Notes under the pieces: generated by a model | What the model was told of the DNA's origin: nothing | The model's input: only the letters and a program-made list of their open reading frames with translations | Databases searched by the model: none | Shown here: one piece after another, positions 1 to 64,000 of the stretch | How positions within the stretch are numbered: position 1 is the stretch's first letter | Layout of the letters: every line of letters begins with the position of its first letter | Assembly (NCBI RefSeq): GCF_002931075.1 | Contig: NZ_PSTQ01000004.1 | Span: forward strand, 186,001-250,000 | Origin: Pseudoclavibacter sp. AY1F1 | GTDB taxonomy: Bacteria > Actinomycetota > Actinomycetes > Actinomycetales > Microbacteriaceae | Direction of reading: 5' to 3' | Length of the DNA stretch: 64,000 bases | Made by a program: the position numbers and the translations under genes

Positions 1-2
1 AG

Positions 3-110
3 AGCTACCGCGTTCGTCTGCATCGCGCACGCTCGGCCCTGCGGCAACACCTCGACGACCCGACACCACCACCGCACTCCCCCTCGACCGTGACGGAGCA
101 CCAGGCATGA
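3..110 (+). CDS. C-terminal end of an ECF-type sigma factor (partial)
   Basis: Only the last 35 codons lie in the window; the gene starts before position 1. The first visible residues, SYRVRLHRARSALR, look like the end of region 4 of a sigma-70-type factor, the part that contacts the -35 element, followed by a proline-rich tail. Its TGA overlaps the ATG of the next gene (ATGA at 107-110), so the two are probably co-translated, as sigma/anti-sigma pairs often are. The family call rests on a short stretch and could be another sigma-like regulator. Confidence 0.65.
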   Translation, partial: SYRVRLHRARSALRQHLDDPTPPPHSPSTVTEHQA

Positions 111-1042
111 GCGTCGACGACGAAGCCCTGAAGCAGTTGCGCAAGCTCGACGCTGCATCGTTCACGACCCTGACCGAGAAGCAGCGCGCAAGGGCACGGT
201 CCGGCAAGGCGAGCATCCTCGCCACCCCGCTCGAGGGTGAAGCGCAGCCGGGCCCCTCCGCCCGATCACGGAAGAGCCGCACACGCACTCGCTCGCGCCT
301 CGCGTGGAGCGTCGGCCTCGTCGCCGTGACGGGCGCGGCCGTGGCAGCACTGGTCTTCGCCGCGACCACCTACCTCGGCGACCCGGCGCCTGTCGTCGGC
401 ACCACGCCGAACGCGACGAGCGAGCCGTCACCGTCGACACCCTCACCCGCAGATCAGCCGCAGCTCACCGAGGCGGAAGCCATCGCCGGCTGCGTCGAGG
501 CGTGGCGCCCGGATTCGGATATCCAGTCGAAGGAGCAGTACGAGAGCTTCTACGTGAACGACAGATCGATCACGAACATCGTCGACGGCGAATGGCAGAT
601 CACGCTCGTGCCAACGCAGCAGGTGGAAGCGGAATGGAATCTCTACTGCACGTCGTCCGACGACGTCGTGATCATCTACACCAATGGCTACGAGGACTGG
701 CCGACGATCGAAGAAACGCAGACCACGACGATCGGTGGGACGGTGCTCCTCGCCGCCAAGCATGCTCCGGCAACGGTCATGGAGGGTCGGATCAGCGGGA
801 CGCTCGGGCTCAACGAGGGCGGCTGCTGGGTTGTGATCCAGGGCGAGTACCAGACCCTGCTGCAGTTCCCCTTCGGCTCCGCCCTCACGCCGGATGGTCG
901 TGGCGTGGAAGTTCCTGGCGTCGGCGTTGTCGGGGTGGGCGACACGATCGAGGGCGGCGGCGGAGTCGATTCGGCCGCGCCTGAGACCCCCGCGGTCTGC
1001 GGGGGCCCGGCACAGCCGATGGCCTTCTGGCAGGTGCCCTGA
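107..1042 (+). CDS. Single-pass membrane protein, possible anti-sigma partner
   Basis: This 311-residue protein has a cytoplasmic N-terminus of about 65 residues rich in Arg/Lys, one hydrophobic segment around residues 66-88, a Thr/Ser/Pro linker (about 95-118) and an extracytoplasmic domain with several cysteines. I do not recognise the domain. The position directly after, and overlapping, a sigma-factor-like gene suggests a membrane regulator of that factor; this is inferred from context only, since I see no zinc-binding anti-sigma motif. It ends 5 bases before a convergent gene. Confidence 0.75.
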   Translation: MSVDDEALKQLRKLDAASFTTLTEKQRARARSGKASILATPLEGEAQPGPSARSRKSRTRTRSRLAWSVGLVAVTGAAVAALVFAATTYLGDPAPVVGTTPNATSEPSPSTPSPADQPQLTEAEAIAGCVEAWRPDSDIQSKEQYESFYVNDRSITNIVDGEWQITLVPTQQVEAEWNLYCTSSDDVVIIYTNGYEDWPTIEETQTTTIGGTVLLAAKHAPATVMEGRISGTLGLNEGGCWVVIQGEYQTLLQFPFGSALTPDGRGVEVPGVGVVGVGDTIEGGGGVDSAAPETPAVCGGPAQPMAFWQVP

Positions 1043-1047
1043 CTCGG

Positions 1048-2274
1048 CTAGCTCGCTACCGGCTTCGTGTAGAGCGCCCCGATGAGTGCCTTCGCGATCT
1101 CAGTGGCCGGTCCCGCGCCGTTCGCCGCCGGGGCGAGGTTCGCCCAGACCACCAGCGTCACGTCGGCCTCCGGGTCGTAGCCCATGAAGGAGTTGAAGCC
1201 GGGCAGCTCACCAGTGTGGCCATAGAACTGGCCGAAGTGGGCGATGTTGTACCCGTACGTCGGGTCTGCCGGGTTCTTGCTCGTGGGCTGGAAGCTGTCC
1301 ATCCGCGCCTGCTGCATGTCCGGCTCGAGTATGTCGCCGCTCTTCCCTCCGAGCGCCTCTACCCAGTCGGCGAGGTCACCCGCGGTAGAGATTCCTGAGC
1401 CAGCCGACCACGCCCATGACGGATTGTCGAGGGTGCCGTCGTTCGGCGTGAACGTGCCCTCCTCGACCTGCTTCATGAGGTCGGGCGGGAGCTTCGACGA
1501 GCCGATCGTGTTGACGTTGGTCCACCAGAAGTAGCCATCGGAGTGCGGCGTCGGGATGCTGCTGTCGCCGATCTCCGGGAACGACGTCTCGTCGAGGCCA
1601 AGCGGCGTGAAGATCCGCTCCTGGTAGATCTCGGCAAGGGGCTTGCCGTCGAGGTCTTCGGCGATGAGGCCGAGGAGGATCGTGTTCGTGTTCGAGTAGT
1701 GGTAGTCGGTGCCCGGTTCGAAGTCCACCGGCAGCGGCAACGCCATCTTGATGAGCTCCTCCGGTTCCCACACGCGGTCGGGGTTCTCGTCCAGCGCCGT
1801 GTTGAGCTCGAGGGTCTCCGTGTAGTTGGCGAGCCCGCTACGCATGAGCAGCATCTGCTCGATCGTGATGTTGTCGCCGTTCGGCACGTCGGGCCGGTAC
1901 TTCGACACCGGGTCCTCGAGCGCGATCTTGCCCTCCTGCACGAGCTGCAGGATGACGGTGCCGGTCCACGTCTTCGTGTTGGAGCCGACGCGGATATGGT
2001 CGTCGACCGAGACGGGCGTGCTGCCGCCCGGCTTCGTCACGCCGTAGGTCGCCGTGAACTCGCCCTCCGGCGTGCGCAGCAGCATCACGGCGCCCGGCTG
2101 ACCAAGAGCCTCTGCCGTCTCCTCGAAGACGGCCGTGACCGCGGCCTCATCGAAGGGCTTCAGCGTGGATGCGGGCGCTTCGGTCTCGGCGGCCTGTGCC
2201 GAGCACGAGACCAGCGCCAGGGCCGCGACCATGGCGGCCGCCGTGTACGTCGTTCTTCTCGCGATCTTGGACAT
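1048..2274 (-). CDS. Serine hydrolase lipoprotein (class C beta-lactamase / D-Ala-D-Ala carboxypeptidase fold)
   Basis: This 408-residue secreted enzyme probably acts on peptidoglycan stem peptides or similar D-amino-acid peptides outside the membrane. A lipoprotein signal ends in LVSC with the lipidated Cys at residue 24. The active-site SxxK is SNTK (Ser98-Lys101), followed by YSN (Tyr193-Asn195) and a C-terminal HTG in GHTGELPG. The start was chosen because GAGGAG lies 7 bases upstream; the open frame continues further only through the neighbouring gene. It is the last gene of a three-gene run with two related enzymes. Esterase or beta-lactamase activity cannot be excluded. Confidence 0.85.
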   Translation of the reverse strand: MSKIARRTTYTAAAMVAALALVSCSAQAAETEAPASTLKPFDEAAVTAVFEETAEALGQPGAVMLLRTPEGEFTATYGVTKPGGSTPVSVDDHIRVGSNTKTWTGTVILQLVQEGKIALEDPVSKYRPDVPNGDNITIEQMLLMRSGLANYTETLELNTALDENPDRVWEPEELIKMALPLPVDFEPGTDYHYSNTNTILLGLIAEDLDGKPLAEIYQERIFTPLGLDETSFPEIGDSSIPTPHSDGYFWWTNVNTIGSSKLPPDLMKQVEEGTFTPNDGTLDNPSWAWSAGSGISTAGDLADWVEALGGKSGDILEPDMQQARMDSFQPTSKNPADPTYGYNIAHFGQFYGHTGELPGFNSFMGYDPEADVTLVVWANLAPAANGAGPATEIAKALIGALYTKPVAS

Positions 2275-2311
2275 GCGCTGTCTCCTCAGGGATTGCGTGG
2301 GGAATGCTTGG

Positions 2312-3970
2312 TCAGTACGCCTGCTGGATGATCGCCGCGACCTGGCCGACGTTGTCGTTCGCTTCGAAGACGCCTGGCATGCCGTCATAGAAGCCCTGGT
2401 TGACGATGATCGTGAAGGCCAGGTTGCGGCCGCCCTCGGTCTGCATGACACCACCGAGGGTCTTCGTGCCGAGCCGCAACCGCCCGTTGAAGGCGTCGGC
2501 GCTCGCGAGCGTTCCTGTCTTCGCGTACACCTTCCCGGCCGCGGGGCTGTCCTTCTGCACGTCGGCAAGAGAACCGTCGACGCCCAGGATGGGCATCGTG
2601 TCGCGCCACTGCTCGGCATCCGGTCGCTCCGCCATGAGCGTCTGGATCTGCACGGCGTTCTTCGGGGTGATGTAGTTGCCATCGAGCCCCGAGCCATCGA
2701 TGAGGGATGCGCCGGTCGTGTCGAGGCCAGCCTCAGCCCAGATCGCCTGGGCGACGCCCATGCCCTGCTTGTCGCAGTCGTTCTTGCCTGCGTCGACCGC
2801 GAGGCGACAGATGAGGGTCTGGGCGCCGCGGTTGTAGCTGACCTTCATGACGTACGTCACTTCCTCAGCCAGCGGAAGCGACTCGAGTTCGGCAACCGCG
2901 GGCAGCGCCTCGACGGCGTCCCACTCGGGAAGCGCCGACTTCGGGTTCTCAGCGAACGGGTCAGCAGTCACGCTAACTCCCGCGCGCTCGAGTGCCTCGA
3001 TGAAGGCCGTGCGCGCGAAGGTCGACGGGTCCTCGAACTCGAAGACCCGCAGCACGGGGTCAGCATCCGCGGCGATCGTGCCGGTCACAACGATCTTGTT
3101 GGGCTCGCTCGCCGACACCTTCGGCGCCTCGACCTTGTACTCCTCGCCTGCCGGCACCGTCTGTACCTGCAGGTCGAGCGTCCACTGGCCGACCGCTGGC
3201 GTGAGCGCAGCCGTCGCCGGCTGGCCCGCCTCCCCCGGCGTGATGAGCACGTCCAGGAGGTTCTGGTTGATGACGATCGGCGTGATCGGCTGCTCCGCAA
3301 GCGTGCCCTGGAAGAGGCGGTCGTCGATCACGACGTCGCCGTTCACCGTCGTGATGCCGGATGCCTTCACCTGCGCCGCCAGATCGTCGAGGCCCGTGAG
3401 CGGGTCCTGCGTCGTGAGCGTCGCACCAGGCAGCGGGTTGGCGTCGTTGTGGTCGAGGTTCGTGAAGCTGACCGTGCCGTCGTCCTTCGTGCGCCCGCCC
3501 ATCGTCAGGTCGCCCTGTCCGACGAGCACGAGGTCGCCATCCAGCGTCCCCGCCGTGACCTCACCCAGCTGCTTCACGGGCGTCGTGACCGTGTGCTCCG
3601 GCCCCCACTTCACCCAGGCCGCGCCCGCGCTGTACGTCTTCACGAAGGAGCCCGGCTCCGCGAGCTTGCCTCCGTCGAGGTCGATGAGCGTCTCCCCCGT
3701 GTCCAGGTCCTCGACAGAGATCGACCAGCGGCCGCTCGAGAACTGCGGCTGGTTCATCACCTCGAGCGCCTCGTCCGGGAGCCCCGGGACCGAGACGAGC
3801 GTCGTGCCGTCCCAGACCGGGACGTCCGCGTTGTTTGCATCGGCCGCGACGCACCCCGTGAGCAGCAGCATCGTGACGGCCCCCGCCGTCAGGACGCTTA
3901 CGCCGCGGCCGAATTCTGGTCGGCGCATCCGCGCGGCGCCCTTGCCCGAGTTGGGCTGGCCGGCGATCAT
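2312..3970 (-). CDS. dacB: D-alanyl-D-alanine carboxypeptidase/endopeptidase, PBP4 (S13) family, lipoprotein
   Basis: The 552-residue penicillin-binding protein is predicted to trim or cleave peptidoglycan cross-links. The S13 motifs are present in order: SFVK (Ser108-Lys111), SYN in SYNRGAQTL, and KTGT near the C-terminus, with a large insertion between the first two as in PBP4. The N-terminus carries a hydrophobic stretch ending LLTGC (Cys40), so it looks lipid-anchored, which is less usual for this family. Its ATG overlaps the TGA of the upstream gene (3967-3970), indicating coupled translation. A shorter start at MRRPEF (residue 15) is possible. Confidence 0.88.
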   Translation of the reverse strand: MIAGQPNSGKGAARMRRPEFGRGVSVLTAGAVTMLLLTGCVAADANNADVPVWDGTTLVSVPGLPDEALEVMNQPQFSSGRWSISVEDLDTGETLIDLDGGKLAEPGSFVKTYSAGAAWVKWGPEHTVTTPVKQLGEVTAGTLDGDLVLVGQGDLTMGGRTKDDGTVSFTNLDHNDANPLPGATLTTQDPLTGLDDLAAQVKASGITTVNGDVVIDDRLFQGTLAEQPITPIVINQNLLDVLITPGEAGQPATAALTPAVGQWTLDLQVQTVPAGEEYKVEAPKVSASEPNKIVVTGTIAADADPVLRVFEFEDPSTFARTAFIEALERAGVSVTADPFAENPKSALPEWDAVEALPAVAELESLPLAEEVTYVMKVSYNRGAQTLICRLAVDAGKNDCDKQGMGVAQAIWAEAGLDTTGASLIDGSGLDGNYITPKNAVQIQTLMAERPDAEQWRDTMPILGVDGSLADVQKDSPAAGKVYAKTGTLASADAFNGRLRLGTKTLGGVMQTEGGRNLAFTIIVNQGFYDGMPGVFEANDNVGQVAAIIQQAY

Positions 3971-5184
3971 GCGCCCATTCCGTTCGCGAGGGCCTCAGCC
4001 AGCGCACGGAAGCCCTGATCCGCTGGATGCGCATCCGGGTTGTTCGATTCGTTCATGTAGACGACGATGCTCGCGCCGGTCGCCGGGTCGTGGAAGGTCG
4101 CGGCCGTGAAGCCGAGCCCCTCGCCGTTATGCCCCAGCCACCCGTTCGTCTCACCCATCCCCACGGCGTAGACGTCGTAGGGCGGACTCGGTATCTCGTG
4201 GCCGATCTCCCTCAGCTCCTGCGTCTCCGGCTTGAGCAGCGCACCGCTCCCGAGAGTCTCTGCCCACGCCCTGCCGTCCTCGAGCGTCGAGAACAGCGAG
4301 CCCGCAGCTCCCAGGATCGAGGGGTTCTCGTCCATGGGAACCGGCTTGCCGTCGACGATGACGTAGCCCGTGGGATGCGGGCCCGTCCAGTCGGCGACAT
4401 CCGTCAGGTACGACGTGCCCGTCTGACCGAGCGGGGTGAGGATGCGCTCGTCGAGCGTCTCCTCGTACGGCTGACCCGTGACCTTCTCGATGACCGCGCC
4501 AAGCAGGTTCGTGTTGGCGTTCGTGTACAGGTACTCGGTGCCCGGCTCGAACTTCGCAGGCTGGTCGATGACGAAGCTGTTGAGGTCCTCGAGCGTGTAG
4601 ATCCTGGTGGGGTCCGCTTCGAACTCGTCCGAGAACGCCTGCGTCACGTAGTCGACGTTGCCGCTCGACATGTTCGCGAGCTCCAGCAGCGTGATCTTGT
4701 CGCCGTTCGTGATGCCGTCCACGTACTGGTCGATCGTGTCGTCGAGGCTCAGCTTGCCCTCGTCGGCGAGTTGCAGGATGAGCGTCACCGTGTACGACTT
4801 CGTGATGCTGCGGATGGGCCACGACATGTCGGTCGTGACCGGCGTGCTCTCCTCCACGTTGGCCAGCCCGGTCGCGGTCGTCCACGAGCCCTGACCCGGG
4901 ATCCAGACGCCGGCGGCCGCTCCCGGCACGTCATGCTCCGCCAAGACCTTGTCGAGCGCCGCCTGCAATTCGTCCTGGAGCTCCGCGGGCAGCTCACCCT
5001 CGGGCGCTGCGGGGCGGGTCACCTCCGGCGAGGCGGGGTCTGCAGTACTGCCAGCTGCGTCGCCGCCAGCATTCGCGCATCCGCTCGCCAGAAGACCGAC
5101 GACAGCTGCCATCGCTGCCAGACCGAAAAGGCGGGCCTGCCTAGTTCGGTGAAGACCGTCAGTGGGCGCAGGTTGGGTCGGCAT
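3967..5184 (-). CDS. Serine hydrolase lipoprotein (class C beta-lactamase / D,D-carboxypeptidase fold)
   Basis: This is the first gene of the cell-wall hydrolase run, with 405 residues. A signal peptide ends LLASGC (Cys36), predicting a lipoprotein. Catalytic motifs are SITK (Ser126-Lys129), YTN (Tyr220-Asn222) and a C-terminal HNG (in GHNGEGLG) in place of the more usual HTG/KTG. It resembles the gene at 1048-2274 in fold and length but differs in sequence, so the two are distant paralogues rather than a recent duplication. The substrate could be D-Ala-D-Ala peptides or another D-amino-acid peptide or ester. Confidence 0.85.
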   Translation of the reverse strand: MPTQPAPTDGLHRTRQARLFGLAAMAAVVGLLASGCANAGGDAAGSTADPASPEVTRPAAPEGELPAELQDELQAALDKVLAEHDVPGAAAGVWIPGQGSWTTATGLANVEESTPVTTDMSWPIRSITKSYTVTLILQLADEGKLSLDDTIDQYVDGITNGDKITLLELANMSSGNVDYVTQAFSDEFEADPTRIYTLEDLNSFVIDQPAKFEPGTEYLYTNANTNLLGAVIEKVTGQPYEETLDERILTPLGQTGTSYLTDVADWTGPHPTGYVIVDGKPVPMDENPSILGAAGSLFSTLEDGRAWAETLGSGALLKPETQELREIGHEIPSPPYDVYAVGMGETNGWLGHNGEGLGFTAATFHDPATGASIVVYMNESNNPDAHPADQGFRALAEALANGMGA

Positions 5185-5325
5185 GATTCCTCATTCGTCG
5201 AGGTTCCCTGAGACGCGTCGGGGGATGACATCTCAGCACCCAGACTCCCGGATGAGGGTGCGCCCGGGAAGGGACCTAGGTCCCCCATATGCGAAAGATT
5301 CTCGCGTTCGGCGGCAACGGCCGCC

Positions 5326-5538
5326 TCAGCTGTTCTCTGCGACCTCAGAGGCGTTCGCGCGCGAGGCGACCCGACGACGGCGCGATACCTCTCGGTACAC
5401 GACCCAGAGAATCACCGTCGGCATGACAAGAAGGAGACGCAGGAAAATGTCGCCGGTCTGGAAAGAAGCGTAGAGAACAAGCACCGACAAGAGGATGAGC
5501 CCGCCAAGTATCAACCGGCGTTCCGTTCTCGTACCCAT
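5326..5538 (-). CDS. Small membrane protein with two hydrophobic segments
   Basis: The predicted product has 70 residues with two hydrophobic stretches, around residues 9-25 and 28-45, separated by a short polar turn and followed by an Arg-rich cytoplasmic tail (EVSRRRRVASR). I do not recognise a family. The ATG at 5538 is preferred over one 15 bases upstream because GGGAGG sits about 5 bases before it. It stands alone between the hydrolase run and an MBL-fold gene. Function unknown. Confidence 0.6.
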   Translation of the reverse strand: MGTRTERRLILGGLILLSVLVLYASFQTGDIFLRLLLVMPTVILWVVYREVSRRRRVASRANASEVAENS

Positions 5539-5662
5539 CAGTGCCTCCCGCATTCCATGTGCGGTTCAGGGCCCACAATGGCCGAGAACCAATTCCCGCC
5601 CCAGCACATCATCGGAACCTCCGCGCCGGCTCCATGACGGGGTGTTGCCGGGGCACGCCCGC

Positions 5663-6721
5663 TTACCGTGAGCGCACCGCATCCGCGTGCATCGCCGTCT
5701 GCTGAAGCGCCGAGACCAGCGTGAAGCCGGCGAGGTTCTCCCAGCCGACCGACCAGGTGAGGCGGGAAGCGACCTCGAAGATCGAAGCCCCTGGCGACGA
5801 GTCAAGCGCGCTCGCGACTTCGTCGGTGCGCCGCTGGTGGTGCTGCGCGTGCTCGGCGCAGCGCTGCGCAAGGCCGACGAAGCGGTATCCGTGACCCGGA
5901 ACAGCCTCGTCGACGCCGAGGTCGATGATGCGGCGCAACGAACGCTGATACTGGAGAACCGGGTTGTGCCCGTCATCGCCCCCGAGTCCGAGCCCCGGGT
6001 GCAGGACGGGCGAGACGTGGTCGCCGGTGAAAACGAGCCGCGTGTCCTCGTCAACGACGGTGAGGTGCCCCGGCGTGTGGCCGGGTGTGTGGATGGCGCG
6101 CATCCGCCGCCCCGGCACGTCCAGCAGCTGCCCGTCATCAACGACCACGTCGGCGCGCAGCAGCACAGGCGTCGCCGACCGGCCGACAAGCTGCAGGATC
6201 TCGGTGTGCCGCTCGGCGGGCACGCCCCAGCCGAGGAGTCTCGCCCGCTCGGTCTCGACGGAGGGGCGGTCGGCCGCGAGCCGATCAAGCGCCGCCTGCT
6301 CGTCGCGGTGCAGCACGATCGGCGCACCAGAGACGTCCCGGAGCCGCTCGGCCAGGCCGAGATGGTCGTGGTGGAGGTGCGTCACGATGATCGAGCGGAC
6401 CTGGTCGAGCCGGTGACCTGATCCCTCGAGTGCGGTGGCCAGCGCGGCGAGGTTGTCGTCGGACCCCGAGCCCGGGTCGATGACGTGCACGCCACCTGCG
6501 TCGTCGGCGACGATCGACGCCAGCGTGCACGGAATGCGCCCTCCCGGCGTCGGGCCCGTTGGCATTGCGACGCCGACGGTCCAGATGCCGTCCCGAACGA
6601 AGTCGAGCGGCGCGACTCCCCCGTCGTTCCAGGCCGACCCCTGCGCGGCGCGGCTGGCCACGACCCCGCTCGTCGTCATGACGCAGTCACCGGGGCGTGC
6701 GGAGTGGCTCGAGTAGTGCAT
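5663..6721 (-). CDS. Metallo-beta-lactamase-fold hydrolase
   Basis: The protein has the metal-binding signature HLHHDH (His115, His117, Asp119, His120) and downstream His/Asp residues (for example TPGHTPGH and FTGDH) typical of the glyoxalase II/MBL superfamily. The second half carries a helical extension (KEAxQH-like, His/Arg-rich) seen in many MBL-fold thioesterase-like proteins. It is probably a cytoplasmic di-zinc hydrolase acting on a thioester or ester; the substrate cannot be named. The start is uncertain: the ATG at 6721 gives 352 residues, while MTTSGVV at 6679 gives 338. A long inverted repeat lies upstream. Confidence 0.8.
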   Translation of the reverse strand: MHYSSHSARPGDCVMTTSGVVASRAAQGSAWNDGGVAPLDFVRDGIWTVGVAMPTGPTPGGRIPCTLASIVADDAGGVHVIDPGSGSDDNLAALATALEGSGHRLDQVRSIIVTHLHHDHLGLAERLRDVSGAPIVLHRDEQAALDRLAADRPSVETERARLLGWGVPAERHTEILQLVGRSATPVLLRADVVVDDGQLLDVPGRRMRAIHTPGHTPGHLTVVDEDTRLVFTGDHVSPVLHPGLGLGGDDGHNPVLQYQRSLRRIIDLGVDEAVPGHGYRFVGLAQRCAEHAQHHQRRTDEVASALDSSPGASIFEVASRLTWSVGWENLAGFTLVSALQQTAMHADAVRSR

Positions 6722-6809
6722 CCCATGCCAGAAGCCTAGGACGCCGCGCGCCCGCGGTCAGCTGCAGGCGTCCGGGCCACCCGGAGCTGTAGCTAACCAC
6801 GCAGCGTGA

Positions 6810-6881
6810 CCAACATCGATGCAATATCGGCAAAAACAGTCTTCAGAACGCCGATCAGGCTCGATATTGCACTGATGTTGG
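6810..6881. repeat. 20-bp imperfect inverted repeat in the gap before the MBL-fold gene
   Basis: The arms at 6810-6829 and 6862-6881 match as CCAACATC-N2-TGCAATATCG against its reverse complement with two mismatches, separated by 32 bases. The segment is clearly less GC-rich than its surroundings. It lies upstream of the MBL-fold gene and downstream of the ureohydrolase gene, so it could be a double operator or, in RNA, the terminator stem of the ureohydrolase transcript. There is no T-run after the stem, which favours a protein-binding site. Confidence 0.6.
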
Positions 6882-6915
6882 ACAGCGCACGCGGCGAGCC
6901 GCCTCCGTGAATGTT

Positions 6916-7899
6916 CTAGCTACGCACCGCGAACATCGACACGAGCTCGTACACGACATGCGCCGCGGCGACACCCGTGAGCTCAGCGTGGTCGTACGCG
7001 GGCGACACCTCGACGACATCCGCGCCGACGACGTTGAGGTCCGCGAGACCGCGAAGGATCTCGAGCAGCTCGCGGCTCGTCATGCCGCCAGCCTCCGGCG
7101 TACCGGTGCCGGGCGCGTGGGCGGGGTCGAGCACGTCGATGTCGATCGAGATGTAGAGCGGTCGGTCCCCGATGCGCTCGCGCAGCTGCTGCACGACGGC
7201 GTCAGCCCCGCGGCGGTAGATGTCGGCCGAGCTGACGATGCCGAAGCCGAAGCGCTTGTCGTCCTCAAGGTCCTGCTTGCCGTACAACGGCCCGCGGGTA
7301 CCGACGTGGCTCAGCGCATCAGTGTCGAGCAGCCCCTCCTCGAACGCGCGACGGAACGGCGTGCCGTGCGTATAGGCGGCGCCGAAGTACGTGTCCCACG
7401 TGTCGAGGTGCGCGTCGAAGTGCAGCATCGCGACGGGGCCGTGGACGCGCGCCATGTTGCGCAGGAGCGGCAGGGCGATCGTGTGGTCGCCGCCGATCGT
7501 GACGATCTTGGCGCCGGTGTCGCTCAGCGCCTTGGCGGCCGCCTCGATCGTGCCGAGCGCCTCCTCGATGTCGAACGGGTTCACGGGAACGTCGCCCGCA
7601 TCCGCGACCTGCTGCGCCGCGAACGGCGACACGTCGAGCGTTGGGTGGTACGGCCGCAGGAGACGGCTCGACTGTCGCACGTGCGCCGGGCCGAAGCGAG
7701 CTCCGGGGCGGTACGAGACGCCGCTGTCGAAGGGAACGCCGAGGATCGCGACGTCGAGCTTCTCAACCTCGTCGACTCGCGGCAGCAGCGCAAACGTCGG
7801 GGGGCCCGCGAAGCGCGGAACCTGGGCCGAGTCGGTTGGTCCGACGTTGCCGTTCTGCGTCACCCGTGGCGGGTTCGTCCAGAAGAAATCGTTGCTCAC
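6916..7899 (-). CDS. Ureohydrolase: agmatinase / guanidinobutyrase family
   Basis: The enzyme hydrolyses a guanidino group to urea and an amine in the cytoplasm. All dinuclear metal ligands of the arginase/agmatinase family are visible: His139 (GGDHT), Asp162-His164-Asp166 (DAHLD), Asp253 and Asp255 (SIDIDVLDP), plus the THGTPFRR loop (His179). At 327 residues it has normal family length. Likely substrates are agmatine, 4-guanidinobutyrate or another guanidino acid; the family cannot be resolved further by eye. It lies downstream of a gene set for related chemistry but is separated from it by 556 bases with several hairpins, so it may have its own promoter. Confidence 0.85.
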
Positions 7900-7963
7900 T
7901 GTGGGGCCTCCTTGCCGCGTGCTTCTGGTCTGAAGTTAGCGAAACGAGGCATCCGAGTCGCGA

Positions 7964-8003
7964 GCGCTTTGCACCAGACTCGATGACGACGGGTGCAAAG
8001 CGC
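7964..8003. repeat. Perfect 12-bp inverted repeat GCGCTTTGCACC / GGTGCAAAGCGC
   Basis: The arms at 7964-7975 and 7992-8003 are perfectly complementary around a 16-base loop. The element sits about 65 bases upstream of the ureohydrolase gene. It differs in sequence from the two other hairpins in the same gap. It could be an operator, an RNA hairpin or an extragenic palindrome. Confidence 0.7.
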
Positions 8004-8125
8004 ACCCTTCCAGGCAATCTCGTCCCGACCAATGCCGACGGCCGTCACTCCGCGCATCCACGCTGAGCCGGGCCAAGCCCGGCCGAGCCCGACGACGCCC
8101 CGGCTGCGTCGCCCGCGGTCGCGTT

Positions 8126-8225
8126 CACTGCCAATCGAAACGCCCTTCAGAAGCGGCGTTCTGGGCCATTCGACTGGCAGCGATCCCCCTGAGCCAACCG
8201 AAAGGGCCACTCGCCTGGCAGCGAT
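8126..8225. repeat. Imperfect hairpin plus direct copies of a 22-bp unit
   Basis: An imperfect inverted repeat spans 8126-8184. Its right arm (8163-8184) is repeated directly at 8204-8225 with two mismatches, both ending in TGGCAGCGAT. A third, more diverged copy forms the right arm of the hairpin at 8338-8399. The arrangement resembles REP-type extragenic palindromic repeats, in which related units occur in paired and single forms. Confidence 0.65.
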
Positions 8226-8337
8226 GGACGCCACGCATGGACGCCCTCACCTGGCCGGCGGCAACAAGCAAGCGCCGCCCGCTGATGCCGCAGAGGCGCC
8301 GCCCACGCCGACGCGGAAGCCACACCCGCCCAAAGCG

Positions 8338-8399
8338 ATCGCTGCCCGGCGTTTCGCCCTCTGCGGCCGCCGTCAGAGGGCGAATCGCCGGGCAGCGAT
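8338..8399. repeat. 26-bp inverted repeat, large hairpin
   Basis: The arms at 8338-8363 and 8374-8399 begin and end with ATCGCTGCCCGGCG / CGCCGGGCAGCGAT and differ at one position, with a 10-base loop. It lies about 57 bases after the stop of the M20 gene and could act as its terminator, although no T-run follows. Sequence relatedness to the unit at 8163-8225 argues for a dispersed repeat family rather than a simple terminator. Confidence 0.75.
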
Positions 8400-8455
8400 G
8401 CGCGGGAGGGGCGCGCTGGAGGGGCGCGCGGGAGGGGCGGCGCCTCGGAGGAGGG

Positions 8456-9778
8456 CTAGGAGAGGTTGCCTCGGATGAGGTGCCGCACGACGCCGGTCAG
8501 CACGTCGAGCCCAGCGACGAGGTCGCCTGGCTCCGTGTACTCCCCCTCGTTGTGGGAGATCCCGTCGACGGACGGCACGAAGAGCATCACCGTCGGCACG
8601 AGCTCCTTCATGTTCGTCGAGTCGTGCCCGGCGACGGTCATGATCTCGTCGTTCGACAGGCCGAGCTCCTCGGCGACCGAGCGCGCCAGGTCGACGCCTG
8701 CCGGCTGGTACGGGTTGATGTCCCACGAGTGCGACAGCGTGCGCTCGATCTCGACGTCGGCCTTCGCCTCGATCTCCGCGAAGCGCGCATCCAGGAGGGC
8801 GTTGGCTTCCGCGAGCAGCGCCTCGTCGTCGCAGCGTAGGTCGAGCAGCAGCGTCACCTCGCTGGCGACGACGACCGGCGAGTTCGGGTATACGTCGAGT
8901 TGCCCGACCGCCGTGTGCAGCTTGCCTGGGAAGCGGTCGGTGAGCTCACGCGCGAAGACGACCAGCAGCGAGGCGCCGTAGAGGGCGTCCTTGCGGTCCT
9001 CCATAACGGTCGCGCCGGAGTGCGCCTGCTCGCCGCGCACCACAACCCGGTACTTGCTGGCTGCCCAGGTCGCGGTGACAAGACCGATGGTCGTGCCGGC
9101 GTTCTCGAGCAGGCGCCCCTGCTCGATGTGGATCTCGGCGCAGAGCGCGGCAACAGGGCCGGCGCCTTCTCCCAGGAATCCGGTGGGGCGCAGCGCCTCC
9201 TCGACGCTGATACCTGCCTTGTCGCGCACCGCCAGCGCATCCTCGAGTGGGAGCACGCCCGTGTAGACCGACGAGCCCATCATGGAGGGCACGAACCGCG
9301 AGCCCTCTTCGTTGAACCAGTTCACGACGGCCACGTTGTACTTCGCGCCCTCGGCGACACCGGCCGAAGCACCGCCGGCCGAAGCTTCGTCGGCGATGCG
9401 GAACGCGGCGTGCGCCGCGGCCAGCACCCCGTAGGCACCGTCGTACTTGCCCGCGGTCGGCTGCGAGTCCATGTGCGAGCCGATCAGCACGTAGGGCGCC
9501 CCGGGCACGAGCTCGAGCAGCCCGAACTGGTTGCCGATCCTGTCGTACTCGACCGTGAACCCTCGGCCTTCCAGCAGCCCCTGGAACCAGCGGCGCTGCT
9601 CGTTGTCTGCCTCGCTCGCGGCCTGGCGGTCGACGCCGCCATGGCCCGTCGCCCCGAAACCGCCCATGGTGTCGAAGTCGCGCAGGAAGCTCTCGTGCGC
9701 GTCGCCGCTCGCCGAGGACGTGGCGGTGGATGCAGCGCTGTCGGCCTGCGCCGTCGCGCGGTCATGCTTGTCGATCAT
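8456..9778 (-). CDS. M20 amidohydrolase (N-carbamoyl-amino acid / allantoate / ureido hydrolase type)
   Basis: The 440-residue metalloenzyme belongs to the Zn-dependent hydrolase group that removes carbamoyl or ureido groups as CO2 and ammonia. Metal and catalytic residues are visible: HMD (His102, Asp104), KYDGAYG (Asp113), NEEGSRF (Glu157-Glu158), IHIEQG (His217) and a C-terminal His in DGISHNEGEYT. The N-terminal 28 residues are Ala/Ser-rich and an Ala/Gly insertion lies near residue 135. The ATG overlaps the stop of the dehydrogenase gene. In this context a ureido acid made by the deiminase-like protein is an attractive substrate; this is inference. Confidence 0.83.
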   Translation of the reverse strand: MIDKHDRATAQADSAASTATSSASGDAHESFLRDFDTMGGFGATGHGGVDRQAASEADNEQRRWFQGLLEGRGFTVEYDRIGNQFGLLELVPGAPYVLIGSHMDSQPTAGKYDGAYGVLAAAHAAFRIADEASAGGASAGVAEGAKYNVAVVNWFNEEGSRFVPSMMGSSVYTGVLPLEDALAVRDKAGISVEEALRPTGFLGEGAGPVAALCAEIHIEQGRLLENAGTTIGLVTATWAASKYRVVVRGEQAHSGATVMEDRKDALYGASLLVVFARELTDRFPGKLHTAVGQLDVYPNSPVVVASEVTLLLDLRCDDEALLAEANALLDARFAEIEAKADVEIERTLSHSWDINPYQPAGVDLARSVAEELGLSNDEIMTVAGHDSTNMKELVPTVMLFVPSVDGISHNEGEYTEPGDLVAGLDVLTGVVRHLIRGNLS

Positions 9779-10749
9779 TGAGTGCTCCAGTTGGGGTCGG
9801 CTGGTGCGCCGAGCTCGGCGATGATGTTGAGGGCCGGCTGGGTTTCGTAGCCGGCGAGGGCAGCATCCGACCACCAGGCCGTATGCGGTGTAATGACGGT
9901 GCCTGGGTCGGTGCGCATGGAGTCGCTCGGATGCGGTGGCTCCCCGTCGAGGACGTCGGCCGCGTAGGTGCGCAGCGCGCCGCTCGCGAGGGCCGCTTGA
10001 ATGGCCGTCTCGTCGACGAGCCCGGCCCGGGAGACGTTGACGACGACCGCGCCGGCGGGCAGCAACGCGAGCGCGTCGTTGCCGATGATGCCGCGCGACT
10101 CGGCAGTCAGGGGCAGGTGGAGGCTCAGCGAGTCGGATGCGGCGAGGAGCTCGTCGAGCGACTCGACGAGCTCGACACCCTCCGGAGCCTCCTTGGCGTA
10201 GGGGTCGAAGGCGAGGACCCGCCCGAAGCTGGGGCGTGCGATCTCGGCGAGCCTGCCGCCGATGCGCCCGAGTCCGACGAGCCCGAGTGTGAGGGAGCTG
10301 AGGCGGCGCGGCACTTGCAGCCGCGCGGTTGCCTCATCGGTCCATTCCCCGCTGCGCACGAGCTGCAGGCTGCGCAGCAGGGATCTTTCGGCGGCGAGCA
10401 GCAGCGTGAGCGCGTGGGCTGCGACCTCTTCCGTCGCGACCCCGGCGAGGGTCACGACCTTCACGCCTCGCGCGGCGGCGGCATCCGCGTCGATCATGTC
10501 GGTGCCGACGGAGCTCGTCGCGAGGAGGCGAAGCGACGGCAGCTGGGCCAGGACATCCGCCGTGATGCGCGCGTAGCCGACGACGGCCGCGACGGCGTCG
10601 AGGTGCTCGCGTGGCACCACGGCGTCGAGCCCTGGTGAGGTCGGCAGCTCGAGGTGGGCGGTCGCGTACCCGGCTTCCCGCAGGAGCCTGGCGGCAGGCT
10701 CCTGCGACAGGTCGGTGGTGTCGGTGAAGATGACCAGTGGGCGCGTCAT
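9775..10749 (-). CDS. D-isomer-specific 2-hydroxyacid dehydrogenase
   Basis: This 324-residue NAD(P)-dependent oxidoreductase interconverts a 2-hydroxy and a 2-oxo acid. It shows the Rossmann motif GLVGLGRIGG and the catalytic trio as Arg in NVSRAGLVDE, Glu in DVLDGEPPHP and His in TPHTAWW. The start was set at MTRPLV, since the longer open frame runs through the ABC ATPase gene. It lies between the importer and the M20 enzyme with an ATGA overlap to the latter, so it belongs to the same transcript. The substrate is unknown; a 2-oxo/2-hydroxy guanidino acid would fit the neighbours. Confidence 0.85.
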   Translation of the reverse strand: MTRPLVIFTDTTDLSQEPAARLLREAGYATAHLELPTSPGLDAVVPREHLDAVAAVVGYARITADVLAQLPSLRLLATSSVGTDMIDADAAAARGVKVVTLAGVATEEVAAHALTLLLAAERSLLRSLQLVRSGEWTDEATARLQVPRRLSSLTLGLVGLGRIGGRLAEIARPSFGRVLAFDPYAKEAPEGVELVESLDELLAASDSLSLHLPLTAESRGIIGNDALALLPAGAVVVNVSRAGLVDETAIQAALASGALRTYAADVLDGEPPHPSDSMRTDPGTVITPHTAWWSDAALAGYETQPALNIIAELGAPADPNWSTQ

Positions 10750-10759
10750 GTCAGCTCTC

Positions 10760-11542
10760 TTACTTGAGGACGCGCGCCAGGAAGCGCTTCGTGCGTTCGT
10801 GCTGCGGGTTCTGGATGACGTCCTCAGGGGCGCCCTCTTCGACGATGACGCCGCCGTCCATGAAGACGACGCGGTCGCAGACGTCGCGCGCGAAGCCGAT
10901 CTCATGGGTCACGACAACCATCGTCATGCCCTCCTTCGCGAGCTTCGTCATGACCTGCAGCACCTCGCCGACAAGCTCGGGATCGAGCGCCGATGTCGGC
11001 TCATCGAAGAGCAGCACGCTCGGCTTCATGGCGAGCGCGCGGGCGATCGCCACCCGCTGCTGCTGGCCGCCGGAGAGCTGAGACGGGTAGTTTTCGCCTT
11101 TGTCCGCAAGGCCGACCTGCTCGAGCAGCACCTTCGCCGCCGCGATGGCCTCCGACTTCTTGTGGCCGAGGATCTGCACGGGCGACTCGATGATGTTCTC
11201 GATCGCCGTCATGTGCGGGAAGAGGTTGAAGCGCTGGAAGACCATGCCGATGTCTCGGCGGCGCTTCGCGATCTCGTTCGGGCGCAGCTCGTAGAGCTTG
11301 CCGTTCTTCTCCTTGTAGCCAACGGGCTCACCCGCTACCCGGATGATCCCGCGGTCGGCGGTCTCGAGGTGATTGAGGCAGCGCAGGAGCGTCGACTTAC
11401 CCGAGCCGGAGGGGCCGAGGATGCTGACGACCTCGCCGGCGTGCACGTCGAGCGAGATGTCCTTGAGCACTTCGACGCTGCCGAACGACTTGGCGACGTT
11501 GCGCAGCTCGATCATGGGGGCAGCCTGCGTGGATGCTGGCAT
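10760..11542 (-). CDS. Amino-acid ABC transporter ATP-binding protein
   Basis: The 260-residue ATPase powers a polar amino-acid importer. It shows Walker [10 protein letters not shown], the Q-loop region, signature LSGGQQQR, Walker [13 protein letters not shown] and the switch histidine in VVVTHEIGF, a pattern typical of the GlnQ/HisP group. The start MPASTQ overlaps the permease stop by one base (TGATG), which sets it firmly against the longer open frame. It works with the permease and binding protein immediately upstream in the operon. Confidence 0.92.
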
Positions 11543-12507
11543 CAGCGGAGCACCTCTCTGCTTGTTCCTGAAGACCTGCGGTTGGGCAGAATCGAGTTGA
11601 GGACTCGCTTCCACACGGGTTCTGGGGTCGCGAAGCCCCGCGACTTGCCGAGCTTGCGCTCGAGGAAGCCCTGGCCGATGCTCGCGATCGAGGTGAGGAT
11701 CAGGTACCAGATGCTCGCGACGAGCAGCATCTCCATGCGGCTGAAGTCCGCGGCACCGATCTGTTGGGCTCTGGTCAGCAGGTCGCCCGCGCCGATCACC
11801 GACACGAGCGAGGTCTCCTTGAGCAGCGTGACGAGCTCGTTGCCCATGGGCGGGACGATCGAGCGCAGCGCCTGCGGCAGGATGATGCGGAACATGATCT
11901 TGCCCTGCGTCATGCCGAGCGCCTCGGCCGCCTCCTTCTGACCGGGGTCGATGGAGATGATGCCGCCGCGGATGATCTCCGACATGTACGCGGACTCATT
12001 GGCGGCGAGGCCGAGCACGGCCGCCGTGAGCGGGAGGATGAGGTCGTTCGTGTCGAGCTGCACGAACACCAGGTCGATCTGCGGGAAGAACAGGGCCAGG
12101 TTGAACCAGATGAGGATCTGGACCAGGATCGGCGTCCCGCGGAAGATCCAGACGAATCCGCTCGAGATGGCGCGCAGCACCCCGTTGCTGGAGATGCGCA
12201 TCACGGCGAGCGTGATGCCGCCGATGATGCCGAGGATCATGCTGACGACGGTCAGCATGATCGTGATGAGGAGGCCCTGCATGATGGCCTCTGCGAAGAC
12301 TCTCGAGCCGACCTTCTCCCAGCGGATGCTCGATCCCGTCGCGACGTCGTAGATCAGCTTCCCGACGAAGAGGAGCACGATCGCGGCGAAGATCCATTGG
12401 CCGTAGTGCCGCAGTGGGACGATTTTTGGGGCGTCGGCCGCGGGCGCGGCGGGGGCGGTGGAGACCGCTCCCGTCGCGCCCGTGGAGGGGCCGGTCGAGT
12501 GAGTCAC
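11542..12507 (-). CDS. Amino-acid ABC transporter permease
   Basis: The 321-residue inner-membrane subunit has a disordered Ala/Thr-rich N-terminus (about 30 residues), then at least five hydrophobic segments with the HisM/GlnP-type core. The coupling-loop region reads [25 protein letters not shown] split over the EAA motif and its extension. A single permease gene implies a homodimer. It is translated between the binding protein and the ATPase. Specificity for arginine-like or other polar amino acids is suggested only by the surrounding guanidino-related genes. Confidence 0.9.
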
Positions 12508-12547
12508 TGTTCTTCAGCTCCGTTGTGTTTCTTCGTGCCTGTCGCTG

Positions 12548-13438
12548 TTACTCGGCGCCGTTGATGACGACTTCGGTGACAGCTCCGCCTTCCTGGCCGT
12601 GGGAGGCCAGGATGTCGGCGTAGGTGCCGTCGTCGATGAGCGACTGGAGTGCTGCCTGGATGGCGGCGCTCAGCGTGTTGTCCTTAGCGACTGCCATGCC
12701 GAGGGGCTCTGGCTGGAAGGGCTCCTCGTTGGCGAGCTCGAAGCCGCCTGCCTGTTCGACGTTGTAGCTCGCGACCGGGTACTGGCTGACCGACGCGACT
12801 GCGCGGCCGGACTGCACCTGGATGAGCGCGTCGTTGTCGGTGGACTGCGCCGAGATCTCGATCGGGCTGGAGGCGCAGATGTCGGTGTTGAAGGCCTCGA
12901 GGATGCCCTGCTGCGCGGAGTCGCGGAGCACGGAGACAGCCTTGCCGCAGAGGTCGGCCTCGGCCGCGATGCCCTCCGGGTTGCCTTCGGCGACGACGAT
13001 GCCCTGGCCGGCGTTGAAGTAGTCGACGAAGTCGTAGTTCTCCTGGCGCTCCGGGGTGTCGGTCATGGCGGCGACGACGACGTCGTAGCGAGCCGTGTCG
13101 AGCGACGGGAGGAGCGTGTCGAACGCGACGTTCTCGATCGTGACCTCGAGGCCGAGCTTCTGGCCGACGGCCTTGATGAGGTCCATGTCGAGACCGATGA
13201 CGGTTGCGCCGTCGGCGTCGAGGTACTCGTATGGCGGGTAGTACGCCTCGGTGCCGACGGTGAGGGTGCCGGCGTCGGCGATCTCCTGCGGGAGGAGCGC
13301 GACTGCCGCCTCGTCGACGGCGACTTCAGAGACGTCCGCCTCCGGTGCATCGCCTGACGCGCATCCTGCGAGCAGTGCGGTGAGTGCGACGAACGAGGCG
13401 CCAGCCAGGCCCGCCTTCATGAGCTTCTTGGATGCCAT
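12548..13438 (-). CDS. Amino-acid ABC transporter substrate-binding lipoprotein
   Basis: This 296-residue extracellular receptor has a lipoprotein signal ending LLAGC and a SBP_bac_3 core starting LTVGTEAYYPPYEY, with GLDMDLIKAVGQKLG and DVVVAAMTDTPERQ. The Asp/Arg pair that normally clamps the alpha-amino and carboxylate groups is probably in MTDTPER, supporting an amino-acid-like ligand. It is the first gene of the importer operon, and its leader carries a palindrome and a motif shared with the deiminase-like gene. Confidence 0.9.
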   Translation of the reverse strand: MASKKLMKAGLAGASFVALTALLAGCASGDAPEADVSEVAVDEAAVALLPQEIADAGTLTVGTEAYYPPYEYLDADGATVIGLDMDLIKAVGQKLGLEVTIENVAFDTLLPSLDTARYDVVVAAMTDTPERQENYDFVDYFNAGQGIVVAEGNPEGIAAEADLCGKAVSVLRDSAQQGILEAFNTDICASSPIEISAQSTDNDALIQVQSGRAVASVSQYPVASYNVEQAGGFELANEEPFQPEPLGMAVAKDNTLSAAIQAALQSLIDDGTYADILASHGQEGGAVTEVVINGAE

Positions 13439-13456
13439 GTGAATTTCTCCTTCTCT

Positions 13457-13475
13457 TGATCACCAGCAGTGATCA
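13457..13475. promoter_or_regulatory. Palindrome TGATCAC-N5-GTGATCA in the leader of the importer operon
   Basis: Perfect 7-base arms at 13457-13463 and 13469-13475 flank CAGCA, 19 bases upstream of the binding-protein start. The shape suits a dimeric repressor, and the position just before the ribosome site would block transcription or form an RNA hairpin. The regulator is not identified. Confidence 0.5.
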
Positions 13476-13483
13476 TCTGTAGG

Positions 13484-13500
13484 CAACATGCGTAATCTAG
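13484..13500 (-). promoter_or_regulatory. Copy 1 of a promoter motif shared with the deiminase-like operon
   Basis: On the minus strand it reads CTAGATTACGCATGTTG, with AGTT five bases further upstream, 45 bases before the binding-protein gene. The same arrangement, CTAGACAACGCATGATG, occurs at 16969-16985, also preceded by AGTT at the same spacing. Fourteen of 17 positions agree. It could be a shared activator/repressor site or overlapping promoter elements. Confidence 0.5.
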
Positions 13501-13631
13501 GAGGCAACTTGCCGCCGGAGGCGCCAAGTCACGCAGGGTTTACAAGGGCGTTACGTGCCGAGCAAACGCTCGGTCTGTTCAGGGAACCGACAGTACTGCG
13601 TCCGTCGAGTTCGGGATTGCATCAAAGGAAC

Positions 13632-14225
13632 TCAGGTGGTGCCTCCCCACGCTGCGGGAGCGAGCACCCAGAGGAGTTCGACTCCCTCGGTCGAGTCGAG
13701 CGTGTGCCACGTGTGCGGCTCGCGCCCGTCAAGTGTGATCGAGTCGCCGGACTCGAGCTCCCACGTCTCCGACGCCAGCACAACCGTGATCGACCCGCGC
13801 AGCACGTGCAGGAAGTCGACCTCGCAGTTCACGGAGTAGAGCTCCTCTCCCCCGGTCCCCGACATGCCGGCGTCGACACGGGATCGCACCACCTGGAACC
13901 GCGGGTCGTTGCGGGGGCTGAGCAGGCGCTCGTACACGTTCGTGCCGCCGAGGTTGATCTGCGGGGCGTCCTCGAAGCGCACGAGCTTCGCATCCGGTGC
14001 GCTGAAGAGCTCGCCGACCTCGATGTTGAGCACGTCGCAGAGCAGCACGAGCGTCGAGACGCTCGGTGAGGTCTGGTCGCGCTCCACTCGGCTGAGGAAG
14101 CTCTTGCTGAGCCCCGTTGCACTGGCGAGCTGCTCGATCGTCATCTGCCGAAGCTGGCGCACCGATCGAAGCCTGCCGCCGATGGCGGCCGGCTCGTTGC
14201 GGGGCACGACGGGCAGGGCCCTCAC
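13632..14225 (-). CDS. XRE-family regulator with C-terminal cupin sensor domain
   Basis: The 197-residue transcription factor has an HTH_3 domain at about residues 14-68 (RLRSVRQLRQMTIEQLA, GLSKSFLSRVERD) and a cupin barrel at about 115-190 (DFLHVLRGS, GREPHTWHT), the layout of PuuR-like regulators that sense small metabolites. It starts with GTG overlapping the stop of the ThDP gene (14222-14225). Position inside the island makes it the probable local regulator, and the palindrome at 16955-16994 or the shared motif is a candidate target. The effector is unknown. Confidence 0.88.
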   Translation of the reverse strand: MRALPVVPRNEPAAIGGRLRSVRQLRQMTIEQLASATGLSKSFLSRVERDQTSPSVSTLVLLCDVLNIEVGELFSAPDAKLVRFEDAPQINLGGTNVYERLLSPRNDPRFQVVRSRVDAGMSGTGGEELYSVNCEVDFLHVLRGSITVVLASETWELESGDSITLDGREPHTWHTLDSTEGVELLWVLAPAAWGGTT

Positions 14226-15898
14226 CGGTGCACCGCGGGCCGATGCGTGTGGGTCGGCTCGAACAGCTCAAGGGTCGCTGGCAGCACCAGCACGCGGGGA
14301 CCTGGGGTGCGGATGCTCTCGGCGAGTTCTGCGGCGAGGGTGTCGAGCTCCACGGGCCTCGACTCGACTCCGAACGCGCGTGCGACGGCGAGGTAGTCCG
14401 GGCCAGTGAGCTCAGTCGCCGTGGCGCGTCCGTACGCCTCGTTCATGTAGCCGCGCAGCACGCCGTAGCCGCCGTCGTCGACTACCAGCCAGGTGACGCT
14501 GAGCTGGGATTGCGCGAGCGTCGACAGCTCGGCGACCCCGTAAAGGCCGCCGCCGTCTCCGGAGATGGCAACAACTGGCGCACCGTTGGGGTTGTCCCGC
14601 GATCGAGAGGCGAACGATGCGCCGATAGCGCCGGGGAGACCGAAGCCGAGGCCGCCGCACTGCCCGTTCTCGTAGACCCCGCCGCGTGCATCCCACGCCG
14701 ACCAGGCCCAGTAGGCGCTGATCGTCATGTCCCAGAAGGTGGCGACGTCGTCGGGGATCGCCGAGCGGAGCGTGTCGAGGAGCTGGCGCTCCTTCTGCAG
14801 CGGCTGCGCGTCGAGACGTGTGCGCACCGCCTGGAGGAGCTCGTCGATCGCAGGGCGCGCATCCGCTCGCTCGCCGGCCCCGCTCGCGCGCAGCCGGTCG
14901 AGGATGCCCTGCAGCGCCAGCCCGGCGTCGGAGCGCAGCGTGATCGTGCCGGCGTGGTTGGCACCGAGCACACGAGCGTCGGCGTCGATATGGATGACCG
15001 TGCCGGTCGGCGCGAGGCGGAAGTAGTTCGAGGACAGCTCACTCAGACCGGTGCCGATGACGACCAGCACGTCGGCCGCCTCAAGGAACTCGGTGGTCGC
15101 GATGTCCTCGATCCAGCCCTCGGCCGACAGCGGATGCGCCCACGGGAACGCGCTGCGCCCGCCGTAGGTCGTGACCACCGGAGCCTGCAGCTGCTCTGCA
15201 AGTTGCTCGAGCAGCTCGCCAGCGCCAGAGCGGACGACGCCTCCACCCGCATAGATGCGGGGGTTCGCCGACGCCGCCAGCAGGCTCGCGGCCGCCGCGA
15301 GCTGCGCATCCGACGCCTCAGGCGCAAGCGCGTAGGCCTCGGCAGCGATGCCGTTCAGCTGCCCATCGGCGAGCTCGATGCTCGCCTGCTGCACGTCGTG
15401 CGGCACCTCGACGTACACGGGGCCAGCTGGCGCGCTCTGCGCCGTGCGCCACGCCTCGACCAGCGTCGGCACGATCTGCTCGACCGAGCGGATGCTCCAC
15501 GTGCCCTTCGCGATTCCGCGGAAGTGCGCTTCCTGGTCGCGCAGCTCGTGCAGGTAGCCGTGCGCCTGGCCGCCGATGCCCGGAGTGGGCACCTGCGCGG
15601 AGATGAGGAGCACGGGAGAGCTGGCGGTCGCCGCTTCCTGGAGGCCGGGCAGTGCCGTCAGCGCGCCTGGCCCCGCCGAGAGCAGCAACGGGGTGACCGT
15701 TCCCGTGACCCGTGCGTGCCCGTCCGCCATGAACGCCGCGTTGTTCTCGACTCGCGCGCCCAGGTAGTCGAGCGAGCTGTCGCCAAGCGCGTCGAACATG
15801 GGGAGCGCGTGCTGCCCGGGGAGTCCGACGACACGCTCCGCGCCGAGTGCCTCGAGCGTCCGGATGACAAGTTCCCCGCCGGTGACGTTTTCTGACAT
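14222..15898 (-). CDS. Thiamine-diphosphate-dependent enzyme (acetolactate synthase-like, 2-oxo acid decarboxylase candidate)
   Basis: At 558 residues it has the three-domain layout of the family. The N-terminal Pyr domain holds the catalytic Glu in RVENNAAFMADG; a central domain follows; the C-terminal PP domain begins its cofactor site with GDGGGLYG and continues to VVDDGGYGVLR, with Asp-Asp where many relatives have Asn. The family includes acetolactate synthase, benzoylformate decarboxylase and the 2-ketoarginine decarboxylase AruI. Given the guanidino-related neighbours, decarboxylation of a 2-oxo guanidino acid is the favoured but unproven role. Its ATG lies 3 bases after the preceding stop codon. 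Confidence 0.82.
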   Translation of the reverse strand: MSENVTGGELVIRTLEALGAERVVGLPGQHALPMFDALGDSSLDYLGARVENNAAFMADGHARVTGTVTPLLLSAGPGALTALPGLQEAATASSPVLLISAQVPTPGIGGQAHGYLHELRDQEAHFRGIAKGTWSIRSVEQIVPTLVEAWRTAQSAPAGPVYVEVPHDVQQASIELADGQLNGIAAEAYALAPEASDAQLAAAASLLAASANPRIYAGGGVVRSGAGELLEQLAEQLQAPVVTTYGGRSAFPWAHPLSAEGWIEDIATTEFLEAADVLVVIGTGLSELSSNYFRLAPTGTVIHIDADARVLGANHAGTITLRSDAGLALQGILDRLRASGAGERADARPAIDELLQAVRTRLDAQPLQKERQLLDTLRSAIPDDVATFWDMTISAYWAWSAWDARGGVYENGQCGGLGFGLPGAIGASFASRSRDNPNGAPVVAISGDGGGLYGVAELSTLAQSQLSVTWLVVDDGGYGVLRGYMNEAYGRATATELTGPDYLAVARAFGVESRPVELDTLAAELAESIRTPGPRVLVLPATLELFEPTHTHRPAVHR

Positions 15899-15901
15899 CG
15901 C

Positions 15902-16915
15902 TTACCAGTCCCTCTGGAGTTCCATCGTCGAGCAGTGCAGCCCGCCGCCGTTCTTGTTGATCTCGCGGTAGGTGACGGGGATGATCTCCACGCCGTACTT
16001 CGAGTTGAGGAGCTCCGCGGTGCGAGGCAGGTGCGACGGGAAGAGCAGCTTGCGCCGATCGAGCGTCAGGAGGTTGCACGCCCAGTCCTCCTGGGGCGCC
16101 ACGTCGACCGTTTCAATGCCGAGCTTCCAGAGCGCATCGAGGAAGTCGTACGGCGCGATGCGCGAGTTCACGAGAGCGAGGTCATCGTCGAGCATGGCGC
16201 AGCACAGGTCGAGGTGGATCTGGTAACCGGGCATCTGCGAGTGGATGAGCTCGATGCCCTGCTCGTCCAGGATGTTCTTCAGCTGGCGGTAGCCCTCAAC
16301 GTTGCAGCGCACGGAGGTGCCGAAGAACGCGAGGTCGGGGCGAACCTTGATGAAGCTGCCGCCCTCCACGAGACCCGTGCCGGTGATCGTGCCGAGGATG
16401 GGCATGCCCTGGGCCGCGACCGTCTGGGTGATCGACTGCTCCTCACCGCGTCGCATGCGCGGCGCAAGACGGCCGATGATCGCGCCGCCAGGAATCGTGA
16501 CGAGCGGGTCCCGCGTGAAGACGGACTTCGTGAAGCTCGGGGCGAGGTCAGGGGCCATGACGACCTCGACATCGTTGTCTTCGAGCACTGTGACGAAGCT
16601 GTCGAACTCGGAGTGCAGCTTCTCGAGGTCAGGGAACCCGCGGCCTGACCAGTACCAGCGGCGGTCCGGGTCGACGTACGCACCGATCTCGGGCATCCAG
16701 GTGGATTCGCCCGCCTTCTCGACGGCCTCGAGGCCGGCGCTGGGGCGGCGCATCATGATCGTGCGGAGTCGACCGACTTCGTCCTGCGCGCCCCATTTGC
16801 GGCCCCAGTAGGTGGGCAGCTCCGTGTCGGCGAGGAAGCCGGGTTCAGCTTCAGGGCCGAGGAGGCGGTGGAAGGCGCCGTCTGACATCTCGAGGGTGGG
16901 GTCGACGTCGGTCAT
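15902..16915 (-). CDS. Arginine-deiminase-fold guanidino hydrolase
   Basis: This 337-residue member of the guanidino-group-modifying superfamily has the full catalytic set: Asp136 (FTRD), Glu184 (VEGG), His234 and Asp236 (HLD) and Cys328 (GGLHC near the C-terminus). Glu rather than Asp in the EGG motif favours a hydrolase (deiminase or dimethylargininase type) over an amidinotransferase. EGGS replaces the EGGD of arginine deiminase, so the substrate may differ from arginine. The start MTDVDP is chosen because GAAAGG lies 7 bases upstream. It is first in a three-gene transcript with the ThDP enzyme and the regulator. Confidence 0.82.
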   Translation of the reverse strand: MTDVDPTLEMSDGAFHRLLGPEAEPGFLADTELPTYWGRKWGAQDEVGRLRTIMMRRPSAGLEAVEKAGESTWMPEIGAYVDPDRRWYWSGRGFPDLEKLHSEFDSFVTVLEDNDVEVVMAPDLAPSFTKSVFTRDPLVTIPGGAIIGRLAPRMRRGEEQSITQTVAAQGMPILGTITGTGLVEGGSFIKVRPDLAFFGTSVRCNVEGYRQLKNILDEQGIELIHSQMPGYQIHLDLCCAMLDDDLALVNSRIAPYDFLDALWKLGIETVDVAPQEDWACNLLTLDRRKLLFPSHLPRTAELLNSKYGVEIIPVTYREINKNGGGLHCSTMELQRDW

Positions 16916-16954
16916 GTGAAAACCTTTCGTGGTCGCGTCGTTGCGACTCCAAGA

Positions 16955-16994
16955 AGTTTCGCTCACGACATCATGCGTTGTCTAGTGCGAAACT
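16955..16994. promoter_or_regulatory. Two-part palindromic operator candidate upstream of the deiminase-like gene
   Basis: AGTTTCGC (16955-16962) pairs with GCGAAACT (16987-16994), and inside them GACA (16967-16970) pairs with TGTC (16979-16982), each with identical 4-base spacers around a central 8 bases. The perfectly symmetric spacing is hard to explain by chance. It lies between the divergent deiminase-like and SRPBCC genes and overlaps copy 2 of the shared motif (16969-16985). Confidence 0.6.
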
Positions 16995-17088
16995 ACGACT
17001 GCCTGTTTCCGGGCGCGTGACACTCATGTTTCCGGCCCGTAACTTCTGCTGAGTCCATGCATAGCCACGTTTCTGTCACTATGCAGAC

Positions 17089-17544
17089 ATGACCCAGTAC
17101 GAAGTGCAGCGCGAGGCCGTCATCCCGGCAGACATCGAGCGCGTTCACGCCCTCATCAACTCGTTCCACAAGTGGAGCTCCTGGTCTCCGTGGGAAGACG
17201 TCGACCCCGCCATGGACCGCCGATTCTCTGGCCCAGAGGCTGGGAAGGACGCCCACTACGAGTGGGAGGGCAACCGCAAGGCCGGCAAAGGCTCCATGAC
17301 GATCGTCGCCTCAGCACCCCAGCGCGTCGACCTCGTCATCGACTTCGACAAGCCGTTCAAGGCCCACAACCCGACCTCGTTCATCCTCGAACCCATCGAC
17401 GGCGGCACCCACGTGCGATGGGTCATGTCCGGCGAGCACAAGGGCATGGCGGCCCTCGTCTTCAAGTTCATGTCGATGGACAAGTTCCTCGGCCCCGACT
17501 TCGAGCGCGGCCTGCGCCAGCTCGAAGCGGCGGCCGTCGCCTGA
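17089..17544 (+). CDS. SRPBCC-family protein (polyketide cyclase/dehydrase-like)
   Basis: The 151-residue protein has the START-like pattern: an N-terminal strand YEVQREAVIPADIERVHAL, a W-rich SxWSPW region (residues 27-34) and a C-terminal long helix DFERGLRQLEAAA. Such proteins bind hydrophobic ligands or act as small cyclases; the exact role is not predictable. It is divergent from the deiminase-like gene and convergent with another SRPBCC gene. No signal peptide is present. Confidence 0.75.
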   Translation: MTQYEVQREAVIPADIERVHALINSFHKWSSWSPWEDVDPAMDRRFSGPEAGKDAHYEWEGNRKAGKGSMTIVASAPQRVDLVIDFDKPFKAHNPTSFILEPIDGGTHVRWVMSGEHKGMAALVFKFMSMDKFLGPDFERGLRQLEAAAVA

Positions 17545-17606
17545 GCCAGCCTGAGGCAACCCGCGCGGCAGCGGCGGCAGCGGCAGCAGCGCCGAATGGC
17601 CTCGGC

Positions 17607-18074
17607 TCAGAGCAGCGGCAGGTCCTCCGCGGGAGCTTCCCCGAGCGCCTCGCGCAGCAACGGCAGCGCCGCCGTCCACGCCATCGTTTCGATCTCGGCT
17701 GACGTCGAGTCGGCGGCAAGCCCCTCGAGGTCCTCGAAGCCAGAGTGACGCACGGTCAGCGCGGAGCCGCCATCCGCTGGCTCGATCGTGAACTCGACAA
17801 CCGTGCTGTTCTGCGGCTGCGGGTCTTCCTCCGGCACGGCGGCGAGCCGGTAGCCGAAACGGCGCGGTGACTCCACGAGCGTCACCTCGCCGCGGAACGT
17901 GCCGTGCTCTGGCCAATGCACGGCAAGCACTCCGCCAGGCTCGGCCTCGATCGTCGCCCCACCAAACGCATACCAGCTGGCGAACGACTCCTGCTCCGTC
18001 AGCATGCTCCACAGGCGCTCGGGCGCAGCCTCGAAGGTGATGGACTTCTCGACGATCTCGGGCGCGTCAGCCAT
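17607..18074 (-). CDS. SRPBCC-family protein, AHSA1-like
   Basis: The 155-residue product begins IVEKSITFEAAPERLWSMLTE and continues with SFASWYAF and a conserved VEFTIEP-like strand, the pattern of the Aha1 C-terminal-like (DUF/AHSA1) group. It is probably a small ligand-binding protein in the cytoplasm. It is transcribed alone; a strong terminator hairpin lies between its start region and the upstream exporter gene. Confidence 0.78.
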   Translation of the reverse strand: MADAPEIVEKSITFEAAPERLWSMLTEQESFASWYAFGGATIEAEPGGVLAVHWPEHGTFRGEVTLVESPRRFGYRLAAVPEEDPQPQNSTVVEFTIEPADGGSALTVRHSGFEDLEGLAADSTSAEIETMAWTAALPLLREALGEAPAEDLPLL

Positions 18075-18156
18075 GGTCGCTCCTCAGCTCGGTGGATGTT
18101 CGACTCCCCATCCTCGCAAACCTCCCCGCAAAGCGCGTCCACCCGGTCCAGCCAGA

Positions 18157-18206
18157 CACGCAGCAGGGCCCAGCGCCAGGAGAAACCTGGTGCTGGGCCC
18201 TGCGTG
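18157..18206 (-). terminator. Hairpin terminator after the DHA2 exporter gene
   Basis: The arms CACGCAG...GGGCCCAGCGCCAGG (18157-18180) and CCTGGTGCTGGGCCCTGCGTG (18186-18206, 21 bases with the left arm bulged by three) form a GC-rich stem 25 bases past the exporter stop. No U-run is evident, as is common in high-GC actinobacteria. Confidence 0.7.
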
Positions 18207-18230
18207 CGCGAACCGCTGAAGTCAGCGGTG

Positions 18231-19745
18231 CTAGTGCATTGCGGGCGCCTCGGCGCCCTCGCGCTTCGGTGTCGACTTCACGAAGAACGTGCCGATGATC
18301 GTGACTAGCGAGATGCAGGCGCCCACGAGGAACGCCGAGTGGATGCCCTGCGCCTCGGCCGAGATCGGGCCGAAGCCCTGGCCGACAGCGGCAACCGTCG
18401 AGTTCGCCATGACGACGACGAACATCGCCGTGCCTGCTGCACCCGCGAGCTGCTGCGCCGTCGTGACGACGGCGGAACCGTGGGAGTAGAGCGACTTCGG
18501 CAGGTCGCCGAGCGCGCTGGTCATGAGCGGCGTGAACATGAGCGCGAGGCCAACCGACAGCGTGACGTGAGCTGCGATGACCATCCACTGCTCGGAGTTC
18601 TCGCTGAGCATCGTCATGCCCCAGATCGCCGCGCTCACGACGAGGGAGCCTGGGATGATGAGCGGCTTCGTGCCGAAGCGGTCGAACAGGCGGCCGACAA
18701 ACGGCGCGAGGAGCCCCATCGTGAGGCCACCGGGCAGCAGGGTCAAGCCGGCACGCAGGGTGTCGTAGCCGAGCACTTCCTGCATGTAGATCGGCAGCAG
18801 GATGATCGTCCCGAAGAGCGACATGAAGCTCACGGCGAGCAGCACAAGCGAGACCGTGAACTGGCGGCTCGTGAAGACGCGGAGGTCAAGCAGCGCGACG
18901 TCCCGCTTCTGCAGCGAGATCTGGCGCCAGATGAAGGCGCCGAGTGCAAGCGCGCCCACCGTGATGGGCACAAACGCCGGGATGAGCGCCGTCGCCGAGC
19001 TCTCGCCGAGTCCGGAGAAGCCGTAGACGAGCCCACCGAACGCGAAGGCCGACAGGATGATCGACAGGACGTCGATCTTCGCCTGGCGCGGCTCCGTCAC
19101 GTTCTTGATGAACAGCGCGCCGAGGACCAGCGCGGCGATGGCGATCGGGAGCACGAATCCGAACATCCAGCGCCACTCGAAGACCTGCAGGATGAGGCCG
19201 GAAACCGTCGGTCCGATCGCGGGTGCGACGGAGATGACGATGGAGATGTTGCCCATGGTGCGGCCGCGACGCTCCGGCGGAACCATGTTGAGGACGGTCG
19301 TCATCAGCAGCGGCATCATGATGGCGGTTCCCGAGGCCTGCACGATGCGGCCGAGGAGCAGCAGCTCGAAGCCGGGCGCGAGGAAGCAGATGAGCGTTCC
19401 GACGGAGAAGAGCACCATCGCGGCGATGAACACCTGGCGCACGTGGAAACGCTGCAGCAGGAAACCGGTGATCGGGATGACGACGGCCATGACGAGCATG
19501 AAAGCCGTCGTGAGCCACTGGCCGGTGGCGAGCGGGATTCCGAGGTCGGCGTTGAGGGCTGGCAGCGCCACACCCATGATCGTCTCGTTCAGGATGACGA
19601 CAAACGCCGAGACCAGAAGGAGCGGGATGACGAAGCGAGTGCGCGGGTCGGTGCCCTGCTGGCTCGCGGAAGTGGCTTGGCCCGCGGATGCGGACCCGGC
19701 TGGGGTCGGTTCGGCGTCGCGGGTCGCGGTGCGCGAGTCGGTCAC
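18231..19745 (-). CDS. DHA2-family MFS drug exporter
   Basis: The predicted 504-residue protein has about 14 membrane segments. DHA2 features include an early SAFVVILNETIMGVALPAL segment and the motif-A-like GRIVQASGTAIMMPLL with a conserved helix 5 SVAPAIGPTVSGLI. It probably exports amphipathic drugs or dyes by proton antiport. A GTG start at 19745 is preferred because AAGGAG lies just upstream; the open frame extends 52 codons further without a good site. No regulator gene is adjacent. Confidence 0.87.
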   Translation of the reverse strand: MTDSRTATRDAEPTPAGSASAGQATSASQQGTDPRTRFVIPLLLVSAFVVILNETIMGVALPALNADLGIPLATGQWLTTAFMLVMAVVIPITGFLLQRFHVRQVFIAAMVLFSVGTLICFLAPGFELLLLGRIVQASGTAIMMPLLMTTVLNMVPPERRGRTMGNISIVISVAPAIGPTVSGLILQVFEWRWMFGFVLPIAIAALVLGALFIKNVTEPRQAKIDVLSIILSAFAFGGLVYGFSGLGESSATALIPAFVPITVGALALGAFIWRQISLQKRDVALLDLRVFTSRQFTVSLVLLAVSFMSLFGTIILLPIYMQEVLGYDTLRAGLTLLPGGLTMGLLAPFVGRLFDRFGTKPLIIPGSLVVSAAIWGMTMLSENSEQWMVIAAHVTLSVGLALMFTPLMTSALGDLPKSLYSHGSAVVTTAQQLAGAAGTAMFVVVMANSTVAAVGQGFGPISAEAQGIHSAFLVGACISLVTIIGTFFVKSTPKREGAEAPAMH

Positions 19746-19840
19746 AGTACTCCTTGGAAGGTTCAGGTCTTGGCGTGCGGGCACGCCCGCACGTTCGCTC
19801 TTAACGCTGAAAGCGCGCGCGGCATTCCCCGGCGCGTCGC

Positions 19841-20998
19841 TCAGCGGGTCGCGGCGAAAGCGACGTGAGCAGGTGGAAGGTGGACGATCACCGACTGGCA
19901 TTCGTGCAGTCCCCCTGGAATGCGCGAGCCGGTGTCGAGCGGAAGCCGCGCCGTGAGGCGGGTCGTTGTCCGTTCTTCGCCAACAAGGAGTGTAGCCGTC
20001 ACGAAGCCGAGGTCTCGTTCGAGGCGCAGGACTTCAGCGTGCCAGGAGTTCGGGGCGAGCAGCCGGGCCTCCGCGGCAGGTGCCCGAGCATCCTCCGTCC
20101 CTGGGAGAACGAGCTCGAGACGATCAGCGCGGATGCTCGCGAACAGCCGCTCGCCAGGCCCGGCCGGGCCGTGCGCCTCCCCCGGTGCACCCGCCTGGCC
20201 GACGAGGTGGCCACGGATCTCACCAAGGTCGCTGTGCGTCGCGACCCCCGGCTCGCGCAGCTCGACCTCGAACCCGGTTCGTCCGACAAGCGCCGCGACG
20301 TAGGCGCTCGCCGGCCCCGCGGCGATGGATTCCGGTGTACTGAGCTGGGTGATCGCGCCGCGTTCGACGATCGCGATCCTGTCGGCCAGCGCAGCAGCAT
20401 CCGCCGGGTCGTGCGTGACGACGAGGGCTGCCCCCTCGAATTCGGCGAGCACGCGGCGGAGCTCGGCACGAACTTCCGAACGAGCCTCCACGTCGAGGGC
20501 GGAGAGGGGCTCATCAAGCAGCAGGACCCTCGGCGAGGTCGCGAGCGCCCGAGCGAGCGCAACCTTCTGCGCCTGCCCTCCCGAGAGCTGGGCTGGGCGA
20601 CGGGCCGCGAGGTCGTGGATGCCGAAGCGCTCCAGCCATTCGGCGGCGACTCGGCGCGCCTCCCGGCGGCCGATTCCTCGAGCGCGCAGCCCGAAAGCCA
20701 CGTTATCGAGCGAGCTGAGGTGGCCGAAGAGGACGTATTCCTGGAAGACGACGCCAAGCTGTCGCTCCCTCGCGCCAAGCCGGACGCCCCCGGGCGCCTC
20801 TTCCGCGAGTCGGCCTCCGAGCTCCAAGGTGCCCCGTTCGAGTGGCGCCAGGCCGGCGATCGCGCGCAGGAGCGTCGACTTGCCTGCCCCGTTCGGGCCG
20901 AGCACGGCGAGCACCTCGCCAGGCCGCACCTCGAGCTCGTACCTCGCGTGGAAGCCGCCGACGGCAACGCTCGCGCCGATGGCCAGTCCCGCGTTCAT
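19841..20998 (-). CDS. modC: Molybdate ABC transporter ATP-binding protein
   Basis: The 385-residue ATPase shows Walker A GPNGAGKST, signature LSGGQAQ, Walker B VLLLDEPLSALD and VVTHDPADAAALADR, then a C-terminal TOBE-like region (about residues 310-375, NSWHAEVLRLERDLG) that binds oxyanion or senses molybdate. It starts four bases inside the permease stop (ATGA). With the permease and binding protein it forms a ModABC importer. Sulfate or tungstate transport is a less likely alternative given the surrounding cofactor genes. Confidence 0.88.
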   Translation of the reverse strand: MNAGLAIGASVAVGGFHARYELEVRPGEVLAVLGPNGAGKSTLLRAIAGLAPLERGTLELGGRLAEEAPGGVRLGARERQLGVVFQEYVLFGHLSSLDNVAFGLRARGIGRREARRVAAEWLERFGIHDLAARRPAQLSGGQAQKVALARALATSPRVLLLDEPLSALDVEARSEVRAELRRVLAEFEGAALVVTHDPADAAALADRIAIVERGAITQLSTPESIAAGPASAYVAALVGRTGFEVELREPGVATHSDLGEIRGHLVGQAGAPGEAHGPAGPGERLFASIRADRLELVLPGTEDARAPAAEARLLAPNSWHAEVLRLERDLGFVTATLLVGEERTTTRLTARLPLDTGSRIPGGLHECQSVIVHLPPAHVAFAATR

Positions 20999-21879
20999 CC
21001 GCTGCGCCCCGCACCGCTCGTCCGCACGCCCCTCGCCCGCGCGGTCACAGAGGCGCCGAGCACCGCTGGACTTCCTGCGACGCCGGACACCCAACGGCCG
21101 CGCAACGCGAAGAGCACAACCACCGAGACGAGCAGGAGCAGGAGCGCAAGCGCGATTGCCGCATCCGGATCCGACTGCATGGCGAGGTAGGTGGAGATCG
21201 GCATCGTCCGCGTGACGCCGGGGAGGCTGCCGGCGAGGGTGATGGTCGCGCCGAACTCGCCGAGGGCGCGGGCGAAAGCGAGCACCGCCCCGGCCCCGAT
21301 CGCGGGCCCGACCATCGGCAGCGTGACCCGCGAGAAGGTGAACCAGCGGGTCGCGCCGAGCGTCGCCGCCGCGTCCTCGACCCGGCGGTCCGCCCCCAGC
21401 AGCGCCCCCTCGACGGCGATGACAAGGAACGGCAGGGCAACGAACGTCTGGGCCACGACAACCGCGGCGCTCGTGAACGGGAGGCTGAACCCCGTGAGCT
21501 GGGCGATCGGGGCGCCGAGGAGGCCGGAGCGGCCGAAGAGGAGCAGCAGTGCGAGGCCACCGACGACCGGCGGGAGCACAAGCGGAACAAGCACCAGCAC
21601 CCGGACGACGCGGTAAAGGCGCTGACCGGGCAGCTCCGCGAGCGAGACCAGCCACCACGCGAGCGGTACCCCGATGACCAGGCAGACGGCCGTCGCCGCG
21701 ACGGCGCAGGAGAGCGAAAGCCAGAGGGCCTGGCCGACGACCGGCTGAGCGACGATCTCCGGGAACTCAGCCCACGGCACGCGGAGGACGAGGGCCAGGA
21801 TGGGCAACGCGAGCAGCGCAAGAGCCACGAGCGCGAACGGCGTCAGCGCCGCAGGCGGGCGGCGGCTTACCCCGGTCAT
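20995..21879 (-). CDS. modB: Molybdate ABC transporter permease
   Basis: The 294-residue membrane protein has five to six hydrophobic segments and the EAA-type coupling region VEDAAATLGATRWFTFSRVTLPM, read in two parts at VEDAAATLGA and RVTLPM. GEFGATITLAGSLPGVTRTMP is the conserved ModB/CysT loop. It overlaps both neighbours by ATGA, so binding protein, permease and ATPase are made in one reading run. The C-terminal tail is Ala/Arg-rich. Confidence 0.9.
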   Translation of the reverse strand: MTGVSRRPPAALTPFALVALALLALPILALVLRVPWAEFPEIVAQPVVGQALWLSLSCAVAATAVCLVIGVPLAWWLVSLAELPGQRLYRVVRVLVLVPLVLPPVVGGLALLLLFGRSGLLGAPIAQLTGFSLPFTSAAVVVAQTFVALPFLVIAVEGALLGADRRVEDAAATLGATRWFTFSRVTLPMVGPAIGAGAVLAFARALGEFGATITLAGSLPGVTRTMPISTYLAMQSDPDAAIALALLLLLVSVVVLFALRGRWVSGVAGSPAVLGASVTARARGVRTSGAGRSG

Positions 21880-22712
21880 GTCAGGCTGAGGAAGCCGGCT
21901 TCCTCGAAGACCTCAACGCCGCGAGCTGTCAGGATGAACTCGGTGAACGCGGCCGCGGCCTCTGGGTTCGGCGCCGCCTTGAGCGGGACGATGCCGTAGT
22001 TGTTGACCGCGTCGAGCGCCTCAGGGAACTCGATCGGGTCGACCTCGAGAGCCGCCGACTTCGCGTCGGTCGCGTAGACGAGGCCGGCGTCGACCTCCCC
22101 GAGACTCACCTTCGTGAGCACTGCCTTGACGTCGCTCTCGAGGGTGTCCGGCTGGGGCACGATGTCGGTCTGCTCGAAGATCTTCGCGGCCGCCGCACCA
22201 CACGGCACCTCTTCGTCGCAGAGCGCGATCTTGAGCTTGGGGTCGGCGAAGTCCTTCAGCCCCGTGATGCCGGCCGGGTTCCCTTCCGGCGTCACGATGA
22301 CCAGCGCGTTTCGGGTGAACGTCGCCGGTGTCCACTCGACGAGCCCCGCATCCACAACCGGCTTCATCGTCGCGTCGCTCGCGGAGGCGAACACGTCGAC
22401 CGGGGCTCCGCCCGTCACGATCTGCTCGGCCAGCGTCGAGCTGCCCCCGAAGTTGAGCGTCACCGTGACGCCGGGGTGGTCGGCCTCGAACTCCTCCGCC
22501 AGCTGCGTGAACGTCTCGGTGAGCGAGGCGGCCGCGTAGACGGTGACGGTGCCAGTCGGGCCCGTCTCGGTGGGAGATGGCGTGGACTCGGTGCTGCCGG
22601 AAGGTGCTGCCGGACCACCCGCGGGTGCGCAGCCCGCCAGGGCAGCCAGCAGGAGCACGCCAGCGGAGGCGGCGAACGCGCGCACCATTCCGAGTCTCCG
22701 CGTCTTACGCAC
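21876..22712 (-). CDS. modA: Molybdate-binding lipoprotein
   Basis: The 278-residue receptor carries a signal ending LAALAGC and a ModA core (TVTVYAAASLTETF, LNFGGSSTLAEQI, PVDVFASASDATM, VSLGEVDAGLVYATDA). It delivers molybdate to the permease. The GTG start at 22712 is chosen over an upstream TTG because AAGGAG lies about 6 bases before it. It overlaps the end of the HTH-TOBE gene by 8 bases, so regulator and importer are co-transcribed. Confidence 0.92.
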   Translation of the reverse strand: MRKTRRLGMVRAFAASAGVLLLAALAGCAPAGGPAAPSGSTESTPSPTETGPTGTVTVYAAASLTETFTQLAEEFEADHPGVTVTLNFGGSSTLAEQIVTGGAPVDVFASASDATMKPVVDAGLVEWTPATFTRNALVIVTPEGNPAGITGLKDFADPKLKIALCDEEVPCGAAAAKIFEQTDIVPQPDTLESDVKAVLTKVSLGEVDAGLVYATDAKSAALEVDPIEFPEALDAVNNYGIVPLKAAPNPEAAAAFTEFILTARGVEVFEEAGFLSLT

Positions 22713-23118
22713 TGTGCACTCCTTCAATTCCCACGTTGGTGGCCTTCACGCTCGCCACAACAAGACTTCCGACCTCGAGGCCGAGCTCGTCGACGGCCTC
22801 ACGCGAGACCAATGAAACGATTCTGAACGGCCCCGCCTGGACATCGACCTGGGCCATGACGGTGTCGAGCGTCAGCTTTGTGACGATGCCGCGCATCCGG
22901 TTGCGAGCGGATGCGGGTGGCAGCTCGACGAGGTCACCACGCGCGTCGCTCTCCGCGAGGTCCTTGGCCAGGGAGGCGAGCTGCACGCCGGAGACCGTCT
23001 TCGCACCAGCCTCGCCCTCGAGGTCGAGGCGGCCGCTTGCGCCCCAGCGTCGCAGCGTGTCGTCGCTGACCCCGAGGAGCGACGCTGCCTCGCTGACCCG
23101 GTATCGCTGTTCTGGCAT
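22705..23118 (-). CDS. HTH-TOBE molybdate-responsive protein
   Basis: The 137-residue protein joins an N-terminal excisionase/MerR-type helix-turn-helix (RYRVSEAASLLGVSDDTLRRW, residues 5-25) to a C-terminal TOBE/Mop domain (residues 72-135, RGIVTKLTLDTVMAQVDV, VSREAVDELGLEVG). Such proteins bind molybdate and may act as storage molbindin or as a repressor of mod genes, in the place of ModE. It leads the mod operon, so autoregulation by molybdate is plausible. Confidence 0.85.
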   Translation of the reverse strand: MPEQRYRVSEAASLLGVSDDTLRRWGASGRLDLEGEAGAKTVSGVQLASLAKDLAESDARGDLVELPPASARNRMRGIVTKLTLDTVMAQVDVQAGPFRIVSLVSREAVDELGLEVGSLVVASVKATNVGIEGVHSA

Positions 23119-23180
23119 GCGGGCATCCTCTCACGGCGAACCGCAGATGCGTCAGTCAGCTTGGGTTTCGACCCGCAGGT

Positions 23181-23205
23181 GCGCTCACGCTCGTCGGATG
23201 AGCGC
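23181..23205 (-). terminator. Hairpin after the fdhD-linked membrane gene
   Basis: Perfect arms GCGCTCA (23181-23187) and TGAGCGC (23199-23205) with an 11-base loop lie 13 bases past the stop at 23218. It is a probable, fairly weak, terminator. Confidence 0.5.
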
Positions 23206-23217
23206 GAACTCACCGCG

Positions 23218-23700
23218 CTACCGGAGAATCTCGACGAGCAGCACCCACGCGTTGAGGGTCGCCCCGGCGAAGGTGAGCAGGAATCCCGCGGCCACCCAGT
23301 AGAGCGCCTCCCACGTGCCAAATGCGAGGACTCCGCCGATGAGCATGGGAAGGAGCTGCAGGGCGCTGAACACAGCGCGCAGCACGTGCTCCCGCAGGTG
23401 CCCGTGGGGATTCTGAAAGCCGATGACGCTCGTGCGCCAGTACAGGACCACCACGATCAAGGTGAACGCGAGCGTCACGCCGCCGAACGCCATGTTGCTG
23501 ATGCCGGGGATCAGGCCCGTCGCTCCGACGATGACGATGAGCAGCAGGGATGCGATAGTCGCGCCTGCCCTGGACGGCATGCTCTTGATCTTGATGATCG
23601 TCGCGACGTTCACCGACATCGCCACGATGATGAGGCCGGCCAGGGCTGCGCCAGCACCGACAGTCGCGACGAAGAAGCTCTCCCAGGTGTCGACGATCAT
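23218..23700 (-). CDS. Integral membrane protein downstream of fdhD
   Basis: The 160-residue protein has four hydrophobic segments (about residues 8-30, 47-68, 74-92 and 108-155) and few polar loops, with MIVDTWESFF at the start. I do not recognise a functional family beyond a conserved small membrane protein type. The ATG overlaps the fdhD stop (23697-23700), which ties it to molybdoenzyme maturation by expression. Enzymatic motifs are not evident. Confidence 0.8.
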   Translation of the reverse strand: MIVDTWESFFVATVGAGAALAGLIIVAMSVNVATIIKIKSMPSRAGATIASLLLIVIVGATGLIPGISNMAFGGVTLAFTLIVVVLYWRTSVIGFQNPHGHLREHVLRAVFSALQLLPMLIGGVLAFGTWEALYWVAAGFLLTFAGATLNAWVLLVEILR

Positions 23701-24551
23701 GCTTCGGCCTCTTCCGTGTGAAGGATGCGGTCGGGGCGCGAGTAGATGACCATCGACTCCCCGCGGAGGAAGCCGATCAGCGTCATGCCGCTGGCTTCGG
23801 CGAGCTCGGCGGCAAGCGAGGACGGCGCGGAGACGGCGGCAAGGATGGGGATGCCCGCCATCTTCGCCTTCTGCACGAGCTCGAAGCTCGATCGGCCGGA
23901 CACCTGCAGCACCGTCCCGGTGAGCGGCAGCCGGTGATTCTGCACGGCCCAGCCGACGACCTTGTCGACGGCGTTGTGGCGCCCGACGTCCTCTCGCAGC
24001 ACGAGCAGCTTTCCGGTCGCGGCGTCGAACAGCGCGGCGGCGTGCAGGCCGCCCGTCTTCTCGAAGACCGCCTGCTGGTCGCGGAGCTTGTCGGGGAACG
24101 TCACGAGAATCTCCGCGTCGAGTGTCACGGGGTCGATCGAGACGTCGTAGCTCGAGGTCAGCTCGACGGCGTCGATGCTCGCCTTTCCGCAGAGGCCGCA
24201 CGAGCTTGTCGTGTAGAAGTTGCGCGCGAGGTCGGGGTCAGGTTGCGGGGTGTCCGCCGACAGGAGCACGTCGAGCACGTTGTAGGTGTTGAGCCCGTCG
24301 GCAGTGCCGTCGGCGCCCGCGCAGTACATCGCCGACCGGAACTGATCGCCTCGGGCGATGACCCCCTCAGAGACGAGGAAGCCAGCCGCGAGCTCGAAGT
24401 CATTGCCCGGCGTGCGCATCGTGATGGCCAGCTGCTGGCCGCCGACGCGGATCTCGAGGGGTTCCTCGGCCGCGAGAAAATCGGCCTTCCGACTCGGGGG
24501 CTTCCCGAGACTCAGCCGAGTGACGCTTCGCCGCACCGTGATCCGACCCAC
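23697..24551 (-). CDS. fdhD: Formate dehydrogenase accessory sulfurtransferase FdhD
   Basis: FdhD passes sulfur from a cysteine desulfurase to the molybdenum cofactor of formate dehydrogenase. The key motif CGLCG (Cys118, Cys121) is intact, along with DVGRHNAVDKVVG and SGRSSFELVQKA, which are hallmarks of the family. At 284 residues it is full length and starts with GTG. No formate dehydrogenase gene lies in the window, so its partner must be elsewhere. It is divergent from the moeB-like gene. Confidence 0.93.
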   Translation of the reverse strand: MGRITVRRSVTRLSLGKPPSRKADFLAAEEPLEIRVGGQQLAITMRTPGNDFELAAGFLVSEGVIARGDQFRSAMYCAGADGTADGLNTYNVLDVLLSADTPQPDPDLARNFYTTSSCGLCGKASIDAVELTSSYDVSIDPVTLDAEILVTFPDKLRDQQAVFEKTGGLHAAALFDAATGKLLVLREDVGRHNAVDKVVGWAVQNHRLPLTGTVLQVSGRSSFELVQKAKMAGIPILAAVSAPSSLAAELAEASGMTLIGFLRGESMVIYSRPDRILHTEEAEA

Positions 24552-24668
24552 GCGCCCATGCTAGCCGCCGCCGCGCATCTGCACCGAGCACCCGATACGC
24601 CTTCCGTCCGCACCAGCATTCCAGTGGAGAGGCCGCGTCGCGGTCGTGAGCGGCTCGGGATGCGGCTG

Positions 24669-24674
24669 TAGGGT
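24669..24674 (+). promoter_or_regulatory. -10 element close to the moeB/moeZ-like start
   Basis: TAGGGT ends 6 bases before the ATG at 24681 and no ribosome-binding sequence lies between. This geometry fits leaderless transcription starting at or next to the A of ATG, common in actinobacteria. No clear -35 is visible. Confidence 0.45.
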
Positions 24675-24680
24675 GACGCC

Positions 24681-25922
24681 ATGCGCCTCGCCCCGCTTGT
24701 CGGACCTTCCCCTGAACTCGGCGGTGACGAGCTCGCCAGAACCGCGCGCCAGCGACGCCTGCCCGAGCTCGGCGAGATCGGGCAGCGCCGCCTCGCCGCG
24801 AGCCGAGTCGCCGTGCTGGGCGCCGGCGGCCTCGGAGCCCCTGCCCTGCAGTACCTCGCGGCGGCCGGAGTCGGCACCATCGGGATCATCGACGCGGATG
24901 CGGTCGAGCCGAGCAACCTGCACAGGCAGGTCATCCACGGCATCGGCGACGTCGGGGAGCGCAAGACCGCGAGCGCCGCCGGCAGCCTGCGGAGGCTCGC
25001 ACCCGACGTGACGGTCATCGAGCACGACGAGCGCCTCGACGAGGGGAACGCCGCTGCGATCCTCGGCGGTTACGACCTTGTGCTCGACGGGGCGGACAAC
25101 TTCGCGACCAGGTACGCCGTCGCCGATGCCTGCGTGGCCCTTGGTCTCCCGCTGGTCTGGGGCTCGGTGCTGCGCTTCGACGCGCAGCTCAGCGTTTTTT
25201 GGTCGTCCCCGCCTGACCCCGCCGACGCCGTCACGCTGCGTGACGTGTTCCCCGAGCCGCCGCCGGCCGGGTCCGTGCCGTCCTGCGCTGAGGCGGGGGT
25301 GCTCGGCGCCGTGTGCGGTGTTGTCGGCTCGATGATGGCGGTCGAGGCGATCAAGCTCATCACGGGCATCGGCGACGTGCTGCTCGGGCGGCTTGTTGTT
25401 GTGGAGGCCCTCACGATGCGGATCTCCGAGGTGCCGCTCCGCGCGGTCACCAAGCAGCTCACCGGGCAGCCCACGGCGCAGTCCTCGGCGCAGGCCTCGG
25501 CGCAGACCCTCGCCCGGGATCGGCCGGTGGAAACGGCCCCGCCAGGGCAGCCGAGTCCGCTCGACTTCGACGCGGTTCGGGATGCTCGCGGCCGGTTCGT
25601 CGACGTGCGCGAGCCCGACGAGTACGCGGTTGATGCGTTGCCAGGCGCCGTGTCGCTGCCGCTGAGCGAGCTGCTCCAGCTGGATCGCGAGCCGTCCGAG
25701 CTGGTGGCACGCCTGCACCGCATCGCCGGCGAGCACGCCGGGACGCACGGTTCGCCCCTCAACCTCTACTGCGTGTCGTCGACGCGGGCGCGACGCGCGG
25801 CGCGACTGATCGCTTCGCACGGCATCGAGGTCCGCGTCGTGCAGACGCCAGAGCTCAGCGTGCTTCGTGGACCAGCAGGGGCATCTCGCGTGGACGCATC
25901 ACAAGGCGGGGCGAGCGCATGA
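24681..25922 (+). CDS. moeZ: MoeB/MoeZ-like adenylyltransferase with rhodanese domain
   Basis: This 413-residue two-domain protein activates the C-terminal glycine of MoaD by adenylation and supplies sulfur. The ThiF/E1-like domain shows GAGGLG, NLHRQ, the conserved Lys in ERKTASA and DGADNF; a rhodanese domain spans about 295-395 with loop Cys in YCVSSTRA. A linker with repeated Gln/Ala/Ser joins them. The zinc-binding CxxC pairs usual in MoeB are not visible. It starts the moeZ-moeA-moaC-mobA run; the ATGA at 25919 couples it to moeA. Confidence 0.87.
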   Translation: MRLAPLVGPSPELGGDELARTARQRRLPELGEIGQRRLAASRVAVLGAGGLGAPALQYLAAAGVGTIGIIDADAVEPSNLHRQVIHGIGDVGERKTASAAGSLRRLAPDVTVIEHDERLDEGNAAAILGGYDLVLDGADNFATRYAVADACVALGLPLVWGSVLRFDAQLSVFWSSPPDPADAVTLRDVFPEPPPAGSVPSCAEAGVLGAVCGVVGSMMAVEAIKLITGIGDVLLGRLVVVEALTMRISEVPLRAVTKQLTGQPTAQSSAQASAQTLARDRPVETAPPGQPSPLDFDAVRDARGRFVDVREPDEYAVDALPGAVSLPLSELLQLDREPSELVARLHRIAGEHAGTHGSPLNLYCVSSTRARRAARLIASHGIEVRVVQTPELSVLRGPAGASRVDASQGGASA

Positions 25923-27178
25923 TCGAGGTCGAGACTCAGCTGGCGCGCGTGCTCGCGGAGGCCTGCCCCCTGCCGAGCGACACGGTGCCGCTCGCCGCGG
26001 CCCACGGCAGGGTCATCGCCGAGACCGTGGTGTCGCGCTACGCGCTCCCCCCGTGGACGAACTCCGCGATGGACGGCTACGCGGTGCGCTCGGAAGACGT
26101 GGCGTCGGCCAGCGAGACGGCCCCCGTCTCGCTCGAGGTCATCGCCGATCTGCCAGCCGGCACCGCGGCCGACCCGGTGATCCTGCCAGGGCAGGCGGCT
26201 CGCATCATGACAGGAGCTCCCGTCCCCGCGGATGCCGATGCGATCGTGCCCGTCGAGGCGACCGACGGCGGCGAGCTGCGCGTTACCATCACGGCACCAG
26301 CTGCACCTGGAGTGCACATCCGCTCGGCCGGTGAAGATCGCCAACCGGGTGATGCCCTCGTCTCAGCCGGCTCGCGAGCTGGCGCCGAGGTGCTCTCGGC
26401 GCTCGCTTCCGCCGGGTTCGGCCGAATCAAGGTCGCGCGGCGCCCGCGGGTTGCCGTCATCGCGACGGGCAGCGAGCTGGTCGCGCCAGGCGAGCCGCTC
26501 GATCGCGGGCAGATCCCCGATTCCAACTCGCTGCTCATCTCCTCGCTTGCCGTCGAGCACGGGGCGGAGCTTGTCGACGTCGTCCGGGTGTCCGACGAGG
26601 TCGCCGAGCTCGAAACCGCGCTGCGTGGACTCGCGAGCCGCTGCGACGTCATCGTCCTGACGGGCGGCGTGAGCATGGGCGCCTACGACCCCGTCAAGGA
26701 GCTCCTCTCCCCCGGCGAGCAGGTGCGCTTCGAGAAGGTCGCGATGCAGCCAGGCAAGCCGCAGGGCTTCGGCCGCCTCGCCGCACCCTGGGTCGACGAG
26801 GGCGAGCTCGGCCCGCTCGTTTTCGGCCTGCCGGGAAACCCGGTGAGCGCCTGGGTTTCGTTCCTGGTGTTCGTCCGCCCTTGCCTGCGCGCACTGCAGG
26901 GAGCATCCACGGTCGAGGACCCGAAGCTCAGCGCGCACGCCGACGTCGGCTGGCGCACACCGCCTGGCCGCCGCCAGTACCTGCCCGCGCGCATCCGCAC
27001 CACGGATGCGGGGGTCACGGTCTCCCCCGCCGCCGCCAGGGGGTCTGGCTCGCACCTCGTGGGCAGCCTCGCCGACGCCAACGGCTACGCCGTCGTCGAC
27101 GCGAGCATCGAGCGGGTGCAGGCGGGCGATGTCGTGCAGGTGGTTCGGCTGGTGTCGGACGTGGATGCCAGACTCTGA
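25919..27178 (+). CDS. moeA: Molybdopterin molybdotransferase
   Basis: MoeA inserts molybdate into adenylated molybdopterin. The 419-residue protein has the family landmarks PPWTNSAMDGYAVR near the N-terminus, IMTGAPVPADADAIVP, the TGSEL/GQIPDSNS motif, the TGGVSMGAYD active-site loop and GLPGNPVSAWVSF. It overlaps moeZ upstream by ATGA and moaC follows after two bases. Full length for the family, with no domain missing. Confidence 0.94.
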   Translation: MIEVETQLARVLAEACPLPSDTVPLAAAHGRVIAETVVSRYALPPWTNSAMDGYAVRSEDVASASETAPVSLEVIADLPAGTAADPVILPGQAARIMTGAPVPADADAIVPVEATDGGELRVTITAPAAPGVHIRSAGEDRQPGDALVSAGSRAGAEVLSALASAGFGRIKVARRPRVAVIATGSELVAPGEPLDRGQIPDSNSLLISSLAVEHGAELVDVVRVSDEVAELETALRGLASRCDVIVLTGGVSMGAYDPVKELLSPGEQVRFEKVAMQPGKPQGFGRLAAPWVDEGELGPLVFGLPGNPVSAWVSFLVFVRPCLRALQGASTVEDPKLSAHADVGWRTPPGRRQYLPARIRTTDAGVTVSPAAARGSGSHLVGSLADANGYAVVDASIERVQAGDVVQVVRLVSDVDARL

Positions 27179-27180
27179 GC

Positions 27181-27654
27181 ATGACGAACTTCACGCACCT
27201 CGACGCAGCCGGCCACGCACGCATGGTGGACGTCACCGAGAAGCAGCCCACCGTGCGGGCCGCGACTGCCTCCGGCATGGTCTACTGCGGTGAAAAGGTG
27301 CTCGAGGCGCTCACCAACGACTCGGTGCCGAAGGGCGACGCGTTCGCGGTTGCACGGATCGCCGGCATCCAAGGCGCGAAGAAGTGCGCCGAGCTCCTCC
27401 CGCTCGCCCACATCATCGGCGTGCACGGGGCGAGCGTCGACCTCGAACTGCGAGACGACGGCGTGCTCATCACCGCGACCGTGCGCACGGCCGACCGCAC
27501 GGGCGTCGAGATGGAGGCGTTCACGGCCGTGTCGGTCGCCGCGCTCGCGCTGGTCGACATGGTGAAGGGCATCGACAAGTCGGTGACGATCGGCGACATC
27601 AAGCTCATCGCGAAGACCGGCGGAAAGTCGGGCCCGTGGAAGCGCGAGCAGTAG
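27181..27654 (+). CDS. moaC: Cyclic pyranopterin monophosphate synthase
   Basis: MoaC converts the MoaA product to cyclic pyranopterin phosphate. The 157-residue protein carries the conserved NFTHLDAAGHARMVDV start, the LLPLAHIIGVHG-type metal/substrate loop, GVEMEAFTAVSVAALALVDM read as GVEMEAFTAV, and KSVTIGDIKL near the end. Start ATG lies two bases after the moeA stop. The mobA gene begins inside its last 19 bases. Confidence 0.95.
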   Translation: MTNFTHLDAAGHARMVDVTEKQPTVRAATASGMVYCGEKVLEALTNDSVPKGDAFAVARIAGIQGAKKCAELLPLAHIIGVHGASVDLELRDDGVLITATVRTADRTGVEMEAFTAVSVAALALVDMVKGIDKSVTIGDIKLIAKTGGKSGPWKREQ

Positions 27655-28379
27655 CGCAGCCGACCCGCGGCACCGGGGCGGAGGGCGAATTCGACGCGGT
27701 CATCCTGGCGGGTGGGCGCGGGTCGCGGCTCGGTGGCGTCAGCAAGGGCGACCTCGAGGTGGGTGGCCGCCGCCTCGTCGACATCGCGGTCGGTGCTGCA
27801 GTGGATGCAGGGGCGTGCCGCGTCATTGTCGTCGGTCCGGTTGCCGTGGATGCGCCGGCTGTGAGTGTCACCGAAGACCCGCCGTTCGGCGGCCCCGCGG
27901 CAGGCCTCGCGGCCGCGCTCCCCAGCGTCACCGCACCGCGACTGCTCCTCCTGGCGTGCGACCTCCCGAGGGCCGCAGAGCTCGTCGCGCGCCTGCTCGA
28001 CGGCACCGGAAAGGCATCGGGCCCGAGCGCCGATCCGCCGTCCGGGTCCGGGTCAGGGTCCGGGTCCGGGTCCGGGTCCGGGTCCGGGTCCGGGTCCGAC
28101 GGCAGACTGATCGTCGACGCCGACGGACGTCCCCAGTGGCTCGCGGGGCTGTACCGGACCCAGGCGGTCAGGGAACCGCTCGAAGTCGCCACCGCGGAGT
28201 CAGACGCGCATGGTCTCCCCATCCGGCGGATCCTCGAGTCGCTCGACCTCACGCCCCTGGCAGACACGCAGGGTGCCAGCGAGGATATCGACACCCCAGA
28301 GCAGCTCGCGGCAGCCCGAGCTCGCCAGACGGCCCTCATGCACACCGAAATCAGCACCGGAAAGGAACGTCAACGATGA
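27636..28379 (+). CDS. mobA: Molybdenum cofactor guanylyltransferase
   Basis: The 247-residue nucleotidyltransferase is predicted to attach GMP to molybdopterin. It shows VILAGGRGSRLGGVSKGDL (the GGxSxRxGxxK-type P-loop), ACDLPRAAELV and a C-terminal DIDTPEQLA. A Gly-Ser repeat of nine dipeptides (residues 137-154), encoded by a hexanucleotide tandem array, sits between the core and the C-terminal part. A GTG start inside moaC was chosen by frame and a GGAAAG site upstream. The stop overlaps the next gene's ATG. Confidence 0.82.
   Translation: MEARAVAQPTRGTGAEGEFDAVILAGGRGSRLGGVSKGDLEVGGRRLVDIAVGAAVDAGACRVIVVGPVAVDAPAVSVTEDPPFGGPAAGLAAALPSVTAPRLLLLACDLPRAAELVARLLDGTGKASGPSADPPSGSGSGSGSGSGSGSGSGSDGRLIVDADGRPQWLAGLYRTQAVREPLEVATAESDAHGLPIRRILESLDLTPLADTQGASEDIDTPEQLAAARARQTALMHTEISTGKERQR
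28044..28097 (+). repeat. Hexanucleotide tandem repeat GGGTCC x9 inside mobA
   Basis: Nine in-frame units run without interruption, the second being GGGTCA. They encode alternating Gly and Ser. Because the unit is six bases, gain or loss of copies changes the linker length without breaking the frame. Confidence 0.9.
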
Positions 28380-28657
28380 CCGAGAAGCCGAAACACCTGC
28401 CGCCGGAGGCACTCGACGACTGGCTCGCCGAGGTGAAGCGTGTACTCGAGATCGGCGACGACATCGATGTCGGCGCCCTGCTCGACGTCGCCAGGGACGT
28501 CGCCCACAACGTCGCACGGCCAGCGGCGCCGCTGACGACGTTCGCGCTTGGGGTCGCACTGGGGCGACAGAGCTCCGCCGCCGAGTCGCCCGAGGCCCTT
28601 GCTCGCCTCGCAGAACTCGTGACCGCGCGTGCCCTCACCTGGGAGCACGGCGCATGA
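28376..28657 (+). CDS. Small DUF6457-like protein of the molybdenum cofactor cluster
   Basis: The 93-residue protein starts PKHLPPEALDDWLAEVKRVL and is mostly helical, ending in ALARLAELVTARAL. It resembles the short proteins annotated as DUF6457 that follow or are fused to mobA in actinobacteria; the family name is from memory of this context. It overlaps mobA and moaD by ATGA at both ends. Its biochemical role is unknown; assistance to MobA or MoaD is inferred from position. Confidence 0.75.
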   Translation: MTEKPKHLPPEALDDWLAEVKRVLEIGDDIDVGALLDVARDVAHNVARPAAPLTTFALGVALGRQSSAAESPEALARLAELVTARALTWEHGA

Positions 28658-28902
28658 GCGGGCCGTCCCGAGTGCGCGTCTTCGCCGGCGCCGCGGAAGC
28701 CGTCGGCGGCAGCGAATTCGCGCTCGAGGTCGACTCGATCGCGTCGCTCCTCCAGAAACTCAACCCGACGGCCGACGCTCAAGTGGCTGAGGTGCTCGCC
28801 CGCTGCTCGTTTCTCGTGGACGGAGTGCGCACCTCCGACGCCGAGGCGCGCATCACGCCAGGCGCATCCGTCGACGTGCTCCCGCCCTTCGCAGGAGGCT
28901 GA
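28654..28902 (+). CDS. moaD: MoaD sulfur-carrier protein (molybdopterin synthase small subunit)
   Basis: This 82-residue ubiquitin-fold protein ends in PPFAGG, the C-terminal Gly-Gly that becomes a thiocarboxylate. RVRVFAGAAEAVGG matches the usual N-terminal strand of MoaD. It is charged by the MoeZ-like protein and works with MoaE, whose gene lies on the opposite strand 1.2 kb away. It is the last gene of the plus-strand run and faces moaA across 35 bases. Confidence 0.92.
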   Translation: MSGPSRVRVFAGAAEAVGGSEFALEVDSIASLLQKLNPTADAQVAEVLARCSFLVDGVRTSDAEARITPGASVDVLPPFAGG

Positions 28903-28937
28903 CGGGAAACGCCTCGCCGCCGATGTCGCAGGCGTCC

Positions 28938-30065
28938 TTAGCCGCCGATGGCGTTCATGCCACGGGCGGGCTGCAGGAAGCTCGGGTCGTTGATGGCGTG
29001 GCCTGGCAGCTTGTTGTGGATGCACGAGCGGAGCATGGAGTCGGCCGCCAGCTCTGCGTCGGTCCAGCGCCCCGCGGAGTGGCGCACGCTCGCAGCTTCG
29101 TCGTCGTCAGCCGCGAAGTTCTTGTCGGCGCGCAGGATCGGCATGAGGTCGTACTCGCTTGTCGAGAACAGGCAGTTGCGGAGCTGCCCGTCTGCCGTGA
29201 GTCGCAGGCGGTCGCAGTTGCCGCAGAAAGGTGCCGTGACGGAGGCGATGACGCCGACCGTGTGCGGGCCGCCGTCGATCGTCCAGCGTTCGGCGGGCGC
29301 ACCGCCGCGGCCAGGTACCGGCTCGAGCGAGAACCTCGCGCCGAGCGAGTCGAGGAGCTCTTCCCTGGTCACCATCTGCGTGCGGTCCCACGTGTGGCCG
29401 GCATCGAGGGGCATCTGCTCGATGAAGCGCATCTGTGCGTCGTGCTCCATGGCGAACTCGACGAGTTCCACGATCTCGTCGTCGTTCACTCCCCGCATGG
29501 CGACGGCGTTGAGCTTGAGCGGGCGCAGCGACGAGGCCTGGGCTGCCCTGATGCCGACAAGCACCTCGTCGAGCTTGTCGCGCCTCGTGAGGGACGCGAA
29601 GCGGTCGCGTCGGAGCGTGTCGATCGAGATGTTGAGTCGGTCGAGTCCCGCGTCGATGAGCTGCGGCAGCAGACGGGGCAGCAGTATCCCGTTGGTGGTC
29701 ATCGCGAGCTGCACGGGCCCGGCCGGACCCTCGATCGCGGAGATGCGTCGCACGATGTCGACGACGTCGCGCCGCAGCAGCGGCTCACCGCCGGTCAGTC
29801 GGAACGTTGTGATGCCGGAGGCAGCGGCGAGCTGGGCCAGACGCACGATCTGGTCGGTCGTGAGGATGCTGTCCCTCTCGAGGAACTCGTTGCCCTCGGC
29901 GGGCATGCAGTAGGTGCAGCGCAGCGAGCACTTGTCGGTCAGCGAGATGCGGAGGTCGCGGTGCACTCGACCATGGGTGTCGACAAGCGGGTCACCGGGC
30001 GCGGCGGCCAGCTGGGCTTCCACGAGTCGAGGACGTCGCGCGATCGTGACGGGCACTGCGGTCAT
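28938..30065 (-). CDS. moaA: GTP 3',8-cyclase
   Basis: MoaA is the radical-SAM enzyme that starts molybdopterin synthesis from GTP. The N-terminal cluster CxxxCxxC is Cys46, Cys50 and Cys53 (CSLRCTYC); the C-terminal cluster begins at CGNC with a further Cys in RNCLF, and the chain ends in AIGG, the double glycine needed for activity. RLTGGEPLLRRD is the SAM-binding GGE region. At 375 residues it is full length. It is the last gene of the mog-moaE-moaA run, coupled to moaE by ATGA. Confidence 0.96.
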   Translation of the reverse strand: MTAVPVTIARRPRLVEAQLAAAPGDPLVDTHGRVHRDLRISLTDKCSLRCTYCMPAEGNEFLERDSILTTDQIVRLAQLAAASGITTFRLTGGEPLLRRDVVDIVRRISAIEGPAGPVQLAMTTNGILLPRLLPQLIDAGLDRLNISIDTLRRDRFASLTRRDKLDEVLVGIRAAQASSLRPLKLNAVAMRGVNDDEIVELVEFAMEHDAQMRFIEQMPLDAGHTWDRTQMVTREELLDSLGARFSLEPVPGRGGAPAERWTIDGGPHTVGVIASVTAPFCGNCDRLRLTADGQLRNCLFSTSEYDLMPILRADKNFAADDDEAASVRHSAGRWTDAELAADSMLRSCIHNKLPGHAINDPSFLQPARGMNAIGG

Positions 30066-30484
30066 GGCAGGCCAACCCAGGAGGCGTTGCCGTCAGCCTC
30101 GTGCTGCTGCTTCCAGATCGGCACCTCGGCCTTGACCGCCTCGACGAGGGAGCGGCTGACGTCGTAGGCGTCCCCCCTGTGGGCGCTCGCGACGCAGGCT
30201 ATGAGGGCGATGTCGCCGACCTCCAGGTGCCCGATGCGGTGGCTGACCGCGACGCGCACGCCGTCGCGGGCGTGCGTGGCGACCAGGCCCTCGAGTACAC
30301 GCTCGGCCTCTGGATGCGCGGTGTAGTCGAGCGAGACGACCCTGCCAGCCGCCTCCGGGTCGTGGTCCCTGATCTGCCCGACGAAGGTCACGACGGCGCC
30401 CGCGTGGGGGTCGTCGACGGCGGCAAGGTGCTCCGCGAGCAGCAGCTCGTCGGTGGTGACGCGGGCGAGAGGGCTGGCGCTCAC
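30062..30484 (-). CDS. moaE: Molybdopterin synthase catalytic subunit
   Basis: MoaE transfers sulfur from MoaD thiocarboxylate to cyclic pyranopterin. The 140-residue protein contains AVVTFVGQIRDHD, VSLDYTAHPEA, the HRIGHLEVGDIALIACVAS core and VPIWKQQ with the catalytic Lys. It starts with GTG overlapping the mog stop and ends overlapping the moaA start, so all three are one transcript. Confidence 0.95.
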   Translation of the reverse strand: MSASPLARVTTDELLLAEHLAAVDDPHAGAVVTFVGQIRDHDPEAAGRVVSLDYTAHPEAERVLEGLVATHARDGVRVAVSHRIGHLEVGDIALIACVASAHRGDAYDVSRSLVEAVKAEVPIWKQQHEADGNASWVGLP

Positions 30485-31023
30485 GAAGCGTGGTCTCCGC
30501 CGTGAAGCTGGTCGAGAACGTGCGGGATGAGGGGCGCGAGCACCGAGACGCCGTCGCGGGCTGCCCCCGGCGAGCCCGCAAGGTTGACGACGAGGCTGGG
30601 TGCCCCGCGGCCCGGTCGGTCGATGATCCCGGCGAGTCCACGCGAGAGCACCGCGGTCGGGACCCGGTCGCGGGCGGTGGCTCGCAGCGCTTCGGCGATG
30701 CCGGGAAGCTCGCGCGTAATGAGCGGCCAGGTGGCCTCTGGGGTTTCGTCGCGCGGCGAGAGACCCGTGCCGCCGAGGGTGAGGATGATCCGCGCACCCG
30801 CATCCGCCGCGTGCGCGATCGCGTCCCGCACCACCGTCGCCCCGTCCGCGACGACCGTCAGCGTGACCGTCGTGTAGCCGTGGCGCGCGAGCGCCTCGAG
30901 GGCAGCGGGCCCGGAGATGTCTTCACGCTCGCCCCGCGCCGACCGATCGGAGACCGTGATGACGGCGATCGTCGCATGCTGCTCTTGGTTCGATGCTTGT
31001 CGCTCGAGGGACGCTTCCTGCAT
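30481..31023 (-). CDS. mog: Molybdopterin adenylyltransferase (MogA/MoaB family)
   Basis: The 180-residue protein is predicted to adenylate molybdopterin before MoeA inserts the metal. The MoCF-biosynthesis fold signature is visible: AVITVSDRSARGEREDISGP, ILTLGGTGLSPRDETPEAT and NLAGSPGAA. MoaB-type and MogA-type members cannot be told apart by eye. It leads the minus-strand run; the start ATG at 31023 has no rival nearby. Confidence 0.9.
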   Translation of the reverse strand: MQEASLERQASNQEQHATIAVITVSDRSARGEREDISGPAALEALARHGYTTVTLTVVADGATVVRDAIAHAADAGARIILTLGGTGLSPRDETPEATWPLITRELPGIAEALRATARDRVPTAVLSRGLAGIIDRPGRGAPSLVVNLAGSPGAARDGVSVLAPLIPHVLDQLHGGDHAS

Positions 31024-31062
31024 GGACCGAGCGTACCCGCTCCCCTCCCGGAGAACCCCGGC

Positions 31063-31467
31063 TCAGCCCGCGAACGCGCCGGTTCCGGCAGCGATACCGA
31101 GGAGGACGACCGCGATGAGCGGGAAGGTGCCCTGCGTGGCTCCGGCGCGCAGCTTCGTGCGGTCGTTCGCGATGAGCACGATGGCGGCCAGCAGCATGGA
31201 ACCTGCGCCGGCGAAGACGAGCGTTGCTCCGATCGCGGTGTGCCCATCGAATGCCAGCACGACCCCGAGGCCGGCCATGATCGCGAGGAAGAGGTTGTAG
31301 AACCCCTGGTTGAAGGCCATTGGCTTGAGCGTTTCGGCAACCTCGAGTGAGGGCACGCCGAAGGTCTTCCTCGTCGACTCGGAGGTCCAGCGGATTGACT
31401 CGAGCACGAAGATGTAGACGTGCAGAAGGGCCGCGAGGGCGGCGAAGACGAGGGCGGCGACAAGCAT
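31063..31467 (-). CDS. DUF1304-type membrane protein
   Basis: The 134-residue protein has four hydrophobic segments and the sequence HVYIFVLESIRWTSESTRKTF followed by AFNQGFYNLFLAI, which are features of the DUF1304 family. Its function is unknown. It is divergent from a TetR regulator with a shared 54-bp gap holding a palindrome, so TetR control is likely. The ORF extends upstream into the TetR gene, but the ATG at 31467 is the sensible start. Confidence 0.85.
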   Translation of the reverse strand: MLVAALVFAALAALLHVYIFVLESIRWTSESTRKTFGVPSLEVAETLKPMAFNQGFYNLFLAIMAGLGVVLAFDGHTAIGATLVFAGAGSMLLAAIVLIANDRTKLRAGATQGTFPLIAVVLLGIAAGTGAFAG

Positions 31468-31487
31468 GGATGCTCCTAGATCAGTGT

Positions 31488-31511
31488 ATTCTGAAACGAA
31501 CGTTACAGTAT
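31488..31511. promoter_or_regulatory. 24-bp imperfect palindrome, TetR operator candidate
   Basis: The two 12-base halves ATTCTGAAACGA and ACGTTACAGTAT match in 9 of 12 dyad positions. It sits in the middle of the gap between the divergent DUF1304 and TetR genes, where a TetR dimer could repress both. Direct evidence is only the symmetry and position. Confidence 0.6.
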
Positions 31512-31521
31512 CGGAGGCCGC

Positions 31522-32082
31522 ATGGCACGCACGACGGGCTTTGACCGACAGGACGCGGTCGCGGGCGCCAGGACACTCTTCTGGCGCCGGGGCTACGACT
31601 CGGCGTCGACCAGCGATATCGAAGCCGCCACTGGCCTGAGCCGCTCGAGCATCTACAACACCTTCGGCAGCAAGCGCGGGCTCTTCGACGCCGCCATCCA
31701 GAGCTACCTCGACGAGGTTGTGCACCCCCTCCTCAGCCCCCTCCGCGCGGACCAGATCTCCAACATCGCACTCGATGACTACCTCTCGCGACTCTCGACG
31801 GCGGCCCTGACACAGGACCGCCGCGACGACGTTCGCGGGTGCCTTCTCCTCGCAACCGCCTCGAGCTCGCTTGCCGAGGATCCCGCGATTCGCGCATCCA
31901 TCACCGACTACCGCGCGACACTCGAGCACGCCATCACTCGAGGGACTCAGCATCTCGGTCATGCAGACCCGATGGGCACCCTCGTGACAGCCGCGGTGGT
32001 CGGCGCCCTCACGATCGCCCGAGTCGACGGCCGCGCCGCAGCTGACGCCCTCGAGGCGGCAAGGGCCCTGATCCGAGCCTGA
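31522..32082 (+). CDS. TetR-family transcriptional regulator
   Basis: The 186-residue regulator has the N-terminal DNA-binding domain with TSDIEAATGLSRSSIYNTFGSKRGLF (recognition helix near residues 36-48), then a C-terminal ligand domain including RGCLLLATASSSLAEDP, typical of the AcrR/TetR_C group. GGAGG lies 5 bases before the ATG. It likely regulates itself and the divergent membrane protein; the ligand is unknown. Confidence 0.9.
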   Translation: MARTTGFDRQDAVAGARTLFWRRGYDSASTSDIEAATGLSRSSIYNTFGSKRGLFDAAIQSYLDEVVHPLLSPLRADQISNIALDDYLSRLSTAALTQDRRDDVRGCLLLATASSSLAEDPAIRASITDYRATLEHAITRGTQHLGHADPMGTLVTAAVVGALTIARVDGRAAADALEAARALIRA

Positions 32083-32153
32083 GCACGTCCGCAGGTCACC
32101 CGCAAACGCAGGTCGCTCTTCAACCGGGTCCGGATGCCAATCCAGACCACTCA

Positions 32154-32217
32154 TCAACCAAAAGGTTGACAATTTCGCCCCGGCGATGCAGACTCGATTC
32201 ATCAACCAAAAGGTTGA
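32154..32217 (+). promoter_or_regulatory. Two identical ArsR operator candidates TCAACCAAAAGGTTGA
   Basis: Perfect 16-base copies at 32154-32169 and 32202-32217 are palindromes (TCAACC-AAAA-GGTTGA), with centres 48 bases apart upstream of the ArsR gene. TTGACA at 32166-32171 overlaps the first copy and would serve as a -35 element. The second copy covers the region just before the ribosome site. Together they fit a self-repressing promoter. Confidence 0.8.
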
Positions 32218-32236
32218 TGAACCGAAATGAGGGGCC

Positions 32237-32608
32237 ATGCCCGCCGACGCACTCTCCCCCGTCTTCGCCGCACTCGCCGACCCGACCCGGCGAGACATCG
32301 TCGCCAGGCTCGCAGACGGCGACGCGACCGTCGGAGAGCTCGCGGCCCCGTACGACGTCTCCGTGCAGGCCATCTCGAAGCACCTCCGAGTCCTCGAAGA
32401 CTCGGGACTCGTGTCCCGCACGAGCGACGCTGTGCGTGCCCCCCGTCACCTCGAAGCGGAGGTCCTGAGCCTCATGACCAAGTGGATAGAGCGCTACCAG
32501 GCGAACGCCGAGGCCAGGTTCCGCCGACTCGACGCGCTCCTCGAAGCGACTGCCGACGAGAGCCAGCACCAACCAGCACCAGCACCCACGAAAGGAACCC
32601 CATCATGA
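32237..32608 (+). CDS. ArsR-family transcriptional regulator
   Basis: The 123-residue winged-helix repressor starts DALSPVFAALADPTRRDIVARLADG and continues VGELAAPYDVSVQAISKHLRVLEDSGLV, the classic ArsR HTH. No CxC metal site is visible, as in the subgroup paired with SRPBCC proteins. It overlaps the following SRPBCC gene by ATGA. Two palindromic operators lie upstream, so autoregulation is likely. The inducing signal is unknown. Confidence 0.92.
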   Translation: MPADALSPVFAALADPTRRDIVARLADGDATVGELAAPYDVSVQAISKHLRVLEDSGLVSRTSDAVRAPRHLEAEVLSLMTKWIERYQANAEARFRRLDALLEATADESQHQPAPAPTKGTPS

Positions 32609-33090
32609 CCAGCACATCAGCCAAGGACACCGTCGTCACCGTTGGCGAGGACCTCCCGAACGTCGCCATCGTGCGCGAGTTCGACGCCACCCCTGAGCGC
32701 GTGTTCCGCGCGTTTGTCGACCCAGACCTCTTCACGAAGTGGGTCGGGCCACACCAGGTCTCCACCAACATCGACCACTGGAACGCGGTCACGGGCGGCT
32801 CGTACCGCTGGTCCAACCTGCAGGACGGCGAGGAGATCGCGAGCTTCTACGGCTCCTTCCACGAGATCCGCGAGAACGAGCGCATCGTGCAGACGCAGAC
32901 CTTCGAGATGATCCCGGACGGCGTGCTGCTCGAGACGATCACCTTCGAGCCACTGGAGGGCGGTCGCACGCGGGTCACGAGCACCAGCCTGCTCGAGTCG
33001 TTCGAGATGCGCGACGGCCTCGTCGCGAGCGGCATGGAGCACGGCGTGCGCGCCGGCTACGAGAAGCTCGACGCGCTCCTCGCCTCCTGA
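32605..33090 (+). CDS. SRPBCC-family protein (AHSA1-like) coupled to ArsR
   Basis: The 161-residue protein shows IVREFDATPERVFRAFVDPDLFTKWVGP, GGSYRW and a C-terminal GMEHGVRAGYEKLDALL, the pattern of Aha1-like/YndB proteins often encoded with ArsR regulators. A small hydrophobic ligand or stress role is possible but unspecified. Translation is coupled to the regulator (ATGA at 32605-32608). A strong terminator follows. Confidence 0.88.
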   Translation: MTSTSAKDTVVTVGEDLPNVAIVREFDATPERVFRAFVDPDLFTKWVGPHQVSTNIDHWNAVTGGSYRWSNLQDGEEIASFYGSFHEIRENERIVQTQTFEMIPDGVLLETITFEPLEGGRTRVTSTSLLESFEMRDGLVASGMEHGVRAGYEKLDALLAS

Positions 33091-33128
33091 CGTCAGCTCC
33101 TGCTCGCGCCGCCATCACCGGCGAACTT

Positions 33129-33189
33129 GCGTGACGAAAGCCCCGGCATCCAGCACTCAGTGCCGGGTCTCCGGGGCTTTCATCACGCA
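33129..33189 (+). terminator. Strong hairpin terminator between SRPBCC and GT4 genes
   Basis: The arms around GTGACGAAAGCCCCGG (33131-33146) and CCGGGGCTTTCATCAC (33171-33186) pair with one mismatch and extend by the flanking TGC/GCA. It lies between convergent genes and, because the stem is symmetric, probably ends transcription from both sides. Confidence 0.8.
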
Positions 33190-33225
33190 CGTTGGTCAGG
33201 CGGGGAGGGGGTCAGGTCACTGGAC

Positions 33226-33270
33226 GCGCGGCAGGCTTCCCTGCGGCAGGCTTCCGCGCGGCAGGCTTCC
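33226..33270. repeat. Three tandem copies of a 15-bp unit just past the GT4 stop
   Basis: The units, ending in GCAGGCTTCC, occupy 33226-33240, 33241-33255 and 33256-33270, with a degenerate fourth that overlaps the GT4 stop codon. Read on the minus strand in a frame different from the GT4 gene they would encode Lys-Pro-Ala-Ala repeats. Confidence 0.8.
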
Positions 33271-33275
33271 TTGCG

Positions 33276-34565
33276 TCAGGCGGCGAGCGCCGCCTGGGGC
33301 AGCCGGTCGAAGAGCTTGTCGAAGACGGCGAGCCGGTCGAACTGCAGCGCGTAGTCCCTCGCCTGCACCGCGAGCAGCCGCCGTTCGGCGGCGCTGGTCT
33401 CAAGCACGGCCGTGTTCAGCGCCTCGGCGATCGACGAGGGGCTATTGACCGGCACGATGAGTGCGTGGTCGCCAACGGCCTCCCCCACGCCGCCCGTGAC
33501 GGTAGTGATGACGGGCCCGCCGCCGGCGAGCATCTTCTCCGCGAGCGCGATGCCGAACGTCTCGATGAACTCCGGACGCGGCTTCGTCGGCAGCACAAAC
33601 GCGGCGCAGCCGGCCATGAGGAACGGCTTCTCCGCGTCGCCCACGTCCTCGAGGAAGTGGATGCGGTGCGCGAGCGGCGAGGCCGCCCCGATCGCCTTCA
33701 GCTCCTCGGCCTGCGGCCCGCGCCCGGCGATGACCAACTGGATTTCCGGGTCGTCGGCCACGCGCGACTGCTCGAAGCCAGCGATGAGGTCCTCGACGCC
33801 CTTCGCCTCTGTGAGCCGCGAGAGGAACATGACGTAGCCGTCCCGCTTGAGCCCGCGCGCCTCGACGGCGGCTGTGATATCGGCGTCCGCGAGCCCGACG
33901 TACGCGCTCGAGTCGATGGCTGGGTACGAGATGTCGATGCGGTCCTCGCACTGCGGCGCGTAGCGGGTGCCGTGCTGCGCATCCACCTTGGCCGCCTCCC
34001 CCACGATGAGGTCGCGCGTGTACTCGGAGACGGCGACGCACACATCCTGCGACAGGTACGCGGAGAGGATGTGGGCGGCGGCCCCGAGCCTGCCCTCCTC
34101 GACGGCGTGCTTGACGACGTTGGTGACGTCGGAGCCGACGGCCTCGGCGATGGTCGTCACGTTGACGGGCAGGCCCGTCGAGCGCGCCACGGTGAGCGCC
34201 TCGGCCACGGCGAGCGTGTGCGGGCTCAGGTACAACGACATGCAGACCGTCGGGACCCCGTCGGTGAAGAGCTCGACGAGACGGCCGACGAGGCCCGCGA
34301 GGTAGCGGCCGTCCGGCACCTTGTAGTCGCCGACCGGGGCTGGCCGGTCGACGAAGATGCCGTCGCTGTACGGCATGACGGTGTCGAGCGGTTTGAGCGG
34401 CAACCCTGCCGCCTGGAGGCGCTCGATGGGCCAGGTGACGATGCGCACCTCGTCGAAGCCGCGCAGGCGGGCGGCCTCCGCCAGGTTGCGAGCCTCCACG
34501 GAGTGCCCGCAGATGACTGGATCGGCGCGGACGACGATCACGAGGCGGTGCTGGATCTTGTTCAT
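33276..34565 (-). CDS. GT4-family glycosyltransferase
   Basis: The 429-residue retaining glycosyltransferase has a GT-B fold: N-terminal PVICGHSVEARNLAEAAR, and a C-terminal nucleotide-sugar site with LSRLTEAKGVEDLI, VIAGRGPQ and the EX7E region EFIETFGIALAEKM. It probably moves a hexose from a nucleotide sugar to an unknown acceptor in the cytoplasm. It is co-translated with a GH92-type mannosidase (ATGA at 34562-34565). Sucrose- or mannosyl-glycerate-type synthases are possible relatives; the product is not predictable. Confidence 0.85.
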   Translation of the reverse strand: MNKIQHRLVIVVRADPVICGHSVEARNLAEAARLRGFDEVRIVTWPIERLQAAGLPLKPLDTVMPYSDGIFVDRPAPVGDYKVPDGRYLAGLVGRLVELFTDGVPTVCMSLYLSPHTLAVAEALTVARSTGLPVNVTTIAEAVGSDVTNVVKHAVEEGRLGAAAHILSAYLSQDVCVAVSEYTRDLIVGEAAKVDAQHGTRYAPQCEDRIDISYPAIDSSAYVGLADADITAAVEARGLKRDGYVMFLSRLTEAKGVEDLIAGFEQSRVADDPEIQLVIAGRGPQAEELKAIGAASPLAHRIHFLEDVGDAEKPFLMAGCAAFVLPTKPRPEFIETFGIALAEKMLAGGGPVITTVTGGVGEAVGDHALIVPVNSPSSIAEALNTAVLETSAAERRLLAVQARDYALQFDRLAVFDKLFDRLPQAALAA

Positions 34566-36844
34566 GAGGGTCCTCCCGGGGTTGGGGTCGACGGCTGGCC
34601 GCCGACGGTGGGTGGTAGTGCGGGTGTGGTGGTGGGGCTCAGTGCGGGGGCTGGGAACGAGGTCGGCAGGTCTTGTTCGCGGGTCCCCCAGTCGCTCCGT
34701 TCCGGGCCGAGTTCGAGGTGCAGTTCCTGCGCCGCCATGAGCTCGCTCGGTGACAGCCAGCTGCGGCTGAGCGGGCGGCCGTCGAGGTGGGCGCTCTGCA
34801 CGTATTGCACGGGACCGCCGTGGGCTGGCTCACGGAAGCCCGTCGTCGTGACGCGGAATCGCTCCCCGTAGACGGCGAGCGACGATTCGGCGAACGCCGG
34901 CGCGTTGACGAGGAAGCTCGCCTGCCCCGCGACGGGGAAGAGTCCGAGCGACGCCCAGACATACCAGGAGCTGAGTCCGCCCGAGTCGTCGTTGCCGGGG
35001 AGTCCGCCTCGGCCGGTTGCGTACTGCTGGGTGATGACGGAGTGCACGATCTCGGCGGTTCGGTCTGGGCGGCCGGCGTAGTGGTACGCCCATGGCGCTT
35101 CCATGTCCGGTTCGTTGTTGAGCCCCTCGAAGCGTCCGAGGGCGTAGCCGGCGGCGAGCTCCTCGATGCCGGGCGAACGACCGGGTTGCGTGACGGGTGG
35201 TGCACCGTAGCCGAAGAACTCGTCGAGCTGGGCGACGAAGCCCTCAGCCCCGCCGCTCAGCTGCATCCGCCCGGCCATGTCGTGGAGGATGCGGAAGGAG
35301 TAGTTGTGCTTCGAGCCCTCGTAGAAGTTCGAGTCGACGAGCAGCCCCGTCTCGGGGTCGAAGGCGTTGCGCCACTGCCCCGCGCGCTTCTCGAGTTGCT
35401 GCACAAGCTGCAGGTCGCCGACGCGAGCGGCGACGCGAGCCGTGCACCAGTAGCCGAACGCGAGGTCGAGCGTGTGGGTGATGGGATGCGCGACCCCGCG
35501 CAACAGGAACTCTTCGCCGTAGGTGCGCCGGAGGTCGTCGGCCATGTGCACAAGCGCCCAGTCCCAGTCGATGCCGGGCAGCCCGAGCTGGCAGAGGTCG
35601 GCGAGGAAGGTGTGCGCGAGCGCGCTGCCCTGCCGCGAGAACCGGTCGCTGCCCTTCGCCATGCGGTAGCCGATCGGGAAGTTGCCCTCCTCCTCGCAGA
35701 TCGTGAGGAGCGCGTTGGCGAGCTCCACCGCCTTGTCGGGGCGCAGCGCGGTCAGGAGGGGCAGTTGCGTCCGGTAGATGTCCCACATGGTCGAGAGGTC
35801 GAAGACGAACGGCCCGTCGCTTGGCCAGAACGGGCTCTCGTTGAGGGCGAACGACGGTTTGACGAACGAATGGTAGACGGCCGTCGAGAAAACCGTCTCG
35901 CGCTCCGTCGACCCGGTGTCGACCTCGATCTCGTCGAGCAGGTCCTGCCAGTCGCGCTCAGTCTCGGCGAGCCGGTCGGCGAACCGCGCCTCCCCGTCGC
36001 CGCAGTCGGCCCTGAGGTTCTTCTCGGCCTGTTCGACGCCGCGCAGCGAGAAGCCGATGCGGACCTCGACAACCTGCCCTTCTTCGCTCGGGCCCGCCCA
36101 CATGAGGCCGAAGGGGCGCAGAGTCGTGGGTCGGATGTGGTCGAAGTCGAGGCGCGTGCCGCCCGGCATGAGGCGCCGGTCGTGCCACAGCATCTGCCGC
36201 CACTGCGGAGTGTCGCATTCGATGTGCACGGCGAGCGGCGCGCCCTCCGCGACGATCTCCCCCGTCGCGACGCCGGGCCTGACGGTCTCGAGGTGCGCCC
36301 GCAGCGGGACCGTCGCGCCGTACGGGATGGCGAGCCCGCCGAGGGAGAAGTCGACGACAACTCGTGCGCTCGAGTGCTTCGGGAACGTGTAGCGGTGCAC
36401 GGCGCTCTTGGGCCCGACAGTGATCTCGGCGCGGATCCCGTTGCCGAGCGTCGCCGCGTAGTAGCCGGGCGAGGCGTCCTCGTCGTTGAGCGACCAGGTG
36501 CGGCCGAGCACGTCGAGCGGCTCGATCATGGGCGTCACGCGGAAGTAGTTGTAGTACTTGCGGATCGCGCCGGTTCCCGACTGCTGGAAGTGCGTGAACC
36601 CGGATGCGAGGGGCCGGTCGTAGATCGTCTCAGGCACGCCTTCGAGGCTGAGGTCGTATTTGCCGTACCCCGTCGGGTAGGCACCGGAGTAGGCGCAGGC
36701 CGACACCATCCCGAGCGGATACGTGGCACCGGGATGCGTGTTGCCGATCTGCGGCTTCGGCCACCACCAGGTCGCGGCGAGGCCCGTCTGCGGCGGCAGC
36801 GCAGTTGGCTCTGTGCCGATGAACGGGTCTACTCGGGTGGTCAT
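34562..36844 (-). CDS. Glycoside hydrolase family 92 (alpha-mannosidase type)
   Basis: The 760-residue enzyme shows GH92 landmarks: VDPFIGTE near the start, HPGATYPLGMVS, SGFTHFQQSGTG, LWDIYR-like STMWDIYRTQLPL and GLPGNDDSGGLSSWYVWASLG near the C-terminus, which holds the catalytic acidic pair of the family. GH92 enzymes are calcium-dependent exo-alpha-mannosidases. No signal peptide is seen, so it appears cytoplasmic, unlike many relatives. The stop overlaps the GT4 start. Substrate linkage cannot be told. Confidence 0.87.
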   Translation of the reverse strand: MTTRVDPFIGTEPTALPPQTGLAATWWWPKPQIGNTHPGATYPLGMVSACAYSGAYPTGYGKYDLSLEGVPETIYDRPLASGFTHFQQSGTGAIRKYYNYFRVTPMIEPLDVLGRTWSLNDEDASPGYYAATLGNGIRAEITVGPKSAVHRYTFPKHSSARVVVDFSLGGLAIPYGATVPLRAHLETVRPGVATGEIVAEGAPLAVHIECDTPQWRQMLWHDRRLMPGGTRLDFDHIRPTTLRPFGLMWAGPSEEGQVVEVRIGFSLRGVEQAEKNLRADCGDGEARFADRLAETERDWQDLLDEIEVDTGSTERETVFSTAVYHSFVKPSFALNESPFWPSDGPFVFDLSTMWDIYRTQLPLLTALRPDKAVELANALLTICEEEGNFPIGYRMAKGSDRFSRQGSALAHTFLADLCQLGLPGIDWDWALVHMADDLRRTYGEEFLLRGVAHPITHTLDLAFGYWCTARVAARVGDLQLVQQLEKRAGQWRNAFDPETGLLVDSNFYEGSKHNYSFRILHDMAGRMQLSGGAEGFVAQLDEFFGYGAPPVTQPGRSPGIEELAAGYALGRFEGLNNEPDMEAPWAYHYAGRPDRTAEIVHSVITQQYATGRGGLPGNDDSGGLSSWYVWASLGLFPVAGQASFLVNAPAFAESSLAVYGERFRVTTTGFREPAHGGPVQYVQSAHLDGRPLSRSWLSPSELMAAQELHLELGPERSDWGTREQDLPTSFPAPALSPTTTPALPPTVGGQPSTPTPGGPS

Positions 36845-36956
36845 GGTGTGAGCCTGAAGGGGCCCTGCTACGGGAGTGTGGACGTCACGTTACGTTCACG
36901 CGTCGGGAGACTGTGCACGCCCTGGGCTGTGGGGCTCCCCGAGGGAGCAAAACCGG

Positions 36957-37856
36957 TCAGACGAGTGGTTGTCCGCGTCGGATTCGCCTGCGGACATCCG
37001 AGAGGAGCAGGCGGTAGACGAGTCCGGAGACGGCAAGCGGCAGCGACCGTTCGACGCGCACCAAAACCGCCCGCTGACGAAGGAACCAGGCCTCGTCGGC
37101 GTCCGTCCATCGAACCCGGAGGGCTCGGCGGAACTCGGCGGGGAGGAAGCCGACCGTGAGTCGCTGGTGCCAGGCCCGCATGCGCTCGGGCAGCACCGCG
37201 GCCGCGAACTCGAGCCGCGCCACGTCGAGCAGGTAGGCGCGCACCTCGTCGTCGACGCGGAGCCTTGCGAGTTCACTCCGCCAGTACTCCTCGAAGGCGC
37301 CGGTCCCGCCCGGCCAGGCGCTCGGCGGCATCTGCAGTGTCGTGCCGAACACGCGCCCCTCAAGGAGGAAGCGCTCGGCGGCCGGCTCCGGCTGGGGCCC
37401 TTCGACAAGTTCGAGCACGTCACGCGACCCGACGAACAGGCACGCCGCGACCCACTTCTGCAGGTCGATCCGAAGCGCCGAATATTCCTCGCTAGCGCGC
37501 GGGTCGCGGTCGGAGCGGACCTGCGCGTGCTGGCGCGTCACAGCTCTGCGGTACGCGCGGCGTTCGTCAGCCGTGCCGAGCACCGCCACTGCGAGGTAGC
37601 TCAGTGTTGTCCTGGTGCGTTTGATCGGATGCACGTCGAGTCGCCCGCTCGCCACTCGGCTGTGCGCGACTCCCTGACCCACGGCCGGGTTGGACAGCTG
37701 CATGATGACGTTCGCGGCCCCCATGGTCAGCGCCAGCAGGCGCGAACTGCGCGGGAGCTCGACGCAGACGATGTCGTCGACGGAGGATGTGGTCCACCGC
37801 TCCGACGGGATCGCGCCTCCGAATGCGGCCGGGCTGCCGTCAGACGCTGTGCGCAC
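36957..37856 (-). CDS. MpaB-like oxygenase (DUF2236)
   Basis: The 299-residue protein resembles the oxygenase MpaB family: LALTMGAANVIMQLSNPAVGQGVAHSR near residues 40-67, then DPRASEEYSALRIDLQKWVAACLF, matching the conserved heme-binding region of DUF2236 latex-clearing-like proteins. It is likely a haem-dependent oxidoreductase of unknown substrate. The GTG start overlaps the end of the MarR gene by 17 bases, so it is probably under MarR control. Confidence 0.78.
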   Translation of the reverse strand: MRTASDGSPAAFGGAIPSERWTTSSVDDIVCVELPRSSRLLALTMGAANVIMQLSNPAVGQGVAHSRVASGRLDVHPIKRTRTTLSYLAVAVLGTADERRAYRRAVTRQHAQVRSDRDPRASEEYSALRIDLQKWVAACLFVGSRDVLELVEGPQPEPAAERFLLEGRVFGTTLQMPPSAWPGGTGAFEEYWRSELARLRVDDEVRAYLLDVARLEFAAAVLPERMRAWHQRLTVGFLPAEFRRALRVRWTDADEAWFLRQRAVLVRVERSLPLAVSGLVYRLLLSDVRRRIRRGQPLV

Positions 37857-38247
37857 TCAGGCTCTTCGCGATGGCCTTGAGCTCGGTGCTTGAGCAGCCG
37901 GCGAGCGGCGAGGCCCGTTTGAGCGCTGCGATCGCGAGCTTGCGGACCCGCTTGCCTTCGACGGTCAACGTCAGCACGCGCGAGCGGCGGTCGTGTTCGC
38001 TCTCCCGACGTTCGACGAGGCCGCGGTCGACAAGACGGTCCGAGACGAACGTGAGGTTCGACGCATTGCAGTGCAGCTTCGTCGCAAGCTCTTTCATTGC
38101 CGGCGGCTGCGCGTCAGGGTCAATGGCCCACAGGGCCTGCGCGGTCGGGAAGGTGAGGCCAAGCGCTTCGAGTTCCCGCTCAGCAGCCTCGTTGGTGCTC
38201 TGCGCGGTTTCGTAGACGGCACGAAGCGCCCGTTCCAGCGAATCCAT
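37840..38247 (-). CDS. MarR-family transcriptional regulator
   Basis: The 135-residue regulator has the winged-helix core QALWAIDPDAQPPAMKELATKL, NASNLTFVSDRLVDRGLVER and ESEHDRRSRVLTLTVEGKRV with the wing DxRSR. It is divergent from an SDR gene and overlaps an MpaB-like gene downstream, and it may control both. A palindrome lies in the shared promoter region. Confidence 0.9.
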   Translation of the reverse strand: MDSLERALRAVYETAQSTNEAAERELEALGLTFPTAQALWAIDPDAQPPAMKELATKLHCNASNLTFVSDRLVDRGLVERRESEHDRRSRVLTLTVEGKRVRKLAIAALKRASPLAGCSSTELKAIAKSLSAHSV

Positions 38248-38303
38248 ATTCAGTACCTTACGCCACGGAAATATTTCAGCAATCGAAGCGTTGTACTCTG
38301 AGT

Positions 38304-38318
38304 CTCGAAACGTTCGAG
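38304..38318. promoter_or_regulatory. Palindrome CTCGAA-N3-TTCGAG in the MarR/SDR gap
   Basis: The 6-base arms are perfect. It lies 18 bases before the SDR ATG, overlapping the expected start of the SDR transcript, and is a candidate MarR-type operator. Confidence 0.45.
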
Positions 38319-38336
38319 GCTTGAAGGAGTGTGACG

Positions 38337-39263
38337 ATGAAGACCTTCGCCATCACCGGTGCCACGCAGGGCGTCGGCTACTTTGCCGCGGAAGACCTCG
38401 CGCGCCGCGGCCATCATGTTGTCCTGCTCGGGCGCAACATCGACAAGCTCAACACGGCCCTCATCTCCATCACCGAGCAGGTCCCGGATGCGAGCACGAG
38501 CCGCATCCTCCTCGACCTCACCTCGAGCGAATCCATCGCGAACGCCGCCGCCTCGCTGAGTACCCGCGAGCGCCTCGACGGCCTGCTGCTGAACGCCGCG
38601 CACATGGCGCCGGGCGCGCAGCGCGAGTATGATTCCGCGGGCCGCGAGCTCACGATGTCGACCAACCACCTTGGGCACTTCGAGCTCACGGCGCAGCTCA
38701 TGGATGCGCTCGCCGCTTCGAACCCGGCAGGACACGACGAGGAGTCCGGGAAGAGCCGCGTCGTCGCGGTTGGCAGCCTCGCGACTCGCATCTACCCGTT
38801 CGACCTCGAGGACTGGCAGAGCACTCACCTCTACGAGCCGCGCCGCGCTTACGCCGCATCGAAGCATGCGCTGGAGATGTTCACTTTCGAGCTCGACCGC
38901 CGGCTTCGCGCGGCCGATGCCGCCGCCGAGGCGCTCGTGGTCGACCCGGGTATCCCGGTGAACGGCGCGACCCCTGCGCGCCGAGGCGTGAACGAGCCGA
39001 CCGGGTGGCAGAGGTTCACCTCTCGCCTCGCCGGCCCGTTTGCGCACGGCAAGCACCGCGCGGCGGCCATCGCCGTGCACGCGCTCACGAGCGACGCCGT
39101 CTCGGGCGGCGACTACCTCGGCCCTGCGCGCACGCTGCGCGGCGCCCCGGTGAAACTCGACAAGCCGGCCACCCAGCGCGATCGCGAGCGTGCCGAACGC
39201 CTCTGGCGCCTCAGCGAGGAGTCGACCTCCGCGACGTTTCGCCTGAACGAGACAGTGAGCTGA
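38337..39263 (+). CDS. Short-chain dehydrogenase/reductase
   Basis: The 308-residue NAD(P)-dependent enzyme has the cofactor motif TGATQGVGYFAAEDLA (TGxxxGxG), NAAHMAPG, the catalytic Ser in VGSLATR and YAASK (Tyr-x3-Lys). It resembles the retinol-dehydrogenase-like SDR group. The ATG at 38337 is preferred over a GTG six bases earlier because AAGGAG then has a 7-base spacing. Regulation by the divergent MarR protein is likely. Confidence 0.88.
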   Translation: MKTFAITGATQGVGYFAAEDLARRGHHVVLLGRNIDKLNTALISITEQVPDASTSRILLDLTSSESIANAAASLSTRERLDGLLLNAAHMAPGAQREYDSAGRELTMSTNHLGHFELTAQLMDALAASNPAGHDEESGKSRVVAVGSLATRIYPFDLEDWQSTHLYEPRRAYAASKHALEMFTFELDRRLRAADAAAEALVVDPGIPVNGATPARRGVNEPTGWQRFTSRLAGPFAHGKHRAAAIAVHALTSDAVSGGDYLGPARTLRGAPVKLDKPATQRDRERAERLWRLSEESTSATFRLNETVS

Positions 39264-39278
39264 CGCCAGCGACCCCCA

Positions 39279-39992
39279 CTACACCTCGACTGCGCCGCCG
39301 ACCCGGACCAGGTGCTCACGAAGCGTGAGCTGAGGCTCGCTTCGGCGCGCCTGGACGTAGGCGGAGAAGTGCACCTGGTCACGGAGCGTGGCACCGAGGC
39401 GGATACGCGAGGCCTGCGACCGTTCGACGTCGCGGATCTGCAGGGCGTGCATGAGCACCTCGTTGACTCGGTCCTCCTGCACGAAGATCAGCCCGTCTTC
39501 ATCCCCGAAAACGGTGTCCCTCGTGCGAATGGTGTGCTCGCCGAACTCCGCCGAAGAGAAGGTGTTGCGACGACGCTCGTCAAGGCGTCTCGGTCCCGCG
39601 GGAAGCGCCCCGAGGCTGAACACGGGGAGGCCGATGTCGCGCAGATCTCGCGTGTCACGGTGCAACCCCCAGATGGCGATGCCGGAGAGGCCCGCCGATT
39701 TCGCCTCGAGCGCGACGAGGTCGCCGACGCAGCTCTCGTCGGTGCGCCCCTGGTTGTCGACGATGAGCACGTCACCGGGATGCGCCCGTTCGATGGCCTC
39801 GAGGAACACGTCCACGCTGCCAAAATGGCGCACTGGCAGACACCGCCCCGCGAGCCGCGGCGCGTCATCAGCCACGGCGGTCACCGCCGCGGGCCCGCAG
39901 CGGACCTCTAGGCCCGCCCGCACGCATCCGTCTGCGATGTGCGCGGTCGAAAGCCCCCTCGCGTCGGTCCATAATTGCGCGATCTCCTGCAC
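39279..39992 (-). CDS. RraA-like protein (aldolase-type)
   Basis: The 237-residue protein belongs to the RraA/4-hydroxy-4-methyl-2-oxoglutarate aldolase superfamily: LSTAHIADGC at the start, AGRCLPVRHFGSVD, PGDVLIVDNQGRTDESCVGDLVALEAKSAGLSGIAIWG read over the GDVLVVD and GG-type motifs, and DVVFGDEDG-like DTVFGDEDG. It may be a metal-dependent lyase or an RNase E inhibitor-type relative; RNase E control is unlikely in this lineage. It is divergent from the AlaRS-like gene. Confidence 0.8.
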   Translation of the reverse strand: MQEIAQLWTDARGLSTAHIADGCVRAGLEVRCGPAAVTAVADDAPRLAGRCLPVRHFGSVDVFLEAIERAHPGDVLIVDNQGRTDESCVGDLVALEAKSAGLSGIAIWGLHRDTRDLRDIGLPVFSLGALPAGPRRLDERRRNTFSSAEFGEHTIRTRDTVFGDEDGLIFVQEDRVNEVLMHALQIRDVERSQASRIRLGATLRDQVHFSAYVQARRSEPQLTLREHLVRVGGAVEV

Positions 39993-40018
39993 AGTCGTCT
40001 CCCCTGAACCTCACTCGA

Positions 40019-40036
40019 GCACTCGTCGCCGAGTGC
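40019..40036. promoter_or_regulatory. Hairpin GCACTCG-TCGC-CGAGTGC in the RraA/AlaRS gap
   Basis: Perfect 7-base arms with a 4-base loop lie 64 bases before the AlaRS-like gene and 27 bases before the RraA-like gene. A second, shorter palindrome (GAACG/CGTTC, 40039-40054) adjoins it. It could serve either gene as operator or leader hairpin. Confidence 0.45.
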
Positions 40037-40099
40037 CTGAACGCCCCCACGTTCGGCGAGGTCACGATACGGCATCCTCAGGTGTGAAACACTCTGCAC

Positions 40100-41566
40100 A
40101 TGGACGCGCATGAGATTCGCAATGCCTACCTCGACTACCAGGAGCGACTCGGGCACGTCAGGATCGAGAGAGCCCCGCTCATCCCCCGCGGAGACGGCTC
40201 GACGCTGTTCACCGGAAGTGGCATGCAGGCACTCCTGCCCTACCTCCTCGGCGAGGATCACCCGGCAGGCACTCGCCTCACCGACAGCCAGCCGTGCGTG
40301 CGCGCGCAGGACATCGACGACGTCGGCGACAACCGCCACACGACGTTCTTCGAGATGCTCGGGAACTGGAGCCTCGGCGACTACTTCAAGGCCGAGCAGA
40401 TACCCGCGTTCCTCGCGTTCCTCGTCGACACGGTTGGGCTCGACCCGAACCGCCTCTACGTGACGGCGTTCATCGGCGACGATGCGGCCGGAATTCCTCG
40501 CGACGACGAGGCCGCCAGCATCTGGCAGAAGGCGTTCGCGGAGCGCGGGATCGAAGCGGGCATCGTCGAGATGGGGAGCCAGGCGGACGGCGACGCTCGC
40601 GGCGTCAAGCCAGGCGAGCGCATCTTCTTCTACGACGGCAGCGAGAACTGGTGGTCGCGCGGCGGCTCCCTCGAGGCCACGCCCATCGGCGACCCTTGCG
40701 GCCCGGACAGCGAGGTCTTCTACGACTTCGGCCCAGAGCACCACGACTCGTCGTACGGCCAGGCGCACCCGGCGAGCGACAGCGGCCAGTTCATGGAGAT
40801 CGGCAACCAGGTCTTCATGCAGTACCGGCGCCTCGAGGACGGATCGTTTGTCGAGCTCGAGCGGCGCAATGTCGACTTCGGCGGAGGGCTCGAGCGCATC
40901 GCCGCCGCGGCCATCCACTCCCCCGACGTGTTCCGCATCTCGCTCCTGCGCCCCATCGTCGAGCAGATCGAGCAGCTGAGCGGCGAGAGCTACGAAGAGC
41001 ACACGCTCTCGATGCGCATCATCGCCGACCATCTGCGCGGCGCTACCTTCCTCGCGGTCGACGGAGTTGTGCCATCGAACAAGGAGCAGGGCTACGTCAT
41101 GCGGCGCCTCGTCCGGCGCGCCATCCGCGAGGCGCTCATCCTCGGCATCTCGGAGAACTTCTTCGCCGAGCTCGTACCGACCATCGCCGACCTCTACGTC
41201 GCCGACTACCCGGAGGTGCTCGAGCGTCACGACCAGGTCGTCGCGGTCCTCGTCAAGGAGGAGCGCTCGTTCCGCCGCACCCTCAAGGGCGGGCTGAAGG
41301 CGCTTGCCGCCTACAAGGGCTCGACACTCACGGGCGCCGACGTGTTCCTGCTGTCCGACACGCACGGATTCCCCCGCGAGCTGAGCGTCGAGGAGGCGAA
41401 GCGACAGGGCATCGAGGTCGACCCGGCGTGGGAGGCCGAGTTCCTCGCGGCGCTCGAGGAGCAGCGTGCTCGCTCGCGCGGCGCCACGAAGCTGGGCACG
41501 GCGGGTCTGCCGCACCAGGAAGCGCAGGCGCAGCAGGAGACGCAGGCTCCCAAGGACCAGGGATGA
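40100..41566 (+). CDS. Truncated alanyl-tRNA synthetase paralogue (aminoacylation core only)
   Basis: The 488-residue protein matches the first half of AlaRS: the ATP/Ala site STLFTGSGMQALLPYLLG, TTFFEMLGNWSLGDYF (residues 81-96), DPCGPDSEVFYDFG, the motif-3 region DFGGGLERIAAAA, and the tRNA-recognition region MRIIADHLRGATFL through YVMRRLVRRAIREA. It stops after DTHGFPRELS...EEQRARSRG, exactly where the editing domain of full AlaRS would begin, and ends in a Gln-rich tail. A standard alaS of about 880 residues should exist elsewhere. Role in translation, tRNA-dependent peptide synthesis or amino-acid activation is open. Confidence 0.85.
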   Translation: MDAHEIRNAYLDYQERLGHVRIERAPLIPRGDGSTLFTGSGMQALLPYLLGEDHPAGTRLTDSQPCVRAQDIDDVGDNRHTTFFEMLGNWSLGDYFKAEQIPAFLAFLVDTVGLDPNRLYVTAFIGDDAAGIPRDDEAASIWQKAFAERGIEAGIVEMGSQADGDARGVKPGERIFFYDGSENWWSRGGSLEATPIGDPCGPDSEVFYDFGPEHHDSSYGQAHPASDSGQFMEIGNQVFMQYRRLEDGSFVELERRNVDFGGGLERIAAAAIHSPDVFRISLLRPIVEQIEQLSGESYEEHTLSMRIIADHLRGATFLAVDGVVPSNKEQGYVMRRLVRRAIREALILGISENFFAELVPTIADLYVADYPEVLERHDQVVAVLVKEERSFRRTLKGGLKALAAYKGSTLTGADVFLLSDTHGFPRELSVEEAKRQGIEVDPAWEAEFLAALEEQRARSRGATKLGTAGLPHQEAQAQQETQAPKDQG

Positions 41567-42234
41567 TGTTCCGCTGGCGCCGAAAGTCTCGAACTGCCTC
41601 GACAAGTCAGCAGACGAAGCCGAAAAAGAAAAACGGGCTGCCACCCGTCATCTTCCCGGAACTCTCCGAGGCGATCGACGACGGTATCCTGCTCGCGCTG
41701 CGCATCGTCAGGCTCGACATTAAAAACGCGATCATCAAGCGAACGGTCGGTGAGAAGGTTCCGTTTGCTGCGGCCGACTATCGGGATGCGGCGAATGCGT
41801 CGCTCGACCGAGTGCTCAAGGAGCTGCGGTACTCGGCTGAACGCGTTGCGGGAGTGCGCGATCGGGCCCGACCGGGCAGGTCGCTGAGCGCCCATGACTA
41901 CCGGCACGCGGACATAGAGACGCTGAGCTTCCGCGAGCGCGCCTCCCAGGCGGTGAGCGAGCGCATCGAATCGGATCGCGAGGATGAGGCGTACCTTGAC
42001 GGCCTCATCGAGCAGGCGAGAGCAGATGCGTGGACCGAGATCTCGGCGCACATCGAGCGGGAGCTGCTCGACCCGTGGTCGAAGGGCAGCCCGCGGATGC
42101 AGCTGCCGTCCTCACCAGAGGACGACCCTGAGCGCGGGGACCGCTTCGATGACCTCGAGAAGGAGCTCAGGAAGCTCGCTCGGGAGGCGAAGATCCAGGA
42201 GCGTCGCGACGCGAAGCAACGCGAACGCTCCTGA
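41563..42234 (+). CDS. Hypothetical protein coupled to the AlaRS-like gene
   Basis: The 223-residue protein begins MMFRWRRKSR and has a basic N-terminus, a helical middle (VIFPELSEAIDDGILLAL, SAERVAGVRDRAR) and an acidic/basic coiled C-terminus (DLEKELRKLAREAKIQERR). No signal peptide or membrane segment is present and I recognise no family. The ATG (or the adjacent ATG at 41566) overlaps the AlaRS-like stop, so the two are made together and may act together. A weak hairpin follows at 42235-42262. Confidence 0.72.
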   Translation: MMFRWRRKSRTASTSQQTKPKKKNGLPPVIFPELSEAIDDGILLALRIVRLDIKNAIIKRTVGEKVPFAAADYRDAANASLDRVLKELRYSAERVAGVRDRARPGRSLSAHDYRHADIETLSFRERASQAVSERIESDREDEAYLDGLIEQARADAWTEISAHIERELLDPWSKGSPRMQLPSSPEDDPERGDRFDDLEKELRKLAREAKIQERRDAKQRERS

Positions 42235-42290
42235 GCCCCCTGTTCAGGTGCCCTCTGGGGGCAATCCTGGCCGCCGTGTCCGCCACGACG

Positions 42291-42953
42291 CTACTTGGCG
42301 AGGATTGTGTACAGCGCCTTGCGCGCGTCGTCGAGAACCTTGGTGGCTTCCTGCTGCTGCTCTTCGGTCGCGCCGAGTCGGAACTGCTGCATGACGCCCA
42401 TGAACTGCATGGCCGACTCGCGGAGACCGCTCGCCGACTCTGACATTCCGGCGACGCCGCGCCAGCCCTGCTCGAGCTCTTCTGCGTGCTCGGCGACATA
42501 GGTACGGCCGGCCTCGCTCAGCTCGAAGACTGGCTTCTTTTCGGTGCCGCCCTGTTCGATGAGCTCCTCGTCGACGAGCTGCTGCAGCGTTGGGTAGACG
42601 GAGCCGGGGCTCGGGCGCCAGACGCCGTCGGTCTTCTCGGCGATGCCCTTGATCAGGCCGTAGCCGTTCGATGACCCCTCGGCGAGGAGGGAGAGGATGG
42701 CGGAACGGACGTCGCCCTTTCCTGCTCGGCGGTGGCCGCGTGGGCCGAACTTGGGTCCGAAGCCGGGACCATGGCCCGCACCTGGTCCGAAGCCGGGGCC
42801 GAATCCGCGACCGGGGCCGAATCCGTGCGAGAAGCGGCGGACACGTTCGTCCTGCTCTGCCTCGTGACCGAAGCCGCGACTGCGGCCGTGCTCGTGGGAG
42901 TGCCCTCGGTCAGCGTCGAAGGGGTGGTGGTTATGGGTGAAGTGCTTACGCAT
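42291..42953 (-). CDS. PadR-family regulator with a His/Gly-rich N-terminal region
   Basis: The 220-residue regulator carries a PadR winged helix from about residue 78 (AGKGDVRSAILSLLAEGSSNGYGLI, SPGSVYPTLQQLVDEELIE) and a C-terminal helical domain. Residues 1-77 are unusual: about nine His and repeated Gly-Phe-Gly-Pro units (GFGPGRGFGPGFGPG). The tail could bind metal or be a disordered DNA-condensing arm; this is inference. Candidate operators CGATATATCG lie just upstream, so autoregulation is likely. Confidence 0.85.
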   Translation of the reverse strand: MRKHFTHNHHPFDADRGHSHEHGRSRGFGHEAEQDERVRRFSHGFGPGRGFGPGFGPGAGHGPGFGPKFGPRGHRRAGKGDVRSAILSLLAEGSSNGYGLIKGIAEKTDGVWRPSPGSVYPTLQQLVDEELIEQGGTEKKPVFELSEAGRTYVAEHAEELEQGWRGVAGMSESASGLRESAMQFMGVMQQFRLGATEEQQQEATKVLDDARKALYTILAK

Positions 42954-42990
42954 GGGTGAACCTTTCTTCCGGAGCTGCCGTGTGCAACTC

Positions 42991-43040
42991 CGATAGCTCG
43001 ACGATATATCGGTGAAGAGTCGCTGTCAAGCGATATATCG
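42991..43040. promoter_or_regulatory. Repeated PadR-type palindromes CGATATATCG
   Basis: Exact copies are at 43002-43011 and 43031-43040, with a degenerate copy CGATAGCTCG at 42991-43000 directly adjoining the first. The ATATATCG core resembles known PadR boxes. The sites are 38-87 bases upstream of the regulator start. Confidence 0.75.
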
Positions 43041-43070
43041 GAGAATGTTCTGCAGGTTCGAGGTTCAGTG

Positions 43071-43496
43071 TCAGAGACGCGCGTCGCGAAGCCTCCGCAG
43101 CTCCGGCATGACGCACTCGCTGAGCAGCGGAGCGAGGTCGTCGAGGTCTGCCGTCGACCCCGGGTACCCATCCACCCACCGGAGCTCGGCGATCTCCGCC
43201 CTGGCACGTGGCGTTCCCGTGAGCGTCGCGAGGAAGACGGTTCCGACCAGATCTGTCGCGGCCTCGTTGGCGGCGGCAGTTGTCCACTCGCCGAGGAGCG
43301 TCACGTCGGCGTCGTCGAGCACGATGCCAACCTCCTCCTCGATCTCGCGGATCGCAGCGGCCTTCGGCGTCTCCCCAAATTCGAGCTTCCCGCCTGGCAG
43401 CATGAACTTCGTTGTCCCACGTTTGCGGACCGTGAGCACCCGCCCCTCGGAATCCTCGAAGCAGATGGCGGCGACAGTAAGCACAGGAACGGGCAC
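43071..43496 (-). CDS. NUDIX hydrolase
   Basis: The 141-residue protein has a NUDIX box read as GGKLEFGE followed by REIEEEVGI, with the Gly, Glu and Arg-Glu-x2-Glu-Glu positions of the consensus in place. It probably cleaves a nucleoside diphosphate derivative, such as an oxidised nucleotide (MutT-like). It starts with GTG. It is transcribed alone in the short gap between the PadR gene and the HtrA-type protease gene. Confidence 0.85.
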   Translation of the reverse strand: MPVPVLTVAAICFEDSEGRVLTVRKRGTTKFMLPGGKLEFGETPKAAAIREIEEEVGIVLDDADVTLLGEWTTAAANEAATDLVGTVFLATLTGTPRARAEIAELRWVDGYPGSTADLDDLAPLLSECVMPELRRLRDARL

Positions 43497-43558
43497 GCAC
43501 CAAGGATAGGTGCGTGCCCGCGAGCGTCGAAAGGAAACGGCGCTGGTCTGCTCGGCCG

Positions 43559-45049
43559 CTACTGCTCGAGTTCCCCCACCGTCACTCTCACCGTCTGCTC
43601 CTGCCCACCACGGACGAGCACGGCCTCCACCTGAGTTCCCGGCTCGAGAGCTCGGATCTGCGCGGTCAGGTCGGTCGAGCTGGACACTCGGTGACCGCCG
43701 AAGGAGGTGATCACATCGCCGGCCTGGATACCGGCCTGCGCTGCCGGCCCACCGGCCGTGAGCTGTGCCACGTAGGCGCCAGCGACGCTCGAGTCGGCGG
43801 CCGTCGGGTCGGTGACGCTCGCGCCAAGGAAGCCGTGCGCCACCTGGCCGTCAGAGATGAGCTGCTCGGTGACCCGCTTGACCAGGTTGGAGGGCAACGA
43901 GAACCCGACGCCGATGTTGCCGGCCGTCTCGCCGCCGCTGCTTGCACCCGCGATCGCCACGTTGATGCCGATAAGCGCACCGTCCTGGTCGACAAGCGCA
44001 CCACCCGAGTTCCCCGGGTTGATGGCGGCGTCCGTCTGGATCACGGGAAGAGCAACGGAGGACGTGCCCTGGGTTGTGGTCTGCCCCTCCGCCGAGTTGG
44101 GGTCGCCGCGCCAGAAGTTGTACGGGCTGTCCTCCTGCGTGCCGTCGGATTCGACTTCCTCCGGAACGGCGGAAGAGCTGACCAGGATGCCCCGATCGAG
44201 CGCGCTCACGACGCCCTCCGTGACGGAATCGGACAGGCCAAGCGGTGCGCCGATCGCGACGGCCACATCGCCGACGTTGAGCGCATCCGAGTCGGCGAAC
44301 GTGATCGGGGTCAACGTCGTGTCCTCGACCTTGATGATGGCCAGGTCGAGCACGGGGTCGCCCGCGACGAAGGTCGCAGCGAGGAGGCGCCCGTCGCTCG
44401 TCTGGACCGAGAGCTCTGCGTTGCCCGTCGCCCCGTCGATCGTCGCGACGTGGTTGTTGGTGACGATGTAGCCGGCACCGTCGACGACGACGCCGGAGCC
44501 GCTCGCAGCCGTCTGGCCGGAGGACGCCGAGATCGTGACGACGCTCGGCGAGGCGACGGCCGCGATGCTTGTCACGAGCGTCGCATCCTGCGGGTTGTTG
44601 ACGGTGATCGACTGCGAGCTGCCAGCACCTGCGGCGATCGGAGTGGAGCCGAACCCGCCGACGACCGCGCCGCCGACTCCGCCGCCCACAACTCCGCCGA
44701 CAAGGAGCCCGGCGGTGAGCAGCGCGACGGTCCCGAAGCGCCGCCTGCGCGGCTTCGCCTCCTGCGTTGTCGCCTGCGCAGCGGCAGGGCCGAAGCTACT
44801 CGCGTAGCCGAGTCCCCCCGGAGCGCCTGAGTCTGCTGGGAACTGGGCTGACTGGTACGCGGATGACGAGTACTGCGCCGTCGGGGCCTCACCGGGCACG
44901 TACTGGCCGGGCTGATACGGGCCGGATGCCGAGGAGTACTGCGGCGCGAACAGGTGCGCCTGCGGCGCGTATGGCTGCTGGGGGAAGGACTCGGGGTACG
45001 GCTTCGTGCCGTCCTGTTGGCCTGTTTCGGGGACTGAGGGGGTGGGCAT
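43559..45049 (-). CDS. Membrane-anchored HtrA/DegP-type serine protease (S1C)
   Basis: The 496-residue protein starts with a cytoplasmic region of about 103 residues rich in Pro, Gln, Tyr and Ala, then one membrane segment (about 105-135) with a Gly-Val run, an S1C protease domain with catalytic His200 (TNNHVA), Asp235 (DLAIIKV) and Ser348 (PGNSGG), and a C-terminal PDZ domain (about 400-490, GDVITSFGG). It degrades misfolded or specific envelope proteins outside the cell membrane. A hypothetical role with the neighbouring envelope-stress-type genes is inferred. Confidence 0.92.
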   Translation of the reverse strand: MPTPSVPETGQQDGTKPYPESFPQQPYAPQAHLFAPQYSSASGPYQPGQYVPGEAPTAQYSSSAYQSAQFPADSGAPGGLGYASSFGPAAAQATTQEAKPRRRRFGTVALLTAGLLVGGVVGGGVGGAVVGGFGSTPIAAGAGSSQSITVNNPQDATLVTSIAAVASPSVVTISASSGQTAASGSGVVVDGAGYIVTNNHVATIDGATGNAELSVQTSDGRLLAATFVAGDPVLDLAIIKVEDTTLTPITFADSDALNVGDVAVAIGAPLGLSDSVTEGVVSALDRGILVSSSAVPEEVESDGTQEDSPYNFWRGDPNSAEGQTTTQGTSSVALPVIQTDAAINPGNSGGALVDQDGALIGINVAIAGASSGGETAGNIGVGFSLPSNLVKRVTEQLISDGQVAHGFLGASVTDPTAADSSVAGAYVAQLTAGGPAAQAGIQAGDVITSFGGHRVSSSTDLTAQIRALEPGTQVEAVLVRGGQEQTVRVTVGELEQ

Positions 45050-45118
45050 GTGTGGTTCCTTTCGACACCACCGAGCATCGTGCCCCGGGCTATGGCCTTC
45101 CTATGGCGAAGCTGTGGC

Positions 45119-45415
45119 TCAGCCTCGACCCGAGATCGCGTGCACTCTGACCCGCACTCGCACGACCGTTCCGATCGGGAGCATCGCGAGCGCCGCAGCC
45201 TTGATTCGCGCGGCAAGCCCCTCGACGATCTGCCCCTGCGGGGTTGACGAGTCGACACGCACGCGGACCGTGACGGAGACCGCCCCCTCCGACGTGCCGA
45301 CGTCGACGTGCAGAGAGCCCAGGTGAATGCCGACGATGGGCAGCAGCTCGACAACGCCGGGGGTTCCGAGTGCCGCCGCCTCGACGGCGTCTGCGACCCG
45401 CTCACGCTCGATCAT
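45119..45415 (-). CDS. Asp23/Gls24-family envelope stress protein, short
   Basis: The 98-residue protein has an amphipathic N-terminal helix RVADAVEAAALGTPGV followed by alternating beta strands (VSVTVRVRVDS, VRVRVRVH), as in the Asp23 family. It is probably a cytoplasmic or membrane-associated structural stress protein. Its ATG overlaps the stop of the preceding related gene. Partner proteins in Gram-positive bacteria sit at the membrane; that role here is inferred. Confidence 0.75.
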   Translation of the reverse strand: MIERERVADAVEAAALGTPGVVELLPIVGIHLGSLHVDVGTSEGAVSVTVRVRVDSSTPQGQIVEGLAARIKAAALAMLPIGTVVRVRVRVHAISGRG

Positions 45416-45987
45416 TCGGCGCTCCTCACGTCAGCGATGACGATATCTATGCCCGTGATCCGAAGCGTCGTGTGCAGCGCGAGGGCTTCCGCGATCGCGT
45501 CCCTCACCCGATCCGCGAGTGGATGCAGCGGCTGCAGCCCAAGGACCGTGACGGACACGGTCAGGTGCACGGGAGCGCCCGGTTCCGTCACCTCGCCGTC
45601 GAGCACGCACCGGCCGATCAGGACCCCGTCGATGGCGTCCCCGGTCCGTCGGATGAGTTCCCGGACAACACCCTCGCTCTGCGAGAACTCGTACTCGGGC
45701 TCGAGGGACGCGAGCGGAATCTCACGACCGGCGCGCGCATCTATCGCGATGCCGCGCATCATCGACTGCAGCCAAGCTCCGCTCGGCGCGGGCGTCGCCG
45801 CCGACTCGAGCTCGATGAGGTCGTGGGACGCACGCGAGACGCGCTCGAGCGCCGCGAGCGCCCGCTCGCACTCCGGGTCCTCCTCGATGGCCGCGTCATA
45901 GGGCACGCGGCCGGCGTCCAGGTACTCCGAGAGCTGTGTCAGCGTGTAGCCCGCGGCGCCGATCGTCGGCTCGAGTTCTTCGCTCAT
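45412..45987 (-). CDS. Asp23/Gls24-related protein with N-terminal extension
   Basis: The 191-residue product has a variable N-terminal half (YTLTQLSEYLDAGRVPYDAAIEEDPECERALA) and a C-terminal Asp23-like region (VVRELIRRTGDAIDGVLIG, HLTVSVTVLGL). The start MSEELE is preferred because GGAGGA then has the right spacing; the ATG six bases earlier does not. It overlaps the sigma factor stop (ATGA) upstream and the short Asp23 gene downstream. It may act as a regulator linking the sigma factor to the envelope. Confidence 0.72.
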   Translation of the reverse strand: MSEELEPTIGAAGYTLTQLSEYLDAGRVPYDAAIEEDPECERALAALERVSRASHDLIELESAATPAPSGAWLQSMMRGIAIDARAGREIPLASLEPEYEFSQSEGVVRELIRRTGDAIDGVLIGRCVLDGEVTEPGAPVHLTVSVTVLGLQPLHPLADRVRDAIAEALALHTTLRITGIDIVIADVRSAE

Positions 45988-46532
45988 GCCCATTCCTCCA
46001 TGCCACGCAGGAGCGCGAGCCGAGCCCGGGAGAGGGCTCCTCGCACCGTCGATGTGTTCGTGTCGAGTTGCACCGCGATCTCGGCGTAGGTGAACCCCGC
46101 GGTCTCCTTGAGCACCCAGCACTGCCGCTGCAGCTCCGGCAGCTCCGCGAGCACGCGCGACGCGGCGTCGAGCTTCGCGTTCAACTCGAGCTGTGCCTGC
46201 GGACCGAGCTCCCGTGCCACTGGCGCCTCGATGTCGTCGATGTCCTGCTCGAACTTCCGCTTCCTGAGGCGGTCGGTCGCCTTGCGGGCCGCGATCTGCA
46301 CGAGCCACGCTCGGACGGCATCCGGATCCCGCAACAGGTCGAGGCGGTTCCAGGCGACGATGCAGGCGTCCTGCACGGCGTCCTCGGCGTCGGCCCGAGA
46401 CGAGAGCAATCGGATCGCCGTCGCGAGCATGAGGCCCCAGTGGCGGCGGATGAGCACCTCGAACGCGCGCTCGTCACCGTCCCTGACACGGGCGACGAGC
46501 AGCGCATCTGGCGCATCAGCAAGGTCAGGCAC
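45984..46532 (-). CDS. ECF-type RNA polymerase sigma factor
   Basis: The 182-residue factor shows region 2 (FEVLIRRHWGLMLATAIRLL, ADAEDAVQDACIVAW) and region 4 (LAELPELQRQCWVLKETAGFTYAEIAVQLDTNTSTVRGAL). No anti-sigma gene follows; instead two Asp23-like genes are co-transcribed with it, which suggests an envelope stress regulon. A GTG start at 46532 has a strong AAGGAGG site 5 bases upstream; the upstream open frame is not needed. Confidence 0.9.
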   Translation of the reverse strand: MPDLADAPDALLVARVRDGDERAFEVLIRRHWGLMLATAIRLLSSRADAEDAVQDACIVAWNRLDLLRDPDAVRAWLVQIAARKATDRLRKRKFEQDIDDIEAPVARELGPQAQLELNAKLDAASRVLAELPELQRQCWVLKETAGFTYAEIAVQLDTNTSTVRGALSRARLALLRGMEEWA

Positions 46533-46701
46533 TGACCCTCCTTCGCGAGCTTTCGGGAATGCAGGGGAGGCGGATGCTCCACTGCCCTGCGAGACACCAG
46601 TCTGGGCATCGACGACGATCGGGTTTCCCGCCACGCCTCCGGCAACCCTAGAGCACGCCAACCGAGCGCCTTCTGCGTCTCGTCGAAATGTTTCCAGCAG
46701 G

Positions 46702-46734
46702 TAAACTCCACACGCGCGCGGGAGCCCGCGCGCG
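46702..46734 (+). promoter_or_regulatory. -10 element and 5' leader hairpin of the APC permease
   Basis: TAAACT at 46702-46707 is a fair -10 element. A perfect GC-only palindrome follows directly, arms 46713-46722 and 46725-46734, with only AG between them. A transcript starting near 46714 would begin inside or at the base of this hairpin. It could protect the mRNA 5' end or hinder elongation. Confidence 0.45.
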
Positions 46735-46758
46735 GTTACAAAACACTGGGGGAACACC

Positions 46759-48279
46759 TTGAGCTTTTTCCAAAGCCTGATGCGAACGAAGAGCATCGAG
46801 GCATCACTTGCGGACTCGCACTCCGAGGAGAGGTCGCTCAAGCGTTCCCTCGGCGTGTGGGACCTCGCGATCATGGGCGTCGCCGTTGCTGTCGGCGCCG
46901 GGATCTTCTCCGTCGGAGCGAAAGCGGCCGCCAACAACGCCGGCCCATCGATCACCATCGGATTCCTGCTGGCCGCTGTGACTTGCGGCCTCGCGATCAT
47001 GGCGTATGCCGAGTTCGCGTCGTCCGTTCCCGTCGCCGGCTCCGCCTACACATTCACCTACGCGACGCTGGGTGAGCTCCTGGCGTGGATCATCGGCTGG
47101 GACCTCATCCTCGAGATGCTGTCGGCATCGGCCGTCATCGCCAGCTATTGGGGGGTCTACCTGCAGGAGGTCGTCAACATCTGGGGCTGGGACATCCCGC
47201 CCAAGCTCAGCATCTTCGGGCTCTTCGATCTGAACTGGGCGGCCTTCTTCATCGTCGCGGTCCTGACGACGCTGCTGGTGCTCGGCACGAAGCTCTCGTC
47301 GCGCGTCAGCGCGGTGCTGACGATCCTGAAGGTCGTGACCGTGCTCTTTGTCATCGTCGTCGGCGCGTTCTTCGTGAAGGCGAGCAACTACACGCCGTTC
47401 ATCCCGCCGTCTCAGCCCGCGCAGGACTCGGGCACGGATGCGTGGCACCAGTCGCTCTTCTCGTTCATGTCCGGTGCAGAGCCGAGCATGTACGGCGTCT
47501 TCGGCCTCCTCGCCGGAGCTTCGATCGTGTTCTTCGCCTTCATCGGCTTCGACGTCGTCGCGACGAGCGCGGAAGAGGTCAAGAACCCGAAGAAGAACCT
47601 GCCTCGCGGCATCTTCCTCGGCCTGGGCATCGTGACGGTGCTCTACCTCTCGGTGAGCCTCGTCATCACGGGCATGGTGTCCTATAGGGACCTCGCCGCC
47701 GCCGAGACGCCCTCGCTCGCGACCGCGTTTGTGCTCGTCGGCGCCGACTGGGCCGCCCAGATCATCTCGATCAGCATCCTCCTCGGTTTCACGACCGTCA
47801 TCCTCGTGCTCCTCATGGGACTGGCACGCGTGCTCTTCTCGATGAGCCGCGACGGCCTGCTCCCCCGCTCCTGGAGCATCACGAGCGAGAAGCGCAAGAC
47901 GCCGATCCGCCTGCAGATCGGCGTCGGCATCGCCGTTGCGCTCCTCGCCGGTCTCACGAATGTCGACTGGCTCGAGGAGATGATCAACATCGGCACGCTC
48001 TCGGCGTTTGTGCTGGTGAGCCTCTCGATCCTCGTCCTCCGGAAGAAGTACCCGAACCGCGAGCTCGCCTACCGCATGCCGTGGTCGCCGTTCCTGCCGA
48101 TCCTCTCGGCCGTGCTCTGCTTCTGGCTCATGCTCAACCTCTCGACGCTGACGTGGCTGCGTTTCGCCATCTGGCTCCTGATTGGCCTCGCGATCTACTT
48201 CCTGTACAGCCGCCGCAACTCGCGGCTCGGGAAGGAGCGGGCCTCCTACACGGAGATCTTGGGCGCCGAGCTCAAATAG
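46759..48279 (+). CDS. APC-family amino-acid permease
   Basis: The 506-residue transporter has about 12 membrane segments with APC signatures: SLGVWDLAIMGVAVAVGAGIFS, a helix 3 region VAGSAYTFTYATLGELLAWIIGW and the AEEVKNPKKNLPRGI motif. It is likely a proton-coupled importer or exchanger of cationic or other amino acids, as in YfnA/CAT-like proteins. It begins with TTG preceded by GGGGGAA; a possible leader hairpin lies upstream. A strong bidirectional terminator follows. Confidence 0.9.
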   Translation: MSFFQSLMRTKSIEASLADSHSEERSLKRSLGVWDLAIMGVAVAVGAGIFSVGAKAAANNAGPSITIGFLLAAVTCGLAIMAYAEFASSVPVAGSAYTFTYATLGELLAWIIGWDLILEMLSASAVIASYWGVYLQEVVNIWGWDIPPKLSIFGLFDLNWAAFFIVAVLTTLLVLGTKLSSRVSAVLTILKVVTVLFVIVVGAFFVKASNYTPFIPPSQPAQDSGTDAWHQSLFSFMSGAEPSMYGVFGLLAGASIVFFAFIGFDVVATSAEEVKNPKKNLPRGIFLGLGIVTVLYLSVSLVITGMVSYRDLAAAETPSLATAFVLVGADWAAQIISISILLGFTTVILVLLMGLARVLFSMSRDGLLPRSWSITSEKRKTPIRLQIGVGIAVALLAGLTNVDWLEEMINIGTLSAFVLVSLSILVLRKKYPNRELAYRMPWSPFLPILSAVLCFWLMLNLSTLTWLRFAIWLLIGLAIYFLYSRRNSRLGKERASYTEILGAELK

Positions 48280-48293
48280 CCCGGCGCTGCGCA

Positions 48294-48339
48294 GCAGAAC
48301 GGCCCCCGCTCACCTTCCGGTGTGCGGGGGCCGTTCTGC
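48294..48339. terminator. Bidirectional terminator between permease and GAPDH genes
   Basis: A perfect 16-base stem, GCAGAACGGCCCCCGC (48294-48309) with its complement at 48324-48339, and a 14-base loop lie between the convergent genes. The strength and symmetry support termination on both strands. Confidence 0.9.
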
Positions 48340-48354
48340 GGCGGGGCGCTGCGA

Positions 48355-49806
48355 TCAGAGCTGCGCGAGCTCCTTGCGGTGCGGCACGATGGGCGGCTGC
48401 ACGCCGCCGAGCTGCTCGATGATGCGGACCACCTGCGTCGAGTAGCCGAACTCGTTGTCGTACCAGACGTACAGCACGAGGTTCTTGCCCTGCGAGATGG
48501 TCGCGAGACCGTCCACGATGCCCGCCCGCGTCGTACCGACGAAGTCTGTGGACACGACCTCGCTCGACTCGATGTAGTCGATCTGCTGTCGGAGGACGGA
48601 GCTCAGGGAGACCTGGCGCAGGAAGTCGTTGACCTCACCACGGGTCGTGGGCCGCTCGAGCGTGAGGTTCAGCACGGCCATGGAGACGTCCGGCGTCGGC
48701 ACGCGGATTGCGTTGCCCGTGAGCTTCCCCTCGAAGTGCGGGAGCGCCTTCGCGACGGCCTTCGCAGCCCCTGTCTCGGTGATCACCATGTTGAGGCCGG
48801 CAGCCCGCCCACGTCGGTCGCCCTTGTGGAAGTTGTCGATGAGGTTCTGGTCGTTGGTGAACGAGTGCACGGTCTCGACGTGCCCGTGCACAACCCCGTA
48901 GCGCTCGTCGATGACCTTGAGCACCGGCGTGATGGCGTTTGTCGTGCAGGATGCGGCGGAGAGGATGCGGTCGTCGTCGGTGATTCCCGCGTTGTTGATG
49001 CCGTAGACGATGTTCTTGAGCTGCCCCTTGCCAGGCGCGGTCAGGAGCACGCGGCGCACGCCAGGGCTCTGCAGGTGCTGGGAGAGGCCATCGGCGTCGC
49101 GCCAGCGCCCCGTGTTGTCGACGACGATGGCGTCACGGATGCCGTACGACTCGTAGTCGACGCTCGCCGGGTCGTTGGAGTAGATGACCTTGATGACCGT
49201 GCCGTTGGCCTGAATCGTCGACGCAGCCTGGTCAACGGAGATGGAGCCGGCGAACGCGCCGTGCACCGAGTCGCGGCGCAGCAGGCTGGCCCGCTTCTCG
49301 AGGTCGTTGTCGCTGCCCTTGCGGACGACGATGGCACGCAGGCGCAGCCCCCGACCGGTTCCGGCGTGGGAGATGATGATGCGCGCGAGCAGGCGCCCGA
49401 TCCGGCCGAAGCCGTAGAGCACGACGTCAGCGCCCGAGTCCGGCGAGCCCGTGCCGATGACTTCGAGCAGCTGGCTGGCCAGGAACGTGTCGAGGTCCTC
49501 CCCCTGGGCCGCGAATCGTGTCGCGAGCTCCCCGAGGTCGATGGAGGCGGTGCCGAGGTCGAACTCCTGGAGCCGCTCGAGAATCGGCAGGGTCGCGTCC
49601 AGGGACAGCTCGACGTCGTTGATGCGCCGGGCGAAGCGGTGCGCCTTGATGATGTCGATGGCCGACAGGTTGATGAGCCGGTGACCGTAGATCGAGGTCA
49701 CGACGTTTCGCGTGCGGTACAGGTTCCCGATGAGCGGGATCATCCGCTCGGCGATTCCGACTTTCTCCAGCCACTCGTGCTGCGTCTGCTCGGACTTTTC
49801 CATCAT
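48355..49806 (-). CDS. Atypical glyceraldehyde-3-phosphate dehydrogenase with N-terminal extension
   Basis: The 483-residue enzyme has an N-terminal helical region of about 125 residues before a GAPDH core beginning VVLYGFGRIGRLL (residues 128-140), with catalytic Cys287 in SAASCTTNAITP and WYDNEFGYS near the end. The extension and the GxGxxG context resemble the long actinobacterial GapB-type enzyme, which may prefer NADP and the gluconeogenic direction. A classic 330-residue gap should be elsewhere. The start is the first of two adjacent ATG codons, with GAGGGG 9 bases upstream. Confidence 0.85.
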   Translation of the reverse strand: MMEKSEQTQHEWLEKVGIAERMIPLIGNLYRTRNVVTSIYGHRLINLSAIDIIKAHRFARRINDVELSLDATLPILERLQEFDLGTASIDLGELATRFAAQGEDLDTFLASQLLEVIGTGSPDSGADVVLYGFGRIGRLLARIIISHAGTGRGLRLRAIVVRKGSDNDLEKRASLLRRDSVHGAFAGSISVDQAASTIQANGTVIKVIYSNDPASVDYESYGIRDAIVVDNTGRWRDADGLSQHLQSPGVRRVLLTAPGKGQLKNIVYGINNAGITDDDRILSAASCTTNAITPVLKVIDERYGVVHGHVETVHSFTNDQNLIDNFHKGDRRGRAAGLNMVITETGAAKAVAKALPHFEGKLTGNAIRVPTPDVSMAVLNLTLERPTTRGEVNDFLRQVSLSSVLRQQIDYIESSEVVSTDFVGTTRAGIVDGLATISQGKNLVLYVWYDNEFGYSTQVVRIIEQLGGVQPPIVPHRKELAQL

Positions 49807-49990
49807 CGAATGGGACCCCTCAACGTCGAAAGTTCTCGCCTGGTAGCCAGGACTCACCTGAAATCCAGGCTTGGGCAAAATCCTACGGTTCTGCATGCGC
49901 CGACGTGCGCGGTTCGCTGGCAAGGAGCATCCACGTATTCACGCTGAGAGAAAAACAGCCATTTTTGCGAGGTCACTCGGTCACACGAAA

Positions 49991-50035
49991 GGGGCCAGCC
50001 CCGCCGACCCTCACGGGTCGAGCTGGACTGGCCCC
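49991..50035 (-). terminator. Hairpin terminator at the end of the core operon (after der)
   Basis: The arms GGGGCCAGCCCCGCCGACCC (49991-50010) and its near complement at 50015-50035 enclose a TCAC loop about 20 bases past the der stop. It probably ends the long transcript that begins upstream of tlyA. Confidence 0.8.
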
Positions 50036-50054
50036 ATCGTGCACATGAACTCGA

Positions 50055-51602
50055 TCAGCTGCGCTTGGCGCGCTTCTCGCGGACGCGCATGTTCGTGATG
50101 ATCGGCGACCCCTCGAAGCCGTACACCTCACGAAGTCGACGCTGAATGAAGCGGCGGTAGCCCGGGTCCAGGAAGCCGGTCGTGAAGAGCACAAATGTCG
50201 GCGGGCGCGTCTGCGCCTGCGTGCCGAACAGGATGCGGGGCTGCTTGCCACCACGCAGGGGGTGTGGGAACTCCGCCGTGAGCTCGGCGAGGAAGGCGTT
50301 GAACTTACCCGTCGGGATGCGGGTGTCCCACGAGTCGAGGGACAGCTCGAGCGCGGGCACGAGCTTCTCGAGGTGGCGGCCCGTCTTCGCGGAGATGTTG
50401 ACGCGTGGTGCCCAAGCGACGTGGGCGAGGTCTCGCTCGACCTCGCGCTCGAGCTGCCAGCGGCGTTCGTCGTCGAGCATGTCCCACTTGTTGAAGGCGA
50501 GCACAAGCGCGCGACCCGACTCGAGGACAAGGTCGATGATGCGCAGGTCCTGCACGTTGACGGCCTCGGTCACGTCGAGAACAACCACGGCGACCTCGGC
50601 CTTCTCGAGCGCCGCGGTCGTACGAAGCGATGCGTAGAAGTCTGCGCCCTGCTGCAGGTGCACACGACGACGGATGCCGGCCGTGTCGACGAAGCGCCAG
50701 ATCTTGCCGCCGAGCTCGACCTGCTCGTCGACCGGGTCGCGGGTCGTCCCTGCGAGGGAGTTGACGACAACTCGCTCCTCGCCTGCCGCCTTGTTGAGGA
50801 GGCTCGACTTGCCGACGTTCGGGCGTCCCAGGATGGCGACGCGGCGAGGTCCGCCGATCTCCTCCTTCGCAACCTTGGACACCTCGGGAAGGATCTCGAT
50901 GACCTTGTCGAGGAGGTCCGCGACGCCACGACCGTGCACGGCCGAGACGGGCCACGGCTCGCCGAGGCCGAGGCTCCACAGCTGAGCTGCGTTCGGTTCC
51001 TGCACCGCGTCGTCGACCTTGTTCGCGACGAGGATGACGGGGCGGTCCGTCTTGCGGAGCAGCTTCACGACGTGCTCGTCGGTGGCCGTCGGGCCGACGT
51101 TCGCGTCGACGACGAAGAGGACAGCGTCGGCGAGGTCGACGGCGATCTCCGCCTGCTGAGCGACCGAGAGGTCGATGCCCTTGGCATCCGGCTCCCAGCC
51201 GCCGGTGTCGACGATCGTGTACCAGCGGTTGTTCCACTCGGCCTTGTACGAGACTCGGTCGCGCGTGACACCGGGGGTGTCCTCGACAACGGCCTCGCGG
51301 CGGCCGATGATGCGGTTGACCAGCGCGCTCTTCCCGACGTTCGGGCGGCCGACGACCGCGAGCACGGGAAGTGCTGGCAGGTACGTGATGGCGTCGCCGT
51401 CTTCCGAGGCGCCGAGCAGCACCTCGAGGTCATCTTCCTCGAGCTCGTAGTCGTCGAGGCTCTGGCGCAGCGCCTGGGTGCGCTTCTCCACAACCGTCTC
51501 GTCGAGCTCCTCGAGGCGCGCGACGAGCTGCTCGCCGCCTGCTGGTTCGAACTCCTCAGAAGCCTCGGTGGCCTCGTCGTTCCGTCCTTGGTCGTCAGTC
51601 AT
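50055..51602 (-). CDS. der: Ribosome biogenesis GTPase Der (EngA)
   Basis: Der has two GTPase domains in tandem; both P-loops read GRPNVGKS (the first at residues 85-92), with DTPGVTRD and DTAGIRRR as switch regions and a C-terminal KH-like domain. It assists 50S subunit assembly. The N-terminus has a roughly 78-residue acidic extension, common in actinobacteria. At 515 residues it is complete. It is the last gene of the operon and overlaps cmk by ATGA. Confidence 0.95.
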
Positions 51603-52390
51603 CGTGACTCCTTCGTGTTGTCGTGTCTGACAGCGCTTGGGGCGGCTGCCAGCGACGGTGCTGTCGTCTGCTGCGGACCGGGTGTCGCCGAGGCGACGAT
51701 CCGCAAGAATTCCTCGACCGACTGCTCGAAGTCGAGCGTCGTCGTGTCGAGCACCGTGACGCCGTCGGCGGCCTCGGTGAAGTTGGTGACTTTGGCATCG
51801 CGGGCATCGCGCGCTGAGACGGACGCGGCAACCGCAGCGACCGCTTCGTCGGCCTTCTCGCCGGCCCTGCGCGCGATGCGCACGGCCTCGTCCGCGGTCA
51901 TGAGAATGCGCGCGGGGGCATCCGCCGCCACGACCGTCGTGATGTCCCTGCCCTCCGCGATGATGCCCGGGCTCGTGGTGGCCGCCATCGTGCCCCTGAA
52001 GAGCGCGGTGAGGGCCTCACGGGCAGCTGGCACGCGAGACACGCGCCAGACCTCACCGGAGATGGCGGTGTCGCGGATGAACTCGGAGACGTCGGTCGCG
52101 CCGACGCGCACCCAGCGCTCGTCCGGGCTCTGCGAGATGCTGTACCGCTCGACGAAGCTCGGGAGCAGGGCCGCGACGGCCGCGGCGTCGTCGAGGTTGC
52201 ATCCGCTGTCAATGGCGAACCAGGTGAGCGCGCGATACGCGGCGCCCGTGTCGAGGTAGCCGAAGCCCAGGCGCCTGGCGCTCTCGCGGCAGACGCTCGA
52301 CTTGCCGGAACCTGCCGGCCCGTCGACGGCGACGACCATCGGCGAGCGATCGTGCGGTGCTGCCGGAGCCACCTTGGTGGTGGTGCTCAT
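51599..52390 (-). CDS. cmk: Cytidylate kinase
   Basis: The 263-residue enzyme phosphorylates CMP and dCMP. It has the P-loop [27 protein letters not shown], the CMP-binding GRDITTVV region and an ARRAGEKAD lid. The ATG overlaps the tyrA stop and its own stop overlaps the der start. The C-terminal about 45 residues are Ala/Thr-rich and probably disordered. Confidence 0.94.
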
Positions 52391-53481
52391 GCGGCGATCC
52401 TCCATCCACGCTGCTCGAGCTCGTCGACGAGCTTTGCTGTGGCCGATGGCACGACGGAGATGACGACGAGTCCGATGTTCGAGGCCTGCGCGTGTTCCAT
52501 GCGGAAGTCCTCGACGTTGACCTGGGCGTCGCCGACGTCGCCCATGAGCTTCGCGAGCTGCCCCGGTTTGTCGTCGATCATGACGGTGACCGAGTCGAAC
52601 TCGCGCCGCGAAGAGCCGTGCTTGCCAGGCAACCGCGCGACCCCGGCGTTGCCCGTCGCGAGCTGCTCGGCGATGATGCGCCCGGAACCGACTTCCTGGC
52701 TCCGCTCGAGCGCGCCTGCCACCTTGTCGAGGTCGAACTGGAGTTTGCGCAGGACTGCCGCCGTCGGGCCGGCGTTCGCCGTCAGGATCTGCGTCCACAG
52801 CACGGGATCGCTGGAGGCGATGCGAGTGAGGTCGCGCAGGCCCTGGCCCGCGAGCGCCGTGGCTCCGTCTTCGTCGTCGACGAGTCGCGAGGCGAGCAAG
52901 GTCGACACCAGTTGGGGCACGTGCGACACGAGCGCGACGGCTCGGTCGTGGTCTTCTGCCGTCATGCTGACGGGGGTCGCGCCCAGGTCGAGCGCGAGGC
53001 CCTCGATCTCCTGGAGCGCGAACACGCTCGTCTGGTCGTGGTGCGCGATGACCCAGGGTCGGCCGACGAAGAGGTCTGCGCGCCCCGCCAGCGGGCCGCC
53101 CGTCTCGCGGCCCGCCATGGGGTGCGAGCCCAGGTAGCGGCTGATGTCGGCGCCGCGGGAGATGAGGTCGGTGAGGGGTGCGGACTTGACGCTCGCGACG
53201 TCGGTGACGATCGCGTCCGGCCAGCGCTCGAGCTCTGCCGCGACGACCTGCCCGGTCACGTCAGGAGGCACGCAGACGACCACGATTCTGGGTGATTCTT
53301 GCCCAGTCGCATCGGAGGCGAGGGTGCCAGCACCGTAGTCGACGGCGAGCCGGAGCACGGACGGCGAGATGTCGTCGAGCTGGACGTCGACGCCGAGCCT
53401 GCGCAGGGCGTGCCCCACACTGGTTCCGAGCAGCCCGGCACCGACCACCCGTACCGGGGAGTTGGTTCGAGTTGGCGTCAT
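52387..53481 (-). CDS. tyrA: Prephenate dehydrogenase with ACT domain
   Basis: The 364-residue enzyme makes 4-hydroxyphenylpyruvate for tyrosine. The Rossmann motif is VVGAGLLGTSVGHAL, the substrate region includes SHPMAGRETGG, and the last about 75 residues (DSVTVMIDDKPGQLAKLMGDVGDAQVNVEDF, read in parts) form an ACT regulatory domain for amino-acid feedback. It is embedded between rluB and cmk with ATGA overlaps on both sides. Confidence 0.93.
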   Translation of the reverse strand: MTPTRTNSPVRVVGAGLLGTSVGHALRRLGVDVQLDDISPSVLRLAVDYGAGTLASDATGQESPRIVVVCVPPDVTGQVVAAELERWPDAIVTDVASVKSAPLTDLISRGADISRYLGSHPMAGRETGGPLAGRADLFVGRPWVIAHHDQTSVFALQEIEGLALDLGATPVSMTAEDHDRAVALVSHVPQLVSTLLASRLVDDEDGATALAGQGLRDLTRIASSDPVLWTQILTANAGPTAAVLRKLQFDLDKVAGALERSQEVGSGRIIAEQLATGNAGVARLPGKHGSSRREFDSVTVMIDDKPGQLAKLMGDVGDAQVNVEDFRMEHAQASNIGLVVISVVPSATAKLVDELEQRGWRIAA

Positions 53482-54494
53482 CGACGACCTTTCGATTTGG
53501 CTGGAGGAGCCTGCCTGGGGCCTCGGCCCTGCTTCGGCTCTCGCGCTGGGGCAGCTGCCTGCGTGGGGGCGCCGCTGTCACGCTGCTCCCCGGCTCGCCG
53601 GGCGAGCTTCAGGATGCGGCCGAGCTCCAGTGTAGTGAACTCCCGCATCTCGCCCTCCCGCAGGGTGCCGAGGTTCAGCGGGCCGAAGCTGCGGCGCACG
53701 AGCGCTGTGACGGGGTGCCCGACTTCCTCGAGCATGCGCCGCACGATTCGGTTGCGGCCGGAGTGCAGCACGATCTCGACGAGGGAGGCCGTACGGCTCG
53801 GCTGGTCGGCCAGAAGCCTGGCGCTGTCGGCCTTGATGAAGCCGTCCTCGAGCTCGAAGCCCTGGCGGAGACGCTGCAGGGCCTTGGTCGAGACCCGCCC
53901 CTCGACGCGCGCGATGTAGGTCTTCTCGACTCCGAAGGACGGGTGGGCGAGCACGTGGGCAAGCTCTCCGTCATTCGTGAGGACCAAGAGCCCGCTCGTG
54001 TCGATGTCGAGCCTGCCGACGTTGTAGACGCGCTCGTCGAACTCGCGAGCGAACTCGTGCAGGTCGGCGCGTCCCTCTTCATCGTGCATCGACGAGACGA
54101 CACCGACTGGCTTGTTCAGGACGACGTAGCGCTTGCTCGGATCGAGCTGGATGGGCGTGCCGTCGACGGCGACCTCGTCGCGGTCCGGGAAGATGCGGCT
54201 GCCGAGCTCGGTCACGACGACCCCGTTGACCTCGATGCGGCCCTGCGTGATGTACTGCTCGCACACGCGACGCGACGCGACGCCTGCCGCGGCGAGGGCC
54301 TTCTGCAGCCGGACACCGTCGTTGCGCTCAGGAGCCGGTTCGGCCTCGCTCCCCGAGAGCGGGATGTCGTCGAAGTCGTCCATCGAGTAGCCGCCCTCCG
54401 GTCGCGCCTGCGCCGCCTGGCGGAGTGCCGCGGCCTCGTCGGCCGTGCGGTCGTTGTCGCCGCGGCGCGATGCGCGCCCTCGCTGGTCACTCAT
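53478..54494 (-). CDS. rluB: rRNA pseudouridine synthase, RluB family
   Basis: The 338-residue protein has an N-terminal charged region, an S4 RNA-binding domain (VRLQKALAAAGVASRRVCEQYI) and the catalytic domain with GRLDIDTSGLLVLTNDG containing the active Asp, then an Arg/Lys/Pro-rich tail. It converts uridine to pseudouridine in 23S rRNA. The start MSDQRG overlaps the scpB end by 8 bases; the upstream open frame is ignored. Confidence 0.92.
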   Translation of the reverse strand: MSDQRGRASRRGDNDRTADEAAALRQAAQARPEGGYSMDDFDDIPLSGSEAEPAPERNDGVRLQKALAAAGVASRRVCEQYITQGRIEVNGVVVTELGSRIFPDRDEVAVDGTPIQLDPSKRYVVLNKPVGVVSSMHDEEGRADLHEFAREFDERVYNVGRLDIDTSGLLVLTNDGELAHVLAHPSFGVEKTYIARVEGRVSTKALQRLRQGFELEDGFIKADSARLLADQPSRTASLVEIVLHSGRNRIVRRMLEEVGHPVTALVRRSFGPLNLGTLREGEMREFTTLELGRILKLARRAGEQRDSGAPTQAAAPAREPKQGRGPRQAPPAKSKGRR

Positions 54495-55083
54495 GGAATC
54501 CGTCCTGTCCTTCGTCGAGCAGAGGTGAAATCTTTGGCAACTCGTCGAGCGAGTTGAGGCCCAGGTGCACAAGAAGTGCCTGGGTCGTGACGTAGCGAAT
54601 GGCCCCGGTCACTTCGTCGTGGCCGTCTTCTGCGATGAGGCCACGTGCTACCAGAGTACGCACCACCGAGTCGACGTTCACAGCGCGCACCTGCGCTACC
54701 TGCGAACGAGTGATGGGCTGGCGGTACGCGATGACGGCGAGCGTCTCGAGCGCGGCCTGCGACAGCTTCGACGGCTGACGAGTGAGGACGAAGTCAGCGA
54801 CGATGTCGTCGAGGTTCTCGCGGACGTAGAGCCGCCACCCTCCGCCGACCTCGCGCAGCTCGAAGCCGCGCTCAGGAGCGCCGAGGTCGCCGTTGTAGTC
54901 GGCGACGAGTCGGCCGACGGATGCGCGCACGTCGGAGACCGGGCGGCTCACAGCCCCAGCGATGGTCACGAGGGAGAGCGGCTCGTCGGCGACGAACAGG
55001 ATCGCCTCGACCGCGCGGTCGAGGTCGACGCCCGGCTCACCGTCGACGTTGCCGCTTGGCGCAGGCTGCTGCGGATCAGTCAT
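54487..55083 (-). CDS. scpB: Segregation and condensation protein B
   Basis: ScpB binds ScpA and SMC in the condensin complex. The 198-residue protein has the two winged-helix domains, with DRAVEAILFVADEPLSLVTIAG and the conserved ALETLAVIAYRQPITRSQV. The start MTDPQQ overlaps the scpA stop by eight bases. Codon and gene order place it in the stable core operon. Confidence 0.94.
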   Translation of the reverse strand: MTDPQQPAPSGNVDGEPGVDLDRAVEAILFVADEPLSLVTIAGAVSRPVSDVRASVGRLVADYNGDLGAPERGFELREVGGGWRLYVRENLDDIVADFVLTRQPSKLSQAALETLAVIAYRQPITRSQVAQVRAVNVDSVVRTLVARGLIAEDGHDEVTGAIRYVTTQALLVHLGLNSLDELPKISPLLDEGQDGFHE

Positions 55084-55942
55084 CGTCGTCCCCGAGGCTC
55101 GCGAGCTGGGCCGCGTCCCACTCGTCCGCATCCCACGTCACGGTCAGCTCGCCGAGTGGGGTCGCCTGCTCGAAGCTGAGCGCGGCCCTCCGGTACAGCT
55201 CGAGGAGCGCGAGGAAGCGGGCGATGACAACACCGCGGACGCTGGCGTCGGCGACGAGCTCCCGGAACGTGCGAGGCTCGCCGTCCTGGAGCAGGGCGAC
55301 GAGAATCCTCGCCTGCTCGCGGATGCTCACCTTAGGGGCGTGCAGGTGCGTGAGCCCGACGGTCGGGGTCTCGCGGGGCGCGAGGGCGAGCGTCGCGAGT
55401 GCGGCGAAGTCGGCGGCCGATAGAGTCCAGACGAGTTCGGGGATACGCTCCCTGAACTTCGGCTCGAGTGGCACGGCGCGGGTCGTGCGCTGCCCCTCGA
55501 CGCCCAGTGCGGCCGCGAACCAGGTGGAGACCTCCTTGAAGGCCTTGTACTGCAGGAGGCGCGCGAAGAGCAGGTCCCTCGCCTCGAGGATCGCCACGTC
55601 CTCCGCATCCACGTACTCACCCTGCGGCAGCAGGCTGACGATCTTCATATCGAGCAGCGTGGCCGCGACGACGATGAACTCGCTGGCGCGATCGAGCTCC
55701 TCCGGCGTCGACAGGTCGTTCAGATACCCGATGAACTCGCTCGTGACCCGGCTCAGTGACACCTCGGTGATGTCCATCTCGTGCTTCGAGATGAGCGTCA
55801 GCAGCAGATCGAACGGGCCCTCGAAGTTGCTCAGCGAGACCCGGAAGTCGGCGTCAGGCGCCTCCTCGATCTCGGCTTCCGCTGAACGGCCGCGCGCACC
55901 TGAGTTCCCCCGTGTGATCAGGGCGCTAGGCGACGGCGCCAC
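55076..55942 (-). CDS. scpA: Segregation and condensation protein A
   Basis: ScpA is the kleisin that bridges SMC heads. The 288-residue protein has the diagnostic SLSNFEGPFDLLLTLISKHEMDITEVSLSRVT region and a C-terminal winged helix with FLALLELYRR. It starts with GTG and overlaps the parA stop by 17 bases. Acidic termini are typical. With scpB it acts in chromosome compaction. Confidence 0.94.
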   Translation of the reverse strand: MAPSPSALITRGNSGARGRSAEAEIEEAPDADFRVSLSNFEGPFDLLLTLISKHEMDITEVSLSRVTSEFIGYLNDLSTPEELDRASEFIVVAATLLDMKIVSLLPQGEYVDAEDVAILEARDLLFARLLQYKAFKEVSTWFAAALGVEGQRTTRAVPLEPKFRERIPELVWTLSAADFAALATLALAPRETPTVGLTHLHAPKVSIREQARILVALLQDGEPRTFRELVADASVRGVVIARFLALLELYRRAALSFEQATPLGELTVTWDADEWDAAQLASLGDDDD

Positions 55943-56798
55943 GTTCGATCAACTCGCGCGCGAGCTGGTGGTAAGCCTTCGACGCCGTGTGCTCTGGCGC
56001 GAACCTGACGATCGGAACCCCGGCGACGGACGCGTCGGGGAACTTCACCGTGCGGCCGATGACCGTGTCGAAGACCCTGTCGCCGAACGCCTCGTAGACG
56101 CGGTCAAGGACCTCACGGGAGTGCAGCGTGCGGCCGTCGTACATCGTGGGCAGGATGCCGTCGAGTTCGAGCGACGGGTTCAACCGGTCGCGCACCTTGT
56201 CGACCGTCTCCACGAGGAGGGCGACACCTCGCAGCGCGAAGTACTCGCACTCGAGCGGGATGACAACGCCGTGGCTCGCCGTGAGGGCGTTGACGGTGAG
56301 GAGGCCAAGCGACGGCTGGCAGTCGACGATGATGACGTCGTACTCGCTCGAGACCTTGCGCAGCACGCTCGCGAGGATCTGCTCACGCGCCACCTCGGTG
56401 ACGAGGTGCACTTCGGCGGCGGAGAGGTCGATGTTGGCGGGCATGACGTCGAGGCCCGGGAACGCGGTGGCCTGGATGACCTCGTGCGGGTCCTTGACGG
56501 TGCCGATGAGCAGGTCGTAGACGGTCGGAACGTCGTACGTGCGGATGCCGAGGCCGGCGCTGAGCGCACCCTGCGGGTCGAAGTCAACGGCGAGCACGCG
56601 GCGACCGTAGAGCGCGAGAGACGCGCCGAGGTTGATGCTCGTCGTGGTCTTCCCGACGCCACCCTTCTGGTTGCACATCGAGATGATGCGTGCGGGGCCG
56701 TGGCTCTCCAGCTCATCCGGCACATCGAAGTGGTTGTAGAGTCGCGTCGACACCGCGCTTGCGCTGCGGGGCGTGGATTCGATCGTCTCTTCGCTCAT
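55926..56798 (-). CDS. parA: ParA-family chromosome partitioning ATPase
   Basis: The 290-residue ATPase has the deviant Walker A CNQKGGVGKTT (residues 42-52), DFDPQGALSAGLG and the switch DCQPSLGLLT. It is the second ParA-like protein typical of the scpA-linked locus in actinobacteria, so the main ParAB pair near the origin is expected elsewhere. No parB is adjacent. It is the gene between xerD and scpA. Confidence 0.92.
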   Translation of the reverse strand: MSEETIESTPRSASAVSTRLYNHFDVPDELESHGPARIISMCNQKGGVGKTTTSINLGASLALYGRRVLAVDFDPQGALSAGLGIRTYDVPTVYDLLIGTVKDPHEVIQATAFPGLDVMPANIDLSAAEVHLVTEVAREQILASVLRKVSSEYDVIIVDCQPSLGLLTVNALTASHGVVIPLECEYFALRGVALLVETVDKVRDRLNPSLELDGILPTMYDGRTLHSREVLDRVYEAFGDRVFDTVIGRTVKFPDASVAGVPIVRFAPEHTASKAYHQLARELIERGAVA

Positions 56799-56827
56799 GA
56801 CCTCTGCATCCTATCCCCGGCTCGGCC

Positions 56828-57757
56828 TCAGCCGAGGTTGGCGCGCGGATGGCTCGTCGCGTACACGTCGCGCAAGGTGTCGGCCGTCACGAGCGTGTAG
56901 ATCTGCGTCGTCGACACCGAGGCGTGCCCAAGCAGCTCCTGGACAACTCGTACGTCGGCCCCACCCTCGAGCAGGTGCGTCGCGAAGGAGTGCCGCAGGG
57001 TGTGGGGCGAGACCCGCCCGGCGAGGTCCGCCCTGGTCGCGATCGCATCCAGCAGGTTGAAGGCGCTCTGCCTTGAGAGGCGCGCGCCTCGCGTGCCGAG
57101 GAAGAGCGCAGGCGTTGCGCTCCCCCGCGTCGACAGCTCCCGACGGGCCCGCACGAGGTAGCGGTCGAGCGCTCGCTGGGCGAAGCTGCCGACCGGGACG
57201 ATGCGCTGCTTGTTGCCCTTGCCTCTGACCCGCAGAATGCCAGGCTCGATCAAATCGTCGACGTTGAGGTCCACAAGCTCCGAGATGCGAGCGCCACTCG
57301 CGTAGAGGAGCTCGACAAGCGCGGTATCCCTCATAGCCTCGAGGGTCTCGCCGTCGGCCGCCAGCAGGAGACGCTCGACCTCCGCGACGCTGAGCGCCTT
57401 CGGGAGCCTCGACTGCAGCTTCGGCGCGCGCACGCGCGCAGTCGAGTCCGCCTCCAGCACACCCTCGTCGAGCAGGAAGCGGTGGAGACCTCGCACGGAC
57501 GACAGTGCCCTGGAGACGGAGGATGCCGCAAGGCCCTCGCCGTCGCGAAGCTGCGCGAGAAACGCTGAGACGTCCTCAGGCGTCGCTTCCGACACCCTTC
57601 CCCGGCCACTGGCCTCGAGCCAGTGGAGGTACTTGCCGAGGTCGCGTCGGTACGCGCCGAGGCTGTTGCTCGACAGCCCGCGCTCGATCGTCAGGTGCCT
57701 GAGGTACGTGTCGAGCAGGGCAGCATCCGTCTTCGCCCCGCCCGGATCGGCAGCCAT
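56828..57757 (-). CDS. xerD: Tyrosine recombinase XerD
   Basis: The 309-residue recombinase resolves chromosome dimers with XerC at dif. The N-terminal SAM-like core-binding domain (TYLRHLTIERGLSSNSL) is followed by the catalytic domain with Arg in ASGARISEL, HTLRHSFATHLL (His-x2-Arg-His) and the nucleophile Tyr in TTQIYTLV. All catalytic residues are intact. The start MAADPG is the only sensible one past the nudix gene. Confidence 0.93.
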   Translation of the reverse strand: MAADPGGAKTDAALLDTYLRHLTIERGLSSNSLGAYRRDLGKYLHWLEASGRGRVSEATPEDVSAFLAQLRDGEGLAASSVSRALSSVRGLHRFLLDEGVLEADSTARVRAPKLQSRLPKALSVAEVERLLLAADGETLEAMRDTALVELLYASGARISELVDLNVDDLIEPGILRVRGKGNKQRIVPVGSFAQRALDRYLVRARRELSTRGSATPALFLGTRGARLSRQSAFNLLDAIATRADLAGRVSPHTLRHSFATHLLEGGADVRVVQELLGHASVSTTQIYTLVTADTLRDVYATSHPRANLG

Positions 57758-57770
57758 CGCGCGCCGGCTG

Positions 57771-58415
57771 CTACTTCGGGCGACCCGGCGAGCGGGTCGG
57801 CCAATCTGCCTGCGCTGGCCGCAGCGTCGACCAGCCGCGCTCCTTCGCCAGGTGCAGGGCCATGACGCCCGAGATGACAAAGGGATTCTGCACCGAGCCA
57901 TCGAGCACCGCGTCGAGCGCGTCAGCAAGCGCAACCCAGCGCTGCTCCAGCTCGGCCTCTTCTCCCGTGCGCGCGAACGCCTCGGGAGTCTCGGAGACCG
58001 CGCGGGCCAGGTAGACGCGCACGTTCTCGCTGCTTCCGCCCGGCGACGTGTACTGGTCGAGCAGCACGTCCCAGCGCTCGGCGACGAGGTCGACCTCTTC
58101 GGCCAGCTCGCGCTTCGCCGCGTCGAGCGGGTCCTCCCCTGGCGCATCGAGGAGGCCTGCTGGCAGCTCCCAATCGCGGCGCCCGACGGGGTGACGGTAT
58201 TGACGGATGAACAGAATGCGGTCGGCGTCGTCGAACACAAGCACGGCGACCGCGCCAGTGTGCGACATGAACTCGCGCGTCAGGTCCTCGTCGCCGAACC
58301 GGAACCGCTCGCGGACGATGTCCCAGACGGCGCCGCGGAACACGACGCTCGATTCGAGCACCGTGTCCTCCGCAACCTCATCGGCGAACGGGCCCGTTCC
58401 AGCGACGTCGGTCAC
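57771..58415 (-). CDS. NUDIX hydrolase, ADP-ribose pyrophosphatase type
   Basis: The 214-residue protein has a NUDIX box in [24 protein letters not shown] (split as GLLDAPGE and [10 protein letters not shown]) and an ADP-ribose-like N-terminal strand region with [14 protein letters not shown]. It probably hydrolyses ADP-ribose. It starts with GTG overlapping the pyrG stop (GTGA). The position between pyrG and xerD is conserved in actinobacteria. Confidence 0.9.
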
Positions 58416-60160
58416 TGCTGGCCCTGCTCCGCGGCCTGCACGGCCTGCACGGTCTCGACGTCCTGCACGTTCTCCTCGACGTCGACGAGGCGGCCGGAGC
58501 GCTGACGCTCGAGGCCGGCGGCGACGAGGCCGGAGAAGAGCGGGTGCGCGCTGTTCGGGCGCGACTTCAGCTCTGGATGCGCCTGGGTCGCCACGTAGAA
58601 CGGGTGGACCTCGCGCGGCAGCTCGACGTACTCGACGAGCGTGCCGTCCGGGGAGAGGCCCGAGAAGTGGAGCCCGGCGTCCGAGATCTGCTCGCGGTAC
58701 GCGTTGTTGACCTCGTAGCGGTGACGGTGGCGCTCTTCGACCAGCGTCGAGCCGTAGAGCTCGGCAATGATCGACCCCTCGTCGAGAGCAGCCGGGTAGG
58801 AGCCGAGGCGCATGGTACCGCCCATGTCGCCGGTCTCGATGATGTCGACCTGCTCGGCCATCGTCGCGATGACGGGGTTTGGCGTCTCCGGGTCGAACTC
58901 TGACGAGCTCGCGTCCGTGATGCCGACGATGTTGCGGGCGTACTCGATGACCATGCACTGCATGCCGAGGCACAGGCCAAGCGTCGGGATGCCGTTGTCG
59001 CGGGCGAAGCGCAGCGCGCCGAGTTTGCCCTCGATGCCGCGGATGCCGAATCCACCAGGCACGCAGATCGCGTCGACGTCGCTCAGCTGAGCGGCGGCAC
59101 CCTCGTGGGTCTCGCACTCGTCAGAGGGGATCCAGCGCAGCTTGACCCGTGTCTGGTTCGCGAATCCGCCAGCACGCAGGGCCTCCGTGACCGACAAGTA
59201 GGCGTCAGGCAGATCGATGTACTTACCGACGAGGCCGACCGTGATCTGATGCTTGGGGTGATGCACAACTTCGAGGAGTCGCTCCCACGCGCTCCACTCG
59301 ATGGGCTCGGCCGGCAGTTTGAGCTGCTCGATGATGTACTCGTCGAGACCCTGCTCGCGCAGCACCCGAGGGATGTCGTAGATCGAAGGCAGGTCGATGG
59401 TGTTGACGACCGCGCGCTCGGGGACGTCGCACATGAGCGCGATCTTGCGCTTGTTGCTCTCCGTGACCGGGCGGTCGCTCCGCAGGACAAGCGCGTCGGG
59501 CTGGATGCCCGCGGATCGGAGGGCCGCGACCGAGTGCTGCGTGGGCTTGGTCTTCTGCTCGCCGGAAGCGCCCATGAACGGCACGAGCGAGACGTGCACG
59601 AAGAAGACGTTGTCGCGGCCGAGCTCGTGGCGCAGCTGGCGGGCTGACTCGATGAACGGCTGGGACTCGATGTCGCCGATCGTTCCGCCGACCTCGGTGA
59701 TGATGACGTCGGGGCGAGGCTCTTCGCTGGCCTGCAGACGCATCCGTCGCTTGATCTCGTCGGTGATGTGCGGGATGACCTGCACGGTGTCGCCGAGGTA
59801 CTCGCCGCGACGCTCCTGGGCGATGACGCTCGAGTAGATCTGGCCCGTCGTGACGTTCGCCGACTGGGCGAGGTCAACGTCGAGGAAGCGCTCGTAGTGC
59901 CCGATGTCGAGGTCGGTCTCCGCACCGTCGTTGGTGACGAACACCTCACCGTGCTGGAACGGGTTCATCGTGCCAGGGTCGACGTTCAAGTACGGGTCGA
60001 GCTTCTGCATGACCACGCGCAAGCCTCGGGCCCTGAGAAGGTTGCCCAAGCTGGCAGCGGTCAAGCCCTTGCCGAGCGAGGAGACGACGCCCCCGGTCAC
60101 ATAGATCTGCTTGACAACGGCCTGGTCGTTTCCCGCAACTGGGATATCTGCGCTAGTCAC
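58412..60160 (-). CDS. pyrG: CTP synthase
   Basis: PyrG makes CTP from UTP, ATP and glutamine. The 582-residue enzyme has the synthase domain ([41 protein letters not shown]) and the C-terminal glutaminase with nucleophile Cys in GLCLGMQ and the HPELKSRP His/Glu. It starts with GTG. A Gln/Glu/Val-rich tail of about 30 residues follows the catalytic region. Eleven bases separate it from recN. Confidence 0.95.
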
Positions 60161-60171
60161 GGAATTCCATA

Positions 60172-61941
60172 TTAGACGACGGACCGCGATCCGTCTGCGC
60201 CCTGGTCGTGTCTGACAGCCTCAAGCGCTCCGCGATTCGCCGCGGCGAGCTCCAACAGCTCCTCAGCGTGCGCGTTGCCCGTCTCGCTCTCGGAGAGCCC
60301 CGACAGCAGCCTGGCGATCTCCTGCGTGCGATCAGCCCCCCGAATCTGGCGGATGCTGGAGGTCGTGAACTGCCCGTCACTCGATTTCTCGATGCTGATG
60401 TGGTTGTCCGAGAAGGCCGCGACCTGCGCCAGGTGGGTGACGACGATGACCTGCGCGTTCGCGGAGAGCCGCTGTAGGCGGCGGCCGATCTCGATGGCGG
60501 CAGAGCCTCCGACACCGGCGTCGACCTCGTCGAAGACGAGCGTCGGCACCGAGCTCACGTCGGCGAGCACAACTTCAAGAGCCAGCATGACGCGCGAGAG
60601 CTCGCCACCGGATGCCCCCTTGCCGAGCGGGGTCGCTTGGGTGCCCGGGTGAGGGCGGAGCATGAACGCGACCCTGTCGCCGCCGTGGGCGGCAACCTCG
60701 TCGAGTGGTGAGAGGTCCACGGTGAGCTGCGCGGCCGGCATGGCCAGCGCGTGGAGTTCGTGCGTCACACGATCCTCGAGCACGGCCGCGGTCGCCGTAC
60801 GGAGCCCGGTGAGGCGAGAAGCGGCGGAGGCGAGTTTCTCCTCGGCCTCGGCGATCTGCGACTCGAGCTCCTGGATGCGTGTCGTGTCGTTCTCGAGCTC
60901 GAGCAGCTGCATGCCGGCCTGCGAGCCGAGCTCGATGACGTCGTCCAGGGTCGGCCCGTAGGTCCTGGTGAGGCTCGTGAGCAGCGTCAGCCGCTCGTTG
61001 AGCTGCGCCAGCTCGCCAGTTCCCTCGGATTCGAGGCCGTCGAGGTAGCTCGCGAGGCGAAGCCCGAGCTCGTCGATCGCGAACGAAATGTCTGCTGCTG
61101 CCTGCCCGAGCTCGCCAAGGGCCGGGTCGCTCGAGGTCGCACTGTCGATGAGGGCGCGCACCTGCGACACCAGCTCGGTGGAGCTCGCGCCGCCCTGGCC
61201 GCCGAACCCGACCGAGCTGTCGCCCGCGAGCAGCTCGTGGGCCTGGCCCACGTCGCGTCGAAGGGCTTCGAGGTTCGAGAGCCGTTCGATGCGCGCCAAG
61301 AGCGACACATCCTCCCCTGCCTGGGGCTCGGCCGGCTCGATGTCGGCAAGCGCTCGCCGCAGGCGTGCGGCTTCGAGCTCGCGCTCCGCCTCAGCGTCGC
61401 TCAGGGTCTGCAGCTCGGATCGGAGCTCGCCGCGGCGGACGTGAGCTTGGCGAACCTCGGCGCGTGCGCTGCGAAGCTCGGCACCGCCGAACGCATCCAG
61501 AGCCGCCCGCTGAGCGCCCTCGCTGCGGAGCCGCCACTGGTCGCTCTGGCCGTGCACAACGACGAGTCGCTCTCCGAGGTCCGCGAGGATGGACGCGGGA
61601 ACCCCACGCCCACCGAGCCATGCCCGACTGCGACCTTCCGCGCTCACCTGGCGGGCGACGAGCAGCTCGTCGTTCTCGTCGAGCTCAGCGCCCGCGTCAG
61701 CGGCGAGCCGAGCCGCTGGGCTCTCGGCGTCGAGCTGCCAGCGGCCCTCGACAACCGCCTTGCTTGCACCGGAGCGCACGGCGTCCGCAGACGCGCGTCC
61801 GCCGCGCAGGAGCCCGAGTGCCGTCACGATCATGGTCTTCCCGGCGCCCGTCTCACCCGTGATCGCGGTGAAGCCTGGTCCGAGAGGGAGCTCGGCACGT
61901 TCGATGACGCCGAGGCCGGAGATGTCGATGTCAAGAATCAT
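60172..61941 (-). CDS. recN: DNA repair protein RecN
   Basis: RecN is an SMC-like ATPase of double-strand break repair. The 589-residue protein starts [18 protein letters not shown] with Walker [12 protein letters not shown] near residue 32, a long coiled-coil middle ([29 protein letters not shown]) and the C-terminal [15 protein letters not shown] signature and Walker [14 protein letters not shown]. The start is fixed by an ATGA overlap with nadK. An SOS (LexA) box was not seen, as the promoter lies upstream of the operon. Confidence 0.94.
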
Positions 61942-62861
61942 GCGCGTGCGGGTCCTCGCCATCCTGAAGTCGGGAGTTGGAACTTTTCGACAAGTCGTTT
62001 ACTGAACGGCGCGCTGTGGAGGCGTGCGAGGCGAATCGCGGCGGCCCCCCTGGTCGCCGTCACGCGGGAGCCGGCGGTGAGGTCGAAGGTGCGGCGCCCA
62101 TCGCACCACAGCACGCCGGGCGTCCCCGTCCGAGGGACGATCTCCACGGCGAGCGTCGAGCTCGGCCCGACGACGATGGGCCTTGCGAAGAGGGCGTGTG
62201 CGCTGATCGGGACAAGCAGCAGGGCTTCCACGGTCGGCCAGACGATGGGGCCTCCCGCGGAGAACGAGTAGGCGGTGGATCCCGTCGGCGTCGAGAAGAT
62301 CGCGCCATCTGCGCCGAAGCTCAGGAGCGGCTGGCCGTCGACCTCGAGAACCAGCTCGAGCATCCGCTCCCTGCTGGCCTTCTCGATCGAGGCGTCGTTG
62401 AGGGCCCACGTCTCGTAGACCGTCTCACCGCCGAGTGTGACGCGGACGTCGAGCGTCATACGCTCCTCGACCTCGTAGTCGCGGTCGAGCGCCCGCCCGA
62501 CCGTGTCAGCGAGAGAGTCGCGCTCGCTCTCAGCGAGGAACCCGACGTGACCGAGGTTGACGCCAAGGATGGGAACTCCGGCGTCGCGCACCAGCTCGGC
62601 GGCGCGAAGGATCGTTCCGTCTCCCCCGAGCACGATCGCGATCTCGACCTCGTCGGCCGCGAGCTGCTCGCCGAGCGTCACCGTCGTTCGCGGCACCCGG
62701 TTGCGGTCGAGGCGGATCAGCTCGCGGTAAGTCGCGGGTTCGAGCACGGGGGTAACCTCGGCATCATCGAGCAACTGCAGCACAGTCATGGCAGCTTCGA
62801 TGGCCTCCTCGCGCGCCACGTGGCTGACGACGAGGATGCGCCGCTTCGAGTTCCCGCTCAT
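61938..62861 (-). CDS. nadK: NAD kinase
   Basis: The 307-residue enzyme makes NADP from NAD. It has the family motif GGDGTILRAAE (residues 79-89), the NLGHVGFLAE loop and TPTGSTAYSFSAGG. Length and motifs are standard for the ppnK group. It overlaps tlyA upstream and recN downstream by ATGA. Confidence 0.95.
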   Translation of the reverse strand: MSGNSKRRILVVSHVAREEAIEAAMTVLQLLDDAEVTPVLEPATYRELIRLDRNRVPRTTVTLGEQLAADEVEIAIVLGGDGTILRAAELVRDAGVPILGVNLGHVGFLAESERDSLADTVGRALDRDYEVEERMTLDVRVTLGGETVYETWALNDASIEKASRERMLELVLEVDGQPLLSFGADGAIFSTPTGSTAYSFSAGGPIVWPTVEALLLVPISAHALFARPIVVGPSSTLAVEIVPRTGTPGVLWCDGRRTFDLTAGSRVTATRGAAAIRLARLHSAPFSKRLVEKFQLPTSGWRGPARA

Positions 62862-63739
62862 CGATCTGCCTCCAGGTCCTCCGCTTCGACGATGGCTCGT
62901 CGCAGAGTCTCGAGTCTGTCAGCATCCGCTGGACTCGAGCCTGTCGACGTGCGGAAGACCGCAACGAATTCTGAGTTTCCGTGGGTTCCGACAATCGGCG
63001 ACGGACGCAGCGAGACAAGCTCAAGGCCGCAGCTCGCCGCTTCGACGAGCACTCGTTCGAGTGCGGGCGCGACGAGCTTGCGGTCGTGCACGATTCCGCC
63101 CTTGACGCCGGTCCTGCCAACTTCGAACTGGGGTTTGATGAGCAGCACGGCGTCGGTGATACCCGGCGCCATCGCCATGATGGGGGCGATCACCTTGGTG
63201 AGAGAGATGAACGAGAGATCGCCGACAACAAGATCGATGTCCGCGGAGCGCAGGGGCGATTCCGCGACGTCGAGCAGCTCGTCGAGCTGGCTGGCATCGA
63301 TGAAACGCGCGTTGACGCCCTCGAGGTTCGTGACGCGGTCGTCGTCGCGCACAGAGGGCGCGAGCTGGTCGTGCCCGACGTCCAGGGCGATCACGTGCCT
63401 GGCACCGCGCGCGAGCAGCACCTGCGTGAACCCGCCCGTGGATGCGCCGACGTCGAGCGCGGCTCGTCCCGCCGGGTTCAGGCCCGGGGCCGCATCGAGC
63501 CCCGCGACAAGCTTGTGCGCGGCACGAGAGACGAAGTCGTCTCCCCCGGCGACCAACAGCTGATCGGACTCCGCAACTCGAAGACCGGTCTTGGTAGATG
63601 GGACGCCGTTGACCGACACGAGGCCGGACTCGATGAGGCGTGCGGCAGCCGTGCGACTGCGGGCCAGGCCGCGGCGAGTCAGCTCGGTGTCGAGGCGTGC
63701 GAGCTGACCGTCGCCGACGCGTTCAACCGACGCGTTCAC
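62858..63739 (-). CDS. tlyA: TlyA-family 2'-O-methyltransferase (rRNA)
   Basis: The 293-residue protein has an N-terminal S4 domain (LDTELTRRGLARSRTAAARLI) and a FtsJ/RrmJ-type SAM domain with LDVGASTGGFTQVLL. In mycobacteria the homologue modifies 16S and 23S rRNA and confers capreomycin susceptibility. It starts with GTG overlapping a small upstream gene. It heads the stretch of core genes in this window. Confidence 0.9.
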   Translation of the reverse strand: MNASVERVGDGQLARLDTELTRRGLARSRTAAARLIESGLVSVNGVPSTKTGLRVAESDQLLVAGGDDFVSRAAHKLVAGLDAAPGLNPAGRAALDVGASTGGFTQVLLARGARHVIALDVGHDQLAPSVRDDDRVTNLEGVNARFIDASQLDELLDVAESPLRSADIDLVVGDLSFISLTKVIAPIMAMAPGITDAVLLIKPQFEVGRTGVKGGIVHDRKLVAPALERVLVEAASCGLELVSLRPSPIVGTHGNSEFVAVFRTSTGSSPADADRLETLRRAIVEAEDLEADR

Positions 63740-63909
63740 GCGTCTTCTCCGTCGAAGAGCTCGACGGGTGTGCTCTCGAGGAGCTGCCCGAGCTGTTGGT
63801 GCACCTGAGAGAACGCGGCCGCCCGCTCCGAGACCGGGAGGGCCACAATGCGCTCAAGCTCTGAAGTCAGTCCCGACTCGTCGCGGCGGGTCTCGACGTC
63901 GGAGCTCAC
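63736..63909 (-). CDS. Small 57-residue acidic protein upstream of tlyA
   Basis: The product reads MSSDVETRRDES at the start and ends VELFDGEDA, with helical segments ELERIVALPVSERAAAFS and VHQQLGQLLES. It starts with GTG overlapping the preceding gene's stop (GTGA) and its own stop overlaps the tlyA start. Such tight packing supports a real gene. I do not recognise a family. Confidence 0.7.
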   Translation of the reverse strand: MSSDVETRRDESGLTSELERIVALPVSERAAAFSQVHQQLGQLLESTPVELFDGEDA

Positions 63910-64000
63910 GATGCGAGCTCCGAGTACAGTACCTCCGGCACTCGGAGTGCGTAGATGAGCTTCTCCGAGGCAGCAACGGCCGCGCAGCCGGCCCGCAGGA
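63906..64000 (-). CDS. C-terminal end of an unidentified protein (partial)
   Basis: Only the last 30 residues are visible, ending ALRVPEVLYSELAS, after a Cys/Ala-rich helix (GCAAVAASEKLIY). The gene continues past the window. In related genomes an HAD-type or other hydrolase often precedes tlyA, but nothing here proves it. Confidence 0.6.
   Translation of the reverse strand, partial: LRAGCAAVAASEKLIYALRVPEVLYSELAS

What the first reader, a model, noticed from the sequence alone, without database searches (positions are those of the whole stretch)
6916..16915. Predicted catabolic island for a guanidino compound with two routes to remove the guanidino group
Seen: a ureohydrolase with all metal ligands, an arginine-deiminase-fold hydrolase with all catalytic residues, an M20 carbamoyl/ureido-type amidohydrolase, a ThDP-dependent 2-oxo acid enzyme, a 2-hydroxyacid dehydrogenase, an amino-acid ABC importer and an XRE-cupin regulator, all on one strand. 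Known: the arginine transaminase route uses a ThDP decarboxylase (AruI) and a guanidinobutyrase; deiminases make ureido compounds that M20 enzymes can hydrolyse. Inferred: a pathway for arginine-derived 2-hydroxy or 2-oxo acids (for example argininic acid or 2-ketoarginine), with a choice between urea release and full ammonia release. I know of no described operon with this exact set.
Basis: partly seen in the sequence, partly recalled or inferred. Interest (0 to 1): 0.78.

Follow-up and report, generated by a model that had tools for sequence, protein, structure and literature searches.

The report
Two-route guanidino-acid catabolic gene cluster
A Pseudoclavibacter bacterium carries, side by side, two predicted enzyme sets for stripping the nitrogen-rich guanidino group from what is probably a breakdown product of arginine: the usual one-step urea-releasing enzyme and a two-step deiminase route that seems to replace it in related bacteria.

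Summary
In detail: nine minus-strand genes at 6916-16915 encode a ureohydrolase, M20 carbamoylase, 2-hydroxyacid dehydrogenase, amino-acid-type ABC importer, XRE-cupin regulator, ThDP enzyme and arginine-deiminase-fold hydrolase, with the expected residues where checked. The genome is a Pseudoclavibacter. Comparative genomics supports most of the interpretation. The window-type ThDP enzyme is adjacent to an orthologue of this ureohydrolase in 18 of 20 loci read from other Micrococcales. Of 12 deiminase loci elsewhere, 10 have an M20 gene within 7 kb (7 adjacent), 7 a ThDP gene and none a ureohydrolase. Four of those seven ThDP proteins match 5-guanidino-2-oxopentanoate decarboxylase (AruI) best, one over its cut-off. 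A Pseudactinotalea locus adds aldehyde dehydrogenases and a GABA transaminase. I read this as the 2-ketoarginine -> 4-guanidinobutyrate -> GABA route, in which the guanidino group leaves either as urea (guanidinobutyrase) or through 4-ureidobutyrate (deiminase plus carbamoylase), the counterpart of the two agmatine routes. Pseudoclavibacter has both in one cluster. Substrate and order of steps are inferred; there is no assay. My literature searches, in an open-access library and partly capped listings, showed no 4-guanidinobutyrate deiminase.

The parts
15902..16915 (-). Arginine-deiminase-fold hydrolase (DEIM), 337 aa; predicted guanidino-acid (4-guanidinobutyrate) deiminase
14222..15898 (-). 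ThDP-dependent 2-oxo acid enzyme, 558 aa; predicted 2-oxo-acid decarboxylase in a sister clade of AruI proteins
   Evidence: TPP_enzyme_N/M/C; NF005712 290 bits, below cut-off 500; tree; adjacent to a ureohydrolase orthologue in 18 of 20 related loci read
13632..14225 (-). XRE-cupin transcriptional regulator
   Evidence: HTH_3 + Cupin_2; homologue in 19 of 20 loci of the window-type ThDP enzyme
12548..13438 (-). ABC importer substrate-binding protein (SBP_bac_3)
   Evidence: homologues at L161 beside a ureohydrolase and at L086
11542..12507 (-). ABC importer permease, polar-amino-acid type
   Evidence: BPD_transp_1 and HEQRo_perm_3TM
10760..11542 (-). ABC importer ATPase
   Evidence: ABC_tran
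9775..10749 (-). D-2-hydroxyacid dehydrogenase family protein, 324 aa
   Evidence: 2-Hacid_dh/2-Hacid_dh_C; homologue in the same cluster in L039, L040, L050, L051
8456..9778 (-). M20 hydantoinase/carbamoylase-family amidohydrolase, 440 aa; predicted ureido-acid (4-ureidobutyrate) amidohydrolase
   Evidence: TIGR01879 268 bits over cut-off 204; NF006772 433 over 424; homologue within 7 kb of the deiminase in 10 of 12 other loci, adjacent in 7
6916..7899 (-). Ureohydrolase, 327 aa; predicted guanidino-acid ureohydrolase of the guanidinobutyrase/guanidinopropionase type
   Evidence: PF00491; nearest solved structures GpuA 3nip (277 bits), GbuA 3nio (269 bits) ahead of agmatinases (at most 208); R82 aligns with GbuA R72; 69-76% identical orthologues adjacent to the window-type ThDP enzyme
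16955..16994 (.). 40-nt inverted repeat upstream of the deiminase gene; candidate operator of the cluster
   Evidence: arms 16 nt, 81% complementary; identical 40-nt block in 5 of 5 Pseudoclavibacter genomes while flanks differ; binding not tested

Best explanation
This is a catabolic cluster for arginine-derived guanidino acids. The ABC importer takes up the compound (inferred). The ThDP enzyme decarboxylates 2-ketoarginine, possibly supplied from D-argininate by the 2-hydroxyacid dehydrogenase, and a separate aldehyde dehydrogenase gives 4-guanidinobutyrate (inferred from neighbouring genes in relatives). The guanidino group then leaves by one of two routes. The ureohydrolase gives GABA plus urea. 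Alternatively the deiminase gives 4-ureidobutyrate plus ammonia, and the M20 enzyme splits this into GABA, CO2 and a second ammonia. GABA enters the GABA shunt through enzymes encoded elsewhere in the genome. Shown by computation: gene content, catalytic residues, fold, and repeated alternation of the two modules beside AruI-type or sister ThDP enzymes. Inferred: substrate identity, order of steps, and regulation by the XRE-cupin protein.
For: Window-type ThDP enzyme: adjacent to a 69-76% identical ureohydrolase in 18 of 20 loci read, 2 kb away in 1, absent in 1 short contig (20 of the 24 places were read). AruI-family loci: 10 of 20 read have this ureohydrolase nearby, 9 adjacent; L086 carries importer, ureohydrolase, AruI, two aldehyde-dehydrogenase homologues and a GABA-transaminase homologue. 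Deiminase loci: M20 within 7 kb in 10 of 12 (7 adjacent), ThDP in 7 of 12, ureohydrolase in 0 of 12. Four of those seven ThDP proteins have NF005712, 5-guanidino-2-oxopentanoate decarboxylase, as best model (541, 461, 448, 417 bits; one over the cut-off of 500). L006 has deiminase, M20, AruI-type ThDP, overlapping ALDH, GABA transaminase over cut-off, and an SSADH-like gene (500 bits, cut-off 646). The ThDP tree needs 4 changes for the deiminase label and starred branches force 4. All 10 deiminase genomes tested have an M20 of this family against 41 of 297 genomes of the order, those five of the ten included. Own genome has a GABA transaminase over cut-off and an ALDH 49% identical to the L006 one, plus a 53% one with a stop inside the match. 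Guanidino-acid-type ureohydrolase (PMC9772407 passages).
Against: The window ThDP enzyme does not reach the AruI cut-off (290 of 500). No transaminase or aldehyde dehydrogenase lies in the window cluster. Ten of 20 AruI loci have no such ureohydrolase. Three deiminase genomes (G064, G121, G146) also hold a close ureohydrolase elsewhere, so exclusion is incomplete. M20 relatives in genomes without a deiminase sit by another ThDP family and/or an Amidohydro_3 enzyme, and the window M20 is closest outside its genus to one of these (75%), so M20 may have another or broader substrate. NCBIfam would call the ureohydrolase agmatinase (230 bits over cut-off 174). Five of 12 deiminase loci (L007, L008, L041, L052, L053) show no ThDP gene; L007 and L052 are short contigs and L053 a 6-kb stretch.
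Confidence: 0.62

Rival explanations
1. Same pathway, other order: the ureohydrolase, or deiminase plus M20, act on 2-ketoarginine itself, giving 5-amino-2-oxopentanoate, which the ThDP enzyme then decarboxylates to 4-aminobutanal.
For: In S. meliloti the AruI homologue IlvB1 had sevenfold higher activity on 5-amino-oxopentanoate, and ureohydrolase SpeB2 acted on 2-ketoarginine (5-guanidino-2-oxopentanoate) as well as 4-guanidinobutanoate (PMC7268258 passages). The window ThDP is outside the AruI cut-off. No ALDH is in the window cluster.
Against: L006, L086, L158 and L159 carry aldehyde dehydrogenases with the module, but that fits both orders. M20 carbamoylases are known on ureido acids with a carboxylate nearby (family knowledge).
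Confidence: 0.2
2. The deiminase-M20 pair degrades another guanidino acid (guanidinoacetate, 3-guanidinopropionate, guanidinosuccinate, arginine itself) and its neighbourhood with the ThDP enzyme reflects only a shared theme of guanidine nitrogen use.
For: Three loci (L007, L008, L041) have deiminase and M20 without ThDP; L041 has an NCS1-family carrier (94 bits, cut-off 353) and L008 a carrier that looks alike from its first residues but matched no model at 1e-20. M20 also hits beta-alanine synthases and allantoate enzymes. M20 partners differ elsewhere.
Against: Seven of 12 loci have a ThDP enzyme of the AruI or sister group, and the deiminase alternates with the ureohydrolase on the ThDP tree. 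Arginine deiminase and dimethylargininase models are not reached.
Confidence: 0.15
3. The deiminase-fold protein is an amidinotransferase moving the guanidino group to an amine instead of hydrolysing it.
Confidence: 0.03

Closest known systems
Arginine transaminase (AruHI-KauB-GbuA) route of Pseudomonas aeruginosa
   Same: ThDP enzyme related to AruI, guanidino-acid ureohydrolase related to GbuA/GpuA, and GABA-forming logic in relatives; the pathway itself is recalled, with passages in PMC7268258
   Different: No transaminase or aldehyde dehydrogenase in the cluster; adds a deiminase plus M20 carbamoylase, 2-hydroxyacid dehydrogenase and ABC importer; ThDP enzyme below the AruI cut-off
Agmatine deiminase + N-carbamoylputrescine amidohydrolase, alternative to agmatinase
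   Same: Same logic: a two-step deiminase/carbamoylase route replacing a one-step ureohydrolase (alternatives stated in the start of the abstract of PMC12283126, listing)
   Different: Substrate is predicted to be a guanidino acid; by sequence the deiminase is nearest DDAH, and the second enzyme is M20, whereas AguB is nitrilase-type (recalled)
Guanidinobutyrase GbuA / guanidinopropionase GpuA (3nio, 3nip)
   Same: Best solved relatives of the ureohydrolase; metal ligands and the Arg at GbuA position 72 kept
   Different: Tyr where GbuA has Met in the alignment (GpuA has Tyr too); substrate not assayed
Sinorhizobium meliloti arginine transamination network (CATCH-N)
   Same: 2-oxo acid decarboxylase plus ureohydrolase plus dehydrogenases to GABA and succinate (PMC7268258 passages)
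   Different: Arginine deiminases are present there; the passages read mention no guanidino-acid deiminase/carbamoylase pair
Dimethylarginine dimethylaminohydrolase and arginine deiminase families
   Same: Fold and catalytic Cys/His/Glu/Asp
   Different: Far below both families' cut-offs (75 of 450 and 46 of 489 bits); about 90 residues precede the region matched by DDAH

Membership tests
AruI, 5-guanidino-2-oxopentanoate decarboxylase (NF005712) | Score over the curated cut-off of 500 bits | tested here: not met
   Window ThDP enzyme 289.8 bits; it falls in a sister clade of AruI proteins
AruI, 5-guanidino-2-oxopentanoate decarboxylase (NF005712) | Decarboxylates 2-ketoarginine | not testable with these tools
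   Needs an assay
Guanidinobutyrase (ureohydrolase superfamily) | Arginase family with binuclear metal ligands | tested here: met
   PF00491 324 bits; H139, D162, H164, D166, D253, D255
Guanidinobutyrase (ureohydrolase superfamily) | Arg at the GbuA R72 position that could meet the substrate carboxylate | tested here: met
   R82 aligns with R72 (role proposed in PMC9772407 passages)
Guanidinobutyrase (ureohydrolase superfamily) | Hydrolyses 4-guanidinobutyrate in preference to agmatine | not testable with these tools
   The NCBIfam agmatinase equivalog also passes its cut-off (230 over 174), so naming by model is ambiguous
Arginine deiminase (TIGR01078) | Score over cut-off 489 | tested here: not met
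   45.9 bits
Dimethylargininase DDAH (NF045658) | Score over cut-off 450 | tested here: not met
   75.2 bits
Guanidino-group-modifying (ADI-fold) superfamily | Fold and catalytic Cys, His, Glu, Asp | tested here: met
M20 hydantoinase/carbamoylase family (TIGR01879) | Score over cut-off and metal-binding motifs | tested here: met
   268 over 204; GSHMDS, NEEG, HIEQG, SHNE motifs
Arginine transaminase pathway cluster | Arginine:pyruvate transaminase (AruH) encoded in the cluster or genome | not tested
   None among the ten proteins of 5663-16915 that were scanned; the rest of the genome was not searched for AruH
Arginine transaminase pathway cluster | ThDP decarboxylase clustered with guanidinobutyrase | tested here: met
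   Same cluster in the window, 6 kb apart; adjacent in 18 of 20 related loci read

The most novel reading that the evidence does not exclude
The deiminase is a 4-guanidinobutyrate deiminase and the M20 enzyme a 4-ureidobutyrate amidohydrolase: an undescribed urease-independent branch of arginine catabolism that repeatedly replaced guanidinobutyrase in actinobacteria, with Pseudoclavibacter keeping both and able to choose between releasing urea and releasing ammonia.
Probability: 0.45. Interest if true: 0.65.

Novelty: new variant of a known kind. Interest (0 to 1): 0.55.

Why it matters
It would add a second, urea-free exit from 4-guanidinobutyrate, matching the two known exits from agmatine, and give functions to an ADI-fold family and an M20 subfamily that are now named only by distant homology (DDAH, allantoate amidohydrolase). 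It also shows how bacteria swap a one-step ureohydrolase for a two-step deiminase route in the same gene context; whether this follows a strain's ability to use urea was not tested. The main claims can be tested with a handful of purified enzymes.

Tried and rejected
Considered and set aside: (1) clavulanate-like biosynthesis (ThDP synthase plus proclavaminate amidinohydrolase; recalled): no beta-lactam synthetase among the proteins scanned, and the ureohydrolase scores higher to GpuA/GbuA (277/269 bits) than to proclavaminate amidinohydrolase (251). (2) Allantoin/glyoxylate pathway (M20 'allantoate amidohydrolase' name, ThDP as glyoxylate carboligase): the ThDP enzyme keeps the conserved Glu (that the carboligase lacks it is recalled), and carboligase is not among the 25 of 51 models shown for it. 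(3) Amidinotransferase reading: see rivals. (4) MBL-fold gene 5663-6721 as a member: found by tblastn only in the four Pseudoclavibacter loci of the 16 searched. (5) The first fold model (13 rows, pLDDT 70.6) had weak active-site loops and was replaced by one on 32 rows. (6) Sigma-70-like promoter scan: 0 sites, 0.4 expected.

Limits of the counts: only the best 4 to 7 first-look candidates per genome were scored, so genome counts are lower bounds. The ThDP tree uses a chosen 34 rows, not all loci. In the M20 tree the label means 'from a deiminase locus', except that L203 (G684) lies on another contig than its deiminase; the partial M20 of L053 was left out.

Literature: searches. None of the listed titles or abstract starts named a guanidinobutyrate deiminase or a microbial ureidobutyrate hydrolase, but one search listed 25 of 92 papers and 15 of 23, the exact phrases were searched only together with a second term, and the library is open-access only. 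From recall, not from any call: papers of the 1990s describe guanidinobutyrase and an arginine aminotransferase pathway in 'Brevibacterium helvolum', a name once used for Pseudoclavibacter helvolus. One search found no paper and the 3 papers did not look related; NCBI lists the two names separately, so this link is unverified.


Full report
OBSERVATION. The window is G000:C24:186001-250000 of a 4.1-Mb genome. Its deiminase is 97-98% identical to those of four Pseudoclavibacter records, so it is a Pseudoclavibacter. Nine genes on the minus strand fill 6916-16915 as stated: deiminase (DEIM) 15902-16915, ThDP enzyme 14222-15898, XRE-cupin 13632-14225, binding protein 12548-13438, permease 11542-12507, ATPase 10760-11542, D-2-hydroxyacid dehydrogenase 9775-10749, M20 enzyme 8456-9778, ureohydrolase (UREO) 6916-7899. 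The residues checked in three hydrolases and the ThDP enzyme are present. There is a 556-bp gap before UREO and 193 bp before the binding protein; the other genes lie within 40 bp of each other or overlap. The same order is found in 4 of 4 other Pseudoclavibacter records.

GENE CONTEXT OF THE DEIMINASE. I compared twelve deiminase loci outside Pseudoclavibacter (L006, L007, L008, L039, L040, L041, L042, L043, L050, L051, L052, L053). An M20 homologue lies within 7 kb in 10: it is the next gene in 7 (L006, L007, L008, L039, L040, L041, L051), and 2-7 kb away in L043, L050 and L053. The two misses are L042 and L052; L052 is a 3.7-kb contig cut inside the deiminase gene. A ThDP enzyme is present in 7 of 12. 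A 2-hydroxyacid dehydrogenase is present in 4 of 12, plus a cut one by Pfam in L006. A ureohydrolase is present in 0 of 12. The genomes behind the two misses do hold an M20 of this family (G064; G684), and all 10 deiminase genomes tested have one, against 41 of 297 in the order, five deiminase genomes among them. The importer differs: SBP3-type ABC in L042, L043, L050, L051 and L053; a second ABC type in L006, L039 and L040, which looks like the spermidine/putrescine kind from its first residues but was not scanned; and an NCS1-family carrier in L041 (94 bits, below its cut-off of 353) with a similar-looking one in L008 that matched no NCBIfam model at 1e-20. Of the seven ThDP proteins, three are of the window type (L039, L040, L050). 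The other four are best matched by NF005712, 5-guanidino-2-oxopentanoate decarboxylase: L051 541 bits (over the cut-off of 500), L042 461, L006 448, L043 417. L006 (Pseudactinotalea) adds an aldehyde dehydrogenase overlapping the ThDP gene (best model 388 of 730 bits), a GABA transaminase over its cut-off, an SSADH-like gene (500 of 646 bits) and a PucR-type regulator, which together outline 2-ketoarginine to succinate.

GENE CONTEXT OF THE UREOHYDROLASE. The window-type ThDP search gave 24 places in the order. Twenty were read; left out were the window itself, G643 (a deiminase locus in hand), G616 and G713. The 20 ThDP enzymes are 44-56% identical by tblastn. UREO, 69-76% identical to the window one, is adjacent in 18. 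It is 2 kb away in L161 (62%), which also has the same SBP-permease-ATPase importer. It is absent from the 5.2-kb contig L162, which repeats the window order ThDP-XRE-SBP-permease-ATPase-2HADH. An XRE homologue is in 19 of 20. L158 and L159 add homologues of the ALDH, SSADH and GABA transaminase of L006. Of 50 AruI-family places in 30 of 297 genomes (only one genome over the family cut-off), 20 were read; the two places that carry the deiminase (G731:C23, G622) were left out because already in hand, and 28 were not read. UREO (52-72%) is nearby in 10 and adjacent in 9; L088 has only a 31% one, not counted. No deiminase was found in the 20 at E <= 1e-10. UREOs listed share the loop DTYxGA, except L059/L090 and L113 (GPYF) and the remote L088. 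So the window UREO belongs to a conserved ureohydrolase-ThDP-regulator module.

ALTERNATION. On a tree of 34 chosen ThDP proteins the window type is a sister clade of AruI proteins, with a third ThDP family as outgroup (midpoint root). The labels 'beside UREO', 'beside DEIM' and 'both' need 4 changes together; starred branches force 3 for UREO and 4 for DEIM. So the guanidino-removal module beside the same kind of decarboxylase changed several times. The window lies inside the deiminase-linked part of its clade and also carries UREO. Among 11 deiminase genomes searched, four have no UREO hit, two only remote ones (28-30%), three have close ones elsewhere (59-70%) and two are Pseudoclavibacter. 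The modules are therefore mostly, not strictly, alternative.

UREOHYDROLASE SPECIFICITY. NCBIfam names it agmatinase (230 bits over 174), but guanidinopropionase and guanidinobutyrase are its best solved relatives. R82 matches GbuA R72, the residue proposed to meet the substrate carboxylate (PMC9772407 passages). That paper reports that a human enzyme annotated agmatinase, 60% identical to GbuA, hydrolyses guanidino acids while agmatine hydrolysis was not detected. The window enzyme has Tyr where GbuA has Met in the alignment, as in GpuA, so 3-guanidinopropionate is not excluded. That this site is a specificity switch is recalled.

MECHANISM. Main reading (confidence 0.62): 2-ketoarginine -> 4-guanidinobutanal -> 4-guanidinobutyrate, then either UREO (GABA + urea) or DEIM (4-ureidobutyrate + NH3) and M20 (GABA + CO2 + NH3), then the GABA shunt. 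The own genome has a GABA transaminase over cut-off and an aldehyde dehydrogenase 49% identical to the L006 one; a 53% one has a stop inside the match. The reversed order is a real rival: a S. meliloti AruI homologue is more active on 5-amino-2-oxopentanoate, and ureohydrolase SpeB2 acts on 2-ketoarginine, guanidinobutyraldehyde and 4-guanidinobutyrate (PMC7268258 passages). The 2-hydroxyacid dehydrogenase may feed D-argininate into the path; this is inference only.

EVIDENCE AGAINST. M20 is not a private partner of the deiminase. Of 20 M20 loci read (19 from genomes without a deiminase hit), 10 have a neighbour that looks like Amidohydro_3 from its first residues (3 of these 10 scanned by Pfam, all 3 confirmed), and 9 have a ThDP enzyme nearby, over the PRK08199 cut-off in 4 of 5 scanned. 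The M20 nearest to the window one outside the genus (75%, G723) is of this kind. Deiminase-linked M20s are scattered on the M20 tree (5 changes, at least 3 forced). This can mean repeated recruitment of a ureido-acid hydrolase, or that M20 serves a broader purpose. Ten of 20 AruI loci have no UREO. The window ThDP enzyme fails the AruI cut-off.

KNOWN OR NEW. The logic copies the two agmatine routes (agmatinase against agmatine deiminase plus N-carbamoylputrescine amidohydrolase; start of abstract of PMC12283126 in the listing). Searches showed no guanidinobutyrate deiminase or microbial ureidobutyrate hydrolase in what was listed (25 of 92 papers, 15 of 23; titles and abstract starts). In the one such paper whose passages I read, 4-ureidobutyrate is a ligand of human beta-ureidopropionase (PMC10741476). 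I call it a new variant of a known kind.

Noticed in passing
16955-16994: A 40-nt inverted-repeat block (AGTTTCGC...GCGAAACT) upstream of the deiminase gene is identical in 5 of 5 Pseudoclavibacter genomes while its flanks vary; a candidate operator. A TTCGCTA-like stretch also precedes the ureohydrolase gene in all five.
   Followed up: partly
7964-8003: Perfect 12-nt inverted repeat GCGCTTTGCACC / GGTGCAAAGCGC in the gap before the ureohydrolase gene; only partly kept in the other Pseudoclavibacter genomes.
   Followed up: partly
L194, L195, L202, L204, L209 (and other loci): M20 relatives in genomes without a deiminase stand beside a PRK08199-type ThDP enzyme (over cut-off in 4 of 5 scanned) and/or an Amidohydro_3 enzyme, some with MFS and PucR-type genes: perhaps another route that makes a ureido substrate.
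   Followed up: partly
L008:7959-12242, L041:3813-8989: Compact loci of deiminase, M20, an NCS1-like carrier and a SnoaL-like small protein, without ThDP enzyme; L041 lies next to genes that look like tryptophan catabolism by their first residues.
   Followed up: no
5663-6721: MBL-fold hydrolase (NF053820 143 bits, cut-off 525) next to the ureohydrolase, kept in the genus but in no other deiminase locus.
   Followed up: no
G000:C27:24686-25390: A second, remote (27%) DDAH-like gene in the same genome; similar remote genes occur in many genomes of the family.
   Followed up: no
L051:1283-3459: A Rieske ring-hydroxylating oxygenase (Pfam) and a reductase-like gene (by eye) near an AruI-deiminase-M20-2HADH cluster, possibly a step feeding another guanidino compound in.
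   Followed up: no
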